Shown in pieces: positions 1-60,574 of a stretch of DNA of 60,574 nt; positions within the stretch are counted from its first letter, which is position 1, and each line of letters opens with the position of its first letter. The position numbers and the translations under genes are program-made. The notes beneath the pieces were generated by a model. That model searched no databases and was not told where the DNA came from. It was given only the letters and a program-made list of their open reading frames with translations. The stretch is from an uncultured cyanobacterium (GTDB lineage Bacteria > Cyanobacteriota > Vampirovibrionia > Vampirovibrionales > JAGQHJ01): the NCBI GenBank assembly GCA_937922745.1, contig CALAJO010000092.1, positions 1-60,574 on the forward strand. Reading direction: 5' to 3'.

Positions 1-43
1 AGAAGCCCTCACCCGTAGACGGTGGGAGAAAGAGAGGCCCGGG

Positions 44-721
44 ATGGCACATAAAAAGAACAACAAGCGTAACAAGGCCAACAAAAAGAACGCCCAGCAC
101 AGCACCGGCCCTACCAGCCAACAGGGGCTGGCGGTGTCCTCCAAAAACGCCCTGAAACTGGGGGCCTACAGCGAGGAAACCCTGGTGAAAGGGGAAAGCC
201 AAAGCGACTTTGACGCCTTTGCCGAACCGATGCTGAGGGATCTGGATCCCCAAGGGGAAGAAGAACTGTACTTTGCCAAGCGCTATATTGCCAAACTGTG
301 GCGACTGGAGCAAATGGCCGTTTATGCGGCCCAGATTGACCTGCAACTGACCGATGTGACCAGCCGGGTGAACTGCACCCATAAATTAACCCGCGCAGAA
401 AAACATGTGGAAGACGCCATGTGGCGCGCCAAGAAGGAACTCGACCGGCTCCAGGCCCAGCGGGAAAAAATCGAAGCCTACCTGCGCCAGCAGGAGCAAC
501 TGGCCGCATGGCAGGCCCACCAGCAAGCGGTTTACCAGCGTGCCATGCAACTGCGCGAAGCGGCTGAACAGGCGCAAGCCCAAAACACCGCTGAAACGGC
601 CCCGCAAAACCCGTCGGAAACCCAGGCTATATTGGAAGATCCGCCTGAAATGGGTTCGTTTTGTGAACAGGATTTTGAAAGCACACCAAGCAGCCAACCC
701 CTCTGTCCCGTCAGCGGGTAG
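44..721 (+). CDS. Conserved hypothetical protein, NA-x-STGP family
   Basis: This 225-aa protein has a very basic, Lys/Asn-rich start (residues 1-18), then a segment reading NAQHSTGP followed by NALKLGAYSEETLV, and a helical middle with LYFAKRYIAKLWRLE. That order (NA-x-x-STGP, NALK-x-G, then W-R-L) matches a family of uncharacterised proteins I know from several bacterial phyla, often present in several copies. Residues 120-185 are predicted helical and rich in Gln/Glu/Ala. The last 40 residues are low complexity. The start ATG follows a purine-rich GAGAGG. It converges on rpoD with 69 bases between. The function is unknown; the basic N-terminus could bind nucleic acid, which is only a guess. 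Confidence 0.75.
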   Translation: MAHKKNNKRNKANKKNAQHSTGPTSQQGLAVSSKNALKLGAYSEETLVKGESQSDFDAFAEPMLRDLDPQGEEELYFAKRYIAKLWRLEQMAVYAAQIDLQLTDVTSRVNCTHKLTRAEKHVEDAMWRAKKELDRLQAQREKIEAYLRQQEQLAAWQAHQQAVYQRAMQLREAAEQAQAQNTAETAPQNPSETQAILEDPPEMGSFCEQDFESTPSSQPLCPVSG

Positions 722-790
722 AAAAGGAAAAACCCCGCAATCGGCAAGGCCGGGCGCAGGGTTCTCCTAACGAATCTGTCCGTCGTGAGA

Positions 791-1852
791 CTACTCAATA
801 TACTCTTTGAGCCGACGACTGCGGTTCGGGTGGCGCAGCTTGCGCAGGGCCTTGGCTTCAATCTGGCGAATCCGCTCGCGGGTAACGCCGAACAGTTGAC
901 CCACTTCTTCCAGGGTGCGCTGGCGGCCATCATCCAGGCCGAAACGCAACCGGAGGACATCGCGCTCACGGGGGCTCAGGCTGGAAAGCACCTCAGTCAG
1001 GTCTTCCCGAAGCAGCTCGTGGGCAACGGTGGTTGCTGGGGCTTCCGCCTCGCGATCCTCGATGAAATCGCCCAAGCGGGAATCTTCTTCCTTGCCGATG
1101 GGGGTTTCCAGGGAAAGCGGTTCCTGGGCCACCTTGATGATTTCGCGCAGCTTCGGCACGCTGATGCCCATAGCGTGCGCCAGTTCTTCCTCGGAAGGCT
1201 TGCGGCTCTTCTCCTGGGCCAGCTTGCGGGTAATCTTCTTCAGCTTGTTGATGGTTTCCACCATATGCACCGGGATGCGGATGGTGCGGGCCTGATCGGC
1301 AATGGCGCGGGTAATGGCCTGGCGAATCCACCAGGTGGCGTAGGTGGAGAACTTGTAACCGCGCTCGTGGTCAAATTTCTCCGCCGCGCGAATCAAGCCG
1401 AGGTTGCCTTCCTGGATCAGGTCGAGGAAGAGCATGCCGCGTCCAACATACTTCTTGGCGATACTGACAACCAGGCGAAGGTTGGCCTGAACCAGCTTGC
1501 GCTTGGCGTTGGCCCCTTCCGTGCCACCCTTGACGATCTTGCGGGCCAGCTCGATTTCCTCTTCGGCCGTCAGCAGGCGAATGCGGCCGATCTCACGAAG
1601 GTACATCCGGACCGGGTCATCCAGGGCCAGGCTGGAGGAGGATACTTCCATCTCCTCGTCTTCGCCAAAGTCGTCTTCCTGCTGCTCCAGCAGCGAAAGG
1701 CCACCACCGGCCCCGCCAAAGAGGCTGCCGATATCCTCCGCATCGGTTTCCTCGGCGGCCAGCAGCTCATCCACGCCGCTTCTGCCGCGTCCCGGAGACT
1801 TCTCGATATCGAGGATGGTCTCGTCTTTTGAAGTTCGTGAACGTTTTGTCAT
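791..1852 (-). CDS. rpoD: Primary RNA polymerase sigma factor RpoD/SigA
   Basis: This is the 353-aa housekeeping sigma factor, which directs core RNA polymerase to -35/-10 promoters. Region 1.2 begins at [12 protein letters not shown] (residues 78-89). Region 2 contains the core-binding stretch and the -10 reading helix WWIRQAI (174-180), with the Gln and Thr of the canonical -10 contacts intact. Region 4.2 reads [14 protein letters not shown] (323-336), again canonical for TTGACA. The acidic N-terminus before region 1.2 is short, as in cyanobacterial and Gram-positive SigA. It sits 9 bases downstream of dnaG on the same strand, the classical macromolecular synthesis operon order. An AAGGAG lies inside the end of dnaG. 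Its canonical helices are the reference for the divergent sigma at 5314-8253. Confidence 0.97.
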
Positions 1853-1861
1853 CGGTTCGCT

Positions 1862-3889
1862 CTACACTCCTTGTTCTTCTTCTATTGGGTTTAAAATCGG
1901 GTTGCCTTGAGAGGCGGATTTCTTTTGTCGCCGGGCCAGTAACTGCTCCCGTAGTTTCAACTGAACCTGTAAGGCCGATTCGTCATCTTCCTGCTGCTCC
2001 AGCTTCCTCCCATCCTTTGCCAAACTCTCCAGGGAAACCCGCTTGCGCGTGGTTTCAATCGTACTCAACACATCCTCGATATCGCGGTTTAACTTGTCCC
2101 GAGAGGCGTATGCCTTTTCGCCCTTGCCGCTTGCCTGGTAGCTCTCCTGGATCTTCTCGGTGTCAATTACGCGATGGGCCAGAAACTGTACCATATCGTC
2201 CTCGTTTAAACCGCGAAAGCTATCGGTCAATCGGTTAATCAACATCTCCATGGTCTCCCACTGACCATCCAATTGCTGGATTGCCTGAGTCAGGCGGCGC
2301 GCCTTCTCCGATTGCAGGTCAAGTTGGGACAGGGTATTCATCACGAGCTGATAACCATCCTCGTTAATAAAGAGGTAACTTAAGAGATGATGTTCCTTTT
2401 CTTCGAGCGGGATTTTCTCGGACAGGTTCCTGCGAAAAAGGCTCAAATCCTCAGGCTTTTGCCGAAACGGCATCTTACTTCTTTTTGTTCTTCCCTTATA
2501 ACGTTCGTGGTTTTGAAAAATTGCGCCCGTTTCATAACTTTTTTTATTTTGATAGGAATCGTTTTTATGCGCCAGTCGTTTAACTTCAAGGATCAGCGTC
2601 TCTTCTGCCAGCCCCAGCCGTTCGGAGAGGAGTTTCACATACTCGTGCCGAATGACGGGTTGCTGGATGGCGGCCAGCATCGGGGCCAGTTTCTGCACGG
2701 CCTCAATCCGGCCTTCCGGCAGGCTCAGGTGCTTAATGGTCGCCAACGTTCGGTTGAACTTAAAGGAGAGGAAGTCTTCTGCCTGCTCCAGGCAGGCCAT
2801 AAACGCCGCCTGTCCGTTCTGCTTGAAGAAGTCGTCCGGATCCTTGCCTTCCGGCAGGGCGATGACACGGGTATTCAGCCCCAGCTCCAACAGTTGGTTC
2901 TCCACCAGCTCCACGGCGCGCAGCGCCGCCGTTTGCCCGGCCTCGTCGGAATCAAAGCAGAGGTACACGGTTTCGGCCCCGGCCCGTTGCAGCAACTTCA
3001 GGTGGCCCTCGGTCAGCGAGGTGCCGCAAACGCCCACAGCCTGGTTGACGCCGGCCATATGCGCCGAAATTACGTCGAAATACCCTTCCATCAGGATGGC
3101 GTACTTGCTGGCGCGGATGGCTTCTCGGGCGTGGTTAAACGCGTAAAGGATGCGACTCTTGATATAGATGGACGTTTCCGGGGAGTTGAGGTATTTGGGC
3201 ACGTCCTCCGGCGACAGGCTGCGGGCGCCAAAGGCGATGACCCGGCCACGCTCATCCTGGATGGGGATCATCAGCCGGTCGCGGAACCGGTCGTACAAGC
3301 CAACCCCGTCGCTCCGAAGGTTGGCCAGCCCGGCTTTCTCCAGCAACTGCGGCATGGCGTTCACGTCGGCAACCTGCATCTTCAGGTGCTTTGCCAGGTT
3401 TTCCCAGCCCGCCGGTGCATAGCCAAGGCCAAAATGCACCCGCCACTCCGAGGGGATCTGGCGCTCGGCCAGGTAAGTGGTTACGCGCTCACTGGCCTGC
3501 AACTGGGTTTCGTAAAAGCTGCGGGCCAGGCTGTGCAGGTTGTAGAACAGCTCGTTCTCGCTGGTGCGGTTCTGCTGGTTCCCGTCCCGGATGATGTCGA
3601 TGCCACGCTCCTCGGCAAGGTCGCTGATCAGCTCCCCAAACGTCTTATGCTCCTGCTTCATCAGGAAGCTCAGGGTATCCCCGCCCTCCCCGCAGCCGAA
3701 GCACTTGTACATCTGCTTTTCCGGGTTTACATAAAAAGACGGGGTCTTCTCCTGGTGAAAAGGACAAAGCCCCGTATAATTCCGACCGGCGCGCCGAAGG
3801 GCCACGTAGCGCCCAACAACGTCAAGAATGTCCAGCGTGTTCTTAACCGCTGTCGCTGCATCCTGGAAAGTCATCCGGTTAGTGGACAT
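1862..3889 (-). CDS. dnaG: DNA primase DnaG
   Basis: DnaG makes the RNA primers for replication and contacts the replicative helicase through its C-terminus. The 675-aa product has the N-terminal CHC2 zinc finger (CPFHQEKTPSF, later CFGCGEGGD), a TOPRIM catalytic core with the MEGYFDV glutamate motif and a DSDEAG aspartate motif, and a helical C-terminal third suitable for DnaB binding. I placed the start at 3889 because GGAGGG lies just upstream on the minus strand (about 3895-3900); an upstream in-frame start at 3937 adds 16 residues that do not look like DnaG. The C-terminal region around 2400-2560 is Lys/Ser-rich and variable. rpoD follows after 9 bases, so the two are probably co-transcribed. 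Confidence 0.96.
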   Translation of the reverse strand: MSTNRMTFQDAATAVKNTLDILDVVGRYVALRRAGRNYTGLCPFHQEKTPSFYVNPEKQMYKCFGCGEGGDTLSFLMKQEHKTFGELISDLAEERGIDIIRDGNQQNRTSENELFYNLHSLARSFYETQLQASERVTTYLAERQIPSEWRVHFGLGYAPAGWENLAKHLKMQVADVNAMPQLLEKAGLANLRSDGVGLYDRFRDRLMIPIQDERGRVIAFGARSLSPEDVPKYLNSPETSIYIKSRILYAFNHAREAIRASKYAILMEGYFDVISAHMAGVNQAVGVCGTSLTEGHLKLLQRAGAETVYLCFDSDEAGQTAALRAVELVENQLLELGLNTRVIALPEGKDPDDFFKQNGQAAFMACLEQAEDFLSFKFNRTLATIKHLSLPEGRIEAVQKLAPMLAAIQQPVIRHEYVKLLSERLGLAEETLILEVKRLAHKNDSYQNKKSYETGAIFQNHERYKGRTKRSKMPFRQKPEDLSLFRRNLSEKIPLEEKEHHLLSYLFINEDGYQLVMNTLSQLDLQSEKARRLTQAIQQLDGQWETMEMLINRLTDSFRGLNEDDMVQFLAHRVIDTEKIQESYQASGKGEKAYASRDKLNRDIEDVLSTIETTRKRVSLESLAKDGRKLEQQEDDESALQVQLKLREQLLARRQKKSASQGNPILNPIEEEQGV

Positions 3890-4437
3890 GCCAGCCCTCC
3901 AGAAGGGCGGATGAAACAGGGAAAGGAGGGAATGCAAAGCTGGAGACAGCCAGCCCGGCTATCGGCATAGCAACATCAGTATAGGTACGCGTATCCCCAA
4001 GCCGATTTAACATAAGCCTCTTCTTTTGGTAAACTCCGGTCCCAGTCACTTCAACGTCGCAAACAGATAGAACTTAACGCTTGCTTGTGCGTTAGAGACA
4101 TTATGAACCATCTTTTTAAAAAAGGGTAACGTTCTGTCCGATAGCAAGCGCCAACTTTTGGAGGTATCCCGTCAGTCCAGAGCGCTTTTGGAAACCGGCT
4201 CGGGTTTTGAAATTCACATTCTCCGATGACAGGATAAAAAAAGCTGATTCTAATCTAGTCTTCTAACACAAAAAAATAAGGAGGTGAACCCATGGATTAA
4301 GAAATGACTCACATGTCTGATCAGGACCGCTTTTGCGCGTTTCCGGTTGAGTGAAGGCGGGCAACGCTATACAATGGTAGATGAAAATGCAGGCTGGATT
4401 GCCTGGATGGTGATATGCAGGAAGAGGGCAGAGGCCG
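3890..4437. other. Intergenic region between divergent dnaG and nanE
   Basis: About 550 bases hold no convincing gene. I see no tRNA and no strong hairpin terminator. The one notable element is a full-length Shine-Dalgarno sequence at 4278-4287 followed by a two-codon reading frame (4292-4300), listed separately. A 16-codon frame (ATG at 4304, stop at 4352-4354) follows it. A TATACA near 4368 could be a weak -10 for nanE, but the TTGAGT upstream is only 15 bases away. Confidence 0.6.
4278..4300 (+). promoter_or_regulatory. Perfect Shine-Dalgarno with minimal ORF ATG-GAT-TAA
   Basis: AAGGAGGTGA at 4278-4287 is a full match to the 16S anti-SD. It is spaced 4 bases from ATG at 4292, and the frame stops after one more codon (TAA at 4298). 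So strong a site in front of a two-codon frame suggests either a ribosome-stalling leader for nanE, a ribosome standby site, or the 5' remnant of a lost gene. No homology supports any of these. Confidence 0.4.
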
Positions 4438-5163
4438 ATGACAAAAGAACATATCCTGAACCCGTTACGCCACAACGTCATTGTTTCCGTGCAGGCCGAG
4501 CATGGCGAGCCGCTCAGCAAGCCGGAGTGCATCCTGGCCCTCTCCCAAACGGTGGTGGCCGGTGGCGCAAAAGGGCTTCGCCTGGCCAACCCGGAAAACA
4601 TCCGAACCGTGAAGGAATACCTGCCGGACATCCCGGTGATTGGGATTACCAAGCCCAACCATCCCCACCCCGACCCGGAGAACCATGTCTATATCACGCC
4701 CAGCCTGTGGGCGGCGGAATCGCTCTGCCAGGCCGGCGCGGATATCGTGGCGATGGATGCCACCCTGCGTCCCCGGCCCAACGGCGAGCCGCTGGAAGAG
4801 ATCGTGGTCTGCCTGCGGGAACGCTTCCCCGATGTGTTGCTGATGGCCGACATAGCAACCCAGGCCGATGCCGATAATGCCGCCCGTCTTGGGTTCGATG
4901 TCATCGGGACAACGCTTTCCGGCTATACGGCGGAAACCTTGGACAAGGCCAAAGATCAACAGCCGGATTTCGAACTGCTGGCGATCCTGACGAATACCCT
5001 GTCCGTCCCCATTATCCTGGAAGGCCGCATTTGGGAACCGGGACAGGTCAGCCGCGCATTCGACCTAGGCGCCTTCTCCGTCGTCATCGGCTCGGCCATA
5101 ACCCGTCCCCACCTGCTCACCCGCCGCTTCGTAGAGGCCGCCCCCGCATTAAGGACGGTTTAA
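4438..5163 (+). CDS. nanE: N-acetylmannosamine-6-phosphate 2-epimerase NanE
   Basis: NanE converts N-acetylmannosamine 6-phosphate to N-acetylglucosamine 6-phosphate in cytoplasmic amino-sugar use. The 241-aa product has the usual length and TIM-barrel layout: VIVSVQ near the N-terminus, GAKGLR, IPVIGITKPN with the catalytic lysine, ADIVAMDAT, VLLMADIAT with the conserved Asp, and a phosphate-binding end reading VIGSAITRP. The start has AGAGG upstream. The product would feed NagA (encoded at 32721-33938 in this window), so the two could form a short salvage route from sialic acid or cell-wall amino sugars. No sugar kinase, lyase or transporter lies beside it. Confidence 0.93.
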   Translation: MTKEHILNPLRHNVIVSVQAEHGEPLSKPECILALSQTVVAGGAKGLRLANPENIRTVKEYLPDIPVIGITKPNHPHPDPENHVYITPSLWAAESLCQAGADIVAMDATLRPRPNGEPLEEIVVCLRERFPDVLLMADIATQADADNAARLGFDVIGTTLSGYTAETLDKAKDQQPDFELLAILTNTLSVPIILEGRIWEPGQVSRAFDLGAFSVVIGSAITRPHLLTRRFVEAAPALRTV

Positions 5164-5313
5164 AATCTTCGTTATTAAGAGTTAATTTGAACTCAGAATT
5201 GTAAAGAAAATTATCACTTTGGATTGAGCTTCGCTCATTCTGCCTTTTAGCTGTTTATTATATAGAGTCGATACTTGCTGAATTAAGGCGAAAAGATATA
5301 GTTAGGTTGTCGG

Positions 5314-8253
5314 ATGACTGGTATTAACACCGAATCTCTCCGAGGGCCAACCAGCCTTTTAAAACAATGGTTGCCCGGTCGAGTTGAATCAAATAAACCG
5401 CCGCTGCTTGCCGGCATGGCGCCTAAAGCCGATCGGTTTATAAAAGGCGCTAGTGCAAATGTAGGCAGGCCACCTTTACCACGCTTTGGCACAACTGCCG
5501 TTGTTGCCAATATACCACCCTTACAAGCCTTTCAGAAAGAGCAGGCCTGCCGGTTCTTTCTGGGAGCCGAAAGAGATCCTTTTTCACGGCTTCTAGCCGA
5601 TATTATCGGCCATGCAAACGGCGTTGCCGGATATCCTAAACTGTCTCCCTGGCAACTTTTTCAGCGTTTGCAAGGAAAGTTTAATATCAGCACCGAACAG
5701 GATGTTATTGTACTGGGCCAATATGCTGAAGCAGTCTGGTGGCAATCCCGTGAAGACAGGGTGCTTACGCCCTCTCCCAGGCAGCCTGCGCCAAAGCCCA
5801 AGAAAAAAGACGAACTCGGTACTTTACCGCTTAAGTCCGCTCAAGCGGATCCGCCCCATCACTTAGAAGTCCTATCTCAGTCCAGTCGTCCAATTGACCA
5901 GTTTTTTGCAGGATTAATTAATGGCTTAAAGGAAAGGCAAGGTGAGCTTTATAAAACAGAACTTGAGATCCTGCGGACTCGCTTTACTTCTGATCCCGCC
6001 CGTATTTTAAAGTTAGCCGAGGTTGCCGAGCAGCTTGGGCTGAAAGTGGATAATGTACAGGAAACCCAAGCGCGGACATTTAAAAAACTCGGTATTGATG
6101 GCATCGCGAAAAGCGTGTCTAACGACTTGTCGTATAGGCCAGTAAAAGAGCTGTTTTCGCCACCAACCCGCGCATTATTAGAGGAAGTATTGGATGGTTA
6201 CACGACTTACACGCAAGCGGTCAGAAAGGCTTTTGCCGCCCGTGCGGACAGGCTTTCCTATCGCCAGGCACAAGTTGTGCATCAACGGTTTATTGCCTCG
6301 CAGGAGGGTTATGAGCCTTCCCTAAAGGATATTTCCAGAAACCTTGGGTTTGTTGAAAATTACGGCTCCATACTTGAGACGGAGGCGTTAAAGGTTTTAG
6401 GTGTCAAGAAGATACTGATTTACCCAAGGCCACGACCCGTAAAGGCGGCAGCGGAGGAATCGTATCATTCTCCCTTTCAATCGGCGCGAGAGGATGCCAG
6501 GCGATTTTTCATGCAATTGGCTCAGGCCTTGAGTGAAAAGCAGCTTGTACTGAATAACAATGAGTTACAGGTTTTACGCACACGCATTGGTGCCGGAAAA
6601 CTGCAAAAATTTGAACAGGTTGCTGAACAATTGGGGATGCAGGATGGCATAACCCGTTATTACTTCAATCAGGCCATACAAAAGTTAGGTTGTAAAGATG
6701 CGTTGGAGCGCGTTAAGCGATATATTGCGACTAAAGGGGTATTTTTATTTTTACAACCCGACGAGCTTACAGATTTAAAAGCGGCATTGCAGCAATACAT
6801 CACTCCGCAGCAACTTAAGGAGATTCGTGCGGCTTACCAGCAGCAAGGCGCTACCTTAAGTGCCGAGCAAAGGGCATTGATTGAAGCGCGTTTTATCCGT
6901 CCTGCCTCACCACCAATTGCGCCATTGAGGCAGTTGGCCTTTAAGCAGGGAAAATCTGAGCATGAGCTATTTTTGATTGAAATAGTTGCCTTGAATAAAC
7001 TGGGTATTAGCAATTTACCTATACAACTGGTTGAAGTAGAAAAGCCGATGCCCGAGCCTCAGCCTGTCCAGGATGCTCAACTGGCGCAAACAGCAGCTCC
7101 AGAGTCTGCTTCCCCTGATGAGGAACTGGTTCTGGATGAGTTTGAGGCAGTTGATTTAAATGAGCCCCTACCCAGCGCATTTGAGATGTATTTGAAGGAG
7201 ATGGGCGCAGTACCTTTGCTTACGGCAGAACAGGAAATTGACCTGGCGAAACAAATACAGGCAGGTGGTAAGGCGAAAGCTAGTATTGAAAAGCAGCTTT
7301 ATTCATCCCTTACGGAAAGGGCACAGCTTGAGCGGGCCGTTATGGCGGGTGAGGCTGCACGAGAGCATATGATTCTGGCGAACCTGAGGCTTGTTTTCAG
7401 CATTGCGCGAAAGGCTGCAACCCGTAACGGTTCTCTTAACCAGGGAATTGTGCTGGACTTAGTGCAGGAAGGCAATATTGGCCTTGTAAAAGCAGTTGAT
7501 AAGTTTAAATACGAGAAGGGCAATCGTTTTTCTACTTATGCCACCTGGTGGATATGGAGTACCATAAAGCGCCAATATCCCGATTTGGTGCGCAGTATCC
7601 GTCTGCCTGAATCTTTCCAGGCAACTTTAAAACCGATTTTAGATGCGAAAAGGCGCTTGTTAAATCGAATGGAACAAGAGCCTACTGAACTGGAAATTGC
7701 TTATGAAATGGGTTTACAGCCCGATCCTGAGGCATTGGAAGCGCTGGTTTCAAGGTATCGTCAAACGGTTAAGAGGGAACTCAATACTGGAGAAGTGGAT
7801 GCGATTAGAGCAAAGTTGATGGATGAGCATGTTGCGCGGATTCGCACTGCGCTTCAGCAAAGTCAGGATACTGTCTCGATGGATACACCCATTGGCGAGG
7901 AAGAGGAGGGCACGCTTGCCGATCTGCTTGATTCTCAGGCAACAACGGATAATCCGGCAATGCACACGATTTTGAAGGAACAGATCAACAAAGTTCTCCT
8001 TCGGTTGGAGGAACTCGTTTTACTGGGTGAAATTCCGTACCGGGGAAAAAGCCTGGAGCGTGATATTGCAATCTTTCGCTTCAGGTATGGCCTGGATGAT
8101 GGTGATGTTAAAACAGGCGCAGAAGTTGCTGTTGATTTTGGCACAAATAGAGAGAATATCAGACTTGCGCTGAAAAGAATCAAAGACATGCTAAAAGCGC
8201 CTGCAATAAAAGATTATGTATACGAACAGTTGATCGATTTTTACGAAGATTGA
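5314..8253 (+). CDS. Giant sigma70-family protein with four region-4-like N-terminal repeats
   Basis: This 979-aa protein ends in a sigma70 core. Region 1.2 is at 620-650 (SAFEMYLKEMGAVPLLTAEQ), region 2 at about 680-770 with [17 protein letters not shown], region 3.2 near 855-870 (SMDTPIGEEEEGTLADLL), and region 4 at about 890-965 with TNRENIRLALKR. About 40 extra residues (803-845) sit in region 3. Before the core come four degenerate units, each resembling region 4 and each ending in a Leu-Gly turn: about 196-262 (KKLGI), 292-365 (KVLGV), 398-461 (QKLGC) and 490-566 (NKLGI). Units 1 and 3 share E-L-x-V/I-L-R-T-R and V-A-E-Q-L-G. Residues 1-70 are a disordered leader with PRFGTT. Relative to RpoD, the -10 helix is changed (IRQAI to IWSTI), so promoter choice should differ. 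Base composition is lower in GC than the neighbours. It could instead be a sigma decoy or a regulator that occupies core polymerase. Confidence 0.85.
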   Translation: MTGINTESLRGPTSLLKQWLPGRVESNKPPLLAGMAPKADRFIKGASANVGRPPLPRFGTTAVVANIPPLQAFQKEQACRFFLGAERDPFSRLLADIIGHANGVAGYPKLSPWQLFQRLQGKFNISTEQDVIVLGQYAEAVWWQSREDRVLTPSPRQPAPKPKKKDELGTLPLKSAQADPPHHLEVLSQSSRPIDQFFAGLINGLKERQGELYKTELEILRTRFTSDPARILKLAEVAEQLGLKVDNVQETQARTFKKLGIDGIAKSVSNDLSYRPVKELFSPPTRALLEEVLDGYTTYTQAVRKAFAARADRLSYRQAQVVHQRFIASQEGYEPSLKDISRNLGFVENYGSILETEALKVLGVKKILIYPRPRPVKAAAEESYHSPFQSAREDARRFFMQLAQALSEKQLVLNNNELQVLRTRIGAGKLQKFEQVAEQLGMQDGITRYYFNQAIQKLGCKDALERVKRYIATKGVFLFLQPDELTDLKAALQQYITPQQLKEIRAAYQQQGATLSAEQRALIEARFIRPASPPIAPLRQLAFKQGKSEHELFLIEIVALNKLGISNLPIQLVEVEKPMPEPQPVQDAQLAQTAAPESASPDEELVLDEFEAVDLNEPLPSAFEMYLKEMGAVPLLTAEQEIDLAKQIQAGGKAKASIEKQLYSSLTERAQLERAVMAGEAAREHMILANLRLVFSIARKAATRNGSLNQGIVLDLVQEGNIGLVKAVDKFKYEKGNRFSTYATWWIWSTIKRQYPDLVRSIRLPESFQATLKPILDAKRRLLNRMEQEPTELEIAYEMGLQPDPEALEALVSRYRQTVKRELNTGEVDAIRAKLMDEHVARIRTALQQSQDTVSMDTPIGEEEEGTLADLLDSQATTDNPAMHTILKEQINKVLLRLEELVLLGEIPYRGKSLERDIAIFRFRYGLDDGDVKTGAEVAVDFGTNRENIRLALKRIKDMLKAPAIKDYVYEQLIDFYED

Positions 8254-8477
8254 TACAGGCATTAAATTGAGATTTAGTTCCTTTACGAGGAGTAGATCTG
8301 CTGGGTACTGGAAAACTTTGCCTTTAGCGATGATGCCGCTGTTAATTTTGCCTAGGTATTAACCTGGGTTACGTAATAATCAGATTAATTTGAGGATAAT
8401 CTTCTTCAGATGCTTTGAAAAAACGGTTTACAGCTCTCAGTAATATTGAGAGACAAACAAGGCTAGTTGAGCAAGAA

Positions 8478-8566
8478 TGGCGGACAGGGCGAGATTCGAA
8501 CTCGCGGTGGCTCATCACCACACAGTCTTTCCAGGACTGCACCATAGACCACTCGGACACCTGTCC
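8478..8566 (-). tRNA. tRNA-Ser (GGA)
   Basis: On the minus strand the acceptor GGACAGG (8566-8560) pairs with CCTGTCC (8488-8482), followed by discriminator G and an encoded CCA (8480-8478). The anticodon stem CAGTC/GACTG encloses the loop CTGGAAA, giving anticodon GGA. A long variable arm and a GTTCGAATC T-loop are visible, as expected of a class II serine tRNA. The 5' side (higher coordinates) borders the AT-rich stretch that runs into ligA. Confidence 0.96.
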
Positions 8567-8746
8567 ATAATATGCTCGGTATTATTCCATAAGGAAAACC
8601 AATAAACAATCCTCTTTCCCAAAGCATTAAGTGGTTGTCTATTTGCAGTTAGAGTTAATCGAAACAGTTCGGGGTGAATGCTAAATATCTTTATGAAGTG
8701 TAAAGCGTTGTTGCTATTACCTGATTATACGCTTCAATCATTCTAA

Positions 8747-12143
<3,397 letters not shown>

Positions 12144-12368
12144 ATCGCATCAGCCAGCGGACACACACTGCAAGGAAGTTCCTCCCTCATGTTTGGCTTA
12201 ACCTCCAATTGTAGTATAGCGGCTTGCCTCAAAAATTGAATTCTTCTTTCAGACAGTGTTTGACCAAAACTTTGCGTGTACCGAAGTGAAAAGTAAAATG
12301 TTTGGTGCTAAGATGAAAGCAATGAACGCCTATAGCGGGAAAATTATTCCGGAAAGAAGGAGTGGTTG

Positions 12369-12668
12369 ATGAAGACGTTTGAAGTAAAAGGGTTTTGGGG
12401 CTTCCTGTTATTCTCCATTGTCAGCATTTTGCTGGTTTCTGCGGTGGTGACCCTGCCCATCAGCTTTACCTGGGTTGCGTGGAACGCCATTGTGGGCGAA
12501 GCCTTTAACGGCCCCTTGATTGAGTTTTGGCAGGCCATTATTTTAACCGCCGCCATTGGGGTTGCCTTTAAAATTATCTTCCAGCCGCAGATTTCGATTC
12601 AGGTCAAGCGCGTAAAATCGCCGGATGAACTGCGCAACCTGAAAAACCAGGGTTCCACAAAAGATTAA
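12369..12668 (+). CDS. Small two-helix membrane protein, unknown function
   Basis: A 99-aa protein with two predicted membrane segments: residues 10-35 (FWGFLLFSIVSILLVSAVV) and about 52-78 (LIEFWQAIILTAAIGVAF). A short basic tail follows (IQVKRVKSPDELRNLK). I chose ATG 12369 because AAGGAG lies 6 bases upstream; a TTG directly before it is also in frame. I do not recognise the family. It is a single-gene transcript divergent from the CNNM gene and stops 10 bases before the convergent kinase-fold gene. Confidence 0.72.
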   Translation: MKTFEVKGFWGFLLFSIVSILLVSAVVTLPISFTWVAWNAIVGEAFNGPLIEFWQAIILTAAIGVAFKIIFQPQISIQVKRVKSPDELRNLKNQGSTKD

Positions 12669-12678
12669 CTAGCTCTCT

Positions 12679-14007
12679 CTAATCGGAGAGGATGTCAACC
12701 AGATCCATTGCATCCGGGTAAATGGCCCCGATGGTGCGTTGGCTTGCCGGGTTGCTCTGATAATTGCGGTACATTTCCAATTCTTTGGCATCTGTTGGTG
12801 GTATCGTTGATTGGATAATCCGATTTATCCAATCGATGGTTCCACCGCCCCAGCTATTAAACGTTCGCTCGTAATAGGCAGCATATTCTCTTTGCACGGC
12901 GACGTAATCCTGCAACGTACGGGGCAGCGCCCGACAATACGTTGAAGCATCTTCCATCAAATTGCGGTATTTTTCAGCCTGTGCCATGGTTTTTGTCCAA
13001 TTTTCGATGGCGTTGGTCGGCTTACTAAAAAACATATCTTTGTGCGCCATGCCAAAGTTGTGCATTAATTGAATCCGTTCCGCCTCCCAATAAAGAACAT
13101 CCTCTGGATTTTTTAACGCTTCGGCCATCACTTTTTCATATCGAATCCGCTCTTGAAATGTGGGTAAATGGTTCAATCCACGCGCTTTTAAAGTTTCCTC
13201 AAGCTGTATTGCCCGCTGGCGGTGGTACTCGGATTTCGCTTTTAAATAGGTTTTAAAAAACGCCTTTGCCTTATCCGGTTGTTCAGTGGCAACCTGAACC
13301 AGATAATCGGACAGCCCGGTGGTTTCAAAGGACCATAAATTACTTGGAAACATCACCTCGGTAGGAAAACATGCATCCTGTTCAGTAAGTGGATCAAACG
13401 GCTGCGCATAGCCATAATCAATGAGGTGGGCCGTATCCTCCTCGGTATCCATCAAGAGATTACCTGCGCCGATATCATTATGCTTGATCCCGGCCAAATC
13501 AAGGGGCAGGAGATTATCCAGAAAAATCGAGCGTAACTGCCTTTCCGTCGGGAGTTGATTGGCCTTTCCCTGGACGAGGCTGGTTACCGTAAACTCATAA
13601 CCGGCTTTATTTCGGCCATAAGCCAGCAATCTCTGTCCGGTTGGCTGCATGGTGGCCGGTAAGCGTTCAAGCATATCGGCTTCCAGTTGCATCCCTGTGT
13701 CCTGCTTTTTCTTCGCAATTTTAACCACCAACTTTTGCCTGTCTGCTACAAGCAGATAAGCATCCCCGACAGCCCCGCTGGAAAGGGATTGGCTGGCTCG
13801 CCTGGCCTGGGGCAGGTTAACGAATTCCCACACCTGGGTTCTGGCGGCATTTGTTAAATGGTCTTTCGGGAAACGTTGTTGCCTGCCTGAAAAACAAACT
13901 TGATCGTGCTTAAAAGGGGCGATTGCCGCAGCGCCAGCATACTGGCCCTGCATGGCATTCATCGGGCGGAGTCGTTTATAGGAGGGCAAGATCAAGGCTG
14001 GAATCAT
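12679..14007 (-). CDS. Protein-kinase-fold protein (RIO/APH-like)
   Basis: This 442-aa protein carries a kinase-like core. SSGAVGDAYLLV resembles a glycine loop. VVKIAKKK gives the ATP-anchoring lysine and a Glu follows in EADMLERL. HNDIGAGNLLMD is the catalytic loop (HxD-x4-N), and HLIDYGYAQPFDP supplies the metal-binding Asp in place of DFG. The last 200 residues are helical and match nothing I know. The N-terminal 50 residues are a disordered leader containing QVCFSGRQQ, similar to leaders of other orphan proteins here. Starts at 14007, or at the next ATGs (Met16, Met19), are possible; none has a good SD. The substrate is unknown: small molecule and protein are both possible. Confidence 0.75.
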   Translation of the reverse strand: MIPALILPSYKRLRPMNAMQGQYAGAAAIAPFKHDQVCFSGRQQRFPKDHLTNAARTQVWEFVNLPQARRASQSLSSGAVGDAYLLVADRQKLVVKIAKKKQDTGMQLEADMLERLPATMQPTGQRLLAYGRNKAGYEFTVTSLVQGKANQLPTERQLRSIFLDNLLPLDLAGIKHNDIGAGNLLMDTEEDTAHLIDYGYAQPFDPLTEQDACFPTEVMFPSNLWSFETTGLSDYLVQVATEQPDKAKAFFKTYLKAKSEYHRQRAIQLEETLKARGLNHLPTFQERIRYEKVMAEALKNPEDVLYWEAERIQLMHNFGMAHKDMFFSKPTNAIENWTKTMAQAEKYRNLMEDASTYCRALPRTLQDYVAVQREYAAYYERTFNSWGGGTIDWINRIIQSTIPPTDAKELEMYRNYQSNPASQRTIGAIYPDAMDLVDILSD

Positions 14008-14077
14008 GATTGAAGTAAAACGAATCCGAACCCGAAATTGACAGGCTATTCCCTAGAGTGGCATGAGATCGGTGCGT

Positions 14078-14707
14078 TTAAATATATTCCCGTTGCCGGA
14101 GCCACTTGGTGGACACCCATTTTTCGCCGCGAATGACAGGGATGGAGCCATGGAGCGAATCCGGGTTGGGCTGGGCGTTGGAGTAAACGCTGTAAAACAG
14201 GACGCCATTGCCGCGCTCGGGTTTCACATCGATGCCCACGGTTGGGAAGGTGGTTTCGCCGCCCTCTTCAACCTCCGATAAATACATCAGGACGGTTGCG
14301 ACGCGTTGGCCGCCTTTTTCCAGCGCCTTGCGGCCGCCGGGGTGTTCAGGGTCAAAATAATCGAAGTGGGGTTTATATTCTTCCCCAATGCGGTAGCGCA
14401 ATATCTGGATCGCTTCGCCGTTTTCCACCGGCAGACGGGTGAGTCCGGCAATCCGTTCTTCAATGCCGGTCACAATCGGGTCATGGCGAAGGGTAAGGAA
14501 GGTCAACGAGCTGGAGCGTTCCTTGACCTGGATGTATTCCCCGGTTTCAGGGTCGACCACGGTGGAAGGTTGAAGTTTTTCCTCCGCCAGCTGAATCAAA
14601 TGATCGCACTCCGAGAAGCTGAGAAAGTTTTTTAAAACCCAAATCCCGGGCGATGCAGCCAGTTGCTCCATTTCCCCAGCCCATTTCTTTTCGATTGCTG
14701 TTTCCAC
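14078..14707 (-). CDS. Prolyl 4-hydroxylase-type 2-oxoglutarate/Fe(II) dioxygenase
   Basis: This 209-aa protein is a P4Hc-type dioxygenase, which hydroxylates proline (or a related residue) using O2, 2-oxoglutarate and Fe(II). The iron triad is visible: H-x-D in YKPHFDYFDP and the distal His in DSLHGSIPV, with the 2-oxoglutarate-binding Lys in RGEKWVSTKW. The substrate side is marked by KERSSSLTFL and QILRYRIGEEY. The GTG start has AAAGGATG upstream. It lacks a signal peptide, so it should act in the cytoplasm. Bacterial members modify EF-Tu or collagen-like proteins; I see no collagen-like target in the window. Confidence 0.92.
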   Translation of the reverse strand: METAIEKKWAGEMEQLAASPGIWVLKNFLSFSECDHLIQLAEEKLQPSTVVDPETGEYIQVKERSSSLTFLTLRHDPIVTGIEERIAGLTRLPVENGEAIQILRYRIGEEYKPHFDYFDPEHPGGRKALEKGGQRVATVLMYLSEVEEGGETTFPTVGIDVKPERGNGVLFYSVYSNAQPNPDSLHGSIPVIRGEKWVSTKWLRQREYI

Positions 14708-14949
14708 GTGTCATCCTTTCTTGTCCCTAAAATGTTTCCGTGGAGGTTATCGGTTAACAGGCCAGAAACTTAAAGCGCCGGTTAACAGTCCTTTATGTCC
14801 AAACCCTGTCTCTTACGTTAAAGTCAGGGTGTTGTACTTTTGGAGAATAAAACTTTTCCCATCATAATTAAGATTTTCAAAAGCAGGAATCCTTTTCCCG
14901 GTTTCCTTTGATAAACTGATAAGTGTTTTGGTATCGGGAAGATGGGAAT

Positions 14950-15129
14950 ATGCAAATTTCATCCTTCAACGCGTACAGCAATTATTACGCCGCCATGCCC
15001 ATGCAGTCCGGTTTATCTGCCGGGGCCGCCAGCCTTTCTGCCGAATCCGGTGCATTGTCCGGTCAGTTGGGGGAATTGCGCAAGATGATTGCGGACGATA
15101 TCAAGCGAACCTTCAATACGTTTGCTTAA
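14950..15129 (+). CDS. Small orphan protein, 59 aa
   Basis: The product begins MQISSFNAYSNYYA, has a small-residue middle (Ala/Ser/Gly) and ends in an amphipathic helix (GELRKMIADDIKRTF). Purine-rich GGGAAGATGGGAA precedes the ATG. It ends 4 bases before the convergent SRPBCC gene. No family is recognised. The Asn/Tyr/Ser-rich start is reminiscent of the leaders on other orphans here, but it lacks the F-G core. Confidence 0.5.
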   Translation: MQISSFNAYSNYYAAMPMQSGLSAGAASLSAESGALSGQLGELRKMIADDIKRTFNTFA

Positions 15130-15133
15130 TGCC

Positions 15134-15628
15134 TTAAATCTCTTTTCTTTCGTGGATAGTTCCCAGGCCACTCGGCTCAACCAATGCCGACTCGCGGGAC
15201 TCCGCAAAGCGCTTGAAGTTTTCCAGGTCTTCTTCCAGCATATCGCGGGGGTTTTCAACCAGTTCTGCAACAAACTCGCCTAGTAAGCCACCTGGGGCTG
15301 CATAGCTCATACTCACTTCCACCTTGGTCTGGTTGGGCCCTAGCGGTTGGAAGTTTACTGAGCCGCTTGTATCCACGTTTTGCCCGTTAATGCTGTGCCA
15401 GGAGATGATTTTATTGGGGATCATCATGTCCACAACCGCATCCCAGCTCACATTCTTGCTGTTCAGTGGCCCTTTCATCTCCCAGTGCCAGAGATTTTCC
15501 TGGCCTGCCACCGGTGTAACGCTGATGAGTTTATGCATAAAACGGGGAAAGGCTTCAAAGTTCGTCCAGATTTGGTAGCAAACCTCAACCGGGGCATTCA
15601 CTTCGATTTTACGGGTGATTTTGTACAC
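15134..15628 (-). CDS. SRPBCC/START-like polyketide cyclase family protein
   Basis: A 164-aa helix-grip protein. It opens with a strand (YKITRKIEVNAPVEVCYQIW) and FEAFPRFMHKLISVT, the usual start of the ligand-cavity domain, and ends with a long C-terminal helix (GLLGEFVAELVENPRDMLEEDL). The VEN-P-x-x-ML-x-x-DL-x-x-FK pattern is common in cyanobacterial-type cyclase/dehydratase proteins. The GTG start has GAGGAG 8 bases upstream. Such proteins bind hydrophobic ligands such as quinones or lipids; the ligand here is unknown. Confidence 0.85.
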   Translation of the reverse strand: MYKITRKIEVNAPVEVCYQIWTNFEAFPRFMHKLISVTPVAGQENLWHWEMKGPLNSKNVSWDAVVDMMIPNKIISWHSINGQNVDTSGSVNFQPLGPNQTKVEVSMSYAAPGGLLGEFVAELVENPRDMLEEDLENFKRFAESRESALVEPSGLGTIHERKEI

Positions 15629-15844
15629 GGCATTGTCTCCTCAAACAGTTCCAGGTATGTTCGCTCAAACCGAGTACGTTTGGTTTACGCATAACCGGTT
15701 TGAGGCGCGGATTTCGGCACTAAAAAACCGGAGGGGTTTCGTATAAATTGCCCAAATACAATTTATCAAGCCGTCTCCGGATGCTTTTATTATGGGGCTT
15801 TTGGGTTCAACCGGGTATTCTCGATATGGTTAGTTTTATCGGAC

Positions 15845-16231
15845 TTAATGCAATGCCGGTAACAATTGATCTTCCGGCAGGTGGCGGGCTAACAGGCGTT
15901 CAACCGGTTTGTTGCCGATTAAGTGTTTCTCGGCAATTTCTTCCACATCCTGCGGTTGCACGCCGTAATACCAAACCCCATCGGGGTAGATTAAGACAGC
16001 AGGCCCCACTTGGCACAACCCAACGGAACCACAGGTCGTCACTATTACCGAGCCCTCCCAGGAGCCACGCTTACCATAAAGCAGGCCTTTCTGTGCCAGC
16101 ACCCCCCAGAATGTTTCCAATACGGCTTCGCTGCCAAAGGAGGAACACGATTTCCCGGTGCAAACAAACACATGCCGCTTTAAAGGGGCAACCACCACCG
16201 GGGCTTTATCAATCAGTTCGGCTCTATCCAT
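15845..16231 (-). CDS. Thioredoxin-like [2Fe-2S] ferredoxin
   Basis: The product of about 128 aa has the thioredoxin-fold ferredoxin pattern: HVFVCTGKSC near the N-terminus and VIVTTCGSVGLCQVGPAVLIYPDGVWY in the second half, giving four cysteines for one [2Fe-2S] cluster. I set the start at ATG 16231, because AAGG lies about 9 bases upstream; upstream in-frame starts at 16240 (ATG) and 16261 (TTG) exist. It is a cytoplasmic electron carrier. It stands alone, with no hydrogenase or Nuo genes nearby. Confidence 0.88.
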   Translation of the reverse strand: MDRAELIDKAPVVVAPLKRHVFVCTGKSCSSFGSEAVLETFWGVLAQKGLLYGKRGSWEGSVIVTTCGSVGLCQVGPAVLIYPDGVWYYGVQPQDVEEIAEKHLIGNKPVERLLARHLPEDQLLPALH

Positions 16232-16404
16232 CTCATCCATCCTTGCCAACAAATTTCGCAAGTTTTATTATGGGGCCAAAAGTTGGCGGATGACAATTGA
16301 CGCCCTTTTGTGGGGAAGTAGTTTGGTGGCCTATTTTACAAGCCCTCGCTTTAAGATAAACTTTTGACCGTAGTGATATTGTGTTTGATAAGGGGACGTG
16401 AACC

Positions 16405-16881
16405 ATGACGACCGCCACCGCGAAAGAATCTATTGGAAGGGCCCTGGGACGCATTTCCAGCGGGTTGTATATTGTAACCATGGGTACGGGTGAGCAAAAG
16501 CAGGGTATGCTGGCCTCCTGGGTGATGCAGGCCGGGTTTGAGCCGCCGGTTGTGACGATTGCTTTCCAGAATGACCGCGATATGCTGGCAAAGCTGGAGA
16601 GCGTGGGCAAAGTGGTCATCAACGTCCTGAGCGATGGAAACTCCAACCTAATGGGACGCTTTGGCCGATACAAGCCCGATCAGTTCGAAGGGCTGGATAT
16701 TATGGAAGACGATCACGGCGTGATTTTGAAGGACACGGTGGCTTACCTGTGCTGCCGCATAACCCAAAAATGGGAAGCCGGTGATCATACGATTGTGCTG
16801 GCCACCGTGGAGGAAGGGGATATGCTGAACCCGGATTTGCAACCTTGGAGTCACCTGCGAAAAAACGGGTTTGTCTACTAG
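16405..16881 (+). CDS. Flavin reductase domain (FMN-binding split barrel) protein
   Basis: A 158-aa flavin reductase-like protein that binds FMN and reduces or uses it with NAD(P)H. Visible features are ALGRISSGLYIVT, then GMLASWVMQAGFEPPVVTIAF (flavin-binding strand region) and KVVINVLSD. The closest relatives I know are the C-terminal domains of cyanobacterial flavodiiron proteins and stand-alone homologues. It is 8 bases upstream of the DUF167 gene and probably co-transcribed. An AAGGGGACGTG precedes the ATG. Confidence 0.88.
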   Translation: MTTATAKESIGRALGRISSGLYIVTMGTGEQKQGMLASWVMQAGFEPPVVTIAFQNDRDMLAKLESVGKVVINVLSDGNSNLMGRFGRYKPDQFEGLDIMEDDHGVILKDTVAYLCCRITQKWEAGDHTIVLATVEEGDMLNPDLQPWSHLRKNGFVY

Positions 16882-16889
16882 CGGCCTGA

Positions 16890-17231
16890 ATGACCGTTTA
16901 TCTCCGCAAAGGCAAGGACACAGCCTGGTTACTGCCGCTGAAAGTAACGCCTAATGCTGCCAGGAACGAATGGCTGACGATGTCGGAAACGGATGAGTGC
17001 TTAAAGGTGAAGCTTAATGCCGCGCCTGAAAAAGGAAAAGCCAACCAAGCCCTGGTTGCCTTTTTATCCGCGTCGTTCGGTTTGCCTAAATCCCAGGTAA
17101 CGGTAATTCGGGGGGAGACGGCTCGCCTGAAGCAGGTTGCGGTGATGGCGCCGTGGTCGCCGGATGAATGGCGCCTTCGGTTGTCAGCGTTGGTGGCAGG
17201 GCAACCGGAATGGTTTCAGTTCCCGGAGTAA
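16890..17231 (+). CDS. DUF167 (YggU family) protein
   Basis: A 113-aa member of the small YggU/DUF167 family, whose molecular function is not established. LPLKVTPNAARNEW and VKLNAAPEKGKANQALVAFL are the family signature (P-x-A-x-x-N and APP/APEKGKAN), followed by SQVTVIRGETARLKQV. The usual length is about 90-110 aa, so the tail is a little long. The last 146 bases are antisense to the C-terminal tail of the thioredoxin-like gene on the other strand. The core family residues fall both inside and outside the overlap. Confidence 0.9.
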   Translation: MTVYLRKGKDTAWLLPLKVTPNAARNEWLTMSETDECLKVKLNAAPEKGKANQALVAFLSASFGLPKSQVTVIRGETARLKQVAVMAPWSPDEWRLRLSALVAGQPEWFQFPE

Positions 17232-17952
17232 GCCAACCTGCGAGCTGGGTCAAGTCTAACGCTAACTGCCAGCTTTGGGCGTGGTTAAGCACCTGGTTGT
17301 AAACCGAACCGTTGGGAGACAGCACGAGATAGGCCGGGAAGCTTGAAATTCCCAGTTCACGGGCCCATTGGGAAACCCAAGGGGTGGTTGCGTCCAGGCT
17401 CAACAGCTCTGCCTTTTCAGGTGGGATGCCGGACAACCCGGCCATGGCGGCATCCATCAAGGATTGCTCTTTCGCATCATAATTCGCTCGGAAAACGATG
17501 AGACGGTAGGCTGCGGTTATCTTGTCGCCAGAGGTCATCGCCCTTAAATTGGCCGGGATGGCCAGGGATGGGTTCAAGCCCAGGCTTTCCTTCACTTGCC
17601 ATATCAATACTTCCGGCTCGATTCGCCCTTTCAGGTTCAGCAGAATTTCCTGGTTGGGGGCCACAACCAGGTATTCCGGCAGTGCGGTTACCTGGTGCTG
17701 GATAAAAGCGTCTCGGGATTCCGGCTTTTCCACGACATATCGCACCAGGTTCAATTTGCCGGGCGTCACCTGCTGTTGAATCTGGTGGAGGCTGTCGTAT
17801 ACGGGCCGGCATTCCTCGCACTGTTCAGATTCGAAAAGAAGAACTGTTACGGAAGATGAACCGGTTTCCGGCGGTGTTTGGGCATGGATGTTCGCACCGG
17901 ATAATAATCCTGCCAGAATGAGTAACAAGGTTATGTGTGTTTTCTGACTCAC
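17086..17952 (-). CDS. Exported thioredoxin-like protein with Pro/Thr-rich tail
   Basis: A 288-aa protein with a signal peptide (LLLILAGLLSGANIHA, residues 8-24). A thioredoxin-like domain follows, whose redox motif reads ESEQCEECRPVY (C-x-x-C). A cis-proline-type segment reads TALPEYLVV. A second thioredoxin-like half (SLDATTPWVSQWARELGISSFPAYLVL) lacks the CxxC. The last about 48 residues are Pro/Thr/Ser-rich and are encoded antisense to the DUF167 gene. It is probably a periplasmic disulfide or heme-handling factor; the partner is unknown. It is divergent from leuA. Confidence 0.8.
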   Translation of the reverse strand: MSQKTHITLLLILAGLLSGANIHAQTPPETGSSSVTVLLFESEQCEECRPVYDSLHQIQQQVTPGKLNLVRYVVEKPESRDAFIQHQVTALPEYLVVAPNQEILLNLKGRIEPEVLIWQVKESLGLNPSLAIPANLRAMTSGDKITAAYRLIVFRANYDAKEQSLMDAAMAGLSGIPPEKAELLSLDATTPWVSQWARELGISSFPAYLVLSPNGSVYNQVLNHAQSWQLALDLTQLAGWLTPGTETIPVALPPTLTTEGAIHPATTAPSPQPASGEPSPPELPLPGI

Positions 17953-18011
17953 ATCGTTTTCCTCGGCTCAAATCACCCGTGGATAAAGGTATCGGCCTAA
18001 CAGGCGAAATC

Positions 18012-18040
18012 TTGAATGCCGATGCAATTCCCATTAAGAT
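18012..18040 (+). promoter_or_regulatory. Putative sigma70 promoter of leuA
   Basis: TTGAAT (18012-18017), a 17-base spacer and TAAGAT (18035-18040) lie 40 bases before the leuA ATG at 18080. Spacing is ideal and four of six bases match in each box. No leader peptide or leucine codon run is visible between it and the gene. Confidence 0.45.
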
Positions 18041-18079
18041 GAAATAGTGGAGTATGGTGGAAACAAGGAGCGCCAGACT

Positions 18080-19276
18080 ATGCCGGATAGAGTGCCAATG
18101 AATGATGACAAAAGGGTTTACATCTTCGATACCACGCTGCGCGATGGTGAGCAGTCGCCGGGCGCTGCCTTGAAAAACCATGAAAAGCTCCAGATCGCCA
18201 AGCAACTGGCCAAGCTCAACGTCGATATCATTGAGGCCGGGTTTCCCTTTAGCAGCCCTGGAGATTTTCAATCGGTGCAGCAGATTGCCGCCGAGGTGGA
18301 AGGCCCGGTGGTCGCCGGGCTGTGTCGTGCCACGCCGCAGGATATCGAAGCGACCTGGGATGCGGTCAAGATCGCCAAGCGTCCCCGTATCCATACGTTT
18401 ATTGCCACCAGCGACATCCATATCGAAACCAAGTTCAAACGCAGCCGAGATGAAATCCTTCAGATGGCGCGGGACATGGTGGCGCTGGCAGCCTCCAAGT
18501 GTCCGGATGTGGAATTTTCCGCAGAGGATGCCGGACGCAGCGATCGCTTCTTTTTGTACAAAGTGTTGGAAGCGGTGATTGATGCGGGCGCGACCACGGT
18601 GAACATCCCGGATACGGTGGGGTATACCATCCCGGAGGAGTTTGGCCGTTTAATCCGCAACATCAAGCTCAATGTGCCCAATATCGATAAGGCCATCATT
18701 TCGGTCCATTGCCACAACGACCTGGGGATGGCGACCGCCAACAGCCTGGCAGGCGTGCTGAACGGCGCGCGCCAGGTGGAATGCACCATTAACGGTATTG
18801 GCGAGCGCGCCGGCAATGCCGCCATGGAAGAAGTCGTGATGGCGATGCATGTTCGCCCGGCGTATTTTGAAGGGTGTTATACCAACATTAATACCCAGGA
18901 GTTTGTCAGGACCAGCCAGCTGGTATCCGAACTGACCGGGATGCCCATTCAGCCGAACAAAGCCATTGTGGGCCGAAACGCCTTTGCGCACGAATCCGGC
19001 ATCCACCAGGACGGGTTTTTGAAGGGTCGCGATACCTACGAGATTATGCACCCGCAACAGGTGGGCCTGGAGAAATCCAGCTTGCCGCTGGGGCCACGTT
19101 CCGGGAAGGCCGCGCTCAAGTCCAAGTTGCAGGAGCTGGAGATGATTATTCCGGATGAGTCTATGCCGGCCTTGTTTGAAGCGTTTAAAGTGCTGGCGGA
19201 CGAGAAGAAATTTGTCACGGATGAGGATATCCAGCAACTGGCCGGGAAATGGGCCGTTGAGAAACACGCCGTATAG
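18080..19276 (+). CDS. leuA: 2-isopropylmalate synthase-like protein lacking the regulatory domain
   Basis: This 398-aa protein belongs to the DRE-TIM lyase family and most resembles LeuA, which condenses acetyl-CoA with 2-oxoisovalerate in leucine synthesis. It shows [14 protein letters not shown], the metal motif [26 protein letters not shown] and the LeuA subdomain [17 protein letters not shown]. Normal LeuA is about 510-550 aa with a C-terminal leucine-sensing domain. Here the protein ends at a true stop right after the linker subdomain, with no continuation in any frame. Start ATG 18080 has AAGGAG 8-9 bases upstream; the longer frame from 18047 is less likely. Homocitrate or citramalate synthase activity cannot be excluded. 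Confidence 0.85.
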
Positions 19277-19301
19277 TTAGCTAAAGCCAATATTACTTAT
19301 T

Positions 19302-19814
19302 ATGAACCATTCCTTCTTGCATCACGCCAAAAATCGCTGGTCCGAGGCGTTGTGGTTTATGGTGTTGTTTGCCTTGCTGGCAAACGTGGCCTATCTGCTC
19401 TGGCCAAGCGTGCCGAAACACATGGTGATTACGCCGCACCCGGCAACCCTTCGCGAGTACGAAAGCGCCCCGCCGATTCTGGTGAAGTCCCAACCGGACG
19501 TCGGGTATAACATGATGCTGGTGGAGGCGGACGCCAAAACAGAGAAGCCTCGCGTTATCCGTCAGGTTGCATCTTCCTCCAATCGAAGCCAGGCAAAGCC
19601 GCCGAAGAAAGCCTTCCAGGGGAAGGTCAACATTAATACGGCTTCATTGCAGCAGTTGCAGTTGTTACCGGGTATCGGGCCCAAAATGGCGGAGCGGATT
19701 GTGGCGCATCGGAGCCAGTTAGGCCGTTTTACCTCGGTGGAGCAACTCCTGGATGTCCCGGGTATCGGGCCTAAAAAGCTGGAAAAACTGGTTGCGTTCT
19801 GCGTATTGCAATAA
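19302..19814 (+). CDS. ComEA-like membrane-anchored helix-hairpin-helix protein
   Basis: A 170-aa protein with one N-terminal membrane segment (LWFMVLFALLANVAYLLW, about residues 17-34), a linker of about 70 residues and a C-terminal ComEA-type DNA-binding pair. That pair reads VNINTASLQQLQLLPGIGPKMAERIV, then FTSVEQLLDVPGIGPKKLEKL. ComEA binds incoming DNA in natural transformation, so a role in DNA uptake is likely. No other com genes are in the window. It ends 7 bases before the convergent OsmC gene. Confidence 0.88.
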   Translation: MNHSFLHHAKNRWSEALWFMVLFALLANVAYLLWPSVPKHMVITPHPATLREYESAPPILVKSQPDVGYNMMLVEADAKTEKPRVIRQVASSSNRSQAKPPKKAFQGKVNINTASLQQLQLLPGIGPKMAERIVAHRSQLGRFTSVEQLLDVPGIGPKKLEKLVAFCVLQ

Positions 19815-19821
19815 GCTTAAG

Positions 19822-20271
19822 CTAGCTGACCTTGGCCGAAGCGGGCAGGTGGAAGAACTGATCGGCTACAACGGTTTCCGTCATCAAGGTTTGGTGGACA
19901 GGGCAGCGCGAGGCGATCTCCTTTAAGCGTGCAAGTTGCTCTTCATCCAGGTTGCCGGTAATGGTAATCTGGCGTTCAATGTGGTCAACCTTGCCATCCT
20001 GCGTAAGGCAGGTTTCGCAATCCCTGGCGTGGATTTTGCGGTGCGAGAGTTCAACTTTGATATCATCCACCGGCCACTGCTTGCGACGGGCATATAACAT
20101 CATCGTCATGGAGGTGCAGGCGCCAAGGGCTCCTAGTAACAGGTCGTAGGGATCCGGCCCGGCGCCATCGCCACCTACGCTTTGGGGTTCATCCACCACA
20201 AAACGAAATGACCCTGCTTCCACTTCGTGCTGTAGGTTTTGTTTATGCCTTACAATTACTTGCGGTTCCAT
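19822..20271 (-). CDS. OsmC/Ohr family peroxiredoxin-like protein
   Basis: A 149-aa OsmC family protein. It shows GPDPYDLLLGALGACTSMTMMLYA with the first redox cysteine and IASRCPVHQTL with the second, the pair used for hydroperoxide reduction. The YARRKQWPVDDIKVEL segment is typical of the OsmC rather than the Ohr branch. I chose ATG 20271 because ATAGGAGG lies just upstream; the longer frame from 20289 has no such site. It is a cytoplasmic stress enzyme with no regulator nearby. Confidence 0.9.
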   Translation of the reverse strand: MEPQVIVRHKQNLQHEVEAGSFRFVVDEPQSVGGDGAGPDPYDLLLGALGACTSMTMMLYARRKQWPVDDIKVELSHRKIHARDCETCLTQDGKVDHIERQITITGNLDEEQLARLKEIASRCPVHQTLMTETVVADQFFHLPASAKVS

Positions 20272-20445
20272 CAAATGCCTCCTATCCATGGTTATTCAGA
20301 TGCGTTGTCATCATATCCAAGAACAATCTTCTTCAGATGTGAATCTTTGTAAACGGAACCGATGATATACGCAATCCGCTTCTTTAAATTGTTTTTATAT
20401 CATAAGAATATTCTTTTTGACTTGAGAGAAGAGGAGATAATTGGA

Positions 20446-21177
20446 ATGGTATCCAATCCTATGGCGTTTCAGCCGATACCCATCGCGGGCGTCCGTTATC
20501 TAAGCCAAATCGTCGATAATTTTTATGGAAACAACGATGGGGCGCTCAGTGCGCAGGAAGCCCAAAACGGCGCTCAGTTGATGCAGTTTTGGAATGCAAA
20601 TTACAGTAACGCGTTTAGCCAGATTGCAACGGCTTTGCAGCAGGGCAACACCCGCGTGGATCCCAACCGGGATGGTCGGATGACCTTTAGGGAGCTTGGG
20701 TTTGGCGGATTTCCCACCAGCCCCAGCATTCTTTCGGAACTGAGCCAGTTGGGGCAGCGCTCCGGGCAACCGGATATTCTGGAGCCGTCGGACTTGATTG
20801 CCCAGATGCCGCCGCCACCCCCAACGAATACATTCAATCCCGTCAACCTGGAATCCGCTCGCCAGGCCAGCCAATGGGTAGATTTTAGCCTGGGGAACCG
20901 CGACGGGATGATTGACCGGCAGGAAGCAACCTTTGCCAGCAACTACCTCAGCCAGTTTAGCCCGGATTTGGGCAGGATGTTCGGCAGGATTGCGGATGCC
21001 TTCAGCACAGGGAACCGTGCCGTGGACCCCAATGGGGATAACCGGATGAGTTATTTTAATTTCTGGTGGACCGGGACGACATCGCCGGATGAATTGACAC
21101 GCCTGGCGGGGAATTCCGGAAGCCCGAACCAGATAGAAACCTCGGATTTTAATTTAATGATGCCATTGGGCTTCTAA
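20446..21177 (+). CDS. Internally duplicated EF-hand-like protein
   Basis: A 243-aa protein built from two copies of a unit of about 110 residues. Each copy has an N-terminal loop (GNNDGALSAQEA in copy 1, GNRDGMIDRQEA in copy 2), a second loop (DPNRDGRMTFREL; DPNGDNRMSYFNF) and a shared ending (QPDILEPSDLIAQM; NQIETSDFNLMM). The loops have the D-x-N-x-D-G/N spacing of calcium sites. The last one lacks the terminal Glu (MSYFNF), so it may not bind. No signal peptide is seen. Start ATG 20446 is preceded by GAGGAGA; the upstream frame from 20362 is unlikely. A terminator follows. Function is unknown. Confidence 0.75.
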   Translation: MVSNPMAFQPIPIAGVRYLSQIVDNFYGNNDGALSAQEAQNGAQLMQFWNANYSNAFSQIATALQQGNTRVDPNRDGRMTFRELGFGGFPTSPSILSELSQLGQRSGQPDILEPSDLIAQMPPPPPTNTFNPVNLESARQASQWVDFSLGNRDGMIDRQEATFASNYLSQFSPDLGRMFGRIADAFSTGNRAVDPNGDNRMSYFNFWWTGTTSPDELTRLAGNSGSPNQIETSDFNLMMPLGF

Positions 21178-21201
21178 TCGTTGGAAATTTAATGCTTTAA
21201 G

Positions 21202-21238
21202 GCCGATACCGACAAGGTATCGGCTTTGCCACTTTTTT
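21202..21238 (+). terminator. Rho-independent terminator after EF-hand-like gene
   Basis: Stem GCCGATACC (21202-21210), loop GACAA, stem GGTATCGGC (21216-21224), then a T-rich run ending in TTTTTT. It lies 25 bases past the stop codon. Confidence 0.85.
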
Positions 21239-21310
21239 AATAATATCCTGCGACATGCAATTTAAAACAGTGAAAAGGCAGTGGATTGCCGGGCATGCCT
21301 TTAAGGGGGA

Positions 21311-21340
21311 TTGACGTTAACCCCTTGCATTACATATAAT
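21311..21340 (+). promoter_or_regulatory. Strong sigma70 promoter
   Basis: TTGACG (21311-21316), an 18-base spacer and TATAAT (21335-21340) predict a start near 21347, 24 bases before the ATG of the 93-aa gene. Confidence 0.75.
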
Positions 21341-21370
21341 AATCCTGCGTCAGTGTAACTGGGCTGGAAA

Positions 21371-21652
21371 ATGAGCAGTATTTATAGTACAGGCGGATTA
21401 AAAACCCCATCGTTCCAAACCGCGAATAAAGAAGACGGCGGCGGAAACGGTCAAGCTGGCTATGATGGGCCACCCCAGCAGCAGGAGCCGGAATATCAAC
21501 CGGATTTTAATTTCAGCCGTTTCCGTTTCGGCGGGATGGATTTGGGGGATATTCCCTATACACAGCCGGTATTTGGCCCCACCAGCGCCTCGCTGGAAGT
21601 GTGGAAAACCGCGATTGCCAACTTGCTTTATCAGGATGTCGCAAAGAAATAG
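21371..21652 (+). CDS. Small orphan protein, 93 aa, Gln/Pro-rich
   Basis: The product begins MSSIYSTGGLKTPSFQT and has a disordered Gly/Gln/Pro-rich middle. An aromatic stretch follows (FNFSRFRFGGMDLG), then a C-terminal helix (LEVWKTAIANLLYQDVAK). It contains the F-R-F-G core seen in the leaders of neighbouring orphans. A near-consensus promoter stands 24 bases upstream of the coding start, so it is probably well expressed. No family is recognised. Confidence 0.6.
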   Translation: MSSIYSTGGLKTPSFQTANKEDGGGNGQAGYDGPPQQQEPEYQPDFNFSRFRFGGMDLGDIPYTQPVFGPTSASLEVWKTAIANLLYQDVAKK

Positions 21653-21676
21653 GCCTCTCTATCCGTTCCCTTGCGG

Positions 21677-22543
21677 TTAGGCGGTACGGAGCTGGGAAAT
21701 ATACTTTTGGATGGTTTCCTGTAAGGCCAGTTCCTTTACGGAAATTTCGCTGGCTTTTGAGCTGAGGGCACTGCTGGGCAAGGGCGGAAACTGGTTATTT
21801 TCCATCTGGCTGATAATGGCCTCGAGCATGGCGTTCATCGGCAGGGACAGGTATTTTTTCCGGTAATCCTCCCACAGCAGGAGCAGATCCTTTTTCTTCA
21901 TCCCCAGCGGGCAGCGGTATAAAAGCTGCAAGGTCTTAATATCGCGCTGGGTCAGGATTTGTTGTTGGGGTGTCCATTCCTTAAAGCTGGTGTCGCCTGG
22001 GTTGGCGCTATGGCCATAAATGCCTAAGGCATGGAGCATATTATGCATAATTGCAAGATAAATGCGGCTGTGGCTTAAATTACTGCCAACCTGGCTGCGG
22101 GATATGTGGATAATAAGCTCGGCGTTTTTAATTTGTCTTTCGCGCCCGATTTCCGGATAGCAGTGGTTGTTGAGGGCGTTTTCCGCCCGCCTGAATTTGA
22201 TAATGATATCTGCGGAAAACCGATCCGGCGTGATATGAAACTGGAAGCATTCGGGATCCACGCTTTCAATCCGATTGATTACGTTTTGAACCACTTGTGT
22301 CAGCTGTTTTATTTCAACAGGCGTGAATAGATAACCGTAATCCGCGCCGATAAAAATCTTCAGCGGGAATTTATTCTCTGGCCACCGGCTGATAAAGGCG
22401 TTGTCCTTCACTTCGCCATCCACATAATACCCGCCTGCGTAGCCTTGGCCGTTATTCAGCGCAGCCAGGATGTAAGTTTCCTCTTCCAGATGACTGATGC
22501 CCTTATTAATACCTTTAAACAGGTACGCACTGTTAAATTCCAT
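21677..22543 (-). CDS. Metzincin/matrixin-like protein with HNxxH active site
   Basis: A 288-aa protein whose centre reads IMHNMLHALGIYGHSANPGD. That is the matrixin zinc motif HExxHxxGxxHS with Asn (AAT codon) in place of the catalytic Glu. The three zinc histidines are all present. Upstream, FPLKIFIGADYGY and a long segment before the motif fit the N-terminal half of a matrixin-like fold. The C-terminal 90 residues are helical. There is no signal peptide. ATG 22543 has GAAAGGG 6 bases upstream; a GTG at 22561 is alternative. If the replacement abolishes proteolysis, this would be a zinc-binding pseudo-protease. Confidence 0.7.
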   Translation of the reverse strand: MEFNSAYLFKGINKGISHLEEETYILAALNNGQGYAGGYYVDGEVKDNAFISRWPENKFPLKIFIGADYGYLFTPVEIKQLTQVVQNVINRIESVDPECFQFHITPDRFSADIIIKFRRAENALNNHCYPEIGRERQIKNAELIIHISRSQVGSNLSHSRIYLAIMHNMLHALGIYGHSANPGDTSFKEWTPQQQILTQRDIKTLQLLYRCPLGMKKKDLLLLWEDYRKKYLSLPMNAMLEAIISQMENNQFPPLPSSALSSKASEISVKELALQETIQKYISQLRTA

Positions 22544-22698
22544 AAGCGACCCTTTCCTCACTTGCGCGCAAAATCATCCTTGGCGCACGCCGCTATTGCC
22601 CTGTCCCTTTAATAAAGGCATATTAGCATTTGATTTGAAAGAAGGTTTCTTTTTTTAGTATTAATTTATAGTGTTTTATCCGTAAAAAGACAGTTTCT

Positions 22699-23385
22699 CT
22701 AATTGAGTGAGGGATCAAATTCGAGTGACTCATCATCTTCCTGCAAAACGGTGATTGGAGAGCCAATCAAGGCATTAAATACTTGTGTTAACCCTTGTGT
22801 GATTGCTGTAGCGGACAACCCCGCCTGATGCGCCGCGATTGAGATCTCATTAATGTTATCTGCCAGCGTTTCGAAGATAACGGCATGCTTTCCGTTTAAA
22901 ATATATTGGCTATCGGACGCCTGATCCGGGATAAGAGCAATGCTACAGTCCTTTTTGGATTTTAAAGTGACAGGGCTGCTAAACCACTTATCCGTCATAG
23001 GAGCGCCCAGTTGGACGCCGCTTGGCGCAAAGGTTTCGTGTAAAACCAAGGCAATAATATTCCGCAATTTCTCTGGAATACTTTCAAAAAGCTTTAGTGT
23101 AAGTGGAGGGGACTGTAGAATCGCCCCTTTTGTTATTTCCAATAGAGAGGAAACGGCGTCTCGGTTTTTCATTTGTTGTGGTAACTTCGCCTGATACTCA
23201 TTGACGGTGCCTAGCAAAACCGCCACATCTGCAGGTTGATCCGGATGTTGGGCAACATAAGCTGAATGTTTACGTGCATTTGCTCTCTCATTCAAATTAT
23301 TATAAATTGCTTCGGCAATCAGTTCGTTTTGGGGGCCAAAGTTCCTGATAGGGAGAACTGCACGAAAACGGATATTTGAAATCAC
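22699..23385 (-). CDS. Orphan protein, paralogue A of a tandem pair
   Basis: This protein of about 228 aa is a clear relative of the next gene (23463-24164). They share RFxAVLPxxxFG at the N-terminus, HPxxxxDVAVLLGTxxxY, a central PVTL with KxDxxIxLxPDxAS, YILNGxHA, and GLxxVFxxLxGSPxxV near the end. I chose GTG 23385 because AAGGAT precedes it and the resulting start aligns with the paralogue; the longer frame starts with TTG at 23409. It has no signal peptide, membrane segment or recognised motif. GC is lower than in its paralogue. Confidence 0.65.
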   Translation of the reverse strand: MISNIRFRAVLPIRNFGPQNELIAEAIYNNLNERANARKHSAYVAQHPDQPADVAVLLGTVNEYQAKLPQQMKNRDAVSSLLEITKGAILQSPPLTLKLFESIPEKLRNIIALVLHETFAPSGVQLGAPMTDKWFSSPVTLKSKKDCSIALIPDQASDSQYILNGKHAVIFETLADNINEISIAAHQAGLSATAITQGLTQVFNALIGSPITVLQEDDESLEFDPSLN

Positions 23386-23462
23386 CGGCTTATCCTTTTT
23401 TCCAAGCAAGAGAACACCTTGCTGAGTGTACTTTTATTAGTATTATTATTTGAATAAAAATA

Positions 23463-24164
23463 CTAACTTATCAATGGTTGATATGGAAAGGCCCTGGCTG
23501 TGGGCGGCTCCATTTCAATAACCTGCACCGGGGAGCCTACCAGGTTGGAAAACACTTTATTAAGGCCTGACTCAAGTTCGCTACTCGCTATGCCTGCAAT
23601 GGCGGCTTTCTGGCAAATTGTATCCAGGCTTGATTCAATTCGGGCGCCAATGCCGGCATGCAAACCGTTTAGGATGTACCGGTTATTACTGGCCTTATCC
23701 GGCAAAAGCATAATTTGGGCATCGCGATCGGTTGTGAGAGTTACTGGGTGTCTAAACCAGTTTGCTGCAACCGGCGTGCCCAAGGGCGTTTTTGCAGGCG
23801 CGAAGCGACCGTTTAACGCATCTGCGATAATCTGCCGGAGTTGGGGCACAACCCCATCAAGAAGTGTTCCATTTAATACGGGCGAGTGCTTAATAGCCTG
23901 GCGGGCAGGGACGAATGCTTGAAGGATTTCCCGTTGGTTGGGAAAGCGGCTTTTCGACCGGAGGGGCGCGCGATAGTCGTCCAAAGTGCCCAGCAGTACG
24001 GCCACATCCGGAGGATGTTCGGCATACTTCTTTAAGTAAGCGAGCTGTGCAGGGCCGCTTTCTGGCGCGTTTAACCTGGCATGCAGCTCGTTTGAGATGA
24101 GCCGGGTATGCCCGCCAAAGCCCTTTAGGGGTAAAACAGCGCCAAAGCGAGAGTTTATGAACAT
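23463..24164 (-). CDS. Orphan protein, paralogue B of a tandem pair
   Basis: A 233-aa protein that begins MFINSRFGAVLPLKGFGG and aligns end to end with the downstream neighbour (22699-23385). Conserved blocks are PDVAVLLGTLDDY, RFAPAKTPLGTPV, LPDKASNNRYILNGLHA and FSNLVGSPVQVIE. Identity is only moderate, so the duplication is old. It is Ala/Leu-rich and probably mixed alpha/beta. The RFG leader and its place in a block of orphans argue for a lineage-specific family. Function is unknown. Confidence 0.65.
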   Translation of the reverse strand: MFINSRFGAVLPLKGFGGHTRLISNELHARLNAPESGPAQLAYLKKYAEHPPDVAVLLGTLDDYRAPLRSKSRFPNQREILQAFVPARQAIKHSPVLNGTLLDGVVPQLRQIIADALNGRFAPAKTPLGTPVAANWFRHPVTLTTDRDAQIMLLPDKASNNRYILNGLHAGIGARIESSLDTICQKAAIAGIASSELESGLNKVFSNLVGSPVQVIEMEPPTARAFPYQPLIS

Positions 24165-24181
24165 GTTGGGTTTCTCGCTTC

Positions 24182-24955
24182 TTACTTCTGATCTAAAAAG
24201 CGGAGCATATTTGATACGGTTTGTTCTTGAGCCGGGTCATCCAGTGTGTTACCACCCACTGGCGCTTTAGCGGGCTCTTCACCTTTCCAGTATTCCGGAC
24301 TGTCGTTTGTCGGCTTCTTTAATTGGGTGGGGCCATCCCTCTCCGGCAAGGCAAGCTCGACATCCCTTAAAAAGCTGCGTATTTCATCCAGTTTGTCAGG
24401 CGCTTCCGCCGAGGTTAAGCTTAACTTGGCCGGATCCGAATCTGGTCTTGTCCCAAATACCCGGCCGAAGGCCTGTTGATAATCCGCATGCGCCATGCCG
24501 GGATTCATTCCGTCTAGCCTGAACCAGGTTACTTTTGCGTTTTCCTTAACCGTATCCGGTGTGTCACCATCTTCAAGTTGGCGCGTATATTCCACCCATT
24601 TCGTTGGATAATCGTTTGCCACGCTTTGCAGCGTAATGCGGGTTTCGTTATCGGTAGAGGTTCTTTCGTAACGATAAACCGTCGTATCCGGCAGGCTGAT
24701 GTTGCAGGCAATCCGGCCAGCAGACTTCTCATCAAAAATGACATCGGCATCTCCTAACACCGGGTTCTCAAAAATAATGCGATTTAGCCAGCCAAGGAGT
24801 TCATCAAGATGTTCCTTTTTTTGCGCAAGGTTCAGCCCGTAACCAAAGCGAACAGTGTCGGCTGCAAGGGGTTTTAACAGATTTTGTTGTGGCGTCCTGT
24901 CAGCAGGTGCAACTGGATAGCGAGAAGGATTTAAACGCACAGGGAAAATTTTCAT
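24182..24955 (-). CDS. Orphan protein with VRFG leader
   Basis: A 257-aa protein. Residues 1-40 form a Pro/Arg/Leu-rich leader ending in ADTVRFGYG. A predicted alpha/beta domain follows (HLDELLGWLNRIIF through ITLQSVANDYPTKWVEY), then a hydrophilic tail with many Asp/Pro. GGAG and GAGAG lie before the ATG. It runs in the same direction as the paralogue pair and the metzincin-like gene, so these four may form one transcription unit. No family is recognised. Confidence 0.6.
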   Translation of the reverse strand: MKIFPVRLNPSRYPVAPADRTPQQNLLKPLAADTVRFGYGLNLAQKKEHLDELLGWLNRIIFENPVLGDADVIFDEKSAGRIACNISLPDTTVYRYERTSTDNETRITLQSVANDYPTKWVEYTRQLEDGDTPDTVKENAKVTWFRLDGMNPGMAHADYQQAFGRVFGTRPDSDPAKLSLTSAEAPDKLDEIRSFLRDVELALPERDGPTQLKKPTNDSPEYWKGEEPAKAPVGGNTLDDPAQEQTVSNMLRFLDQK

Positions 24956-25109
24956 GCTCTCAACTCCAAACCTATTTAAAACGAATGATGGCTGATTAAA
25001 ACCCGAACCAGGCGAAACATGAATGAATTGGCGAGATACATCGAAAAACTGTTACAAATTTCAATAAACAAGCCTGTGGAGCCAGATCTATCATTCGGAC
25101 GGTTTTTAT

Positions 25110-28100
25110 GTGCTGTCGTGCCTGTTCTGCCAGACAAGCCTGTATAATGGGAATCAGGATAGTATTGGAATCACTGCATTGGATCAACCGCTTACGATTG
25201 TCAAAACCACCGATCTGCGCACGCGGATGAAGCAGAAGGTGCTGTTTTTTGACGGGGCCATGGGGACGAGCATACAGACGTATGAGCTGACGCCTGGAGA
25301 TTTTGAAGGCAAGGAAGGTTGTAACGATTATCTGGTGTTGACGCGTCCGGATGTTATCCAGGCGATTCATGAGTCGTTTCTGGCGGTGGGCTGCGATTGC
25401 CTGGAAACCAACACCTTCGGATCCAACCGCATCAAGCTGGAAGAGTATGGTTTGGGACATCTGACAAAAGAGGTGAACACGGCCGCGGTCAAACTCGCAA
25501 AGCAGGCCATCGCCGCTTACGCGACGGAAGAACACCCGCGCTATATCGCAGGCTCCATCGGGCCGACAGGCTATCTCCCTTCCTCCAGCGATCCGACGCT
25601 GAGCAATGTCTCCATCCAACTGCTTTACGATGTGTTTTACGAGCAAGCCCGGATTCTGATCGAAGCCGGAGTTGATGCCCTGCTGATCGAAACGGGCCAG
25701 GACATTCTGGAGATGAAGCATGCCGCTATTGCGGCAAGGCAAGCCATCAGCGATATTGGAAAGGATATTATCCTGATGGTGCAGCCGACCCTGGATACGT
25801 CGGGGAGGATGCTGTTAGGGACGGATATTGCCGCCGCGCTGCCCTTGTTTATGGATTTAGGCGTGGATGTGCTGGGCTTGAATTGCAGTACCGGCCCGCA
25901 GGAAATGCGGGAATCCGTGCGGTACCTGTCCATGTATTCTCCCATGGCCATTTCCATCATTCCCAATGCTGGCTTGCCGGAAAATGTCGATGGCCGCGCC
26001 CACTATGTCCTGGCTCCGGAGCCGTTTGCCAAAACGTTGAATGAGTTTGTGACGGAATTTGGCGTGCAGATTGTGGGCGGGTGCTGCGGTACAACCCCGG
26101 ATCATCTCAAGGTGCTGGTCCATGAGGTAGGCGTCCGCTTGCCGAAGCCCCGCGCTATTGAACCAATTCGGCACGTTTCAAGCTCCATCCAGGCAGTGAG
26201 TTTGGATATGGACAACAAACCCATCATTGTCGGGGAGCGATTGAATTCGCAGGGGAGCCGCAAATTCAAGCAGCTGCTTCTGGCGGATGATTACGACGCC
26301 ATGGGGCAAATTGCCCGCGCCCAGGTTGATGAAGGGGCGCACCTGCTGGATATCTGCGTGGCTTTGAACGAGCGGGAGGATGAAGGCGAGCAGATGTGCC
26401 GCCTGGTGAAGGATTTGTCGCAAATGGTTCCTGCGCCGCTGGTAATTGACTCGACCGAGCCGGAAGTGATTGAAGCCGCGCTCAAGCTGGTTCCGGGCCG
26501 GGCGATCGTCAACTCCATCCACCTGGAGGGCAATGGCGAGCGGGTGCATAAAATCGCCCCGATGCTGAAGAAATATGGTGGTTCGGCCGTGGCCATGCTT
26601 ATTGATGAGGATGGGATGGCCAAGACGGCAAAACGCAAAATTGAGGTGGCTGCCAAGCTCCATCGCATTATTACGGCAGATTACGGCCTGCCTTCGCATA
26701 CGCTCATATTCGATCCGCTAACCTTTACGCTGGCCACGGGTGAGGAAGAGTTCCGCAATTCCGCAGTTGATACATTCGAAGCCATTCGCTGGATTAAGGC
26801 CAATTTACCCGGAACCTACACCATCCTGGGAGTCAGCAACGGCTCGTTCGGTTTGACGCCGCAGGCGAGAAGGGTGTTAAATAGTGTGTATCTTTACCAT
26901 GCCACAAAAGCCGGTCTCGACCTGGCAATTGTGAATCCCAAGGAGATAGTTCCCTACCCCATGCTGACCGAAACCGAACGTAAACTCGCGGATGCCCTTG
27001 TGTTAAACGAAAACGAACAAGCCCTCGCCGATTTTATCGCCTACTTTGAAACCCATGATGCCACGCAGGCTAAAGCCTCTGCCCAGGCCGAGGAGGACAA
27101 CGTGGTGCGCCCAGTCGAGGAGCAGATCCACTACCAGATTTTGAACCGGAAGAAGGAAGGCATTGAAGCCGTTCTGGAGAAGGCGCTGGAAACCTATGCC
27201 CCGGCGGAAATCATTAACCAGATTCTCCTGCCGGCCATGAAGGAAGTCGGCGACAAGATGGCGACGGGTGAACTCATCCTGCCCTTCGTGCTTCAGTCCG
27301 CCGAGGTGATGAAAAAGTCCGTGGCCTACCTGGAACAGTATCTCGACAAGGACGACCAGGTTTCCAAAGGCACGCTGGTTCTGGCCACCGTCTACGGCGA
27401 TGTTCACGACATCGGCAAGAACCTGGTGAAGACGATTTTCAGTAATAACGGCTACGTGGTACATGACTTGGGTAAGCAGGTTCCCTTGCCGGATATCCTG
27501 CGCAAGGCCAAGGAAGTGAATGCCGACGCCATTGGCCTGAGCGCGCTGCTGGTGACGACCTCCAAGCAGATGGCCTATTGTGTTGAAGAGTGCCATAAAA
27601 GCGATCTGCACTACCCTATTATTATCGGTGGCGCAGCAATCAACCGGGATTACGGGTTCCGGATTTCATGCCTGGGCGAAGAAATGGTTTATCCGGGTGG
27701 TGTGTTCTACGCCAAGGACGCCTTTGAAGGGTTGAAAGTCATGAACCGGCTGATGAACCCGGATGAGAAGCCCAAGCTGATCGAAGAATACGAAGCGGAT
27801 ATTGTCGAGCGCCGCACCCGTGCCGAACGGTACAAGGAAAACGCGCCAGCGCCGGTTGTAACCACCCAAAGCCAGGTTCGCCCTGCTGATGTAATTCCCG
27901 AGCCGCCATTTTGGGGGATGAAGCGGATTGACCCCGATGCGATTGACCTGGATGAGGTTTATCCGCTGATGGATTTCCCCTCCCTTTTCCGGCTCTCCTG
28001 GGGCTTGAAAAATACCGCCAAGGAAGAATATGACCGGATGCTGAAAGAAGAGTTCCACCCCTTGCTGGCGGAACTGTTGGAAACCTGCAAGCGGGACCGG

Positions 28101-28649
28101 ATTTTGCAGCCGATGGTGCTGTATGGCTACTTCCCTTGCTACAGCGAGGGGAATGACCTGGTGATCCTGGCGGAGGACAAGCAAACCGAACGGGCCCGCT
28201 TTACCTTCCCGCGCCAAACCAACCGGGATTTGCTCTGCCTTTCGGATTATTTTGCCCCAAAAGGTCGTGGCCAGATGGATGTGCTGCCCATGCAGTTGGT
28301 CACCATGGGGCATGAAGTCAGCAAGGTCTGCAATGCCCTGGATAAAGCCGGTGAATATGCCCGCAGCTATTACCTGCATGGCCTGGCCGTGCAAATGGCG
28401 GATGCCCTGGCCGAGTGGGCGCATCGCCATATTAAGAAAGAACTGGGAATGGCGGAAACCCAGGGCAAGCGTTACAGCTTTGGCTACCCTGCCTGCCCGG
28501 ATTTAGGGGAACAGGCCAAGCAGTTTGACCTGATGGACGTGTCGCGGTTGACGGAGATTAAGCTGACCGAGGCGTTCCAGATTGAGCCCGAGCAATCGAC
28601 ATCGGCATTGGTTGTCCATCATCCGGATGCCAAGTATTATTCCATTTAG
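25110..28649 (+). CDS. metH: Cobalamin-dependent methionine synthase MetH
   Basis: MetH moves a methyl group from methyltetrahydrofolate to homocysteine via B12. All modules are present. The homocysteine domain has FFDGAMGTSIQ, GLNCSTGP and GGCCGTTPDHL zinc cysteines. The pterin domain runs from KPIIVGERLNSQGSRKF. The B12 domain has VYGDVHDIGKNLV with the cobalt-ligating His near residue 765. The C-terminal reactivation domain ends with YSFGYPACPD. The start is unclear: the listed GTG at 25110 lies upstream of a TATAAT (25143-25148). A start at TTG 25179, or even ATG 25227, would follow that promoter. No cobalamin riboswitch is visible in the short leader. Its stop codon interlocks with that of the convergent TPR gene. 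Confidence 0.95.
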   Translation: MLSCLFCQTSLYNGNQDSIGITALDQPLTIVKTTDLRTRMKQKVLFFDGAMGTSIQTYELTPGDFEGKEGCNDYLVLTRPDVIQAIHESFLAVGCDCLETNTFGSNRIKLEEYGLGHLTKEVNTAAVKLAKQAIAAYATEEHPRYIAGSIGPTGYLPSSSDPTLSNVSIQLLYDVFYEQARILIEAGVDALLIETGQDILEMKHAAIAARQAISDIGKDIILMVQPTLDTSGRMLLGTDIAAALPLFMDLGVDVLGLNCSTGPQEMRESVRYLSMYSPMAISIIPNAGLPENVDGRAHYVLAPEPFAKTLNEFVTEFGVQIVGGCCGTTPDHLKVLVHEVGVRLPKPRAIEPIRHVSSSIQAVSLDMDNKPIIVGERLNSQGSRKFKQLLLADDYDAMGQIARAQVDEGAHLLDICVALNEREDEGEQMCRLVKDLSQMVPAPLVIDSTEPEVIEAALKLVPGRAIVNSIHLEGNGERVHKIAPMLKKYGGSAVAMLIDEDGMAKTAKRKIEVAAKLHRIITADYGLPSHTLIFDPLTFTLATGEEEFRNSAVDTFEAIRWIKANLPGTYTILGVSNGSFGLTPQARRVLNSVYLYHATKAGLDLAIVNPKEIVPYPMLTETERKLADALVLNENEQALADFIAYFETHDATQAKASAQAEEDNVVRPVEEQIHYQILNRKKEGIEAVLEKALETYAPAEIINQILLPAMKEVGDKMATGELILPFVLQSAEVMKKSVAYLEQYLDKDDQVSKGTLVLATVYGDVHDIGKNLVKTIFSNNGYVVHDLGKQVPLPDILRKAKEVNADAIGLSALLVTTSKQMAYCVEECHKSDLHYPIIIGGAAINRDYGFRISCLGEEMVYPGGVFYAKDAFEGLKVMNRLMNPDEKPKLIEEYEADIVERRTRAERYKENAPAPVVTTQSQVRPADVIPEPPFWGMKRIDPDAIDLDEVYPLMDFPSLFRLSWGLKNTAKEEYDRMLKEEFHPLLAELLETCKRDRILQPMVLYGYFPCYSEGNDLVILAEDKQTERARFTFPRQTNRDLLCLSDYFAPKGRGQMDVLPMQLVTMGHEVSKVCNALDKAGEYARSYYLHGLAVQMADALAEWAHRHIKKELGMAETQGKRYSFGYPACPDLGEQAKQFDLMDVSRLTEIKLTEAFQIEPEQSTSALVVHHPDAKYYSI
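25143..25148 (+). promoter_or_regulatory. Consensus -10 box, possible metH promoter
   Basis: TATAAT preceded by TG lies inside the longest metH reading frame. No good -35 is seen 16-18 bases upstream. If real, translation must begin downstream of about 25155. Confidence 0.35.
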
Positions 28650-29473
28650 CCTGTCGTCGTGAGATTTCTCCCGACCAAGCCCTGAAGTTCATCCTTGAAG
28701 GCGGTTACCGGCTTCAATTGATCTTCTAACAACTTTGCCACAGGGTGTTGGTTGTGGAATTGCAACCGTTGCGATGCGGCTTTCATTCGATCAGAAAGGG
28801 TGATCATCATCTCCAGGTAGTGCTGGTGGATTTGCCGGATCTGCGTGTTCATCCGTTCCCGTAAAGCTTGCACATCCGGCTTCTCCATTTTCCAGGTCTT
28901 CAGCAATTTCTTGTAAGGATCCTGGAGGAGTTCGATTAGTTCAGCCTGTTTATCCTGGTTTGCCAAGGCGGAAGCCAAGTCTTCCTGCGCCCTATTATGT
29001 TGCAAGGTGTCGGGGAATCCGGCATACCGATCATAAAAAGCCCTCAAGCCTACCTCCGCTTCCGCATAACGCCCCGCCTTTAAATGGATTTGCCCAATTG
29101 CGCCGAGGATATCTTTTGCCTGGGTGGTGGTCGGGTTGACCAGGGTGTAAGCTTCGGTATAAAGCTGAAGCGCTTCTTCTGTTTTGCCCAGCTTTGCTTT
29201 TATATGCCCCAATGCGCTTAAAGGCGTTGCCAATTGGTCTTTATTTTTACCACGGTATACTTTGCGAGAATGCTCAAGTGCTTTGGCAAATTCTATTTCC
29301 GCTTGAGCCAGGTTCCCGGCTTGGGAATACCTTTCTCCCAATTCTCTTGCATTGTACATGAGTTCCACATGGTTTGGCCCAAAGAGCCCATCGAATCGGG
29401 GTTTGGCGGTGTGTGTCGGCATTGCTGAATGATAATTTCCGGCCAAAAGGTGTTTTGTTGGAATCGTCGTCAT
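28646..29473 (-). CDS. TPR-repeat protein
   Basis: A 275-aa protein with tetratricopeptide units: ELGERYSQAGNLAQAEIEFAKALE, ALGHIKAKLGKTEEALQLYTEA and AIGQIHLKAGRYAEAEVGLRAFYD. A helical C-terminal region follows that matches nothing known. TPRs are scaffolds for protein contacts. Residues 1-35 are a leader with KPRFDGLFG, similar to leaders of other orphans in the window. GGAGAGG precedes the ATG. The 3' end overlaps the metH stop codon by 4 bases (TTAG). Confidence 0.82.
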   Translation of the reverse strand: MTTIPTKHLLAGNYHSAMPTHTAKPRFDGLFGPNHVELMYNARELGERYSQAGNLAQAEIEFAKALEHSRKVYRGKNKDQLATPLSALGHIKAKLGKTEEALQLYTEAYTLVNPTTTQAKDILGAIGQIHLKAGRYAEAEVGLRAFYDRYAGFPDTLQHNRAQEDLASALANQDKQAELIELLQDPYKKLLKTWKMEKPDVQALRERMNTQIRQIHQHYLEMMITLSDRMKAASQRLQFHNQHPVAKLLEDQLKPVTAFKDELQGLVGRNLTTTG

Positions 29474-29850
29474 TTTCCTCTCCTTAGTTTGATGGTGCGT
29501 TTATTTTAGGGTAAATAGGGCCGGGCCAAAAGCTGGGAATTGAAAAAATGAACGAACGAACCCATTTTTTGACTTTTGGGAAACGGGCTGATAAGCGGTT
29601 TACTTAAGATATATCAGGTTTTTAAGTGGTTTTTGCTGAAAAATGCTGATATAGCAAGGTAATATTCTGAAGCAAGTTGCCAAGCGTTGAAGTTGCTGTT
29701 GCTGTGATAATCACATCCATATCAAAGTTGCTACAGAATCAAATTTCTTTTTTACATTTCTTCATGTTTTGTCATCAAACGGGCGCAGAACGTTTTTATG
29801 CAAACAGATTGGTTTTCTTCTTCTCTTCTTCTACTTCTCTACTCGATGGG

Positions 29851-29880
29851 ACCCTCACGCTTAAGTGAGGGTTTATTTTT
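29851..29880 (+). terminator. Orphan rho-independent terminator
   Basis: Stem ACCCTCAC (29851-29858), loop GCTTAA, stem GTGAGGGT (29865-29872), then TTATTTTT. There is no coding gene immediately upstream on this strand. Confidence 0.75.
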
Positions 29881-30067
29881 GCTCCAATTTTATAGCAGCA
29901 TGCCATACGAACCTGTTTGCCTTTATGCCAACGCCGGGGCTCCTTCGTGTTTCCTACAAATGTATTGGTATAAAAGGTTCTCAAGCATGTCTGGAAGACA
30001 TATTTCATCCTTTTTGTTACAGTGTAAACATTGTTTGGTAACTTGGCATGCTGCCGAAAAGGTTGAT

Positions 30068-30096
30068 TTGTCCACATTTATGCTAATCTGTATACT
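30068..30096 (+). promoter_or_regulatory. Distal promoter of HEAT-queC unit
   Basis: TTGTCC (30068-30073), a 17-base spacer and TATACT (30091-30096) with a TG just before the -10. The predicted start is near 30103. Confidence 0.55.
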
Positions 30097-30120
30097 AGCT
30101 TCCATGTTAAAAGGTTAAGC

Positions 30121-30255
30121 ATGGTTTGGAGTTCCTGGATGATTTTGATATACTGTGTAGACCATTCAGATCAGGTTAAGGGTGGGATCGATCGAGGGAA
30201 TCACAAAGGGAGAACTGTGTCGTGGAATGGGAAGTCAGGCCCGCAGTGGTTATGA
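30121..30255 (+). CDS. Possible 44-aa leader ORF coupled to the HEAT gene
   Basis: ATG 30121 follows AAAAGG by about 6 bases and the frame runs to TGA 30253-30255. That stop overlaps an in-frame ATG of the HEAT gene at 30252 as ATGA. The peptide (MVWSSWMILIYCVDHSDQ then basic) has no family. It could be a translationally coupled leader if the distal promoter is used. The proximal promoter lies inside it, which argues against a stable gene. Low confidence. Confidence 0.28.
   Translation: MVWSSWMILIYCVDHSDQVKGGIDRGNHKGRTVSWNGKSGPQWL
30126..30154 (+). promoter_or_regulatory. Proximal promoter of HEAT-queC unit
   Basis: TTGGAG (30126-30131), a 17-base spacer and TATACT (30149-30154), with TGA directly before the -10. 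The predicted start is near 30161. Confidence 0.55.
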
Positions 30256-31199
30256 AGCCACCAGAACAGCAGGAATTTAGTATGGATGGCTGGATAAGGG
30301 TTCTCTTATCCCAGGAGGAGGCTTTGACGAGCCGCCTGGATGCCGCCAACCGCCTGGCGGAGATGAATGACCCGCAATCCGTGCATGCCTTGTTGTCCAT
30401 CATTCAGCAGGAGACGGAAGCGCGCCTGCTCATTCACGTTATTGGGCTATTGGCGCGCAAAAAGATTTACAGTGCGGTGATGCCGTTGATTGACCTGGTG
30501 CTGGGAACCGGCGACTTTTGGGAAGCCAAGCCGCAAAAGGACTTCTTGCGCAGCGATACCGGCATCCGTGTCCGTACGTCTGCCATCCAGGCCTTGGGCC
30601 GCATGGGAGACGACAGGGCTATTGTGCCGCTGATGAGTATTTTGGGCGATATGAGCGAGAATTACCGCATTCGCCTTTCCGCGGCAGAGAGCCTGGGGCG
30701 GCTGGGCGATGCCCAGGCGCTGAACCCGCTGATCAGCATTGTGAAGGACGACCACGAAACCAGCCAATACCTGAAGGAATCCGCCGTTAAGGCGCTAGGG
30801 ATGCTGGGGGATATTCGGGCACTGGAGCCGTTGCTGGATATTTTCGAATCCAAGCGCGGAATCAAGAGCAAGTTCAGCTTTCTCAAGGAGCAGATTATCG
30901 AGGCCATCGGCAGATTGGGGGCCCGGCATAACCGCGCGCAGGAAGCCCTGCTGGAGGCCTTGGAAGACGAAGCGCCTTGTATTCGGCTTTCGGCTGTGGA
31001 ATCCTTGAAGGAAATCGGCGATGCGTCCTGCATCCCGGAGGTGAAGAAGCGGTTGATGGACTCGGATGACGATGTGGCCTTGGCCGCCATTTCAACCCTG
31101 TATCATCTTGGCGGAGAATCCCTGATTCGGGATATCCTGGCGGAGCAGGAGAATCTGCCGCAATTTATCAGGCAGGAGATGGAAAGTTATGTCCCTTAG
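30222..31199 (+). CDS. HEAT-repeat (PBS-lyase-type) protein
   Basis: A 325-aa protein made almost entirely of short HEAT-like repeats: ALGRMGDDRAIVPLMSIL, SLGRLGDAQALNPLISIV, ALGMLGDIRALEPLLDIF and SLKEIGDASCIPEVKKRL. Each has the LG-x-x-G/D-D-x-x-A turn of the PBS lyase HEAT family, which serves as a protein-binding scaffold. The start may be GTG 30222 (GGGAGA upstream) or ATG 30252, which overlaps the stop of the small leader frame. It overlaps queC by 11 bases, so translation of the two is probably coupled. The link to queuosine synthesis is positional only. Confidence 0.88.
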   Translation: MEWEVRPAVVMKPPEQQEFSMDGWIRVLLSQEEALTSRLDAANRLAEMNDPQSVHALLSIIQQETEARLLIHVIGLLARKKIYSAVMPLIDLVLGTGDFWEAKPQKDFLRSDTGIRVRTSAIQALGRMGDDRAIVPLMSILGDMSENYRIRLSAAESLGRLGDAQALNPLISIVKDDHETSQYLKESAVKALGMLGDIRALEPLLDIFESKRGIKSKFSFLKEQIIEAIGRLGARHNRAQEALLEALEDEAPCIRLSAVESLKEIGDASCIPEVKKRLMDSDDDVALAAISTLYHLGGESLIRDILAEQENLPQFIRQEMESYVP

Positions 31200-31905
31200 A
31201 AAAGAACGTGCTGTTGTCCTCTTGTCCGGCGGGCTGGACTCTACCGTAACCCTTGCGGCAGGCGCACGGCAGTTTGAAGTGGTTTTGGCCCTGACGATGA
31301 ACTATGGCCAGCGGGCCTTTGGAAAGGAAATCCGGGCTTCGCGACAGATTGCCGAGTATTACAATGTGCGGCACGAAATTATTGCCCTCCCTTGGCTTTC
31401 TGCGCTTTTGCCGCAGGCCATGACGATGCGCAAGGAAGGTCGCGATCCTGAAATCCCAATGGCATGGATAGCGGACGAGGAGAAAGGGGAATCCTTTTTC
31501 GATGCCCAGCCGGTTTGGGTTCCCAACCGCAACGGCTTATTCCTCAATATTGCCGCGACTTACGCCGAAGCCAACGATGCGCAGGCCATTTTGTTTGGCG
31601 CCAATGCGGAGGAGGCGGAGCGCTTCCCCGATAATACCCAGGCGTTTCGGGATCGGATGACGCATACGCTTGAACTGTCAACGCTAACGCATCCTCGTGT
31701 TGAAACGCCGGTTGGCGAGATGACCAAATCGCAGATTATTGATCTGGCCAAGGAATTGGAAGTGCCCTTGCATCTTATCTGGAGCTGCTATACCGACGCC
31801 GAGAAGCAATGTGGCTACTGCCCTTCCTGTCACCGCTTGAAGCAAGCTTTGCAGGACGCGGTTTCCGGTTCGAGCTACCTGAAGCAATTCACGTTTATTA
31901 AATAA
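31189..31905 (+). CDS. queC: 7-cyano-7-deazaguanine synthase QueC
   Basis: QueC makes preQ0 from 7-carboxy-7-deazaguanine with ATP and ammonia, on the route to queuosine in tRNA. The 238-aa product has the PP-loop VVLLSGGLDST near the N-terminus, MNYGQRAFGKEI, VPNRNGLFLNIAA, and the zinc site with cysteines in WSCYTDAEKQCGYCPSC. Its length is normal. The ATG lies inside the end of the HEAT gene, with GGAG upstream. No queD, queE or queF lies in the window. Confidence 0.95.
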   Translation: MSLRKERAVVLLSGGLDSTVTLAAGARQFEVVLALTMNYGQRAFGKEIRASRQIAEYYNVRHEIIALPWLSALLPQAMTMRKEGRDPEIPMAWIADEEKGESFFDAQPVWVPNRNGLFLNIAATYAEANDAQAILFGANAEEAERFPDNTQAFRDRMTHTLELSTLTHPRVETPVGEMTKSQIIDLAKELEVPLHLIWSCYTDAEKQCGYCPSCHRLKQALQDAVSGSSYLKQFTFIK

Positions 31906-31947
31906 CAGGGTTGTTTTTCTGCCCCTTTTCCATTTTGATGAAGCGGT

Positions 31948-32724
31948 GTGATCGCTGAGGATGAGGGTGGTTTGGTGAGAATAATCGGTGGTGAAACGGC
32001 GTATGCGCATATCGACGGGCCGGGGGCCTATGGCGGGCGGGCGGCCCAGCACTATTTCGATAAGCTTGGGCAGGCCAGGCAACCGCAGGACTTTGTGGAT
32101 GTGTGGGAGAGTGCGGTGCGTTATGCGCCACAAGAGTTAGCCAAAACACCCCAAGCCGATACCTTTTTGTTTAATGCGCTGCACTTTAACACCGTTACTG
32201 CGCAACGTTACCAAACAAACCCCAAAGCGGGAGAACTCCCTCGGCTGACGAAGCGAGAATTTCAGAACGGGATGATGGCCCACCTGGTTCGGCTGGGGGA
32301 GATGATGGGCCTGGAAGGCGCCCACTTCAGGCAGCAGTTGCCCTACTATCGCGGGATGGCCGGGACGATGTTCGATTTGCAGGACAGGAGTAACAACGGT
32401 TTGGGCGACGGGGTTTTAGACGTGGTGGAGCTGACGGCGGCAACTTTATTCCGTGATGATCCCAAGACGCTGATCGCGCAAAAATGGCGGGAGCAGGCTG
32501 AAAGGGAGGCGGATGAAAAAGAAGCGATTACATTTGCCCATGTGGGCCCAAAATCCAGACTGGATGGCTTGATTACCCCACAAGAACAGGATATTGCCAG
32601 CGATGAAGGGTTTATGAAGCGCCCCTTGCTGGTGGCCGCCATTTTGGACGATTTGATAGAGAATTATAGCCTTTACGACGTGTATGATCGTTTTAAAGCC
32701 GGTTTGGCAGCGGATACGGCCTAA
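31948..32724 (+). CDS. Orphan protein with EF-hand-like loops
   Basis: A protein of up to 258 aa with no recognised domain. Two loops resemble degenerate calcium sites: DRSNNGLGDGVLDVVEL (about residues 147-163) and GPKSRLDGLITPQEQ. The rest is helical. The start is uncertain: GTG 31948 has no good SD, while GTG 31975 follows GAGGATGAGGGTGG. Its stop TAA interlocks with the stop of the convergent nagA (4-base overlap CTAA). It may be distantly related in design to the EF-hand-like protein at 20446-21177, but I see no clear sequence match. Confidence 0.62.
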   Translation: MIAEDEGGLVRIIGGETAYAHIDGPGAYGGRAAQHYFDKLGQARQPQDFVDVWESAVRYAPQELAKTPQADTFLFNALHFNTVTAQRYQTNPKAGELPRLTKREFQNGMMAHLVRLGEMMGLEGAHFRQQLPYYRGMAGTMFDLQDRSNNGLGDGVLDVVELTAATLFRDDPKTLIAQKWREQAEREADEKEAITFAHVGPKSRLDGLITPQEQDIASDEGFMKRPLLVAAILDDLIENYSLYDVYDRFKAGLAADTA

Positions 32725-33938
32725 TAATACTGGATATGCTCTTCCTGAAGAGGCTGTAGCGGTTCGCCCGCCAGAAAGACATGGTTAATGTTCAGCGTCT
32801 GCTGATCCCATAATAAAACATCGGCCACGGCGCCTTGCGCGAGTTGGCCGATATGCGCTTCTTCCTTCAGGTGGGTTGCAGGGTGTAGCGTCGCCATTTG
32901 CACGGCCTGGGGAAACGTAACCAGGCCCCAGTTTACCATATTGCGCACGCAGTCTGTGATTAACGTGGTGCTGCCGGCCAGTTTGCCTTCTTCGTTTAAC
33001 GCGCCGCTGGGTTGGATGGTGACCGTCTGTTTGCCGAACTGCATGCTGGCCCCGGCCGGCAGGCCGGTTAAGGCGTTGCAATCGCTGATGAGGATGGTTT
33101 TATCAAACGGTTTGCACCGCAGGGTCATCTCCAGCGTAACCGGGGAAAGGTGCTTACCATCCGTAATCAATTCCACGTAAAGGCTGTCGCCCAGCAGGGC
33201 GGCCATGGCAATGCCGGGATTGCGATGATCCATCCGGCTCATAGCGTTAAACAAGTGGGTCGCGCATCGGGCCCCGGCATGGATGGCCTGGTTTGCAACA
33301 ATAAAGTCCGCGCCGGAGTGGCCGATTGAGCATGCAATCCCGTCACGGGTCAGGCGCTCGATGGTTTGGATCGCGCCGTTGAGTTCAGGCGCCAGCGTAA
33401 TGCGTTTTAAATTGGGGGAAAGCAATCCTTCCAGGTTCTCCATGCTGGGCTCCAGCAAGTCCTCAATCGGGTGGGCGCCTTTATAATCGGGGTTGAGGAA
33501 AGGCCCTTCGATGTGGATCCCCACGATATGGGCTTCGGTCGCCAGGTTGGTGTGAATCACCTCTTCCAGCTTGGAGAGGCTGGCGATCATATCCAGTTTG
33601 GGAGCTGTCATCACGGTGGGGATGATGGATGTGATGCCGTACTGTGGCAGTAACCCCAGCAGATGATGAATTTCCTCCACTGTGGATTGGTTGAAGTCAA
33701 TCCCAAAGCCGCCGTGAAGATGCTGATCGATCAAGCCCGGCGTGATCCAGTGCCCCGAGGCATCCACCACGCTGACATCCAGGTTGCTGAGCAGCAGGGA
33801 GGCAGGCGGTTTTTCCAGCACATCCTGGATAATGCCCTGGTTAATCAGCAGCGTCCCTCTCTCCAGCACCTCGCCGCCGGGGAGAACCAGATCCCCCTCC
33901 GTAATCATGAGCCAAGGCGTTTTATATTGCGTATACAT
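32721..33938 (-). CDS. nagA: N-acetylglucosamine-6-phosphate deacetylase NagA
   Basis: NagA removes the acetyl group from N-acetylglucosamine 6-phosphate, giving glucosamine 6-phosphate. The 405-aa amidohydrolase has the metal motif LIDQHLHGGFG, HIEGPFL with the metal-binding Glu, SIGHSGAD and ARCATHLFNAMS histidines, ISDCNALTG with the catalytic Asp, and a late P-A-x-x-L-K segment. Together with nanE it forms part of an amino-sugar salvage route; nagB is not in the window. A TATAAT box ends just 6 bases before the ATG and there is no SD, so the mRNA may be leaderless. ATG 33908 (Met11) is an alternative start, also without SD. Confidence 0.93.
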   Translation of the reverse strand: MYTQYKTPWLMITEGDLVLPGGEVLERGTLLINQGIIQDVLEKPPASLLLSNLDVSVVDASGHWITPGLIDQHLHGGFGIDFNQSTVEEIHHLLGLLPQYGITSIIPTVMTAPKLDMIASLSKLEEVIHTNLATEAHIVGIHIEGPFLNPDYKGAHPIEDLLEPSMENLEGLLSPNLKRITLAPELNGAIQTIERLTRDGIACSIGHSGADFIVANQAIHAGARCATHLFNAMSRMDHRNPGIAMAALLGDSLYVELITDGKHLSPVTLEMTLRCKPFDKTILISDCNALTGLPAGASMQFGKQTVTIQPSGALNEEGKLAGSTTLITDCVRNMVNWGLVTFPQAVQMATLHPATHLKEEAHIGQLAQGAVADVLLWDQQTLNINHVFLAGEPLQPLQEEHIQYY

Positions 33939-33944
33939 AAGTCG

Positions 33945-33950
33945 ATTATA
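33945..33950 (-). promoter_or_regulatory. Extended -10 box placed for a leaderless nagA mRNA
   Basis: On the minus strand TGA-TATAAT ends 6 bases before ATG 33938, so a start 7 bases after the -10 would fall on the A of the ATG. The -35 is poor (TGATGC at 17 bases). Confidence 0.5.
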
Positions 33951-34125
33951 TCAGCTTTGGGCGTAACGCATCAGTTCCACCGCGGCAATCGCCGGGAGCA
34001 GGCTGGATAAAAACAGGGAGCATCGTATAGCGCCTCTCAACAACGGGAATGGGTGACCATTTATTCCAGTTTGATTATATCTGACGGATAGGCTGCTTGA
34101 AACCACGGAGTTTATGGTTGTAAAG

Positions 34126-34134
34126 TGCTACAAT
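34126..34134 (+). promoter_or_regulatory. Extended -10 promoter for the 408-aa gene
   Basis: TGC-TACAAT gives an extended -10 at 34126-34134; no convincing -35 is seen. The predicted start near 34141 leaves about 50 bases of leader before TTG 34192. Confidence 0.4.
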
Positions 34135-34191
34135 GGGATGACTTGTTGCCGGTCATATCCCGGTTGCAAACAATAACGCTGGGAGGCTGCC

Positions 34192-35418
34192 TTGCAAGAC
34201 CGAGAAAGACATTTTTCACAGTCCACGCTGCTTTCGGAGAAGCCGGATTCGGCCCATCAACCTGAACCCATGGACGGGGTCATCGTCTCCGGGCAGGGGA
34301 TCCGATCCAGCCAGCGGGAATTGGCTTCTTCGAGAAGGCCGGATAATCCGGATCCTGATATGATTCAGCGAATTGTGCAAAAAACGATGGAAATCCAGCG
34401 CCAGCAGGCGTCGATGCCGACATCGGGCGTAAAACCCATGGTTTCCGAACAATTGACTGCGGCGGAATTGCTGAATTGGCGTCCTGAAACCGATGAGAAA
34501 GCACCAGCCCCAGTGGAACGCGCTGGCCAGCGTCCTCAGCAATTTGCCCGTGAACGGGGTCAATACCGATCCCAGCCGTCAGGCCCTTCTTCCTGGAAGG
34601 AGACAACCTCCCCTTTTGGCGCGAACGACTATGTTCGATATGATTCGAGTCCCTATCGGTTCACGCCCTTTTCTTTTCAAGAGCCTTCAGAGAAGGTACA
34701 ATCAGGTAGAAAGACATTGGCGGCGCCTTCCGTCGGTCAGACGCAGCAGAAGAAAAATGCTTCAATCCCGCCCGGCATGATGACGACACAGGGTAGTTTG
34801 TCTTATCATGTAAAACACCCACAAGTCCAAGTGGCAAAGAGAGTATCTCAGGGAGGAAACATGGTTGATTTGTCTGGTTACAAGGATCTAACAAAATCGC
34901 CGGTAAACACCGATCAGGGCGCGACAACGGCAACATTACCCAGTGAAGATTATACGAGTGAAACGGAGTACCCCACAATGAGTTCATCCCCCAGCACTAT
35001 GAAAACACCCAGCTATAATGCCGCTGCCCCCCAGAATGAGCCTGAAATGCACGATTATGATATTTATGCCGAGTACAGCGGCAACGTTAAAACCTTGGTT
35101 CAACTGGTTAACGACCTGCCCGAAGGCGTGACCAAGCAAACCGGCGCGCAAATCATCCGCCTGACCATGGAAGCCATGGGCATCTCCATGGAAACCGTTT
35201 TGTCTGACGCGCAGGCGGTTCAGAGCGAAATGCTGGAAGCGGTTCGTAACAACATCAAAAAAATTGAAGAATTCAAGACCGTGATCCGAAAACTGGAAAG
35301 TGAGATTCGCTTCCACCAAGGTAAGGCCAACGAGCTGTCGGAGATCATCGATCTGTTCATTCTTTCCAACACGACCCCTAACATGCCGAAACTCGATCAA
35401 TCCGACGCCGGATACTAA
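34192..35418 (+). CDS. Orphan protein: disordered N-terminal region plus C-terminal helical domain
   Basis: A 408-aa protein starting with TTG, preceded by GGGAGG at a 5-base spacing. Residues 1-285 are low-complexity, rich in Ser/Pro/Gln/Thr, with one aromatic patch (SPYRFTPFSFQEP). Residues 290-395 form a compact helical domain: VKTLVQLVNDLPEGVTKQTG, QIIRLTMEAMGISMETVL, then a coiled-coil-like stretch to ELSEIIDLFI. The design (long tail plus helical head) fits a polymer-forming or adaptor protein. It lies 60 bases upstream of the CtpA protease. I do not recognise the family. Confidence 0.7.
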   Translation: MQDRERHFSQSTLLSEKPDSAHQPEPMDGVIVSGQGIRSSQRELASSRRPDNPDPDMIQRIVQKTMEIQRQQASMPTSGVKPMVSEQLTAAELLNWRPETDEKAPAPVERAGQRPQQFARERGQYRSQPSGPSSWKETTSPFGANDYVRYDSSPYRFTPFSFQEPSEKVQSGRKTLAAPSVGQTQQKKNASIPPGMMTTQGSLSYHVKHPQVQVAKRVSQGGNMVDLSGYKDLTKSPVNTDQGATTATLPSEDYTSETEYPTMSSSPSTMKTPSYNAAAPQNEPEMHDYDIYAEYSGNVKTLVQLVNDLPEGVTKQTGAQIIRLTMEAMGISMETVLSDAQAVQSEMLEAVRNNIKKIEEFKTVIRKLESEIRFHQGKANELSEIIDLFILSNTTPNMPKLDQSDAGY

Positions 35419-35481
35419 GGTGGGTTTGCCGATCCTGATGTCAGGCCATGTCACTCACTTGGCAGCATAGGTAAACATCCC

Positions 35482-36735
35482 GTGTTTAAATCCCTGAGAA
35501 CCTTCTTTCTACCGGCTTTAATCGTAATGCTGATGATGAGCATGCCTGCATTTCAGGCGTGCTCATCTTTGCAAGCCCCGCTGGAAAAACTGGCCCACGA
35601 GCAGGAGCCGGCCATGTCAGAAGAGCGCAAGCAGGCGCTCGCACTGTACCAGGAAGCGTGGCAGGTGGTTTTCAACGAGTATGTTGATCCCTCCTTTAAC
35701 GGCCAGGATTGGCACAAATGGAAGAACCGCTATAACAATGTCATTCATACGCGTGCCGATGCCTACGCGGCGATTCGGACTATGCTGGCCAGTTTAAACG
35801 ATTCCTACACGCGTTTTCTGGATCCGCGCAGGGCGGAAGACCAGAACATGCATATTGATTCCCGTTTATCCGGCGTGGGAATCCAGATTGCGGGCAAGGA
35901 CAACCAATTGGTCGTGATTTCCCCGATTGACGGCTCTCCGGCGAAAAAAGCCGGAATTCAGCCGTTGGACAAGATTATCCAAATCAACGGCGAGCCCACG
36001 GCCAATATGTCGATTGATCAGGCCGTTGATCGCATTCGCGGGCCCAAGGGAACGCCGGTTACGCTCACCATTCTGCGGGATGCCAAGCGCATGGACTTTA
36101 AGCTGGTGCGCGACGAGATTGTGATTAAAACCGTCTTCGGCGATAAAATTTCCGATGAGATTGGGTATATACGCCTCTCCAGCTTCATCAGCCAGGATAC
36201 GTCGCAGGAAATGCGGGAAAAACTCAAAGCCCAGGCGAATACCAAGGCACTCATCCTGGATATTCGGGGTAATAACGGGGGCTTGTTGCCCAATGCCCTG
36301 GATATTTCCGATATGTTTCTGAATCAAGGCAAGATTGTCTCCATTGTCGATCGTAATTCCTCGCGCCGGGTTTTCCAGGCCGAACCGGGCCAATTGTACG
36401 CCAAGCCCCTGGTGGTTTTGATCGATGAGGGCAGCGCCAGCGCCAGTGAAATCTTAGGTGGTGCGCTAAAGGATAACGATAGGGCAACGCTCATCGGCAC
36501 CAAAACCTTTGGCAAAGGCCTTGTGCAGAAGATTAACTATTTGCAGGATGGTTCCGAATTGAACCTGACGATTTCCAAGTACTTCACCCCGGATGGCCAT
36601 GACATTGATAAGAAGGGCATTCAGCCGGATATGATGGTGGAATACACGATCGAGGACTTTCAGAACAACCGTGATCCTCAGAAGGATGCCGCTGTTCGCT
36701 TCCTGAAAAAACAGGTTCTTGCCAACGCCAGCTAA
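35482..36735 (+). CDS. ctpA: Carboxyl-terminal processing protease (S41, CtpA/Prc type)
   Basis: A 417-aa exported serine protease of the C-terminal processing family. The N-terminal hydrophobic segment (LPALIVMLMMSM) is followed by AFQACSSL, which may be a weak lipobox. A PDZ domain follows (SGVGIQIAGKDNQL through GSPAKKAGIQPLDKIIQINGEP). The S41 core has ILDIRGNNGGLLPNAL, the catalytic serine in DEGSASASEILGGAL and the general-base lysine in GTKTFGKGLVQ. The start is GTG 35482 with AGGT upstream. Family members trim membrane or photosystem precursors or cell-wall enzymes; the target here is unknown. Confidence 0.94.
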   Translation: MFKSLRTFFLPALIVMLMMSMPAFQACSSLQAPLEKLAHEQEPAMSEERKQALALYQEAWQVVFNEYVDPSFNGQDWHKWKNRYNNVIHTRADAYAAIRTMLASLNDSYTRFLDPRRAEDQNMHIDSRLSGVGIQIAGKDNQLVVISPIDGSPAKKAGIQPLDKIIQINGEPTANMSIDQAVDRIRGPKGTPVTLTILRDAKRMDFKLVRDEIVIKTVFGDKISDEIGYIRLSSFISQDTSQEMREKLKAQANTKALILDIRGNNGGLLPNALDISDMFLNQGKIVSIVDRNSSRRVFQAEPGQLYAKPLVVLIDEGSASASEILGGALKDNDRATLIGTKTFGKGLVQKINYLQDGSELNLTISKYFTPDGHDIDKKGIQPDMMVEYTIEDFQNNRDPQKDAAVRFLKKQVLANAS

Positions 36736-36830
36736 TTATCTACCTGGGTTAATTTCTTCCATACATGCAATTTCTCTTTTGCGCGGGTTTTATTGGGCTA
36801 TCCCTTGCTTACAAGAAAGAGAAGTCCGTA

Positions 36831-38075
36831 ATGAATATTCAGGCTGTTCGCAGATTTAACATGCAAACCTCTACATTTACTCTTAAAGCGGGTTTGCAGC
36901 AGGGAACCCCTGTAAAGTTTGGGCAAGAGAGTCCTGATCCAGCTTTAAAGAGCCGTCGTCAGGAAAAGGCGCGTCGCAAGCAGTTGGTGGCTGATATGAT
37001 TGCTGCTAGACAAGGACTCGTGGGTTTGGTGAACCAAATAATTCACCGCAAGCAAATGGAAGAACTCAGCCGTCAACTTTATTTGATGCATTTAAATGAC
37101 ATTGAAGCAGCTACAAATAAAACAATGCGACTGATTAAGGCTACGGATTCAACCGATCAAGTTATTTCGCACTTCTCATCCTATATTGAGGCATTAACCA
37201 CTATGGCCGAATTTTCACTTGGCGGCGGAAAAAATAGTGTTTCAGCAAATCGCATAGATCGCTTCTATCACGATATTCGTACGCCGATGACATTTGTCAA
37301 CAGTATGATACAGTTAGCAAATCAACCTGCAACACGATATATCGCGGAGAAAATGCCCCAACTTCAGCAAGTGAATGGGGATTGGAAAGCCTTTAGCATT
37401 AATGTTTTAGAAACCATGCTGAGCTATATTGAAAGATTCCAGCGGATGTTTAGTACCAGTGAGCCGTTAAGCCCTGCCCTTGCCCTAGAGATGGTACTCA
37501 AGCCTGCAGAAGAAGACGCGTCGCGGTTTGGCGTCTCTATCGTCAAGGGGAAAAATGTGGAGAATCCTGAATTAGGGAAAATAAAAACCAAGCTAGAGGA
37601 CGATGAACTGGATGCTATCCTCTCTCATATGATTAACAATGCCATTAAGTATAGCAGCCCGGTTTATTGCGATAACCCAAATCCGGTGATTAACCTGGAT
37701 ATGAGAATAACGCGCATTAAAGAGATTTTCCCCGCTACAGGTCAAGGCTGTTATTTAAGCCAGGTTGAAGAAACTGATGATGCGACCCAGCCGCGATACT
37801 TGGCCGTCACAGTGCGTGATTTCGGGATTGGTATCCCGGAGGAGACAATGCAACGCCTCCTGAGGACGGATGGAACGGTCAGAGGCGAAAATGTTGGCGA
37901 AATCCCTGGTAGTGGAAAAGGCATGTTCGAACTCTTCTATATTAGAGGTAAATATTCTGGAGGATTAGGAAAGCAGGTTGCTTACAGTATCCAGACCTCA
38001 ACAGAGCCATCTGAAAAGTCGAATGGTTTTGCCAGAGGCACAAAAATTACAGCTTACATTCCGCTGAAGGTGTAG
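36831..38075 (+). CDS. Soluble histidine kinase-like protein without sensor domain
   Basis: A 414-aa protein with an H-box RFYHDIRTPMTFVNSM (His near residue 147), an N-box SHMINNAIKYSSP, a G1 box VRDFGIGIPEE and a G2 box GSGKGMFELFY, so the DHp and ATPase domains are complete. No membrane segment or PAS/GAF domain precedes them. Instead residues 1-45 are a leader with TPVKFGQES, then a helical region. There is no adjacent response regulator. ATG 36831 has AGAGAAG upstream; the longer frame from 36765 encodes a hydrophobic start unlike the rest. Codon use is AT-richer than the flanking genes. The 3' end overlaps oppD by 29 bases. Confidence 0.85.
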   Translation: MNIQAVRRFNMQTSTFTLKAGLQQGTPVKFGQESPDPALKSRRQEKARRKQLVADMIAARQGLVGLVNQIIHRKQMEELSRQLYLMHLNDIEAATNKTMRLIKATDSTDQVISHFSSYIEALTTMAEFSLGGGKNSVSANRIDRFYHDIRTPMTFVNSMIQLANQPATRYIAEKMPQLQQVNGDWKAFSINVLETMLSYIERFQRMFSTSEPLSPALALEMVLKPAEEDASRFGVSIVKGKNVENPELGKIKTKLEDDELDAILSHMINNAIKYSSPVYCDNPNPVINLDMRITRIKEIFPATGQGCYLSQVEETDDATQPRYLAVTVRDFGIGIPEETMQRLLRTDGTVRGENVGEIPGSGKGMFELFYIRGKYSGGLGKQVAYSIQTSTEPSEKSNGFARGTKITAYIPLKV

Positions 38076-39048
38076 CAGGATTGGGATACAAATAGCAGCG
38101 CACTTCTTGGAGCCCATCCATCACAGTCGTATCCGGAAAGACCGTCGTGCAGATGTCCATCCGGTGGGGGCAACGCGGCGCAAAGCTACACCCAACGGGT
38201 ATTTCCGTAAGCGAAGGCGGTTGTCCTTCAATGGGTTTCAGTCGTGTCCGTTCTGTCGTGGGCAGGGAGTTTAGCAAGCCTTGCGTATAAGGATGCAGCG
38301 GGTTTTTAAAGAGCTTCCTGACAGGGGCTTCCTCTACGATGCGTCCGGCATACATGACGGCGACTTCATCGCACATCTCTGCAACAACGCCCAAATCGTG
38401 GGTAATAAGGATAATAGCGGTCTCAAACTCCTTCTGGATATCCTTCATCAGGGCCAAAATCTGGGCTTGCACCGTCACATCCAGCGCAGTGGTCGGCTCA
38501 TCCGCAATCAATAATGCGGGATTGCAGGACAAGGCCATCGCAATCATCACACGCTGACGCATCCCGCCGGAAAATTGGTGGGGATAATCGTTGATCCGGT
38601 CTCGCGCATTCGGGAGGCGAACCAGATCCAGCAGTTCCACGGTGCGCTGCGTCGCCTGCGCCTCGCCAAGCCCTTGATGCAGCATCAGGACTTCATTCAT
38701 CTGGTTGCCAATCGTATACACCGGGTTCAGCGAGGTTAACGGATCCTGTGGAATCAATGCGATTTTAGCCCCCCGGATTCTTCGCAGCGACTCCTCGCTC
38801 AATTGCGTCAGATCCTGGCCTTCGAACAGAATCTGCCCGGACTCGAGATAGCCCGGCTTGGGAACCAGCCCCAGGATGGCCAGGCTGGTCATGCTCTTTC
38901 CGCAGCCGGATTCGCCAACCAGGCCCAGCACCGTTTTGGGCTCCAGCCGAAAGTTGAGTTCCTTCACGGCATAGGCTGGGCCCTCGTCTGTAGGAAAAGC
39001 AACAGCGAGGTTCCGAACTTCAAGTAACGGTTTTAAAATCGTATCCAT
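38047..39048 (-). CDS. Oligopeptide/dipeptide ABC transporter ATPase (OppD/DppD type)
   Basis: A 333-aa ATPase powering peptide (or nickel) uptake. Walker A GLVGESGCGKSMTSLA, the signature FSGGMRQRVMIAMAL, Walker B LLIADEPTTALD and the H-loop LITHDLG are all intact. The C-terminal extension has CSFAPRCPHRMDIC, the cysteine-rich end typical of the Opp/Dpp ATPases that may hold an iron-sulfur cluster. I prefer ATG 39048; an upstream ATG at 39069 overlaps a TATAAT-like string. No permease, OppF or binding protein is adjacent, so the rest of the transporter must be elsewhere. Confidence 0.93.
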   Translation of the reverse strand: MDTILKPLLEVRNLAVAFPTDEGPAYAVKELNFRLEPKTVLGLVGESGCGKSMTSLAILGLVPKPGYLESGQILFEGQDLTQLSEESLRRIRGAKIALIPQDPLTSLNPVYTIGNQMNEVLMLHQGLGEAQATQRTVELLDLVRLPNARDRINDYPHQFSGGMRQRVMIAMALSCNPALLIADEPTTALDVTVQAQILALMKDIQKEFETAIILITHDLGVVAEMCDEVAVMYAGRIVEEAPVRKLFKNPLHPYTQGLLNSLPTTERTRLKPIEGQPPSLTEIPVGCSFAPRCPHRMDICTTVFPDTTVMDGLQEVRCYLYPNPATPSAECKL

Positions 39049-39110
39049 CACACCGACATTATACTTCATCCGGATCGAACAGGGGGATTGACGGCAGTGT
39101 GTAAAATTTA

Positions 39111-39138
39111 TTGAATGAGTTGCGAAAAATCATATTAG
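39111..39138 (+). promoter_or_regulatory. Candidate promoter of the respiratory cluster
   Basis: TTGAAT (39111-39116), a 16-base spacer and TATTAG (39133-39138) lie 81 bases ahead of ccoN. I see no convincing FNR/ANR dyad (TTGAT-N4-ATCAA) in this interval. Confidence 0.35.
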
Positions 39139-39219
39139 CGAAATAGCACTCTTGTCATACTAACAACTGAGGTGCCTTTTTTAAAAAAGCTCTTTGAGTA
39201 TAAGGAGTCTGAGATTTAT

Positions 39220-40650
39220 ATGCAGCGTGCTTTATCCGCCATTTTTAGTAGAGAGCCATTTAGTGCAAGCCGAAATTTTCTAATTACTGCCATTTTCTGG
39301 CTGGTCTTCGGTACGTCAATCGGTCTAATTGCGTCCATGCAGTTTACAGCGCCTGACGCGCTTGCGGGCGTTGCCCAGTTATCCTTCGGCCGTTTGCGGC
39401 CGGTGCATATCAATGCTGTTTTAATTGGCTGGCTCTCGATGGGTTATGCCGCTTGTATGTTTTACATTATCCCGGTTTTAGTGGGCCGTAAAGGCATCTG
39501 GAGCGAGCTGCTCGGCAATATCACCATGGTTGCCTGGAATGTGATGATGGTGGTCGGGATTTTTGGCTTGCTCAATGGCGATACCGAGGCGCGTGAATAT
39601 GCCGAGTTAGCCGGTACCGTCCAGATGGGTAGTACGTCCATTCAGATTCTGGATTGGATTGTTTTGGTTGCGCTGCTGCTGCTGGCGGTCAATGCCTGGA
39701 TGACGGTTATGACCGGGGCGGAAAAGAAATGGTACGTTTCAATCTGGTACTTCTTAGGCGCCCTGTTTTGGTTCCCCATTATTTATATTATCGGCAACCG
39801 GGCGTTTGTTCAGTTGGAAGGTTTGAATGACGCGATTACCGGTTGGTTTTATGGTCACAACATCTTGGGGATGTGGTTTACCGTCGGTGGTGTCGGTATT
39901 ATGTACTACCTGCTGCCCAAGTTTACAGGCAATCCGCTTTATAGCCACACGCTTTCCATGATTGGGTTTTGGACTATCGGCATGTTCTATGCCCCGACTG
40001 GGACGCACCATATTCTGCAGTCTCCGGTTCCGGAGTGGTTGAAATCCGTTGCGGTTATTTCCAGTGTCTTTCTTTTGGTTCCGGTACTAACCGTACTCAC
40101 CAACTTCTTTATGACGATGAAGGGTAAATGGCACACCGCTACCGAGCATATTCCGCTGCGTTTTGCGATTGCTGGCGGGATTGCTTACCTTTTAACCTGT
40201 ATCCAGGGCCCGTTCCAGGCAACCCGTTCGATTAACTGGTATCTGCACTTTTCCAACTGGGTTGTAGGTCACGCCCACTTGGCGTTGCTGGCGACCTTCT
40301 CCTTCTTTGTGTTTGCGGCCACCTATTACATGATTCCCAAGATGACGGGCCGCAAAATGTACAGCAAGCGCCTTGCCGTCTGGCACTTCTGGCTCACCCT
40401 TTATGGCTGGATCATCATGATGCTGTCTCTGACCATTGCGGGGCTGGTTCAGGCTGCCGGTTGGCACCACGGTATCCCAGTCGATCAGTGGGTTATTGAA
40501 CTGGAGCCTTACTGGATTATCCGCTCCATTTCCGGTGTGATGATTGTCCTGGGGCAGATTCTGTTTATGTTTAACGTGTATAAAACCGTATTCAGTCCCG
40601 AACAGTGTGAGGAGCTGCCACACTCTCCCACAGGGGTGGTTTATGTATAG
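39220..40650 (+). CDS. ccoN: cbb3-type cytochrome c oxidase subunit I, CcoN
   Basis: CcoN is the 12-helix catalytic subunit of the C-family heme-copper oxidase, which reduces O2 to water. The 476-aa product has the copper ligands in YGHNILG (His213) and THH (263-264), with the cross-linked Tyr of the C family six residues before the first His of that pair (MFYAPTGTHH). It also has the heme histidines of VVGHAHLALLA. PVHINAVLIGWLSMG near the N-terminus carries the low-spin heme His. Start ATG 39220 follows AAGGAG. It heads a one-strand cluster that runs to 47377. Direct fusion to CcoO, seen in some lineages, is absent. Confidence 0.95.
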   Translation: MQRALSAIFSREPFSASRNFLITAIFWLVFGTSIGLIASMQFTAPDALAGVAQLSFGRLRPVHINAVLIGWLSMGYAACMFYIIPVLVGRKGIWSELLGNITMVAWNVMMVVGIFGLLNGDTEAREYAELAGTVQMGSTSIQILDWIVLVALLLLAVNAWMTVMTGAEKKWYVSIWYFLGALFWFPIIYIIGNRAFVQLEGLNDAITGWFYGHNILGMWFTVGGVGIMYYLLPKFTGNPLYSHTLSMIGFWTIGMFYAPTGTHHILQSPVPEWLKSVAVISSVFLLVPVLTVLTNFFMTMKGKWHTATEHIPLRFAIAGGIAYLLTCIQGPFQATRSINWYLHFSNWVVGHAHLALLATFSFFVFAATYYMIPKMTGRKMYSKRLAVWHFWLTLYGWIIMMLSLTIAGLVQAAGWHHGIPVDQWVIELEPYWIIRSISGVMIVLGQILFMFNVYKTVFSPEQCEELPHSPTGVVYV

Positions 40651-40697
40651 TCAGGTAATTGTGCGGAGAATAGGAAAGGAAGAGAGGACTTTCGCCA

Positions 40698-41639
40698 ATG
40701 AGAATTAATTACTTTGTTGCCGGTGGTTTTGTTGTCCTCATCTTTTTGGTCATCATTTTTGTAACCACGGTCTTACCTGCAAGTACATTTAAGCCCACTG
40801 CAACCCCTGCGGCCCACAAGTACACACCAATGGAACTGGCAGGCCGCAATATTTACCGCCGAGAAGGTTGCTTCTACTGCCATACGCAGTTTGTTCGCTA
40901 CCAGGACCGGGAGTCCGGCGAAATGGTTTTAGCAGGCGACTACATGTACGAAACGCCCCACGTCCTGGGTACGGAAAGAACCGGCCCTGATCTCTCCAAC
41001 ATTGGCGGCAAGTACGCCGATGGCTGGCACCGGGCCCACCATGACAATCCTAGAAAAGTAAAACCCGGTTCCATTATGCCCAGTTACTCCTATTTAACGG
41101 AGAAAGAAAAAGAGCAGCTCATTGCGTATCTGCAAACCCTGGGTGCGGGTCGTAAAATGACGTCCTGGGTGGTTCCCCCGCAAGAATTGCAAGACGAGTA
41201 CGAGCATGTTAAAGCCTTTGTTAACGTGAATTCATCTGCGGCCGCTAACTCCGGTAAAGGTATCTTTATGCAGAACTGTGCGCAGTGCCACGGTATGACG
41301 GGCGAAGGAAACGGCCCGGTCAGTGCGACCATGATTAAGAAGCCGGCAAACTTTACCCGTCCTTTCTATACGCAATACTCTGATGCAATGTGGTATTACC
41401 GCGTCAAGGAAGGTGTCCCGGGAACCAGAATGCCTCGCTGGGGCAAAACACTAGGTCGTGAACAGATGCTTTACCTGGTTGCGTTCTTAAAGACGCTGCC
41501 GAAAGATACACAAACGGTTCAGGAGGAGATCACCTCCTTGAAACAATTGGATAACCCGGTTGATCTGGATGACAACTACAAATATGTCGACCAGGCCGCT
41601 GAAAGATATGGCGCAAGCAGAAATGAGGCATTTAAATAA
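40698..41639 (+). CDS. ccoO: CcoO fused to an extra cytochrome c domain (CcoO-P like)
   Basis: A 313-aa membrane cytochrome c. Residues 1-30 are the CcoO membrane anchor. The CcoO domain follows with NIYRREGCFYCHTQFVR (heme site C58-C61-H62), ERTGPDLSNIGGKYADGWH, and SIMPSYSYL containing the axial Met. A second c-type domain begins near residue 180 with CAQCHGMTGEGNGP (C194-C197-H198) and a late TRMPRWG giving its axial Met. Ordinary CcoO has one heme c. The added domain resembles one of the two heme domains normally found in CcoP. It follows ccoN by 47 bases and its stop overlaps the ccoS start (TAATG). Confidence 0.92.
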   Translation: MRINYFVAGGFVVLIFLVIIFVTTVLPASTFKPTATPAAHKYTPMELAGRNIYRREGCFYCHTQFVRYQDRESGEMVLAGDYMYETPHVLGTERTGPDLSNIGGKYADGWHRAHHDNPRKVKPGSIMPSYSYLTEKEKEQLIAYLQTLGAGRKMTSWVVPPQELQDEYEHVKAFVNVNSSAAANSGKGIFMQNCAQCHGMTGEGNGPVSATMIKKPANFTRPFYTQYSDAMWYYRVKEGVPGTRMPRWGKTLGREQMLYLVAFLKTLPKDTQTVQEEITSLKQLDNPVDLDDNYKYVDQAAERYGASRNEAFK

Positions 41640-41809
41640 TGTGTCCCAATTGTTTTCCTTCTGTCGAAGGACTCGCGCCCGGTTATATCCTTGCCCTTCT
41701 GATTTGCGGGTTGTTTTTTGCAGTCGCTGTTGGTGCGATGTTTATTGCATCCCGCTCAGGACACCTGGATAATCTGGAAGATAGTAAATACCGCATGTTG
41801 GATGATTAG
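41639..41809 (+). CDS. ccoS: cbb3 oxidase maturation protein CcoS
   Basis: A 56-aa protein with one membrane helix (YILALLICGLFFAVAVGAMF) followed by SRSGHLDNLEDSKYRMLDD. That ending matches the CcoS signature (SGQFDDLE-x-x-x-x-R-I/M-L-x-D-D). CcoS is needed for inserting heme and copper into CcoN. An extra MCPNCFP start with two cysteines is unusual. Its ATG overlaps the CcoO stop codon, so translation is likely coupled. Confidence 0.88.
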   Translation: MCPNCFPSVEGLAPGYILALLICGLFFAVAVGAMFIASRSGHLDNLEDSKYRMLDD

Positions 41810-41824
41810 GCCGGAGAGAACGCA

Positions 41825-41998
41825 ATGAGTGAAAAAGATATTGAACAAGATCAGCTGATTACGGAACACATCCGTGAGCAAAGCGAGTTTGCCGAATTCG
41901 AAATCGGTAAACATCGTGTTCCCTGGTTTTTATGGGTGTTCTTTGCCTTGATTATCAGCTGGGCTTCTATTTCCTGGGTTAAGTTTTTCGGCTATTAG
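41825..41998 (+). CDS. Detached CcoP-like membrane anchor, 57 aa
   Basis: A 57-aa protein with an acidic N-terminus and one membrane helix in FEIGKHRVPWFLWVFFALIISWASISW. The pattern polar-x-P-W-F-L-W-x-F-x-A-x-I-I-W recalls the N-terminal anchor of CcoP (D-N-P-L-P-x-W-W-x-W-x-F-x-x-T-I). No heme motif is present. It stands directly ahead of a diheme cytochrome c lipoprotein. This suggests that the anchor and heme domains of a CcoP-type subunit are encoded as separate genes. It could also be a CcoQ/H-like small subunit. Confidence 0.65.
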   Translation: MSEKDIEQDQLITEHIREQSEFAEFEIGKHRVPWFLWVFFALIISWASISWVKFFGY

Positions 41999-42009
41999 GT
42001 GACGACAGC

Positions 42010-42852
42010 ATGCAGAACAAGATGAACCGTTTTAAACCTCTTCTTCCTTCGGCCTTTATCCTAGGCCTGGTTTTCACCTTTTCACTCACCGCCTGTGTCT
42101 CTGAGCGCAATGTGACTCAGAAGGAATTGATTCAACGGCCTTTGCTCAATGCCGAACTCAATACGGAAGATTTTGCTTTCCCTTCCCGTCCGCCAAGATT
42201 GAGCAAGGGAAAAGTGATTTTCGAGCAGAATTGCAATACCTGTCACGCCGGTATTTCGTACGACAAAATTAAGGATGAGAAGCCGATTGACACGTACTTA
42301 ATGCTCACTCGAGGGGATAAAGGCCATCCCAAGTTCCCGAAGCTAACGCGTGACCAGCGTTGGGAAGCGCTTTTCTACGCCCGTCACTTGGCAGGGGAAA
42401 GTGATATCCAGAATAAGGAGATTGCCGCTATTTTCGGGGCTAATTGTGCAGTTTGTCACGGCTCTAAAGGTTTTGCCGATGGCCCGTTACATTCTGGCCA
42501 TGCCTCGGCTCACGAGTTGGGTATGGCTCCGGTGAAAGGCGCGTTTAACCCCCCGCCGGCGAACTTCCACAGTTATTACCGGATGTATAACCGAACCAAC
42601 GACATTTTGGTCAAGAATATCAAGGAAGGTCTCTATCCATCGGGCATGCCGGCCTGGGATGGTGTCTATGACAAGGATAAAAACGTCACATTTGATGACG
42701 CGCTGATTCTGGATCTCGTAAAATATATTCGCGGGTTTGCCATTGAAAACGATCTTTCTGCTGAAGAAGAGAGCAAACCTAATGCCGAACAAAAAGGCGG
42801 CGACAAGGAAATCAGTGCTTTGCCGAAGAACAGCGGCAAGATGGAGAACTAA
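42010..42852 (+). CDS. Diheme cytochrome c lipoprotein
   Basis: A 280-aa exported cytochrome. The signal peptide ends at FSLTACVSERN, a lipobox with Cys29. There are two heme sites, CNTCH (C75-C78-H79) and CAVCHGSKGFADGP (C146-C149-H150), with candidate axial Met residues in YPSGMPAWDG and earlier. The C-terminal 35 residues are hydrophilic. Its place between the oxidase and the Rieske gene suggests it shuttles electrons from the Rieske/cytochrome b part to CcoO, like a cytochrome c1/CcoP hybrid. It belongs to the class of cytochromes sometimes tied to alternative bc complexes. Confidence 0.9.
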   Translation: MQNKMNRFKPLLPSAFILGLVFTFSLTACVSERNVTQKELIQRPLLNAELNTEDFAFPSRPPRLSKGKVIFEQNCNTCHAGISYDKIKDEKPIDTYLMLTRGDKGHPKFPKLTRDQRWEALFYARHLAGESDIQNKEIAAIFGANCAVCHGSKGFADGPLHSGHASAHELGMAPVKGAFNPPPANFHSYYRMYNRTNDILVKNIKEGLYPSGMPAWDGVYDKDKNVTFDDALILDLVKYIRGFAIENDLSAEEESKPNAEQKGGDKEISALPKNSGKMEN

Positions 42853-42857
42853 TCACG

Positions 42858-43445
42858 ATGAATCGACGTACTTTTCTAAAATTCATATTGAGCTTGCCTC
42901 TTTTTGGCGCGTTGCTTTTGTCTGTTTCACCGTTATTCCGCTATCTCAAACCAACTGCCGGCGCATTTCCGGAAGGATTGGTTTCGAAGCCGGATAGCCC
43001 TGTTCGTGTTCGAAATATTACCTTTCCGCTATCTGCTTTTCCGCAGCCCTGGGTCGTGCAGGAATTTGTTTTCGAGCAAAAGAATCCGGAATACACTCGT
43101 GCAGGCGCCCAGATTAGCCGTATTCCGGGGTTTGCATTGAGGATTCCTGGCAAAGGTGCGGATGATTACCAATTTGTTGTATACAGCAGGATTTGCCCCC
43201 ATATGGGATGTATTTTCCGTTATGTGCCGGATCCAAACGAAGCGGCAACCGGATTCAACTACAGGCCGCCTGAAGGCACCCCCGTGTTTGCCTGCCCGTG
43301 CCACTTGAGTGTTTTCGATCCGCTTCAGGAAGGAAAAGTGGTAAGTGGGCCTGCACCGAGGCCACCGCGCTATTTCAATTTTGAAATTGATAAAGGTTCC
43401 CAAACCCTGGTTATATCTGATGTTGAGTCTGGGGGTATTGCTTAA
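42858..43445 (+). CDS. Rieske [2Fe-2S] protein
   Basis: A 195-aa Rieske subunit that takes electrons from quinol at the cytochrome b Qo site. It starts with NRRTFLKFILSLPLFGALLLS, a twin-Arg-like membrane anchor. The cluster ligands are in CPHMGC (C113, H115) and CPCHLSVFDP (C146, H149); the disulfide cysteines C118 and C148 are both kept, as in high-potential Rieske centres. A long insert separates the two motifs. It lies 5 bases after the diheme cytochrome and directly abuts the first cytochrome b, the usual petC-petB order. Confidence 0.94.
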   Translation: MNRRTFLKFILSLPLFGALLLSVSPLFRYLKPTAGAFPEGLVSKPDSPVRVRNITFPLSAFPQPWVVQEFVFEQKNPEYTRAGAQISRIPGFALRIPGKGADDYQFVVYSRICPHMGCIFRYVPDPNEAATGFNYRPPEGTPVFACPCHLSVFDPLQEGKVVSGPAPRPPRYFNFEIDKGSQTLVISDVESGGIA

Positions 43446-44876
43446 ATGTCTGCCACAATGATGACCCGCGCGACAGAGTCGATGAACAAGGCCGTCAAAT
43501 ATGTCACGGATCGTTTTGATAAGTTGGACGTCTTTGATGAAACCAAAACGGATTTGCAAGCGTCTTCTCCCTGGTACCAATTGGGAAGCCTGACCTATTT
43601 ATTCTGGATTATTACGGTTGTTACCGGGTTAACCCTGGTTTGTTTCTATATTCCCACTACTTTCCAAGCGTATGACTCCATTATTGCCATTCGTGAAAAC
43701 GTCATTTTGGCCATTATTCGAGGCATCCATAAATATGGTGGGGATGCCATCATTATTGCGGCAACCCTAAAGGTGTACCGGATGTGGTTCCGGGCCGAGT
43801 ACAAGAATAAAGGTGAATTCTCCTTTATTCTTGCAATGATCATCCTGGTTGCGGCAATGTATTCCGGCTTGACGGGTTATCTTCTCATTTGGAACCAGCG
43901 CGCGTTCTGGGCAACCAAGATTTTCGGGACATTCCCCACATACCTGGATATTCGCCCAGCCGTTTCAAACTGGTTCGTGCCTGAAATTACCGGTTTCATT
44001 ACGCAGACAATCGGCGATTTAACCAACCAGGGTAAGAATACCTCCCAGATTCTGCTTGGCGGAACCTCTATCGGCCAGGCAACCATGACGCGGTTCTATT
44101 CGCTGCACTTTGGCATTAGCTTAATTGCCCTGGTTATTTCGGAGTTGTATTTCTATAAAAATCGTTTCAAGCGCATTAACGTCAACCGTTGGGTTGTGTT
44201 AATGAGTATTGCTGTCCTTGCCTTTATCGCGGTTATATTACCTGCTGAAATGGGAAGTCGGGCTAACCCGGAGGTCACTCCGTTGCCGATTCTGTCCGAC
44301 TGGTACTTCCTGGCGCTTTACCAACTGTTAAAGTATATGGATCCCTATTGGGCAACGATCTGGACAGTCGGTATTCCCTTTATTACCATTGCTTTGGCTT
44401 TTCTTGACTTTGGCCCTGAGAAAGATCCCTGGAAGCGGCCGATCTTTACCATGGCTGCGATCATTGGATTTATTGATTTTATCGTTTTCTCGGTTTTGAT
44501 TATTCTGAATATTGCGGATATCAACCGCGATCCGCCGTGGTGGTATGCGCAGATGATTGTGATGATGACGATTGCCGAACTCTGGCACTTTGGTCTCTAT
44601 AAACAGATTAAAGTATGGCTATTCTGGGTCATCCCGAATTTGCTCCTGAGTGGTTGGTACTTCTTCTTGTTAGTTTGTCCCAAACCTCAGTTGCCAGATG
44701 CACTGACGTGGATTTACAGCAACAATCCGGCGGTTCATCCCCAAGGGTTTGATATTGCCGGGCATCCCTGGATTACAATGTGGTTTGTATTCTCATTAGC
44801 GATGACGTTACTGACATTTTTGCTAATGAAAATCGCCAACCCCGGGACACAACCTTCTGAGGTGAAGGCTGCATGA
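43446..44876 (+). CDS. Cytochrome b lacking both heme bH ligands
   Basis: A 476-aa cytochrome b with the b6 and subunit-IV parts in one chain. In the second helix the first heme His is present (GIHKYGGD, His95), but the partner 14 residues later is Lys109 (TLKVYRM). In the fourth helix the first His is present (SLHFGI, His221), but the position 14 later is Tyr235 (SELYFYK). By the bc1 rule, the first of each pair ligates bL and the second bH, so bL ligands remain and bH ligands are both gone. The Qo motif reads SDWYFLALYQLL in place of PEWY. The ends overlap the next gene as ATGA. A pseudo-enzyme is unlikely given the tight operon. Confidence 0.9.
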   Translation: MSATMMTRATESMNKAVKYVTDRFDKLDVFDETKTDLQASSPWYQLGSLTYLFWIITVVTGLTLVCFYIPTTFQAYDSIIAIRENVILAIIRGIHKYGGDAIIIAATLKVYRMWFRAEYKNKGEFSFILAMIILVAAMYSGLTGYLLIWNQRAFWATKIFGTFPTYLDIRPAVSNWFVPEITGFITQTIGDLTNQGKNTSQILLGGTSIGQATMTRFYSLHFGISLIALVISELYFYKNRFKRINVNRWVVLMSIAVLAFIAVILPAEMGSRANPEVTPLPILSDWYFLALYQLLKYMDPYWATIWTVGIPFITIALAFLDFGPEKDPWKRPIFTMAAIIGFIDFIVFSVLIILNIADINRDPPWWYAQMIVMMTIAELWHFGLYKQIKVWLFWVIPNLLLSGWYFFLLVCPKPQLPDALTWIYSNNPAVHPQGFDIAGHPWITMWFVFSLAMTLLTFLLMKIANPGTQPSEVKAA

Positions 44877-45142
44877 CAGGGCGCAGTTGGAGATGGTGGA
44901 TAACCTTTGTGTTTTCCACCTATACCCTTTCCGAAGTGTTTAAGGCTTCACGCCTTTTAACCTCTGGAGTTGTAACCCCGGGAATCGTTGCTTCCCTGAT
45001 TATATGGGGACTGTTGCTCATCGGTAGTTTTCTTGTCCTGGGTTACGATTCCTATGTCAAGGATAAAGCTGCCGGACGCGTTGTCCACCAAATCTGGATT
45101 TTTGAGAAATTCTACAAGTTTGCTCATCGGGAGAATTGTTAA
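44873..45142 (+). CDS. Small membrane protein of the respiratory cluster, 89 aa
   Basis: An 89-aa protein with two hydrophobic segments (about 8-24, and ASLIIWGLLLIGSFLVLGY near 40-58). A soluble end follows, with conserved-looking aromatics (HQIWIFEKFYKFAH). It starts inside the stop of the first cytochrome b (ATGA), which implies coupled translation and a stoichiometric subunit. I do not recognise a family. It could be a structural helix subunit standing in for PetL/PetG-type peptides. Confidence 0.7.
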   Translation: MTGRSWRWWITFVFSTYTLSEVFKASRLLTSGVVTPGIVASLIIWGLLLIGSFLVLGYDSYVKDKAAGRVVHQIWIFEKFYKFAHRENC

Positions 45143-45144
45143 AT

Positions 45145-45378
45145 ATGCCAATTAATCAGTTAATTCGATTATCCGGCGCCGCATTGATCTCGTTATTTGC
45201 GTTAATTGCCCTGTATCAAATGTTTACAGCCGAATCCAGGACGGCAACCGAGTTCACGGATTATTTTCAGTGGGCTCTGTATGCGGGTTTGATTTTTCTG
45301 GCTGTAGGTGCCGCGCTAACCTTGTTCGACAAGGATGACGATGTGCTGACCGATTATAAAGATGAAACCAGGAAATAG
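45145..45378 (+). CDS. Small membrane protein of the respiratory cluster, 77 aa
   Basis: A 77-aa protein with two predicted helices (LIRLSGAALISLFALIALY and FQWALYAGLIFLAVGAALTLF) and an acidic C-terminus (DKDDDVLTDYKDE). ATG 45145 follows GGGAGA; a TTG at 45136 would overlap the previous gene. No family is recognised. It sits between the two cytochrome b genes. Confidence 0.7.
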   Translation: MPINQLIRLSGAALISLFALIALYQMFTAESRTATEFTDYFQWALYAGLIFLAVGAALTLFDKDDDVLTDYKDETRK

Positions 45379-45391
45379 GAGATAAACGAAC

Positions 45392-46546
45392 GTGAGCCAG
45401 GCGACGACGAATGTATATGCGGGCATCATTGCTCAGTTTCAAAGGCTAACGCTGTTTATCGAGCGTATCCTCAACAGTACCTTTTCCCAGAAGTATAATC
45501 CCTTTTATTATCACGGGGCGCTCCCGAACTTCTTTCTTTGGGTACTCTTTATTTCGGGCTTGCTTTTGTTTGCGTATTACAATCCTACCTTGGAAGGTGC
45601 ATACCCATCCTTGGAGTATATGACGAAGCAAATTCCATCAGGTGCGTTGTTTAGAGCCCTTCACCGCTATGCTGCCGATGGGATGATGATCTTTGTCTTG
45701 CTGCACTTTTTCCGGGTCTGGTTTACCGATCGCTATCGGGAGTATCGTATTTTACCCTGGATTACGGGTGTTATTCTGATTACGGTTTTATACCTTGCCG
45801 GTTTAACTGGTTATATGCTGATTTGGGATTCCGAATCGGTTGCTTTGACTTACATGACGGTAAACTTCCTCAACAGTATTCCTGGTATCGGGTCGTCTCT
45901 CGCTTCACTGCTGATTGGCGGAGACATTGTCACCGACTATACATTGACGCGTTACTTATTCCTCCACCTCGGGATTCCGGCGTCTATGCTGTTTCTGCTG
46001 TGGTGGCACTATCTCCGGATTACCCGCCCAGTAACTAATGCTCCGCTGGTTCTGAACCTGATGCTGTTTGGTGGTCTGCTGGTGGCGTGTGGTTTGTGGC
46101 CCGTTGGTATTGGCGAGGCACCGAACCTGGCAACGCCAAGTGCCAGCATTGAAGTGGACTGGCTGTATATGTTGCCGCATGGGATGTTAGCCAATGGCGC
46201 GAGCCCCTTCCTGGCGTGGGTTGTCTTGCTGGGTATCCCGGTTGCGATGCTGCTGCTGCCCTACTTGCAGAAAAAGCAATTCCGCGGCCAGTTTGCTCAG
46301 GTTGTCAATGAGAATTGTACCGGCTGTTCGCTGTGTTATCATGATTGCCCGTACGAAGCCATTGAGATGATGGACAGGGACGATGATACCCGCTTTAAGC
46401 GGATAGCGGTGGTTGATCCGGGGCGTTGCGCCAACTGCGGTTTGTGTGTTGGGGCATGTGCCTTCAAGGCAATCGAAATCCCGCGGATGAATACCGAACG
46501 AGTCTTTAAGGAAATTCAAGTTGCATTAGGGAGCGCACAATCGTGA
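45392..46546 (+). CDS. Cytochrome b fused to a C-terminal 2[4Fe-4S] ferredoxin
   Basis: A 384-aa fusion. Residues 1-300 form a cytochrome b with all four heme ligands: His91 and His105 (ALHRYAADGMMIFVLLHFFR), His192 and His206 (LHLGIPASMLFLLWWHYLR). The Qo-like motif is degenerate (VDWLYMLPHGM). Residues 305-384 form a bacterial-type ferredoxin with two full motifs, CTGCSLCYHDCP (C309, C312, C315, C319) and CANCGLCVGACA (C346, C349, C352, C356). The GTG start abuts the preceding gene by 13 bases. The ferredoxin should lie on the cytoplasmic side near heme bH, offering a path between heme bH and a soluble electron partner. The 3' end overlaps the MvhD gene as GTGA. Confidence 0.93.
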   Translation: MSQATTNVYAGIIAQFQRLTLFIERILNSTFSQKYNPFYYHGALPNFFLWVLFISGLLLFAYYNPTLEGAYPSLEYMTKQIPSGALFRALHRYAADGMMIFVLLHFFRVWFTDRYREYRILPWITGVILITVLYLAGLTGYMLIWDSESVALTYMTVNFLNSIPGIGSSLASLLIGGDIVTDYTLTRYLFLHLGIPASMLFLLWWHYLRITRPVTNAPLVLNLMLFGGLLVACGLWPVGIGEAPNLATPSASIEVDWLYMLPHGMLANGASPFLAWVVLLGIPVAMLLLPYLQKKQFRGQFAQVVNENCTGCSLCYHDCPYEAIEMMDRDDDTRFKRIAVVDPGRCANCGLCVGACAFKAIEIPRMNTERVFKEIQVALGSAQS

Positions 46547-46989
46547 ATCAGCGAAGAAAATTAAAAGTCGTTGCGCTTGTTTGCGAGCGGAGTGTCGACT
46601 TCAAAGACAAGCTGGACAACGCCCATTATATGAGCGAGTGTCCCGATGTGAATGTGATCCAGTTGCCGTGTAGTGGGCAAATTCAACCGGCGATGATTGA
46701 GGCTGCCTTAAAAGGCGGTGCGGATGGCATTATTACTACGGGCTGCCGTATCGGCGATTGCCACTATCGAGAAGGGAACAAGTTCCTTAGAGCCCGCATT
46801 CTGGGAGAGCGCCAGCCTAAGCTTAGGGCCAGCGTTGATCGCAAGCGGCTTCAGGCCTACTGGTTATCGGCGCTGGAATATCACCGGTTTAAGGAAATGG
46901 CGGGCGAATTTGTCGAGTTCCTGTCTGGCTACCAGCCTGAGACCCCACAGAAGCCTGAAAAGAAAGCTCCCTCAAAAGCCGCCGAGTAG
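46543..46989 (+). CDS. MvhD/FlpD-type [2Fe-2S] subunit
   Basis: A 148-aa protein of the methyl-viologen hydrogenase delta (FlpD) family. Visible motifs are VIQLPCSGQIQPAMIEAALKGGADGI, TTGCRIGDCHYREGN and a late YWLSALEYHRFKEM. In methanogens and sulfate reducers this module passes electrons between a dehydrogenase and HdrA/Qmo proteins. The usual N-terminal C-x-x-C segment is changed: an early Cys in LVCERSV and one in SECPD remain. The last 20 residues are Lys/Pro-rich. Its GTG start overlaps the ferredoxin-cytochrome b stop. No HdrA is in the window. It could be the docking point for a soluble flavoprotein. Confidence 0.88.
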   Translation: MNQRRKLKVVALVCERSVDFKDKLDNAHYMSECPDVNVIQLPCSGQIQPAMIEAALKGGADGIITTGCRIGDCHYREGNKFLRARILGERQPKLRASVDRKRLQAYWLSALEYHRFKEMAGEFVEFLSGYQPETPQKPEKKAPSKAAE

Positions 46990-47004
46990 TTTGGAGAGAA
47001 TAAT

Positions 47005-47130
47005 ATGCGAGCCCCAAAACCCGATGAACAACATGAGGTCAGTTTATTCGTCAGATATATCTGGTTTTATGTTTTCTTCTTTTTTCTTCTTTTTATGATT
47101 GCCAGTTTTGGTTTGATTGCGGAAGCGTAA
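47005..47130 (+). CDS. Small single-helix membrane protein, 41 aa
   Basis: A 41-aa peptide: polar start MRAPKPDEQHEV, then one very hydrophobic helix (IWFYVFFFFLLFMIASFGLI). GGAGAG lies before the ATG. It sits 15 bases after the MvhD gene on the same strand. It resembles small accessory subunits of oxidases in size only. Confidence 0.6.
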   Translation: MRAPKPDEQHEVSLFVRYIWFYVFFFFLLFMIASFGLIAEA

Positions 47131-47155
47131 GCGTAAACGGAGTGGATTTTGATTT

Positions 47156-47377
47156 ATGAAGCATGACGAGCATCATGAACACCTGACAATCGGTGAGTTT
47201 TTTGAAGAGTACTGGGTGTTGCTGTTCTTCGGGACGTTTTTCCTGATGACCATGTTCTTGCCCCTGCTGTTTATGGACAACCGCAACTGGTTGTATTGGG
47301 GTATTGTTATTACGCTTGCGGTTGCAATGGGGCTTTTAACAATTCCCGCGTTTCTGGGAAAGAAACCCAAGCACTAA
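47156..47377 (+). CDS. Small two-helix membrane protein, 73 aa
   Basis: A 73-aa protein with a His/Glu-rich start (MKHDEHHEHLTIGEFFEEYW) and two helices (VLLFFGTFFLMTMFLPLLF; WGIVITLAVAMGLLTIPAFL). The His cluster could bind metal, which is a guess. It is the last gene of the respiratory cluster. No terminator hairpin follows before the rpsP promoter. Confidence 0.65.
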   Translation: MKHDEHHEHLTIGEFFEEYWVLLFFGTFFLMTMFLPLLFMDNRNWLYWGIVITLAVAMGLLTIPAFLGKKPKH

Positions 47378-47445
47378 CTTGTTGCAGGATTGTTGCCGAA
47401 TATGTGCCTTAAGTTGACTTTAAAGCGCAAATGACGGACACTTTC

Positions 47446-47474
47446 TTGAGTCGGTAATAGCTTTATGCTATAAA
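47446..47474 (+). promoter_or_regulatory. rpsP promoter
   Basis: TTGAGT (47446-47451), 17-base spacer, TATAAA (47469-47474) preceded by TGC (extended -10). The predicted start near 47481 leaves about 30 bases of leader with AGGAG. Confidence 0.75.
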
Positions 47475-47511
47475 CTTAACCACATATATAGATCAGGAGA
47501 ATAAAACAGGA

Positions 47512-47928
47512 ATGGTTAAAATCCGCTTGAAACGTTTAGGTCGTAAGAAACGCCCTTTTTATCGTATTGTTGTTATGGATGTACGTGACAGAAGAGAAGG
47601 CGCTGCTCTGGCAGAGATTGGGTTTTACAACCCCCTGTCCAAAGAGTTGAGACTGGACAAAGCTGAAGCGCAGAACTGGATTCAAAAAGGCGCTCAGGCG
47701 ACCGAAGCGGTTGCGCGGTTATTGAAGCAAGCTCCTGAAAATGCCGGCGAAGTGATTATTTTGGAGAAGGCGGCGAAGGAAAAGCTTTCCAAGAAAGCTC
47801 AAGCACGTAAGAAAGAAGAAGAGGAAAAGGCCAAGGCCGAAGCTGAGGCGAAAGCCGCTGCGGCTGCCGCTCCTGCCGAAGAGGCTCCTGCTGCCGAGGA
47901 AGCCGCACCGGTTGAAGAGACCGCTTAG
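47512..47928 (+). CDS. rpsP: 30S ribosomal protein S16 with Ala/Glu-rich tail
   Basis: S16 is an assembly protein of the small ribosomal subunit. Residues 1-80 are canonical (MVKIRLKRLGRKKRPFYRI, IGFYNPLSKELRLDKAEAQNW). Residues 85-138 are an added Lys/Glu/Ala-rich tail, longer than in most S16, probably helical then disordered. rpsP usually precedes rimM-trmD; here it is alone and is followed by a terminator. Confidence 0.97.
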   Translation: MVKIRLKRLGRKKRPFYRIVVMDVRDRREGAALAEIGFYNPLSKELRLDKAEAQNWIQKGAQATEAVARLLKQAPENAGEVIILEKAAKEKLSKKAQARKKEEEEKAKAEAEAKAAAAAAPAEEAPAAEEAAPVEETA

Positions 47929-47952
47929 TTTTCCCTTTATTTACTTAGAATT

Positions 47953-47985
47953 GAAAAAGCCAGTGAAACCGCTCACTGGCTTTTT
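47953..47985. terminator. Bidirectional terminator between rpsP and glycosyltransferase
   Basis: AAAAAGCCAGTGA (47954-47966), loop AACCGC, TCACTGGCTTTTT (47973-47985). A-run on one side and T-run on the other serve both convergent genes. Confidence 0.9.
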
Positions 47986-48010
47986 CTTTTGAAGTTTTGC
48001 GGTGATTTTC

Positions 48011-49270
48011 CTAGCTGGTAATCAACGAGGGGATATTGGGCATCGGGGCTCTGGTGCTGGAGAGGTAGAAGTCCGCAAGGCGGGGTAGGCATACCTGTAG
48101 GCTATAGTTGCTGACGATGGTTTCGCGGGCAGCCTTGCGAAGAGGGACATACTTCTCCTGGTTGTCCACAATTTCATTCATCTTCTCAACAATTTCATCA
48201 ACGTTATAGGGATCGAACAAGATGCCGTTCTCCCCATCCACGATGAGATCCCGTACCGGGGCGGAATTGGAGGCCAATACAAGGGTTTCTGTGGATAACG
48301 ATTGGAAAAGGCTCCAGGACAGGGTAAAGGGGATCGTCCAGTAGAAATGGCAATGGCTGATGCGGAACAGGTCGACCAGGGCCGGTTCCGAGATCCAGTG
48401 GAGGAAGTGGAAGCGGGACAGGTCGAAAGGATGCTGTTCAAGCACATGATCCTTGAAGGATTTGCCTTTTAAATGCATGGCTTCCGGGCCGTAGTGGGTT
48501 TGGTAATCCCCGGCGATAATGAAGTGGACGTCGTCCCGCATCTGGCTGAGCTTGTAAGCGGCATCCATAAACACGTCAAACCCGCGGAAGGATTCCAAGC
48601 CGCGTGCGGAGTAGGTAATGAGCTTGGCATCGGCGGGCCACGTTGGCTTCAGCTCGCTTTGGGAGGTTACTTCGCCCGGTTTGTACAGCTCGGTATTTAC
48701 CCCGTCAAACAAAACCGAAATCTTATCCTGGTAAGCGGTGGGGAACGTGGATTTTTGGTACGGGGTGGGAGAGTATCCCTTGGTGCAATACTCAAGCTCA
48801 ATCAGCTGTGTGGCGTTTCTCAGGGGAATCCGGAGGATGTTTTCCTTGGGAACCGGGAACTGGCGGCGGCTTAAGCTGGTCGGGTCAAACGGGTTGTAAA
48901 AAATCTCAAAATAGCCGATAGAAGGGATATTCGGATAAGCCACGTGCAACAGCATCAGGTTGCCAAAGCCAACGTGCCCGATAAAGGCATCCGGGGCCTC
49001 CATTTGTTCTTTTACCGCCTCGAATGCTTTGTAGACGCCGTACATCGAGCGCGCTTCCTGCTCAAAATAACGGGTAAAGAAATAGGGCGTTTCCGGCGTG
49101 TGCATCGTGTCCCGCTTATAAAAATAATGCTTGATGCCGGGATAAACGGGCTTGGCGATAAACTCGCTGAAAAAAGTAACGTCAACGTCACACTCTTCCA
49201 GCAAAAACTGGGTAATCGGGCCAAACTGGGCAGGATAATTCTGATGAAAGAAAACCAGGTGTTTTTTCAT
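48011..49270 (-). CDS. Family 4-type glycosyltransferase
   Basis: A 419-aa GT-B fold glycosyltransferase. The N-terminal domain opens KKHLVFFHQNYPAQFGPIT. The C-terminal half has LITYSARGLESFRGFDVFMDA, HFIIAGD, and the sugar-nucleotide region VRDLIVDGENGILFDP with the E-x7-E-like end. This form (HQNYPAQF, then SYYF-like and RGFD) is typical of a GT4 subgroup found beside polysaccharide genes. Start ATG 49270 follows GGAAGG by 7 bases; the frame from 49285 is longer but lacks this. Donor and acceptor are unknown. Confidence 0.9.
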   Translation of the reverse strand: MKKHLVFFHQNYPAQFGPITQFLLEECDVDVTFFSEFIAKPVYPGIKHYFYKRDTMHTPETPYFFTRYFEQEARSMYGVYKAFEAVKEQMEAPDAFIGHVGFGNLMLLHVAYPNIPSIGYFEIFYNPFDPTSLSRRQFPVPKENILRIPLRNATQLIELEYCTKGYSPTPYQKSTFPTAYQDKISVLFDGVNTELYKPGEVTSQSELKPTWPADAKLITYSARGLESFRGFDVFMDAAYKLSQMRDDVHFIIAGDYQTHYGPEAMHLKGKSFKDHVLEQHPFDLSRFHFLHWISEPALVDLFRISHCHFYWTIPFTLSWSLFQSLSTETLVLASNSAPVRDLIVDGENGILFDPYNVDEIVEKMNEIVDNQEKYVPLRKAARETIVSNYSLQVCLPRLADFYLSSTRAPMPNIPSLITS

Positions 49271-49452
49271 GGTGGCGCCTTCCAACCTCTCTATACGCTT
49301 AAAACTATTTTAGAGGGTATTGGCAAGAGTTGGAATCTATTGCCGTGGGATCCGTCTTTTTAAAGGACTTTTATCGGGAGTTATGGAGGGGATTCTATCC
49401 AGTGGAGAGATTTTATTTTATAGTCTCATCAAACGAAACGAGGATGGATGAG

Positions 49453-49896
49453 ATGACCTTTTTAAACCAGACCGCACCGGATTTTACTCTTCAGTCCAGC
49501 ACGGGCGAAAGAATCAGCCTGTCTGAATTAGCAGGGGATTATGTGGTTCTGGTTTTTTACCCCAAGAATGATACGCCGGTTTGTAACCGGCAACTGACCG
49601 ACTTCAGCGATGCCTTGGCCGATTTGAATGCCTTGGGATGTCGGGTTTTTGGGATTAACCCCGCCTCTGCCCAAAAGCACCAGGATTTTTGCGCGCGAAA
49701 AGCATTGCATTTCCCGTTACTCAGCGATCCAGGCGGGGAGGTTGCCAAGTTATACAAGGCGTACATGGGCTGGCTTCCCATTAACAAGCGGACTGTGGTG
49801 GTGATCGATCCATCACAAAAAATCTGCTTTTACGAGCGCGGCACACCCCGCCCGGAAAAAATCGCGAATTTAATCCAATCCCGTCAAAAAGTTTAA
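49453..49896 (+). CDS. Peroxiredoxin (Bcp/PrxQ-AhpC/TSA type)
   Basis: A 147-aa thiol peroxidase that reduces hydroperoxides. Its features are APDFTLQSSTGERISLSELAG, then YPKNDTPVCNRQLTDF with the peroxidatic Cys (TPVC, in place of the more usual TPGCT). FCARKALHFPLLSDPGGEVAKLY and RTVVVIDPSQKI complete the fold. There is a Cys in LGCRVFG and one in FCARKA that could resolve the sulfenate. I chose ATG 49453 since AGG stands 9 bases upstream and the family starts there; the frame from 49330 gives 41 implausible residues. Stop codons interlock with the convergent 110-aa gene. Confidence 0.9.
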   Translation: MTFLNQTAPDFTLQSSTGERISLSELAGDYVVLVFYPKNDTPVCNRQLTDFSDALADLNALGCRVFGINPASAQKHQDFCARKALHFPLLSDPGGEVAKLYKAYMGWLPINKRTVVVIDPSQKICFYERGTPRPEKIANLIQSRQKV

Positions 49897-50225
49897 GCCA
49901 TCCACTGCCGTGGGCGATTATCCTGGCGCTCTGCCGCCTGTTTGTGGTTGGCAGATGTTGTAACAGCCTGATAAACTCTGAAACGCCCGATGACGGAACT
50001 GACAAATGCGTTCCAATCCAGCTTTGGCTGCCGGGTGGATTGCTTTAAGCCTTCAAATAAGGGTAATGCCGCGGATACCGAGTTTAGCTTAGGCATATTC
50101 TGCGTCAACTGCCGATCAGGGTCACGAAAACGACGTTCGCCCTGATTGTTGGCCATTTGTGGCGTAAACCGCTTGATTAAATCGTGTTGCCTTACGGTTA
50201 AACTAACATTCGGAGCCCAAGCCAT
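49893..50225 (-). CDS. Orphan protein, 110 aa
   Basis: A small basic protein (MAWAPNVSLTVRQHDLIKRF ...) with Arg/Gln-rich stretches and one hydrophobic helix (WNAFVSSVIGRFRVYQAV). It has no signal peptide and no recognised family. Its stop TAA overlaps the stop of the peroxiredoxin by 4 bases (TTAA), which supports it as a real coding unit. Confidence 0.5.
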   Translation of the reverse strand: MAWAPNVSLTVRQHDLIKRFTPQMANNQGERRFRDPDRQLTQNMPKLNSVSAALPLFEGLKQSTRQPKLDWNAFVSSVIGRFRVYQAVTTSANHKQAAERQDNRPRQWMA

Positions 50226-50416
50226 CCCTAAAAACCCTTTGTCTGCCTACAGTCACTACAAAACATCAAGTAATTAGAAAAACTGTATCAAATTTTGCGC
50301 ATTCTGTAAATCAATATAAGCAATTCTTCATATTCTTCGGCATTTGTCGGCCAATGGGCAATCAGAAACCTTGAGCGGTGTTATACGATTAGCGTTTAAA
50401 AAGGAGAAATGAATCC

Positions 50417-50791
50417 ATGGATGCAGTCCGTTTTTCAGCGTATAAAGCAATTTCCGGTACCGGCCAGCAACTCAGAGACTTGCAAACCGCACTGAAAGGG
50501 AACAAAACTGTTAATGCACGGGTTTACCTGCCAGAACATCCTGTCTATGCTTACCCAGGGGAGCAGGATTCTCTGCAATATGGGGTTTTGGCAACACAGG
50601 AAAGTGTGGCGGAATTAGAAGGCGCTCAAGAGAACACATCCGCTTGGGGTGAGTTGATCCAGCGTCTGGCTGGTGTGATTCAGGCGAAAATTCTCAAAGA
50701 AGTGCCGCATGCCGAGAAGCTATTGCATGGCCTTCAACAAGGTATGCCCGATCGGGATGTATTTGATCTGGGCGGCTCCGAGTTTGCCTAA
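50417..50791 (+). CDS. Orphan protein with VRFS leader, 124 aa
   Basis: The product begins MDAVRFSAYKAISGTG, shows a short beta stretch (NARVYLPEHPVYAYPG) and ends in helices (WGELIQRLAGVIQAKILKEV). A strong AAAAAGGAG precedes the ATG. Its stop overlaps the stop of the convergent anti-sigma gene by 4 bases (CTAA). The V-R-F-S start recalls leaders of other orphans here. No family is recognised. Confidence 0.6.
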   Translation: MDAVRFSAYKAISGTGQQLRDLQTALKGNKTVNARVYLPEHPVYAYPGEQDSLQYGVLATQESVAELEGAQENTSAWGELIQRLAGVIQAKILKEVPHAEKLLHGLQQGMPDRDVFDLGGSEFA

Positions 50792-51552
50792 GGCATCCAA
50801 TCCGTTGATTCATCAAATGCAACGGATTCTTCAAGGCCAAGTTGCGGCTCGTGCCAAACGGCAATCATTTCCTGTTCGAGCTGCTGATTGGAAAACCCCG
50901 GCTGGGTCAGTTGCATCAGACTGGGCGCAGGCTGAGCAGACGCAATCTTTTGGACATGGGTTTTCCGGATTGACTGAACCGCAGGCTTAAGCACCATTGC
51001 GCTTTTTGCCGGATGACTCACCGAAATGGCAACCGGTTCTGGTTTAACACGTGTCAATGCATTCGTGAGTTCGGCAGTTTGTTTGTCGGGAGCCTTGCCA
51101 ATCTGCAAGTCTACAACGGGTTGTAAAGGCTGAAGGGGTTGTTCAACTTCTTGATCAGGCGCTTCCGCTTGGGCAACAACCTTGGGCTGCGGCGTGGTTT
51201 GCTGGCCAGGCTGCAACATCAGTAAGCTTCCGGTAAGCCCAACAAGGAGGATGGCTGCCGCCGCCTTAATGGGTAAGCGGATAATTTTGCGCCTAGTAAC
51301 CGGCAATGCCACCGAAAGAGGCTGGGGTTCAGCGGTAATGGCTTGCATAATGTTGTATTCAATCCGGGCAGGTGCCTCCTGTAGAGGCATATCTCCCAAA
51401 ACCCGGTCAAGTGATTGCAATTGTTCGAAGAAGTGCCTTAAGGCCGGGTTGTGTTGAAGTTCCGCCAAAAAAGCGTCGGCTTCCCTAACATCCAGGCGGC
51501 CATCGAAATAAGCATGGCATTGATCTATCCGGTTTTCCTTGGGGTCACTCAT
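50788..51552 (-). CDS. Anti-sigma factor for the adjacent ECF sigma
   Basis: A 254-aa single-pass membrane protein. Residues 1-75 are a helical cytoplasmic part (CHAYFDGRLDVREADAFLAELQHNP), similar in design to RsiW/RseA anti-sigma domains but lacking the zinc H-x3-C-x2-C motif. A membrane helix lies at about 92-112 (IKAAAAILLVGLTGSLLML). The remaining 140 residues are a Gln/Pro-rich periplasmic part. Its ATG overlaps the end of the sigma gene by 8 bases, the usual coupling of sigma and anti-sigma. Assignment rests on architecture and position. Confidence 0.8.
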   Translation of the reverse strand: MSDPKENRIDQCHAYFDGRLDVREADAFLAELQHNPALRHFFEQLQSLDRVLGDMPLQEAPARIEYNIMQAITAEPQPLSVALPVTRRKIIRLPIKAAAAILLVGLTGSLLMLQPGQQTTPQPKVVAQAEAPDQEVEQPLQPLQPVVDLQIGKAPDKQTAELTNALTRVKPEPVAISVSHPAKSAMVLKPAVQSIRKTHVQKIASAQPAPSLMQLTQPGFSNQQLEQEMIAVWHEPQLGLEESVAFDESTDWMP

Positions 51553-52147
51553 CCAACAATCCTCCGGGTTTGTCGAGTATTTTGATTAATGATTCACGGC
51601 CCCGTTTGAGCCAGGTTCTTACGGTGTTCAGCTTGGTGTCCATAATCGCGGCCACCTGCTCATAGGGCAGGTCGTAAACGTGTCTCAATATAAGGGCCTG
51701 GCGCACACTGGGAGCTAACTGGTTTAGCGCCTGTTGCATCTGGTGCCCGGTATGCTCGTCGGCAACCTGCTCCACGTCCGGCAAGGAGATGTCTGGCACG
51801 TTTTCCAGCAGATTGTTTTCGTGGGCCTGGTAGTCCAGCAGCAAGGGGAATTGAGCATTTTTCTTCAAGGCGGTTTTGCACACGTTGGTTGCAATGGCAA
51901 AAAGCCAGGCTTTGAAAGGCCGATTCCGGTCGAACTTGCCTAAAGCCCTGTAGGCGCGGATAAATGTTTCCTGGGTCAGATCCTCGGCCAGTTGGTAATC
52001 CTTGACCCATTGCAGAATGTAATTGTATACAAGCTGAAGGTAGCGCTTTACCAGCGTGTTGTACGCTTCCTTGTCCGCTTGATCCAGGCACAGCCCAATC
52101 AGGATGGCATCATCCTGTTCAGGCCGCGTCTGGAGCGATAATGTCAT
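51545..52147 (-). CDS. ECF sigma factor (sigma-E/W type)
   Basis: A 200-aa extracytoplasmic-function sigma factor with only regions 2 and 4. Region 2 runs from ALVKRY-like YNTLVKRYLQLVYNYI through LAEDLTQETFIRAYRAL and FDRNRPFKAWLFAIATNVC. Region 4 has LAPSVRQALILRHVYDLPYEQ and TVRTWLKRGRESL. It would drive a stress regulon when released from the adjacent membrane anti-sigma. It lies 23 bases downstream of the Spy-like gene on the same strand. Confidence 0.94.
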   Translation of the reverse strand: MTLSLQTRPEQDDAILIGLCLDQADKEAYNTLVKRYLQLVYNYILQWVKDYQLAEDLTQETFIRAYRALGKFDRNRPFKAWLFAIATNVCKTALKKNAQFPLLLDYQAHENNLLENVPDISLPDVEQVADEHTGHQMQQALNQLAPSVRQALILRHVYDLPYEQVAAIMDTKLNTVRTWLKRGRESLIKILDKPGGLLDE

Positions 52148-52170
52148 AATGCCCGTAACCCTTTGGTTTG

Positions 52171-52734
52171 TTACTGTCCATGTCCTTGCGGCCCTTGGTA
52201 ACCGCCCCCGTTATGACGCGGCCCGTTATGGCCACCACCAGACGGCTGGCCGCCTTGAGCGCCTCTTCCTTCGAAATCATCCTTCGGCGGACGTGGCATC
52301 ATACTCTGGAACTTCTGGAACTGTTCCGGCGTCAGGATGCTTTTCATGTCATACAGGTTGTTAATACGCTGTGCCATCATTTCCGCCTGCATGGCCGAAA
52401 TTTCGCGATGGAGCGCAAGGGCTTGTTCCCTGGAGCCGCTGCCGTTTTGCATCATTTGCATCAATTGTTGCCGTTTGGCTTGGAGCGCTTCATGGGTACT
52501 CTTGTGCTGTTCCCGTTTGTTTTGCATTAGCGTCTGCATTTTTTGCCGCTGCTGCGGCGTCAGGTTCAGTTGATCCATCATCTCTGTTTTGCGCTGTTCC
52601 CAGCCGCCTTTGTTTCCACCGGGATGTTGGCCCTGATAATGTTGTCCTTCGTGCTGGTGTGCAAATGCAGGGCCGGCGCTAACCAGACTCAGCGCCATCA
52701 ACCCGGCTGCAAAGTTCTTCAGGTTCAATGCCAT
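52171..52734 (-). CDS. Spy/CpxP-like periplasmic protein (LTxxQ)
   Basis: A 187-aa exported protein. The signal peptide (FAAGLMALSLVSAGPAFA) is followed by a His/Gly-rich segment (HQHEGQHYQGQHPGG) and a helical core with two LTxxQ motifs, LNLTPQQRQKMQTL and SILTPEQFQKFQSM. The tail is Gly/His/Gln-rich. This is the Spy/CpxP/ZraP family: periplasmic chaperones and metal sensors. The His-rich ends suggest metal binding. The gene leads the ECF sigma/anti-sigma operon, so it may sense the signal or be its main output. AAGGAG precedes ATG 52734. Confidence 0.88.
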   Translation of the reverse strand: MALNLKNFAAGLMALSLVSAGPAFAHQHEGQHYQGQHPGGNKGGWEQRKTEMMDQLNLTPQQRQKMQTLMQNKREQHKSTHEALQAKRQQLMQMMQNGSGSREQALALHREISAMQAEMMAQRINNLYDMKSILTPEQFQKFQSMMPRPPKDDFEGRGAQGGQPSGGGHNGPRHNGGGYQGPQGHGQ

Positions 52735-52774
52735 CAATCGCTACTCCTTGTGATTCTCACATCTTTTTCCACAT

Positions 52775-52800
52775 GACGATGGGAAATTAAATTTGTTTTC
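52775..52800 (-). promoter_or_regulatory. Candidate ECF-type promoter ahead of the Spy-like gene
   Basis: On the minus strand GAAAAC (52800-52795), 16 bases, CGTC (52778-52775). This resembles ECF promoters (GAAC-type -35, CGTC -10) and would make the operon self-activated. Confidence 0.35.
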
Positions 52801-52893
52801 GGCCACATGGCAATAAAGCCCACATTTTATATACTTGTGTGCTGCCCGATAAGTTTCAAATGGACTAGGTGGGTTAAATCGCTTTTGAGAGGC

Positions 52894-53583
52894 TTATTTC
52901 CCTGGTTTTATGACGGCAACGTGCAGCATTCGCCGATGCACAAAGCCGAGCTTCTCATAAACCCGGATGGCGCCGTGGTTGTGATGCCAGGCATGCAGAA
53001 AAGGCGTTTCACCCCGCGCCAGGATTTGGTTGGCAACCACGGTCATCAGTCGTTTTGCATATCCTTTGCCTTGGTAGTGAGGATGGGTGCAGACCGCGCT
53101 GATTTCCGTAAGGCCATCCAGGTGGAGCCGTTCTCCGGCCATTGCAACCAATTGCCCTGCTTGTCGAATGCCCACGTAGTAACCCAAGGTATGGGTCTTT
53201 TCCCTAAAGGGGCCCGGTTCCGTCAGACCGGTTAATTCCAGCATATCCGGAACATCGGCGTCTGTTAGTCCAACAATATCGGATGTTTCAACTGATGCTA
53301 AAGGTTTTTCCAGAACCATCTGCGTCAGCGGGCCGCCAAAGTCCTCTATCCAGCCCGGGGGAAGGGTTGGCGGCTCCTGTAGAAACAGCACCAGTTTTTC
53401 ATTTGGCTCGGCCAGTTTGGTCAATGCGTCATACGATTCCGCAGATTGGTCAACCATGCCGGACAGTGGCCCGATTGCCTTGGGGAAACGCTTGGCCCAT
53501 ACGTCTCCTTGGGCTAAATATTGCTGTTGCGTATTTAAAGCGGCCCAAATCGGATTATCAAGCGCGAGGTCAAAAGTATTCAT
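52894..53583 (-). CDS. GNAT family N-acetyltransferase
   Basis: A 229-aa acetyltransferase of the FR47-like branch. The acetyl-CoA site is visible in EISAVCTHPHYQGKGYAKRL (V-x-T-x-P-x-Y-Q-G-K-G-Y-A), followed by ANQILARGETPFLHAWHHN and the closing AIRVYEKLGFVHRR. The N-terminal 100 residues are the family's less conserved part. AAAAAGG precedes the ATG. A TATAAT with a flanking inverted repeat lies just upstream. The substrate is unknown. Confidence 0.92.
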   Translation of the reverse strand: MNTFDLALDNPIWAALNTQQQYLAQGDVWAKRFPKAIGPLSGMVDQSAESYDALTKLAEPNEKLVLFLQEPPTLPPGWIEDFGGPLTQMVLEKPLASVETSDIVGLTDADVPDMLELTGLTEPGPFREKTHTLGYYVGIRQAGQLVAMAGERLHLDGLTEISAVCTHPHYQGKGYAKRLMTVVANQILARGETPFLHAWHHNHGAIRVYEKLGFVHRRMLHVAVIKPGK

Positions 53584-53597
53584 GAGTGTGCCTTTTT

Positions 53598-53620
53598 ATT
53601 GCACACCATTATAATGCAAT
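53598..53620 (-). promoter_or_regulatory. -10 box inside an inverted repeat, GNAT gene
   Basis: ATTGCA (53598-53603) and TGCAAT (53615-53620) form an inverted repeat around TATAAT (minus strand, 53613-53608). A repressor site over the promoter is possible; arms are only 6 bases. Confidence 0.3.
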
Positions 53621-54033
53621 CCGGCTGGGGGATACATTCCGATTCTCCCAATCCGAACAAGGCATAAAAAGGCCCCGAGGAGTTTACAGTGGCCAAGTTT
53701 TTTACTCCTGGGGTTAGCCAGGTGGGTGTCCTTCGTGGCAAGTTTTCGTTTCCAACCAGAAGTGTTGGTATACGGCATCACCGCGAAAATTTTTTGGACT
53801 CCCTATTATAAAGGTACAGAGAAAAAACAATAGACCACATACCTCAGGGTTAAACCTATTATGGCATATGTGGTTTCAATTCTAAAGGCAGGGAAGAAAA
53901 AATCCGTCAGCCTTCGTAAATTTCAGGAGGACGCTTGTAGCGGCTGGTGCAAGTAAATCGGCCTGATGTTGAGGCAAAAGGCGCATTAATAGTACATAAA
54001 AACGGCTGAGTTGATGAAAAGCGTTAGAAACGA
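53621..54033. other. Intergenic region with no clear gene
   Basis: About 410 bases without a supported frame. An imperfect hairpin can form between ACCACATA (53834-53841) and TATGTGGT (53867-53874) with a 25-base loop and no T-run. No tRNA or strong promoter was seen. Confidence 0.5.
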
Positions 54034-54156
54034 CTATTGGATTTGCGAAATCACGTAAGATAAGATGACGCCCAGCGCAAAAACGCTCAGTGTAATCAGC
54101 GGGAAAGCAAAAAGCATCAACTTTTCCGGGTTACCTTTGTTGGGTTTGCTAGCCAT
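54034..54156 (-). CDS. Small membrane protein, 40 aa
   Basis: A 40-aa peptide with a polar start (MASKPNKGNPEKLM) and one membrane helix (FAFPLITLSVFALGVILSYVI). AAAGGAGG stands at a good distance from the ATG, which strongly supports translation. It lies alone, about 100 bases past the SPOR gene on the same strand. No family is recognised; it resembles small subunits of respiratory or secretion complexes only in size. Confidence 0.65.
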   Translation of the reverse strand: MASKPNKGNPEKLMLFAFPLITLSVFALGVILSYVISQIQ

Positions 54157-54264
54157 TCGTGTTGAATCCTCCTTTGAGCATTATTGTACAAGCCTCATGA
54201 AGGCGGGGCAATACAAAGCAGCTCCCAGGCAACATGGGCCGAAACGCGTTTAGAATAAAGAGCT

Positions 54265-54912
54265 TCAATCTACTTTAACAAAAACGTTTTGGCTGCGGAG
54301 CTTGTCGGCCATGGCCTTGGCATTGGCCCGATCCCCGAACACGCCAAACTGAAGAATGATTTCTCCCCGGTGCTGGCGAATATAAGGGCGCGCGGCCAGG
54401 TTCCTGTCTTGAAGTTGCTGGATGGCATGCTCTGCCGCGTTTTTAGAAGAAAATCCATCCAGGTAAACATAATGCAACGATGGCCCGGCATCAACGGCCT
54501 CGTTCGATCCGCCGTCTTCATTCTGGCGGGGGTCTGCCGGCACCGGAACCATGGGTTCGGTGGCCGGATCAACTTGTGGTTCCAGCGGAATCACATCCGT
54601 AATGGTTTCTTCCTGCTGTTGCGGCTCTTGGGCTTCTTGCCGCTTTTCTCTCGACTCTTCGGTTTTAGCGGCCTCCTTGGCCTGTTCCTCATCCGGTGTT
54701 TTGACGCGCGCAGCGGCCCCCGGTTTTTCTTCTTCCACATAATTGCTTTCGCTGGCCTGGAAGGCGTCAATGGGAGAAGGCGCCGTTTCCGGATTGCGCA
54801 CATCGAATGTGAAATCAAAATCCTTGATGAACAAGCCGTAGATGATCACCATAATGATGATGGAAACGGACATGGCCGAAAGGAACAGTAAAAACAGTTT
54901 GCGTTTGCCCAT
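54265..54912 (-). CDS. SPOR-domain membrane protein
   Basis: A 215-aa bitopic protein: membrane helix at residues 5-28 (LFLLFLSAMSVSIIIMVIIYG), an acidic Glu/Gln-rich linker of about 110 residues, and a C-terminal SPOR domain. The domain reads LHYVYLDGFSSKNAAEHAIQQL, then IILQFGVFGDRANAKAMADKL. SPOR domains bind denuded glycan strands at the division septum. It is the last gene of the glyS-PBP1A-DUF366-SPOR unit, 7 bases after DUF366, which fits a cell-wall role. Confidence 0.85.
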   Translation of the reverse strand: MGKRKLFLLFLSAMSVSIIIMVIIYGLFIKDFDFTFDVRNPETAPSPIDAFQASESNYVEEEKPGAAARVKTPDEEQAKEAAKTEESREKRQEAQEPQQQEETITDVIPLEPQVDPATEPMVPVPADPRQNEDGGSNEAVDAGPSLHYVYLDGFSSKNAAEHAIQQLQDRNLAARPYIRQHRGEIILQFGVFGDRANAKAMADKLRSQNVFVKVD

Positions 54913-54919
54913 AACTTTG

Positions 54920-55495
54920 TTATACCACTGCTTTAACTTTGCAACAACATAGTTTAATGTCTTCCCACTCTTCGGAAAGGGTTTTCATGCAAGAGATTGC
55001 CAACTGCTTGATCTGCTGGATGCCCAGCTCGGAGCTTAAACCGGCGGCTTCCACCGGCGTGCCTTCCGATTGGATGTTAAGACCAGCATGAATCAGGATG
55101 GATGTCGGGCTGACGGTGCAGATGGAAACCGACAGTTTCTTGGTTTCATTCACAAACAGGTCATCCCCGATGCGCCGGATATGAATATCCGGACTGTTTC
55201 GCAGGATATCCAGCAACTTGCCGTGGATAATTGCTGAAAACAGGCGTTGCAGGATCACGCCTTCACGCAAATCCATGTCAAAGATTTCGATGATGAAGTT
55301 CAGCATCCGGGACGAGTAGATTTCATCGTCGTTCAGCACGTCTTCCAGGTCCACCATGCGGCGTTTGTCAATGTCGCATGGCCCGATGAAGCCGACGACC
55401 GCATCGCCCAGAATACCAAAATTCTTATAAATCCAATGATTCGCCAACTCTTCCCCAGTGTAGGGGAACTCTTCATCGATGAAATGGTATTTCAT
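54920..55495 (-). CDS. DUF366 family protein
   Basis: A 191-aa protein matching the uncharacterised DUF366 family: YHFIDEEFPYTGEELANHWIY, NFGILGDAVVGFIGPCDI, MVDLEDV, IYSSRMLNFIIEIFDMDL and LQRLFSAIIHGKLLD. These are the conserved blocks as I remember them. I set the start at ATG 55495, where the family begins; the frame from 55531 adds 12 residues. It is in a unit with PBP1A (79 bases upstream) and the SPOR gene (7 bases downstream). Function is unknown. Confidence 0.85.
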   Translation of the reverse strand: MKYHFIDEEFPYTGEELANHWIYKNFGILGDAVVGFIGPCDIDKRRMVDLEDVLNDDEIYSSRMLNFIIEIFDMDLREGVILQRLFSAIIHGKLLDILRNSPDIHIRRIGDDLFVNETKKLSVSICTVSPTSILIHAGLNIQSEGTPVEAAGLSSELGIQQIKQLAISCMKTLSEEWEDIKLCCCKVKAVV

Positions 55496-55574
55496 GGCCG
55501 AAGCTGCTTTCTGTTCCTCTATCGCGTGCATCTTATGTTTAGCCTACTGGATAATTGTGAAAAAGGGCAACTGT

Positions 55575-57815
55575 TTAATCCAGGTTTTCATGGATTCGTT
55601 GGAGCTGTTTCTCCCATTTTTTAAACTTGTCCTGTTTCTCGGCCGGGGTTTCCTGCAACGCCGGCGAGGACGGCTCTGGGGCATTATTATCAACAGGCTG
55701 TGGCTTGGGGGCGTTGGCCTGTTGGGTAATTACCCGCAGGCGAGGCGGCTCATGGGGCTCCTCGTTGCGAGGGGCAACCGGATCCGCTTTCTTTTTCTTG
55801 GGCGCAATGGCCTCGGATTCGTCACCGCTGGCCAGCTTTTCCACCTTTAGCTTGTTTTTGGCGTCCGCTAGGCTGGCCTTATCGACAAGATGCACGAGGC
55901 CGGACCTGGCGGCATATTCGTTGGAAGCGGTAAAGAATTGCTGCGGCGGAATCGGGTGGGCTTTATAGTACTCTTCCGCAAAGTCGTGCCATACCTGTGC
56001 GGTGTTGGAACTAAACACCCCATGCAGCGGGATATTGCGCGGATTACCCATCCAGACGCCGGCAACCATATCCGGTGTAAAGCCCATAAACCAGATGTCG
56101 CGGACTTCGTCGGTGGTTCCGGTTTTACCGGCAACAACACGATCCTTCAAGATGGCGTTTTTCCCGGTTCCTTTTTCAACGGCGTCAATCAGGATGTCCA
56201 CAATGCCCGCCACATGATCCTGTTCAAAAACCCGTTTGGGGGCCTGGCTATCCAGCTTGACCAGTTTGCCGCGGCTATCCAGGACACGCTTGATGGCGGT
56301 GGGCTGGATGTAGATCCCGCCACGGGCCAGGGTCGAGTAACCCGTCACTAGTTCTAACGGGGAAACGCCGGAGGAACCCAGCAAGCTGGAGGAGTTGGGG
56401 TCGATGTGGGCGTTAATCCCGGCCAGTTGGCTGGTTTTAATCACCTCTGCAACACCAGCCTTCATCCCAACTTGCACAGTGGTGGTGTTACGGGATAAGG
56501 TCAGTGCCTTACGGATGTCCATGCCGCCCATGTAGCGCCCATCCCAGTTGTGCGGGGCCCAGTTGCCGTAGCGTACGGGGCGGTCGGAGATGGGGGAGTT
56601 AGGCTTAAAATGCCCCAGACGAAAGCCGGTGAGGTAAACGAACGGCTTAAAGGTTGAGCCAACGGCGCGGCGGGCTTGAACAGCGGCGTTGAACTGATTC
56701 TGCTTGAAGTTAATGCCGCCAACCATGGCGATGATGTCTCCGCTTTCAACATCCATGGCAACCAAGGCACCCTGTTTTACACCGGACGCCTTAGGGGCGG
56801 ATGTAATGCCCTTATATAAAGCTTTTTCTGCCGCATCCTGGGCTTTTTCATCCATTGTGGTGTAAACCCTCAACCCGCCACGGCGCACGACATCTTCGCC
56901 ATATCGATCTTCGAGTTCCCGGATGACGTAGGCCACGAAATAAGGGTGTTTAGAGGGTTTCGAATCGCGGCTGTTCAGCACAATTTCCTGGGAAACGGCT
57001 TCGTCCCGCTGTTTATCGGTGATATAACCGTAATGCACCATTTTGTCCAGCACTTCCACCTGGCGCTTTCTGGCGGCCTCGGGATATTGGTACGGGGATA
57101 AGCCTTCCGGCGCTTTAAGCAAACCGGCGAGCAGGGCGGACTCTCCCAAAGTGAGGCGCTTGGCCGGTTTCTTGAAATAACGGCGGGCCGCTTTCTCAAT
57201 CCCGTAGCTCAGGTTGCCGAAATAAACCTGGTTCAGGTACATTTCCAGGATTTTATCCTTGCTGTAGTGCTTTTCTACCCGAACGGCGAGAATGGCTTCC
57301 GCCAGCTTGCGGGTATAGGATTTTTCAGGCGTAAGGAAGAGGTTTTTAACCAGCTGTTGGGTGACGGTACTTCCCCCCTGGACGCTTTCATCCGCGCTAA
57401 GGTTGGTTGCCAGCGCGCGAAACGTCCCGCGGATATCGACGCCGTTGTGTTCGTAGAAGCGGTTGTCCTCAATGGCCAGGACAGCACGCTGAATATTGGG
57501 CGAAATCTGCTTTAACGGCACGACCACCCGATCCTCATCGCCATGGATATTGGCAATCAGCGCGCCATTTCGGTCGAAAATCTGGGTGCTTTCGTTGGGG
57601 CGGTAGTCCTCCAGGATTTTAATGTCCGGCAATTGGTTGGTGCTTTTGGAAATCACCATCCCCAGGATGACGGACACAATCAGAAGGAAGAACACGCTGC
57701 CCCATTTCATGTAAAATCCAAGCGTAAACATGGATTTTTCTTCACTGGGACCACTCTGGGCATCAATCGGGAGTTCCCGGTATGCCTGTTGACCGTCGTA
57801 TGGCCTTTTACTCAT
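55575..57815 (-). CDS. Class A penicillin-binding protein (PBP1A type)
   Basis: A 746-aa bifunctional peptidoglycan synthase. A membrane anchor lies at about 38-56. The glycosyltransferase domain follows with AIEDNRFYEHNGVD (catalytic Glu116), GGSTVTQQLVKNLFL and EMYLNQVYFG. The transpeptidase domain has the active-site STFK (Ser387), SRN (442-444) and KTGT (564-567). The C-terminal 100 residues are Lys/Pro-rich. It begins 4 bases after the glyS stop, so the two are surely co-transcribed. No regulatory lipoprotein activator is adjacent. Confidence 0.95.
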   Translation of the reverse strand: MSKRPYDGQQAYRELPIDAQSGPSEEKSMFTLGFYMKWGSVFFLLIVSVILGMVISKSTNQLPDIKILEDYRPNESTQIFDRNGALIANIHGDEDRVVVPLKQISPNIQRAVLAIEDNRFYEHNGVDIRGTFRALATNLSADESVQGGSTVTQQLVKNLFLTPEKSYTRKLAEAILAVRVEKHYSKDKILEMYLNQVYFGNLSYGIEKAARRYFKKPAKRLTLGESALLAGLLKAPEGLSPYQYPEAARKRQVEVLDKMVHYGYITDKQRDEAVSQEIVLNSRDSKPSKHPYFVAYVIRELEDRYGEDVVRRGGLRVYTTMDEKAQDAAEKALYKGITSAPKASGVKQGALVAMDVESGDIIAMVGGINFKQNQFNAAVQARRAVGSTFKPFVYLTGFRLGHFKPNSPISDRPVRYGNWAPHNWDGRYMGGMDIRKALTLSRNTTTVQVGMKAGVAEVIKTSQLAGINAHIDPNSSSLLGSSGVSPLELVTGYSTLARGGIYIQPTAIKRVLDSRGKLVKLDSQAPKRVFEQDHVAGIVDILIDAVEKGTGKNAILKDRVVAGKTGTTDEVRDIWFMGFTPDMVAGVWMGNPRNIPLHGVFSSNTAQVWHDFAEEYYKAHPIPPQQFFTASNEYAARSGLVHLVDKASLADAKNKLKVEKLASGDESEAIAPKKKKADPVAPRNEEPHEPPRLRVITQQANAPKPQPVDNNAPEPSSPALQETPAEKQDKFKKWEKQLQRIHENLD

Positions 57816-57819
57816 CTTC

Positions 57820-59922
57820 TCACACCACCAACTTCGTAAAATCAGCTAAAGTTCTATAGGACTTATTCAATAAACTCAATAACAGATAACGGTTGTTTTT
57901 CACGTCCGGGTTTTCCGCATTCACCAGCACGTTATCAAAAAACGCTTCCACGCGGGGAGACCAGGCAATAAACGTTGGGAGGACTTCTGATAGCGGCTTA
58001 GATGACACATCGACCTGGGCAATGGTTTCAAACAGCGCCTTTTCGGAATCATGCTCGAACAGGTTCGGGTTTATCCGGCTCGGCTGAACATCCTGTTGAT
58101 ACCCTTTGGACAGGATGCGTGAGGTTCGGTTTGCAGGTTCGTACACCTTCTTCAGGTTGTCCACATCCTGCTGAAGCCCTTTAAGCAGCGCCAAGGCTTC
58201 AATCGTCCTGTTCAGGTTGCTTAGCGGCGAAACATCGCTCTCCAGGATGGCGTCGATCGTATCGTAGGAGAAGTTCAGATCCAGCAGATACCCTTTAAAC
58301 CGCTGGAGAATAAATTGACGGGTGCGTTGCAGCACGTCCGCCTCGGATTCCACCGCCAGGTTGCCCAGGTTTTGATAAGCCTTGGCAAAGCCGTCATCCA
58401 GGTTAAAGGCCAGCTTGTTCTCCAGGATAGTCTGGATAATGCCCAGCGCCATTCGCCGCAAGCCCATCGGATCCTTGGAGCCGGTTGGGTAGCGGGCATC
58501 TTTTTGCGCGAACACGGCAATCATCGTATCCAGTTTATCCGCCAGGGACAGCAGGATGCCTGCCGGGGTTTGCGCGACAGTATCGCCCATAAAGCGGGGA
58601 AAGTAATGTTCTTCGACGGCAGTAGCAACCGCTTCAGGCTCACCGGAGAGCGCGGCGTAATGCTTGCCCACGATACCCTGCAACTCGGTTAACTCCCGCA
58701 CCATCCCGGTTGCCAGATCGGCTTTGCACAGTAGGGCTGCGCGGCCGGCATCCCGCTTATCCGCATCGGATAAGGAGGCGTTAGGCGCAAGCAGATCGAC
58801 CAGGGCCTGAACCCGCTTGGTTTTATCGTACAAAGAACCGAGGCCTTTTTGGAACGTGATGCCCTTGAGGTTTTCAACATAGTTTTCGAGCGGCTGGCTG
58901 GTATCCGTCTGAAAGAAGAAGCTGGCGTCCTCAAGACGCGCACGAAGCACCTTTTCGTTCCCTTCCCGGATGGTAGGTTCGGCTTGCGGCTGGGGATTGT
59001 TGGAAATGGTGATGAAGTAAGGCATCAGGGCACCTTTCTCATCCTCAATGTGGAAATATTTCTGGTGGGCGGTCATTACCGTCGTAATCACTTCCTTGGG
59101 AAGCGACAGGAAACGGGTCTCAAAATTGCCGGCAACCAGGGCGGGCGTTTCAACCAGGCGTGTAACGGTGCTGAGCAGACTGGCATCTTCCGGGATGCGT
59201 CCTTTCAAGTCGGTGGATTTATCGCGCAATCCTTTTAAAATCAGGTTCTGCCGCTCCTGCTGATCGACAATGACATTGCCCTTTTGCCATAACAGTGTTT
59301 TATAAGAGGCGACATCCGGGATGGTAATGGCGGCGTCCTCGGAGAAGAAGCGATGCCCGCGGGTAAAGGTGGAGGATTGCACCAGGCCAATCTGGATGGG
59401 CAAGTGCTGATTGCCGTAAAGGGAAACCAGCCAGCGAATAGGACGGGAAAACCGGATATCGCTTTCGTCCCAGGCCATAAAGTGTGAGCCGGATAACCCC
59501 AGGATCACATCCGGCAGAATTTCCGGTAAAATTTCCGTGACCGTGCGGCCAGTGGCAGTTTTGCGAAAGACCAGGTAATCCGTGCCATCAATGGTTTCCC
59601 GCTTCAGGTCTGACACATCGATGCCGTTTTTACGCGCGAAGCCCTGGGCGGCAGGAGTCGGCTGGCCTTGAGCATCCAGCGCGACGCTCACCGGCGGGCC
59701 CTTCAGCAACTCTTCGGAGGCTTCCTGTTTGGCGGCGAGATCGTGAACCAGGAGGGCCAAGCGGCGCGGCGTGTACAGCACTTCCACGGAGCCGTACGCC
59801 AGCCGGTTCTTTTCCAGGGCCTCAACCGTCTTTTCAGACAGTTCGTGTTCAGCCGTTTCCAAAAAACTTGCAGGTAACTCTTCCGTTCCAATTTCCAGGA
59901 GATAAGTCGATCGTTCCACCAA
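57820..59922 (-). CDS. glyS: Glycyl-tRNA synthetase beta subunit
   Basis: GlyS is the tRNA-binding beta subunit of the bacterial alpha2beta2 glycyl-tRNA synthetase. The 700-aa product begins with the family start LLEIGTEELPASF, and has YTPRRLALLVHDL, GPP, FSRPIRWLVSL, GHRFFSEDA and a C-terminal anticodon-binding region. Length is normal. Start is TTG 59922 or GTG 59919, with GAGG/AAGG upstream. The alpha subunit gene glyQ, usually just upstream, is not within the window before tRNA-Leu. It leads the PBP1A-DUF366-SPOR unit. Confidence 0.96.
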   Translation of the reverse strand: MVERSTYLLEIGTEELPASFLETAEHELSEKTVEALEKNRLAYGSVEVLYTPRRLALLVHDLAAKQEASEELLKGPPVSVALDAQGQPTPAAQGFARKNGIDVSDLKRETIDGTDYLVFRKTATGRTVTEILPEILPDVILGLSGSHFMAWDESDIRFSRPIRWLVSLYGNQHLPIQIGLVQSSTFTRGHRFFSEDAAITIPDVASYKTLLWQKGNVIVDQQERQNLILKGLRDKSTDLKGRIPEDASLLSTVTRLVETPALVAGNFETRFLSLPKEVITTVMTAHQKYFHIEDEKGALMPYFITISNNPQPQAEPTIREGNEKVLRARLEDASFFFQTDTSQPLENYVENLKGITFQKGLGSLYDKTKRVQALVDLLAPNASLSDADKRDAGRAALLCKADLATGMVRELTELQGIVGKHYAALSGEPEAVATAVEEHYFPRFMGDTVAQTPAGILLSLADKLDTMIAVFAQKDARYPTGSKDPMGLRRMALGIIQTILENKLAFNLDDGFAKAYQNLGNLAVESEADVLQRTRQFILQRFKGYLLDLNFSYDTIDAILESDVSPLSNLNRTIEALALLKGLQQDVDNLKKVYEPANRTSRILSKGYQQDVQPSRINPNLFEHDSEKALFETIAQVDVSSKPLSEVLPTFIAWSPRVEAFFDNVLVNAENPDVKNNRYLLLSLLNKSYRTLADFTKLVV

Positions 59923-59945
59923 GCCTTCGCCTCTTAAAAACCTTG

Positions 59946-59974
59946 ATAATACGTAGTATTGTGCTGCAAACCAA
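59946..59974 (-). promoter_or_regulatory. glyS operon promoter
   Basis: On the minus strand TTGGTT (59974-59969), a 17-base spacer and TATTAT (59951-59946). The predicted start is near 59939, leaving a short leader. No T-box structure fits in so short a leader. Confidence 0.6.
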
Positions 59975-60133
59975 TCAATCGGACAAGGGGGCCTCGGCCA
60001 TACATCCTCTGGATAAGGGGCAATGCTATCTCGGATGCTGAATGGATGGATGCCACGTAAGGATGATTTTCAGGCATTTCTTGGAGCGGAAAAAACATCA
60101 GGAGGCGGGCTGGACAATTTTAGGCCCCTATTC

Positions 60134-60162
60134 TTGACATCGAAAAAGTGGCGAATTAAGAT
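60134..60162 (+). promoter_or_regulatory. tRNA-Leu promoter, consensus -35
   Basis: TTGACA (60134-60139), 17-base spacer, TAAGAT (60157-60162). The predicted start is about 9 bases before the mature tRNA 5' end. Confidence 0.8.
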
Positions 60163-60177
60163 GAGATGGCACTTCGT

Positions 60178-60261
60178 GTCGGAGTGGCGGAATGGTAGAC
60201 GCGCACGTTTGAGGGGCGTGTGGAGCAATCTGTACGGGTTCAAGTCCCGTCTCCGACACCA
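60178..60261 (+). tRNA. tRNA-Leu (GAG)
   Basis: Acceptor GTCGGAG (60178-60184) pairs with CTCCGAC (60251-60257), followed by A and an encoded CCA (60259-60261). Anticodon stem CACGT/GCGTG holds loop TTGAGGG, giving GAG. The long variable arm and GGTTCAAGTCC T-arm fit a class II leucine tRNA. Confidence 0.96.
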
Positions 60262-60353
60262 GTTTATTAAAAGCCTGCAGCAAGCAAGCGTATCTTCACA
60301 CAAAACAAGTAGAGAGATTGGCTTATTTTCTCTTACTTGGCGCGTTGGACATG

Positions 60354-60574
60354 CTACTCTGAAATATCCATTGTAACGCTTTTAGAAAGTCGCTCTGTTC
60401 TTCTGGCGTAAGCCCAGGGGGGAGTATGGGGGTCAAGAATTGCCTTGGCCTCAATCAACGCCTTTAATAATGCATCGGTATGGCCATGGACAGCAGCCCA
60501 TATGGCAGCCGTGTAGCCATCATTGTCTTGTTTATTCAGGTCTGCCTTGCCTCATTCAACGCCTTTAATGCATC
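60354..60574 (-). pseudogene. Partial ankyrin-repeat gene with an apparent frameshift
   Basis: The minus strand encodes ankyrin-repeat protein sequence: DLNKQDNDGYTAAIWAAVHG, then HTDALLKALIEAKAILDP and a short tail ending at a stop (60354-60356). A second repeat upstream (60545-60574) is in another frame. Where the intact repeat has TTGGCCTCA on the plus strand, this one has TTGCCTCA. The missing base creates a stop at 60552-60554. The gene continues off the window. It may be a decayed gene, a programmed shift or a sequencing error. Confidence 0.6.

Follow-up and report, generated by a model that had tools for sequence, protein, structure and literature searches.

Reciprocal losses in two adjacent cytochromes b of Vampirovibrionia suggest an asymmetric Rieske/cytochrome b complex linked to a cbb3-type oxidase

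Two cytochromes b encoded next to a Rieske protein in the bacterial class Vampirovibrionia have undergone reciprocal losses throughout the sequences read, the first (b1) being without the heme bH ligands and carrying the Qo motif SDWY in 78/78 cases, and the second (b2) having four ligand histidines and being without the Qo tyrosine in 73/73. Judged from their sequences, b1 looks Qo+/bL+/bH- and b2 looks Qo-/bL+/bH+. In our view this pattern is best explained (probability of about 0.6) by an asymmetric complex of the Rieske protein and the two cytochromes b, coupled to a cbb3-type oxidase, in which electrons have to pass from b1 to b2; a missing heme bH in b1, a b1-b2 heterodimer, the electron path and its final acceptor are what we infer under this explanation.

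Results

Heme-ligand positions of the first cytochrome b

The features discussed below are listed in Table 1, with coordinates in the window, that is, the whole stretch of 60,574 nucleotides that was analysed (contig CALAJO010000092.1 of assembly GCA_937922745.1). The b1 reading frame encodes 476 amino acids and matches the Pfam families of both the N-terminal and the C-terminal cytochrome b domain. The initial annotation had read the ligand positions of helices B and D as His95...Lys109 and His221...Tyr235, with the bL ligands present and the bH ligands lost. This reading holds for the chain of this genome, and its pattern recurs in all 78 b1 sequences covering these positions, with His at 95 and 221, Arg or Lys at 109 and Tyr at 235. 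The b1 set comprised 80 sequences, 78 of which span all the positions checked (some being cut by a contig end elsewhere) and two of which are shorter fragments; left out of it were L009 and L010, which share their contigs with L063 and L064, and L076 (genome G297), a non-b1 cytochrome b equal in length and score to L054.

Table 1. Features of the gene cluster, with positions in the window
Feature	Position	Strand	Basis or conservation
CcoN-like, cbb3-type oxidase subunit I	39172..40650	+	PF00115; TIGR00780 match below cut-off
CcoO-like subunit, second cytochrome c domain	40698..41639	+	PF02433
Diheme cytochrome c	42010..42852	+	two CxxCH
Rieske iron-sulfur protein	42858..43445	+	PF00355
b1, cytochrome b having heme bL but no bH ligands, Qo motif present	43446..44876	+	ORF, Pfam, alignments
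His95 of b1, retained at heme bL ligand position of helix B	43728..43730	+	His 80/80
Lys109 of b1, at heme bH ligand position, helix B	43770..43772	+	R 67, K 12, gap 1 of 80; His 0/79
Phe127 of b1, where canonical rows and b2 have Trp, helix C	43824..43826	+	F/I/V/L in 78/78 b1; W in 73/73 b2 and 12/12 canonical
Ala130 of b1, at helix-C glycine	43833..43835	+	G in 28/78 b1 vs 73/73 b2 and 12/12 canonical
His221 of b1, retained at heme bL ligand position of helix D	44106..44108	+	His 78/78
Tyr235 of b1, at heme bH ligand position, helix D	44148..44150	+	Tyr 78/78
SDWY, PEWY-type Qo motif of b1	44295..44306	+	78/78
P8, small protein between b1 and b2	44873..45142	+	52 aligned sequences
P9, small protein	45136..45378	+	matched only in two nearest genomes (L009 = L063, L010 = L064)
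b2, cytochrome b with four His, degenerate Qo motif, C-terminal 2x[4Fe-4S] ferredoxin	45392..46546	+	
VDWL, Qo-motif remnant of b2	46154..46165	+	Tyr 0/73 at last place
2x[4Fe-4S] ferredoxin domain of b2	46289..46474	+	Pfam Fer4 families
FlpD/MvhD-like iron-sulfur protein	46543..46989	+	PF02662, E 1.2e-23

In a HMMER alignment with the solved cytochrome b6 (1q90_B), Lys109 falls beneath the helix-B histidine and Tyr235 beneath the helix-D histidine that hold heme bH, and His95 and His221 align with the remaining two histidines, which hold bL. The spacing of 14 residues in helix D of b1 equals that between His198 (bL) and His212 (bH) of Rhodobacter capsulatus (PMC4807273). Histidine occupies at least half of 57 b1 rows in columns 33, 95, 194, 221 and 360 only, so that a shifted pair in helices B and D is absent; the alignment with b6 and homologues that had been proposed as a check found the pair neither restored nor shifted in any of the 78 b1, members of a group that differ pairwise at up to 63% of aligned positions (50 loci). 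AlphaFold models of b1 and b2, built from 11-row alignments, had pLDDT values of 47 and 43, too low for use.

The heme pocket of b1 is altered on one side

Two positions of helix C that are presumably on the bH side, 127 and 130 in b1, have also changed, the Trp being lost in 78/78 b1 and the Gly in 50/78. Their bL-side counterparts are invariant in b1 (Arg92 in 80/80, Gly144 in 78/78 and Gly61 in 57/57). Two further residues that we take to belong to the bH side, helix-A Gly47 (57/57) and Arg112 (79/79 of those with a letter), are invariant in b1 as well, which weighs against this reading; the latter position is Arg in just 3 of the 12 canonical rows. Glu233, two residues ahead of Tyr235, is found in 78/78 b1; Glu233 and Tyr235 (window 44142-44150) and the basic residue at 109 are thus all conserved, and these three might link helix B with helix D across a vacated bH site.

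The data support the view that the loss of the bH ligands is patterned, under constraint and centred on the bH side, as the initial annotation had argued when it spoke of a patterned change: the replacing residues are conserved, and the pattern extends over six families. That b1 is decaying and catalytically lost, as its missing ligands might suggest, is extremely improbable, given that SDWY and the bL ligands are invariant in 78/78, that 73 of 236 gapless columns are invariant (57 sequences, positions 41-350) and that the residues replacing the ligands are themselves conserved; random decay was discarded on the same conservation. The b1 of family f43 (e.g. L098-L118; large genomes) has about 100-200 extra residues, for a total of about 600-690 amino acids.

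Alternatively, the bH site of b1 might still hold a second heme through unusual ligands, namely Tyr235 with Lys or Arg109 opposite, e.g. as a five-coordinate tyrosinate heme. The strict retention of Tyr235 and of a basic residue at 109 would fit such a heme, as would that of Gly47 and Arg112, and the H212K variant of R. capsulatus keeps a low-spin heme, Lys being a working bH ligand in that engineered bc1 (PMC4807273). However, 67 of 79 b1 carry Arg rather than Lys at 109, the helix-C changes affect the same pocket, and natural Met/Lys heme ligation in integral membrane proteins was unreported to the knowledge of the authors of that study (PMC4807273). Given Arg at 109 in most b1 and the changes at two pocket positions, a tyrosinate or Lys-ligated bH heme is less likely than an empty site, and we consider it unlikely.

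The second cytochrome b keeps four ligands and a remnant of the Qo motif

The b2 sequence is readable in 73 of the 80 loci, the contig ending in or before b2 in the other seven. Its ligands in this genome are His91, His105, His192 and His206, and the four histidines are present in 73/73, in agreement with the earlier statement that the neighbouring cytochrome b keeps all four; a bis-His bL site and a bis-His bH site in one chain are therefore found in b2 and in 0/78 b1. In the remnant of the Qo motif, the first place is hydrophobic in 72 sequences and Thr in one. Asp is still present in 72/73 and often also Trp (55/73), which weighs against the proposal, and the Qo site of b2 is therefore only putatively dead. 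The degeneration of this motif, a point absent from the initial annotation, makes b1 and b2 complementary and thereby strengthens the idea of transfer between them. An origin of the Qo loss of b2 within this class is less likely, as a homologue in Defluviimonas has a similar remnant.

The ferredoxin domain of b2 has eight cysteines, of which seven are invariant in 55/55 sequences and C319 is found in 54/55, and it should lie on the cytoplasmic side. The cysteine of helix A that serves heme cn in b6 is absent from both chains, being Gln45 in b1 and Tyr40 in b2 (Tyr40 in 55/55).

A conserved cluster of oxidase, Rieske/cytochrome b and iron-sulfur genes

The order CcoN, CcoO, cytochrome c, Rieske, b1, b2, FlpD is constant in all b1 loci fetched, within the limits of each stretch. 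No cluster protein reached the cut-off of the CcoP model. One Rieske gene was found per cluster, and its two Cys-His motifs are present, the cluster-binding residues C113, H115, C118, C146, C148 and H149 being invariant in 58/58. The diheme cytochrome c of HKST-UBA04 (L010:5559-6347, on the same contig as L064) has lost its first CxxCH, which reads CPGYP, as the sole exception among 56. The small protein P8 was recognised in 52 sequences and missed in four loci; a search for conserved His or Cys in the 52 aligned sequences found none, which rules out P8 as a donor of heme ligands in trans.

The FlpD-like protein has four cysteines in 53/53 sequences and is the sole PF02662 match in the genome. 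Together with the ferredoxin of b2 it forms an arrangement of the HdrA2/MvhD type, a 2x[4Fe-4S] ferredoxin followed by FlpD, and the HdrA2 model NF040770 matches accordingly, its positions 570-641 in b2 and 648-770 in FlpD. The scores were far below the whole-protein cut-off, as is expected because the two segments cover the C-terminal part of HdrA2 only; the HdrA flavin domain was absent from the nine cluster proteins scanned.

This match to the C-terminal part of HdrA2 also agrees with a role in which b2 and FlpD would mainly take in electrons from the cytoplasm and pass them from ferredoxin via heme bH of b2 into the quinone pool, b1 contributing only a side branch. NuoF had no match in the draft genome (92% complete) and the 49-kDa subunit of complex I is present, making electron entry from donors other than NADH plausible. 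Taken alone, however, such an input leaves the bH loss of b1 unexplained, and FlpD is single-copy, with no partner identified. We regard input as the main role as a doubtful but serious possibility, one that is compatible with a b1-b2 dimer and whose odds overlap with those of the asymmetric complex.

No further PF13631 cytochrome b was found in this genome (G000, the same 92% complete draft). Vampirovibrio chlorellavorus (G304) has just two cytochrome b matches, b1 and b2, and b2 is hence the only other cytochrome b found in these two genomes.

Distribution within the class

In a sample of 382 genomes of the class, probably Vampirovibrionia (formerly Melainabacteria), 95 matched a b1 profile at a threshold of 1e-10, 78 of them below 1e-100 and two others as contig-end fragments (G294 and G376). 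b1 is present in six families (f1, f3, f42, f43, f44 and f46) and is not class-wide: among the matches listed, f2 had none, and f41, f45 and some f3 had weaker ones only. Within the order, 18/18 genomes matched the b1 query at E 1e-10, 13 of them, this one included, below 1e-150; the remaining matches are the contig-end fragment of G294 and those of four f41 genomes, which are weaker and of which three were read and have all four histidines. Several order genomes (L052, L054, L056-L062) carry a canonical cytochrome b with four histidines and KPEWY, besides or instead of the split pair; most of these canonical loci have a Rieske gene of their own, none being detected in L060.

With b1 as the sole query, a search across genomes of bacteria and archaea that reaches close relatives only returned 10 loci, assigned to Vampirovibrionales (3), Vampirovibrio (4, V. 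chlorellavorus NCIMB 11383 among them), Cyanobacteria bacterium (2) and an unnamed organism (1). In a sample of 386 genomes of the phylum, at least 10, including this one, had a match to the whole b2 profile, all belonging to the same class among the matches listed; the other matches listed were weaker and, where their extent is given, covered the cytochrome b part only. Among plasmids, a match covering 80% of the query was found in 0 of 44 records for b1 and in 1 of 70 for b2.

Origin of the two chains

Trees built on the N-terminal domain from part of the sequences read (51 and 41 rows) placed b1 in one clade and b2 in another, with full support. Each clade spans the sampled families, which group broadly alike in both, the placement of f44 differing. 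A recent duplication giving rise to b1 and b2 was ruled out by these separate clades and their long stems. Long branches meet in these trees, as the tool warned, which bears on whether b1 or b2 is nearer to canonical cytochrome b. The distances of b1 and b2 are correlated (r 0.94, 50 loci); as all pairs of the seven cluster proteins gave 0.89-0.97, this correlation is not specific and reflects shared inheritance only.

A protein encoded on plasmid NZ_CP156080.1 of Defluviimonas sp. SAOS-178_SWC (L077:8968-10548) groups with b2 on a long branch. It resembles b2 plus FlpD in having four histidines, a Qo remnant (LDWF), a 2x[4Fe-4S] domain and a FlpD-like part, and differs from them in being a single fused protein whose gene adjoins that of a heme-copper subunit I, with no Rieske gene in the stretch fetched. 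Genes for heme o synthase and SCO also lie nearby, and the fusion possibly supplies electrons to a nitric oxide or oxygen reductase. With a b2-like protein, ferredoxin and FlpD found together in a stretch that lacks a Rieske gene, b2 may have arisen otherwise than as a partner of b1. From the placement of this fusion and the domains listed for RME88945.1, b2 and FlpD look like an older module that would have been joined later to a Rieske-b1 unit.

The same observations lend themselves to an explanation in which b1 and b2 sit in separate complexes, b1 as a half enzyme with a Qo site only and b2-FlpD as an independent ferredoxin-quinone oxidoreductase. The Defluviimonas fusion of b2, ferredoxin and FlpD agrees with it, as does RME88945.1, for which Table A3 of PMC8756737 gives cytochrome b6, DMSOR_beta-like and FlpD domains. 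Against it, a b1 homodimer would be without an evident acceptor for the bL electron, and b1 and b2 occur together in 73/73 loci with a readable b2. We therefore think separate complexes improbable.

Discussion

Proposed electron path

In the asymmetric complex that we favour, quinol would be oxidised at the Qo site of b1, and b2 would carry out no quinol oxidation. The first electron would pass through the Rieske protein and the diheme cytochrome c to the oxidase, and the second would travel from heme bL of b1 across the dimer to bL of b2 and, through bH of that chain, reach the cytoplasmic side. The electron on bL of b1 would have to leave sideways because that chain would have no bH. On the cytoplasmic side, b2 might reduce either quinone or the ferredoxin/FlpD module. 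Quinone as the acceptor at b2 would give a Q cycle with one Qo and one Qi site; an exit through ferredoxin and FlpD would amount to quinol-based bifurcation, of which cytoplasmic input is the reverse option.

A more far-reaching form of this proposal would see the cluster as a natural complex III, common in one bacterial class, that is an obligate heterodimer, in which the removal of bH from b1 forces every low-potential electron over the bL-bL bridge into a b2 wired to ferredoxin and FlpD, with quinol bifurcating between O2 and a low-potential cytoplasmic carrier and the short circuit of the ordinary Q cycle being prevented. We offer it tentatively and hold it to be rather unlikely in this full form.

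Relation to known complexes

The Rieske protein, the cytochrome b fold, the PEWY-type Qo motif of b1 and the cytochrome c subunit are features shared with bc1 and b6f complexes. Unlike these, the cluster has two distinct cytochromes b, one without bH ligands and the other without an intact Qo motif, a ferredoxin on b2 with FlpD adjoining, and the heme cn cysteine in neither chain. A close parallel is a laboratory one: in a fused R. capsulatus dimer combining a G158W half (Qo-dead) with a H212N half (bH-dead), bL-bL transfer was catalytically relevant and took place in milliseconds, and cofactor distances in bc1 exclude any inter-monomer transfer except that from one heme bL to the other, across an edge-to-edge gap of 14 A (PMC4330944). 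There, as proposed here, one half is Qo-dead and the other bH-dead, and the bL-bL bridge is the sole link between the Qo site and the cytoplasmic side (PMC4330944). In contrast to those fusions, which are constructs without ferredoxin, the complex considered here would be a natural one formed by two diverged chains, and is known from sequence.

Complexes of anammox bacteria also join a Rieske/cytochrome b complex to a cytoplasmic redox module, and bifurcation to a low-potential acceptor has been proposed for them; the module there is an NAD(P) oxidoreductase rather than ferredoxin-FlpD, and the portion of that account available to us describes no division of bL and bH over two cytochromes b (PMC12954380). 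They appear to represent the nearest published proposal of quinol-based bifurcation that we have seen.

A 2017 paper in Science reportedly dealt with aerobic respiration in Melainabacteria. Oxygen reductases near petB and petC in this group have been termed a complex III/IV combination (PMC6349859), possibly the same locus as the one described here; heme ligands, a second cytochrome b and FlpD are not mentioned in the available part of that article. The V. chlorellavorus genome paper, in the part available, lists Complexes I to IV and a cbb3 oxidase and contains nothing on heme ligands (PMC4451040). Nor was anything on a natural bH-less cytochrome b present in the parts of PMC4683180 and PMC7618691 available, and the literature searched, most subscription journals lying outside it and an earlier mention being possible, held no report of one. 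Within this literature, the split b1/b2 pair would constitute a new variant of complex III.

Conclusions

The physiological meaning of inter-monomer electron transfer in complex III is still to be settled according to PMC4330944, a study whose own tests used engineered asymmetric dimers. A large part of one bacterial class seems to rely on the path from b1 to b2, and the question of cross-transfer therefore becomes directly testable in a natural enzyme. If the proposed path is correct, it would illustrate the rewiring of a quinol-oxidising complex to a ferredoxin on the cytoplasmic side, and would show that a cytochrome b can shed half of its cofactors and yet stay under selection.
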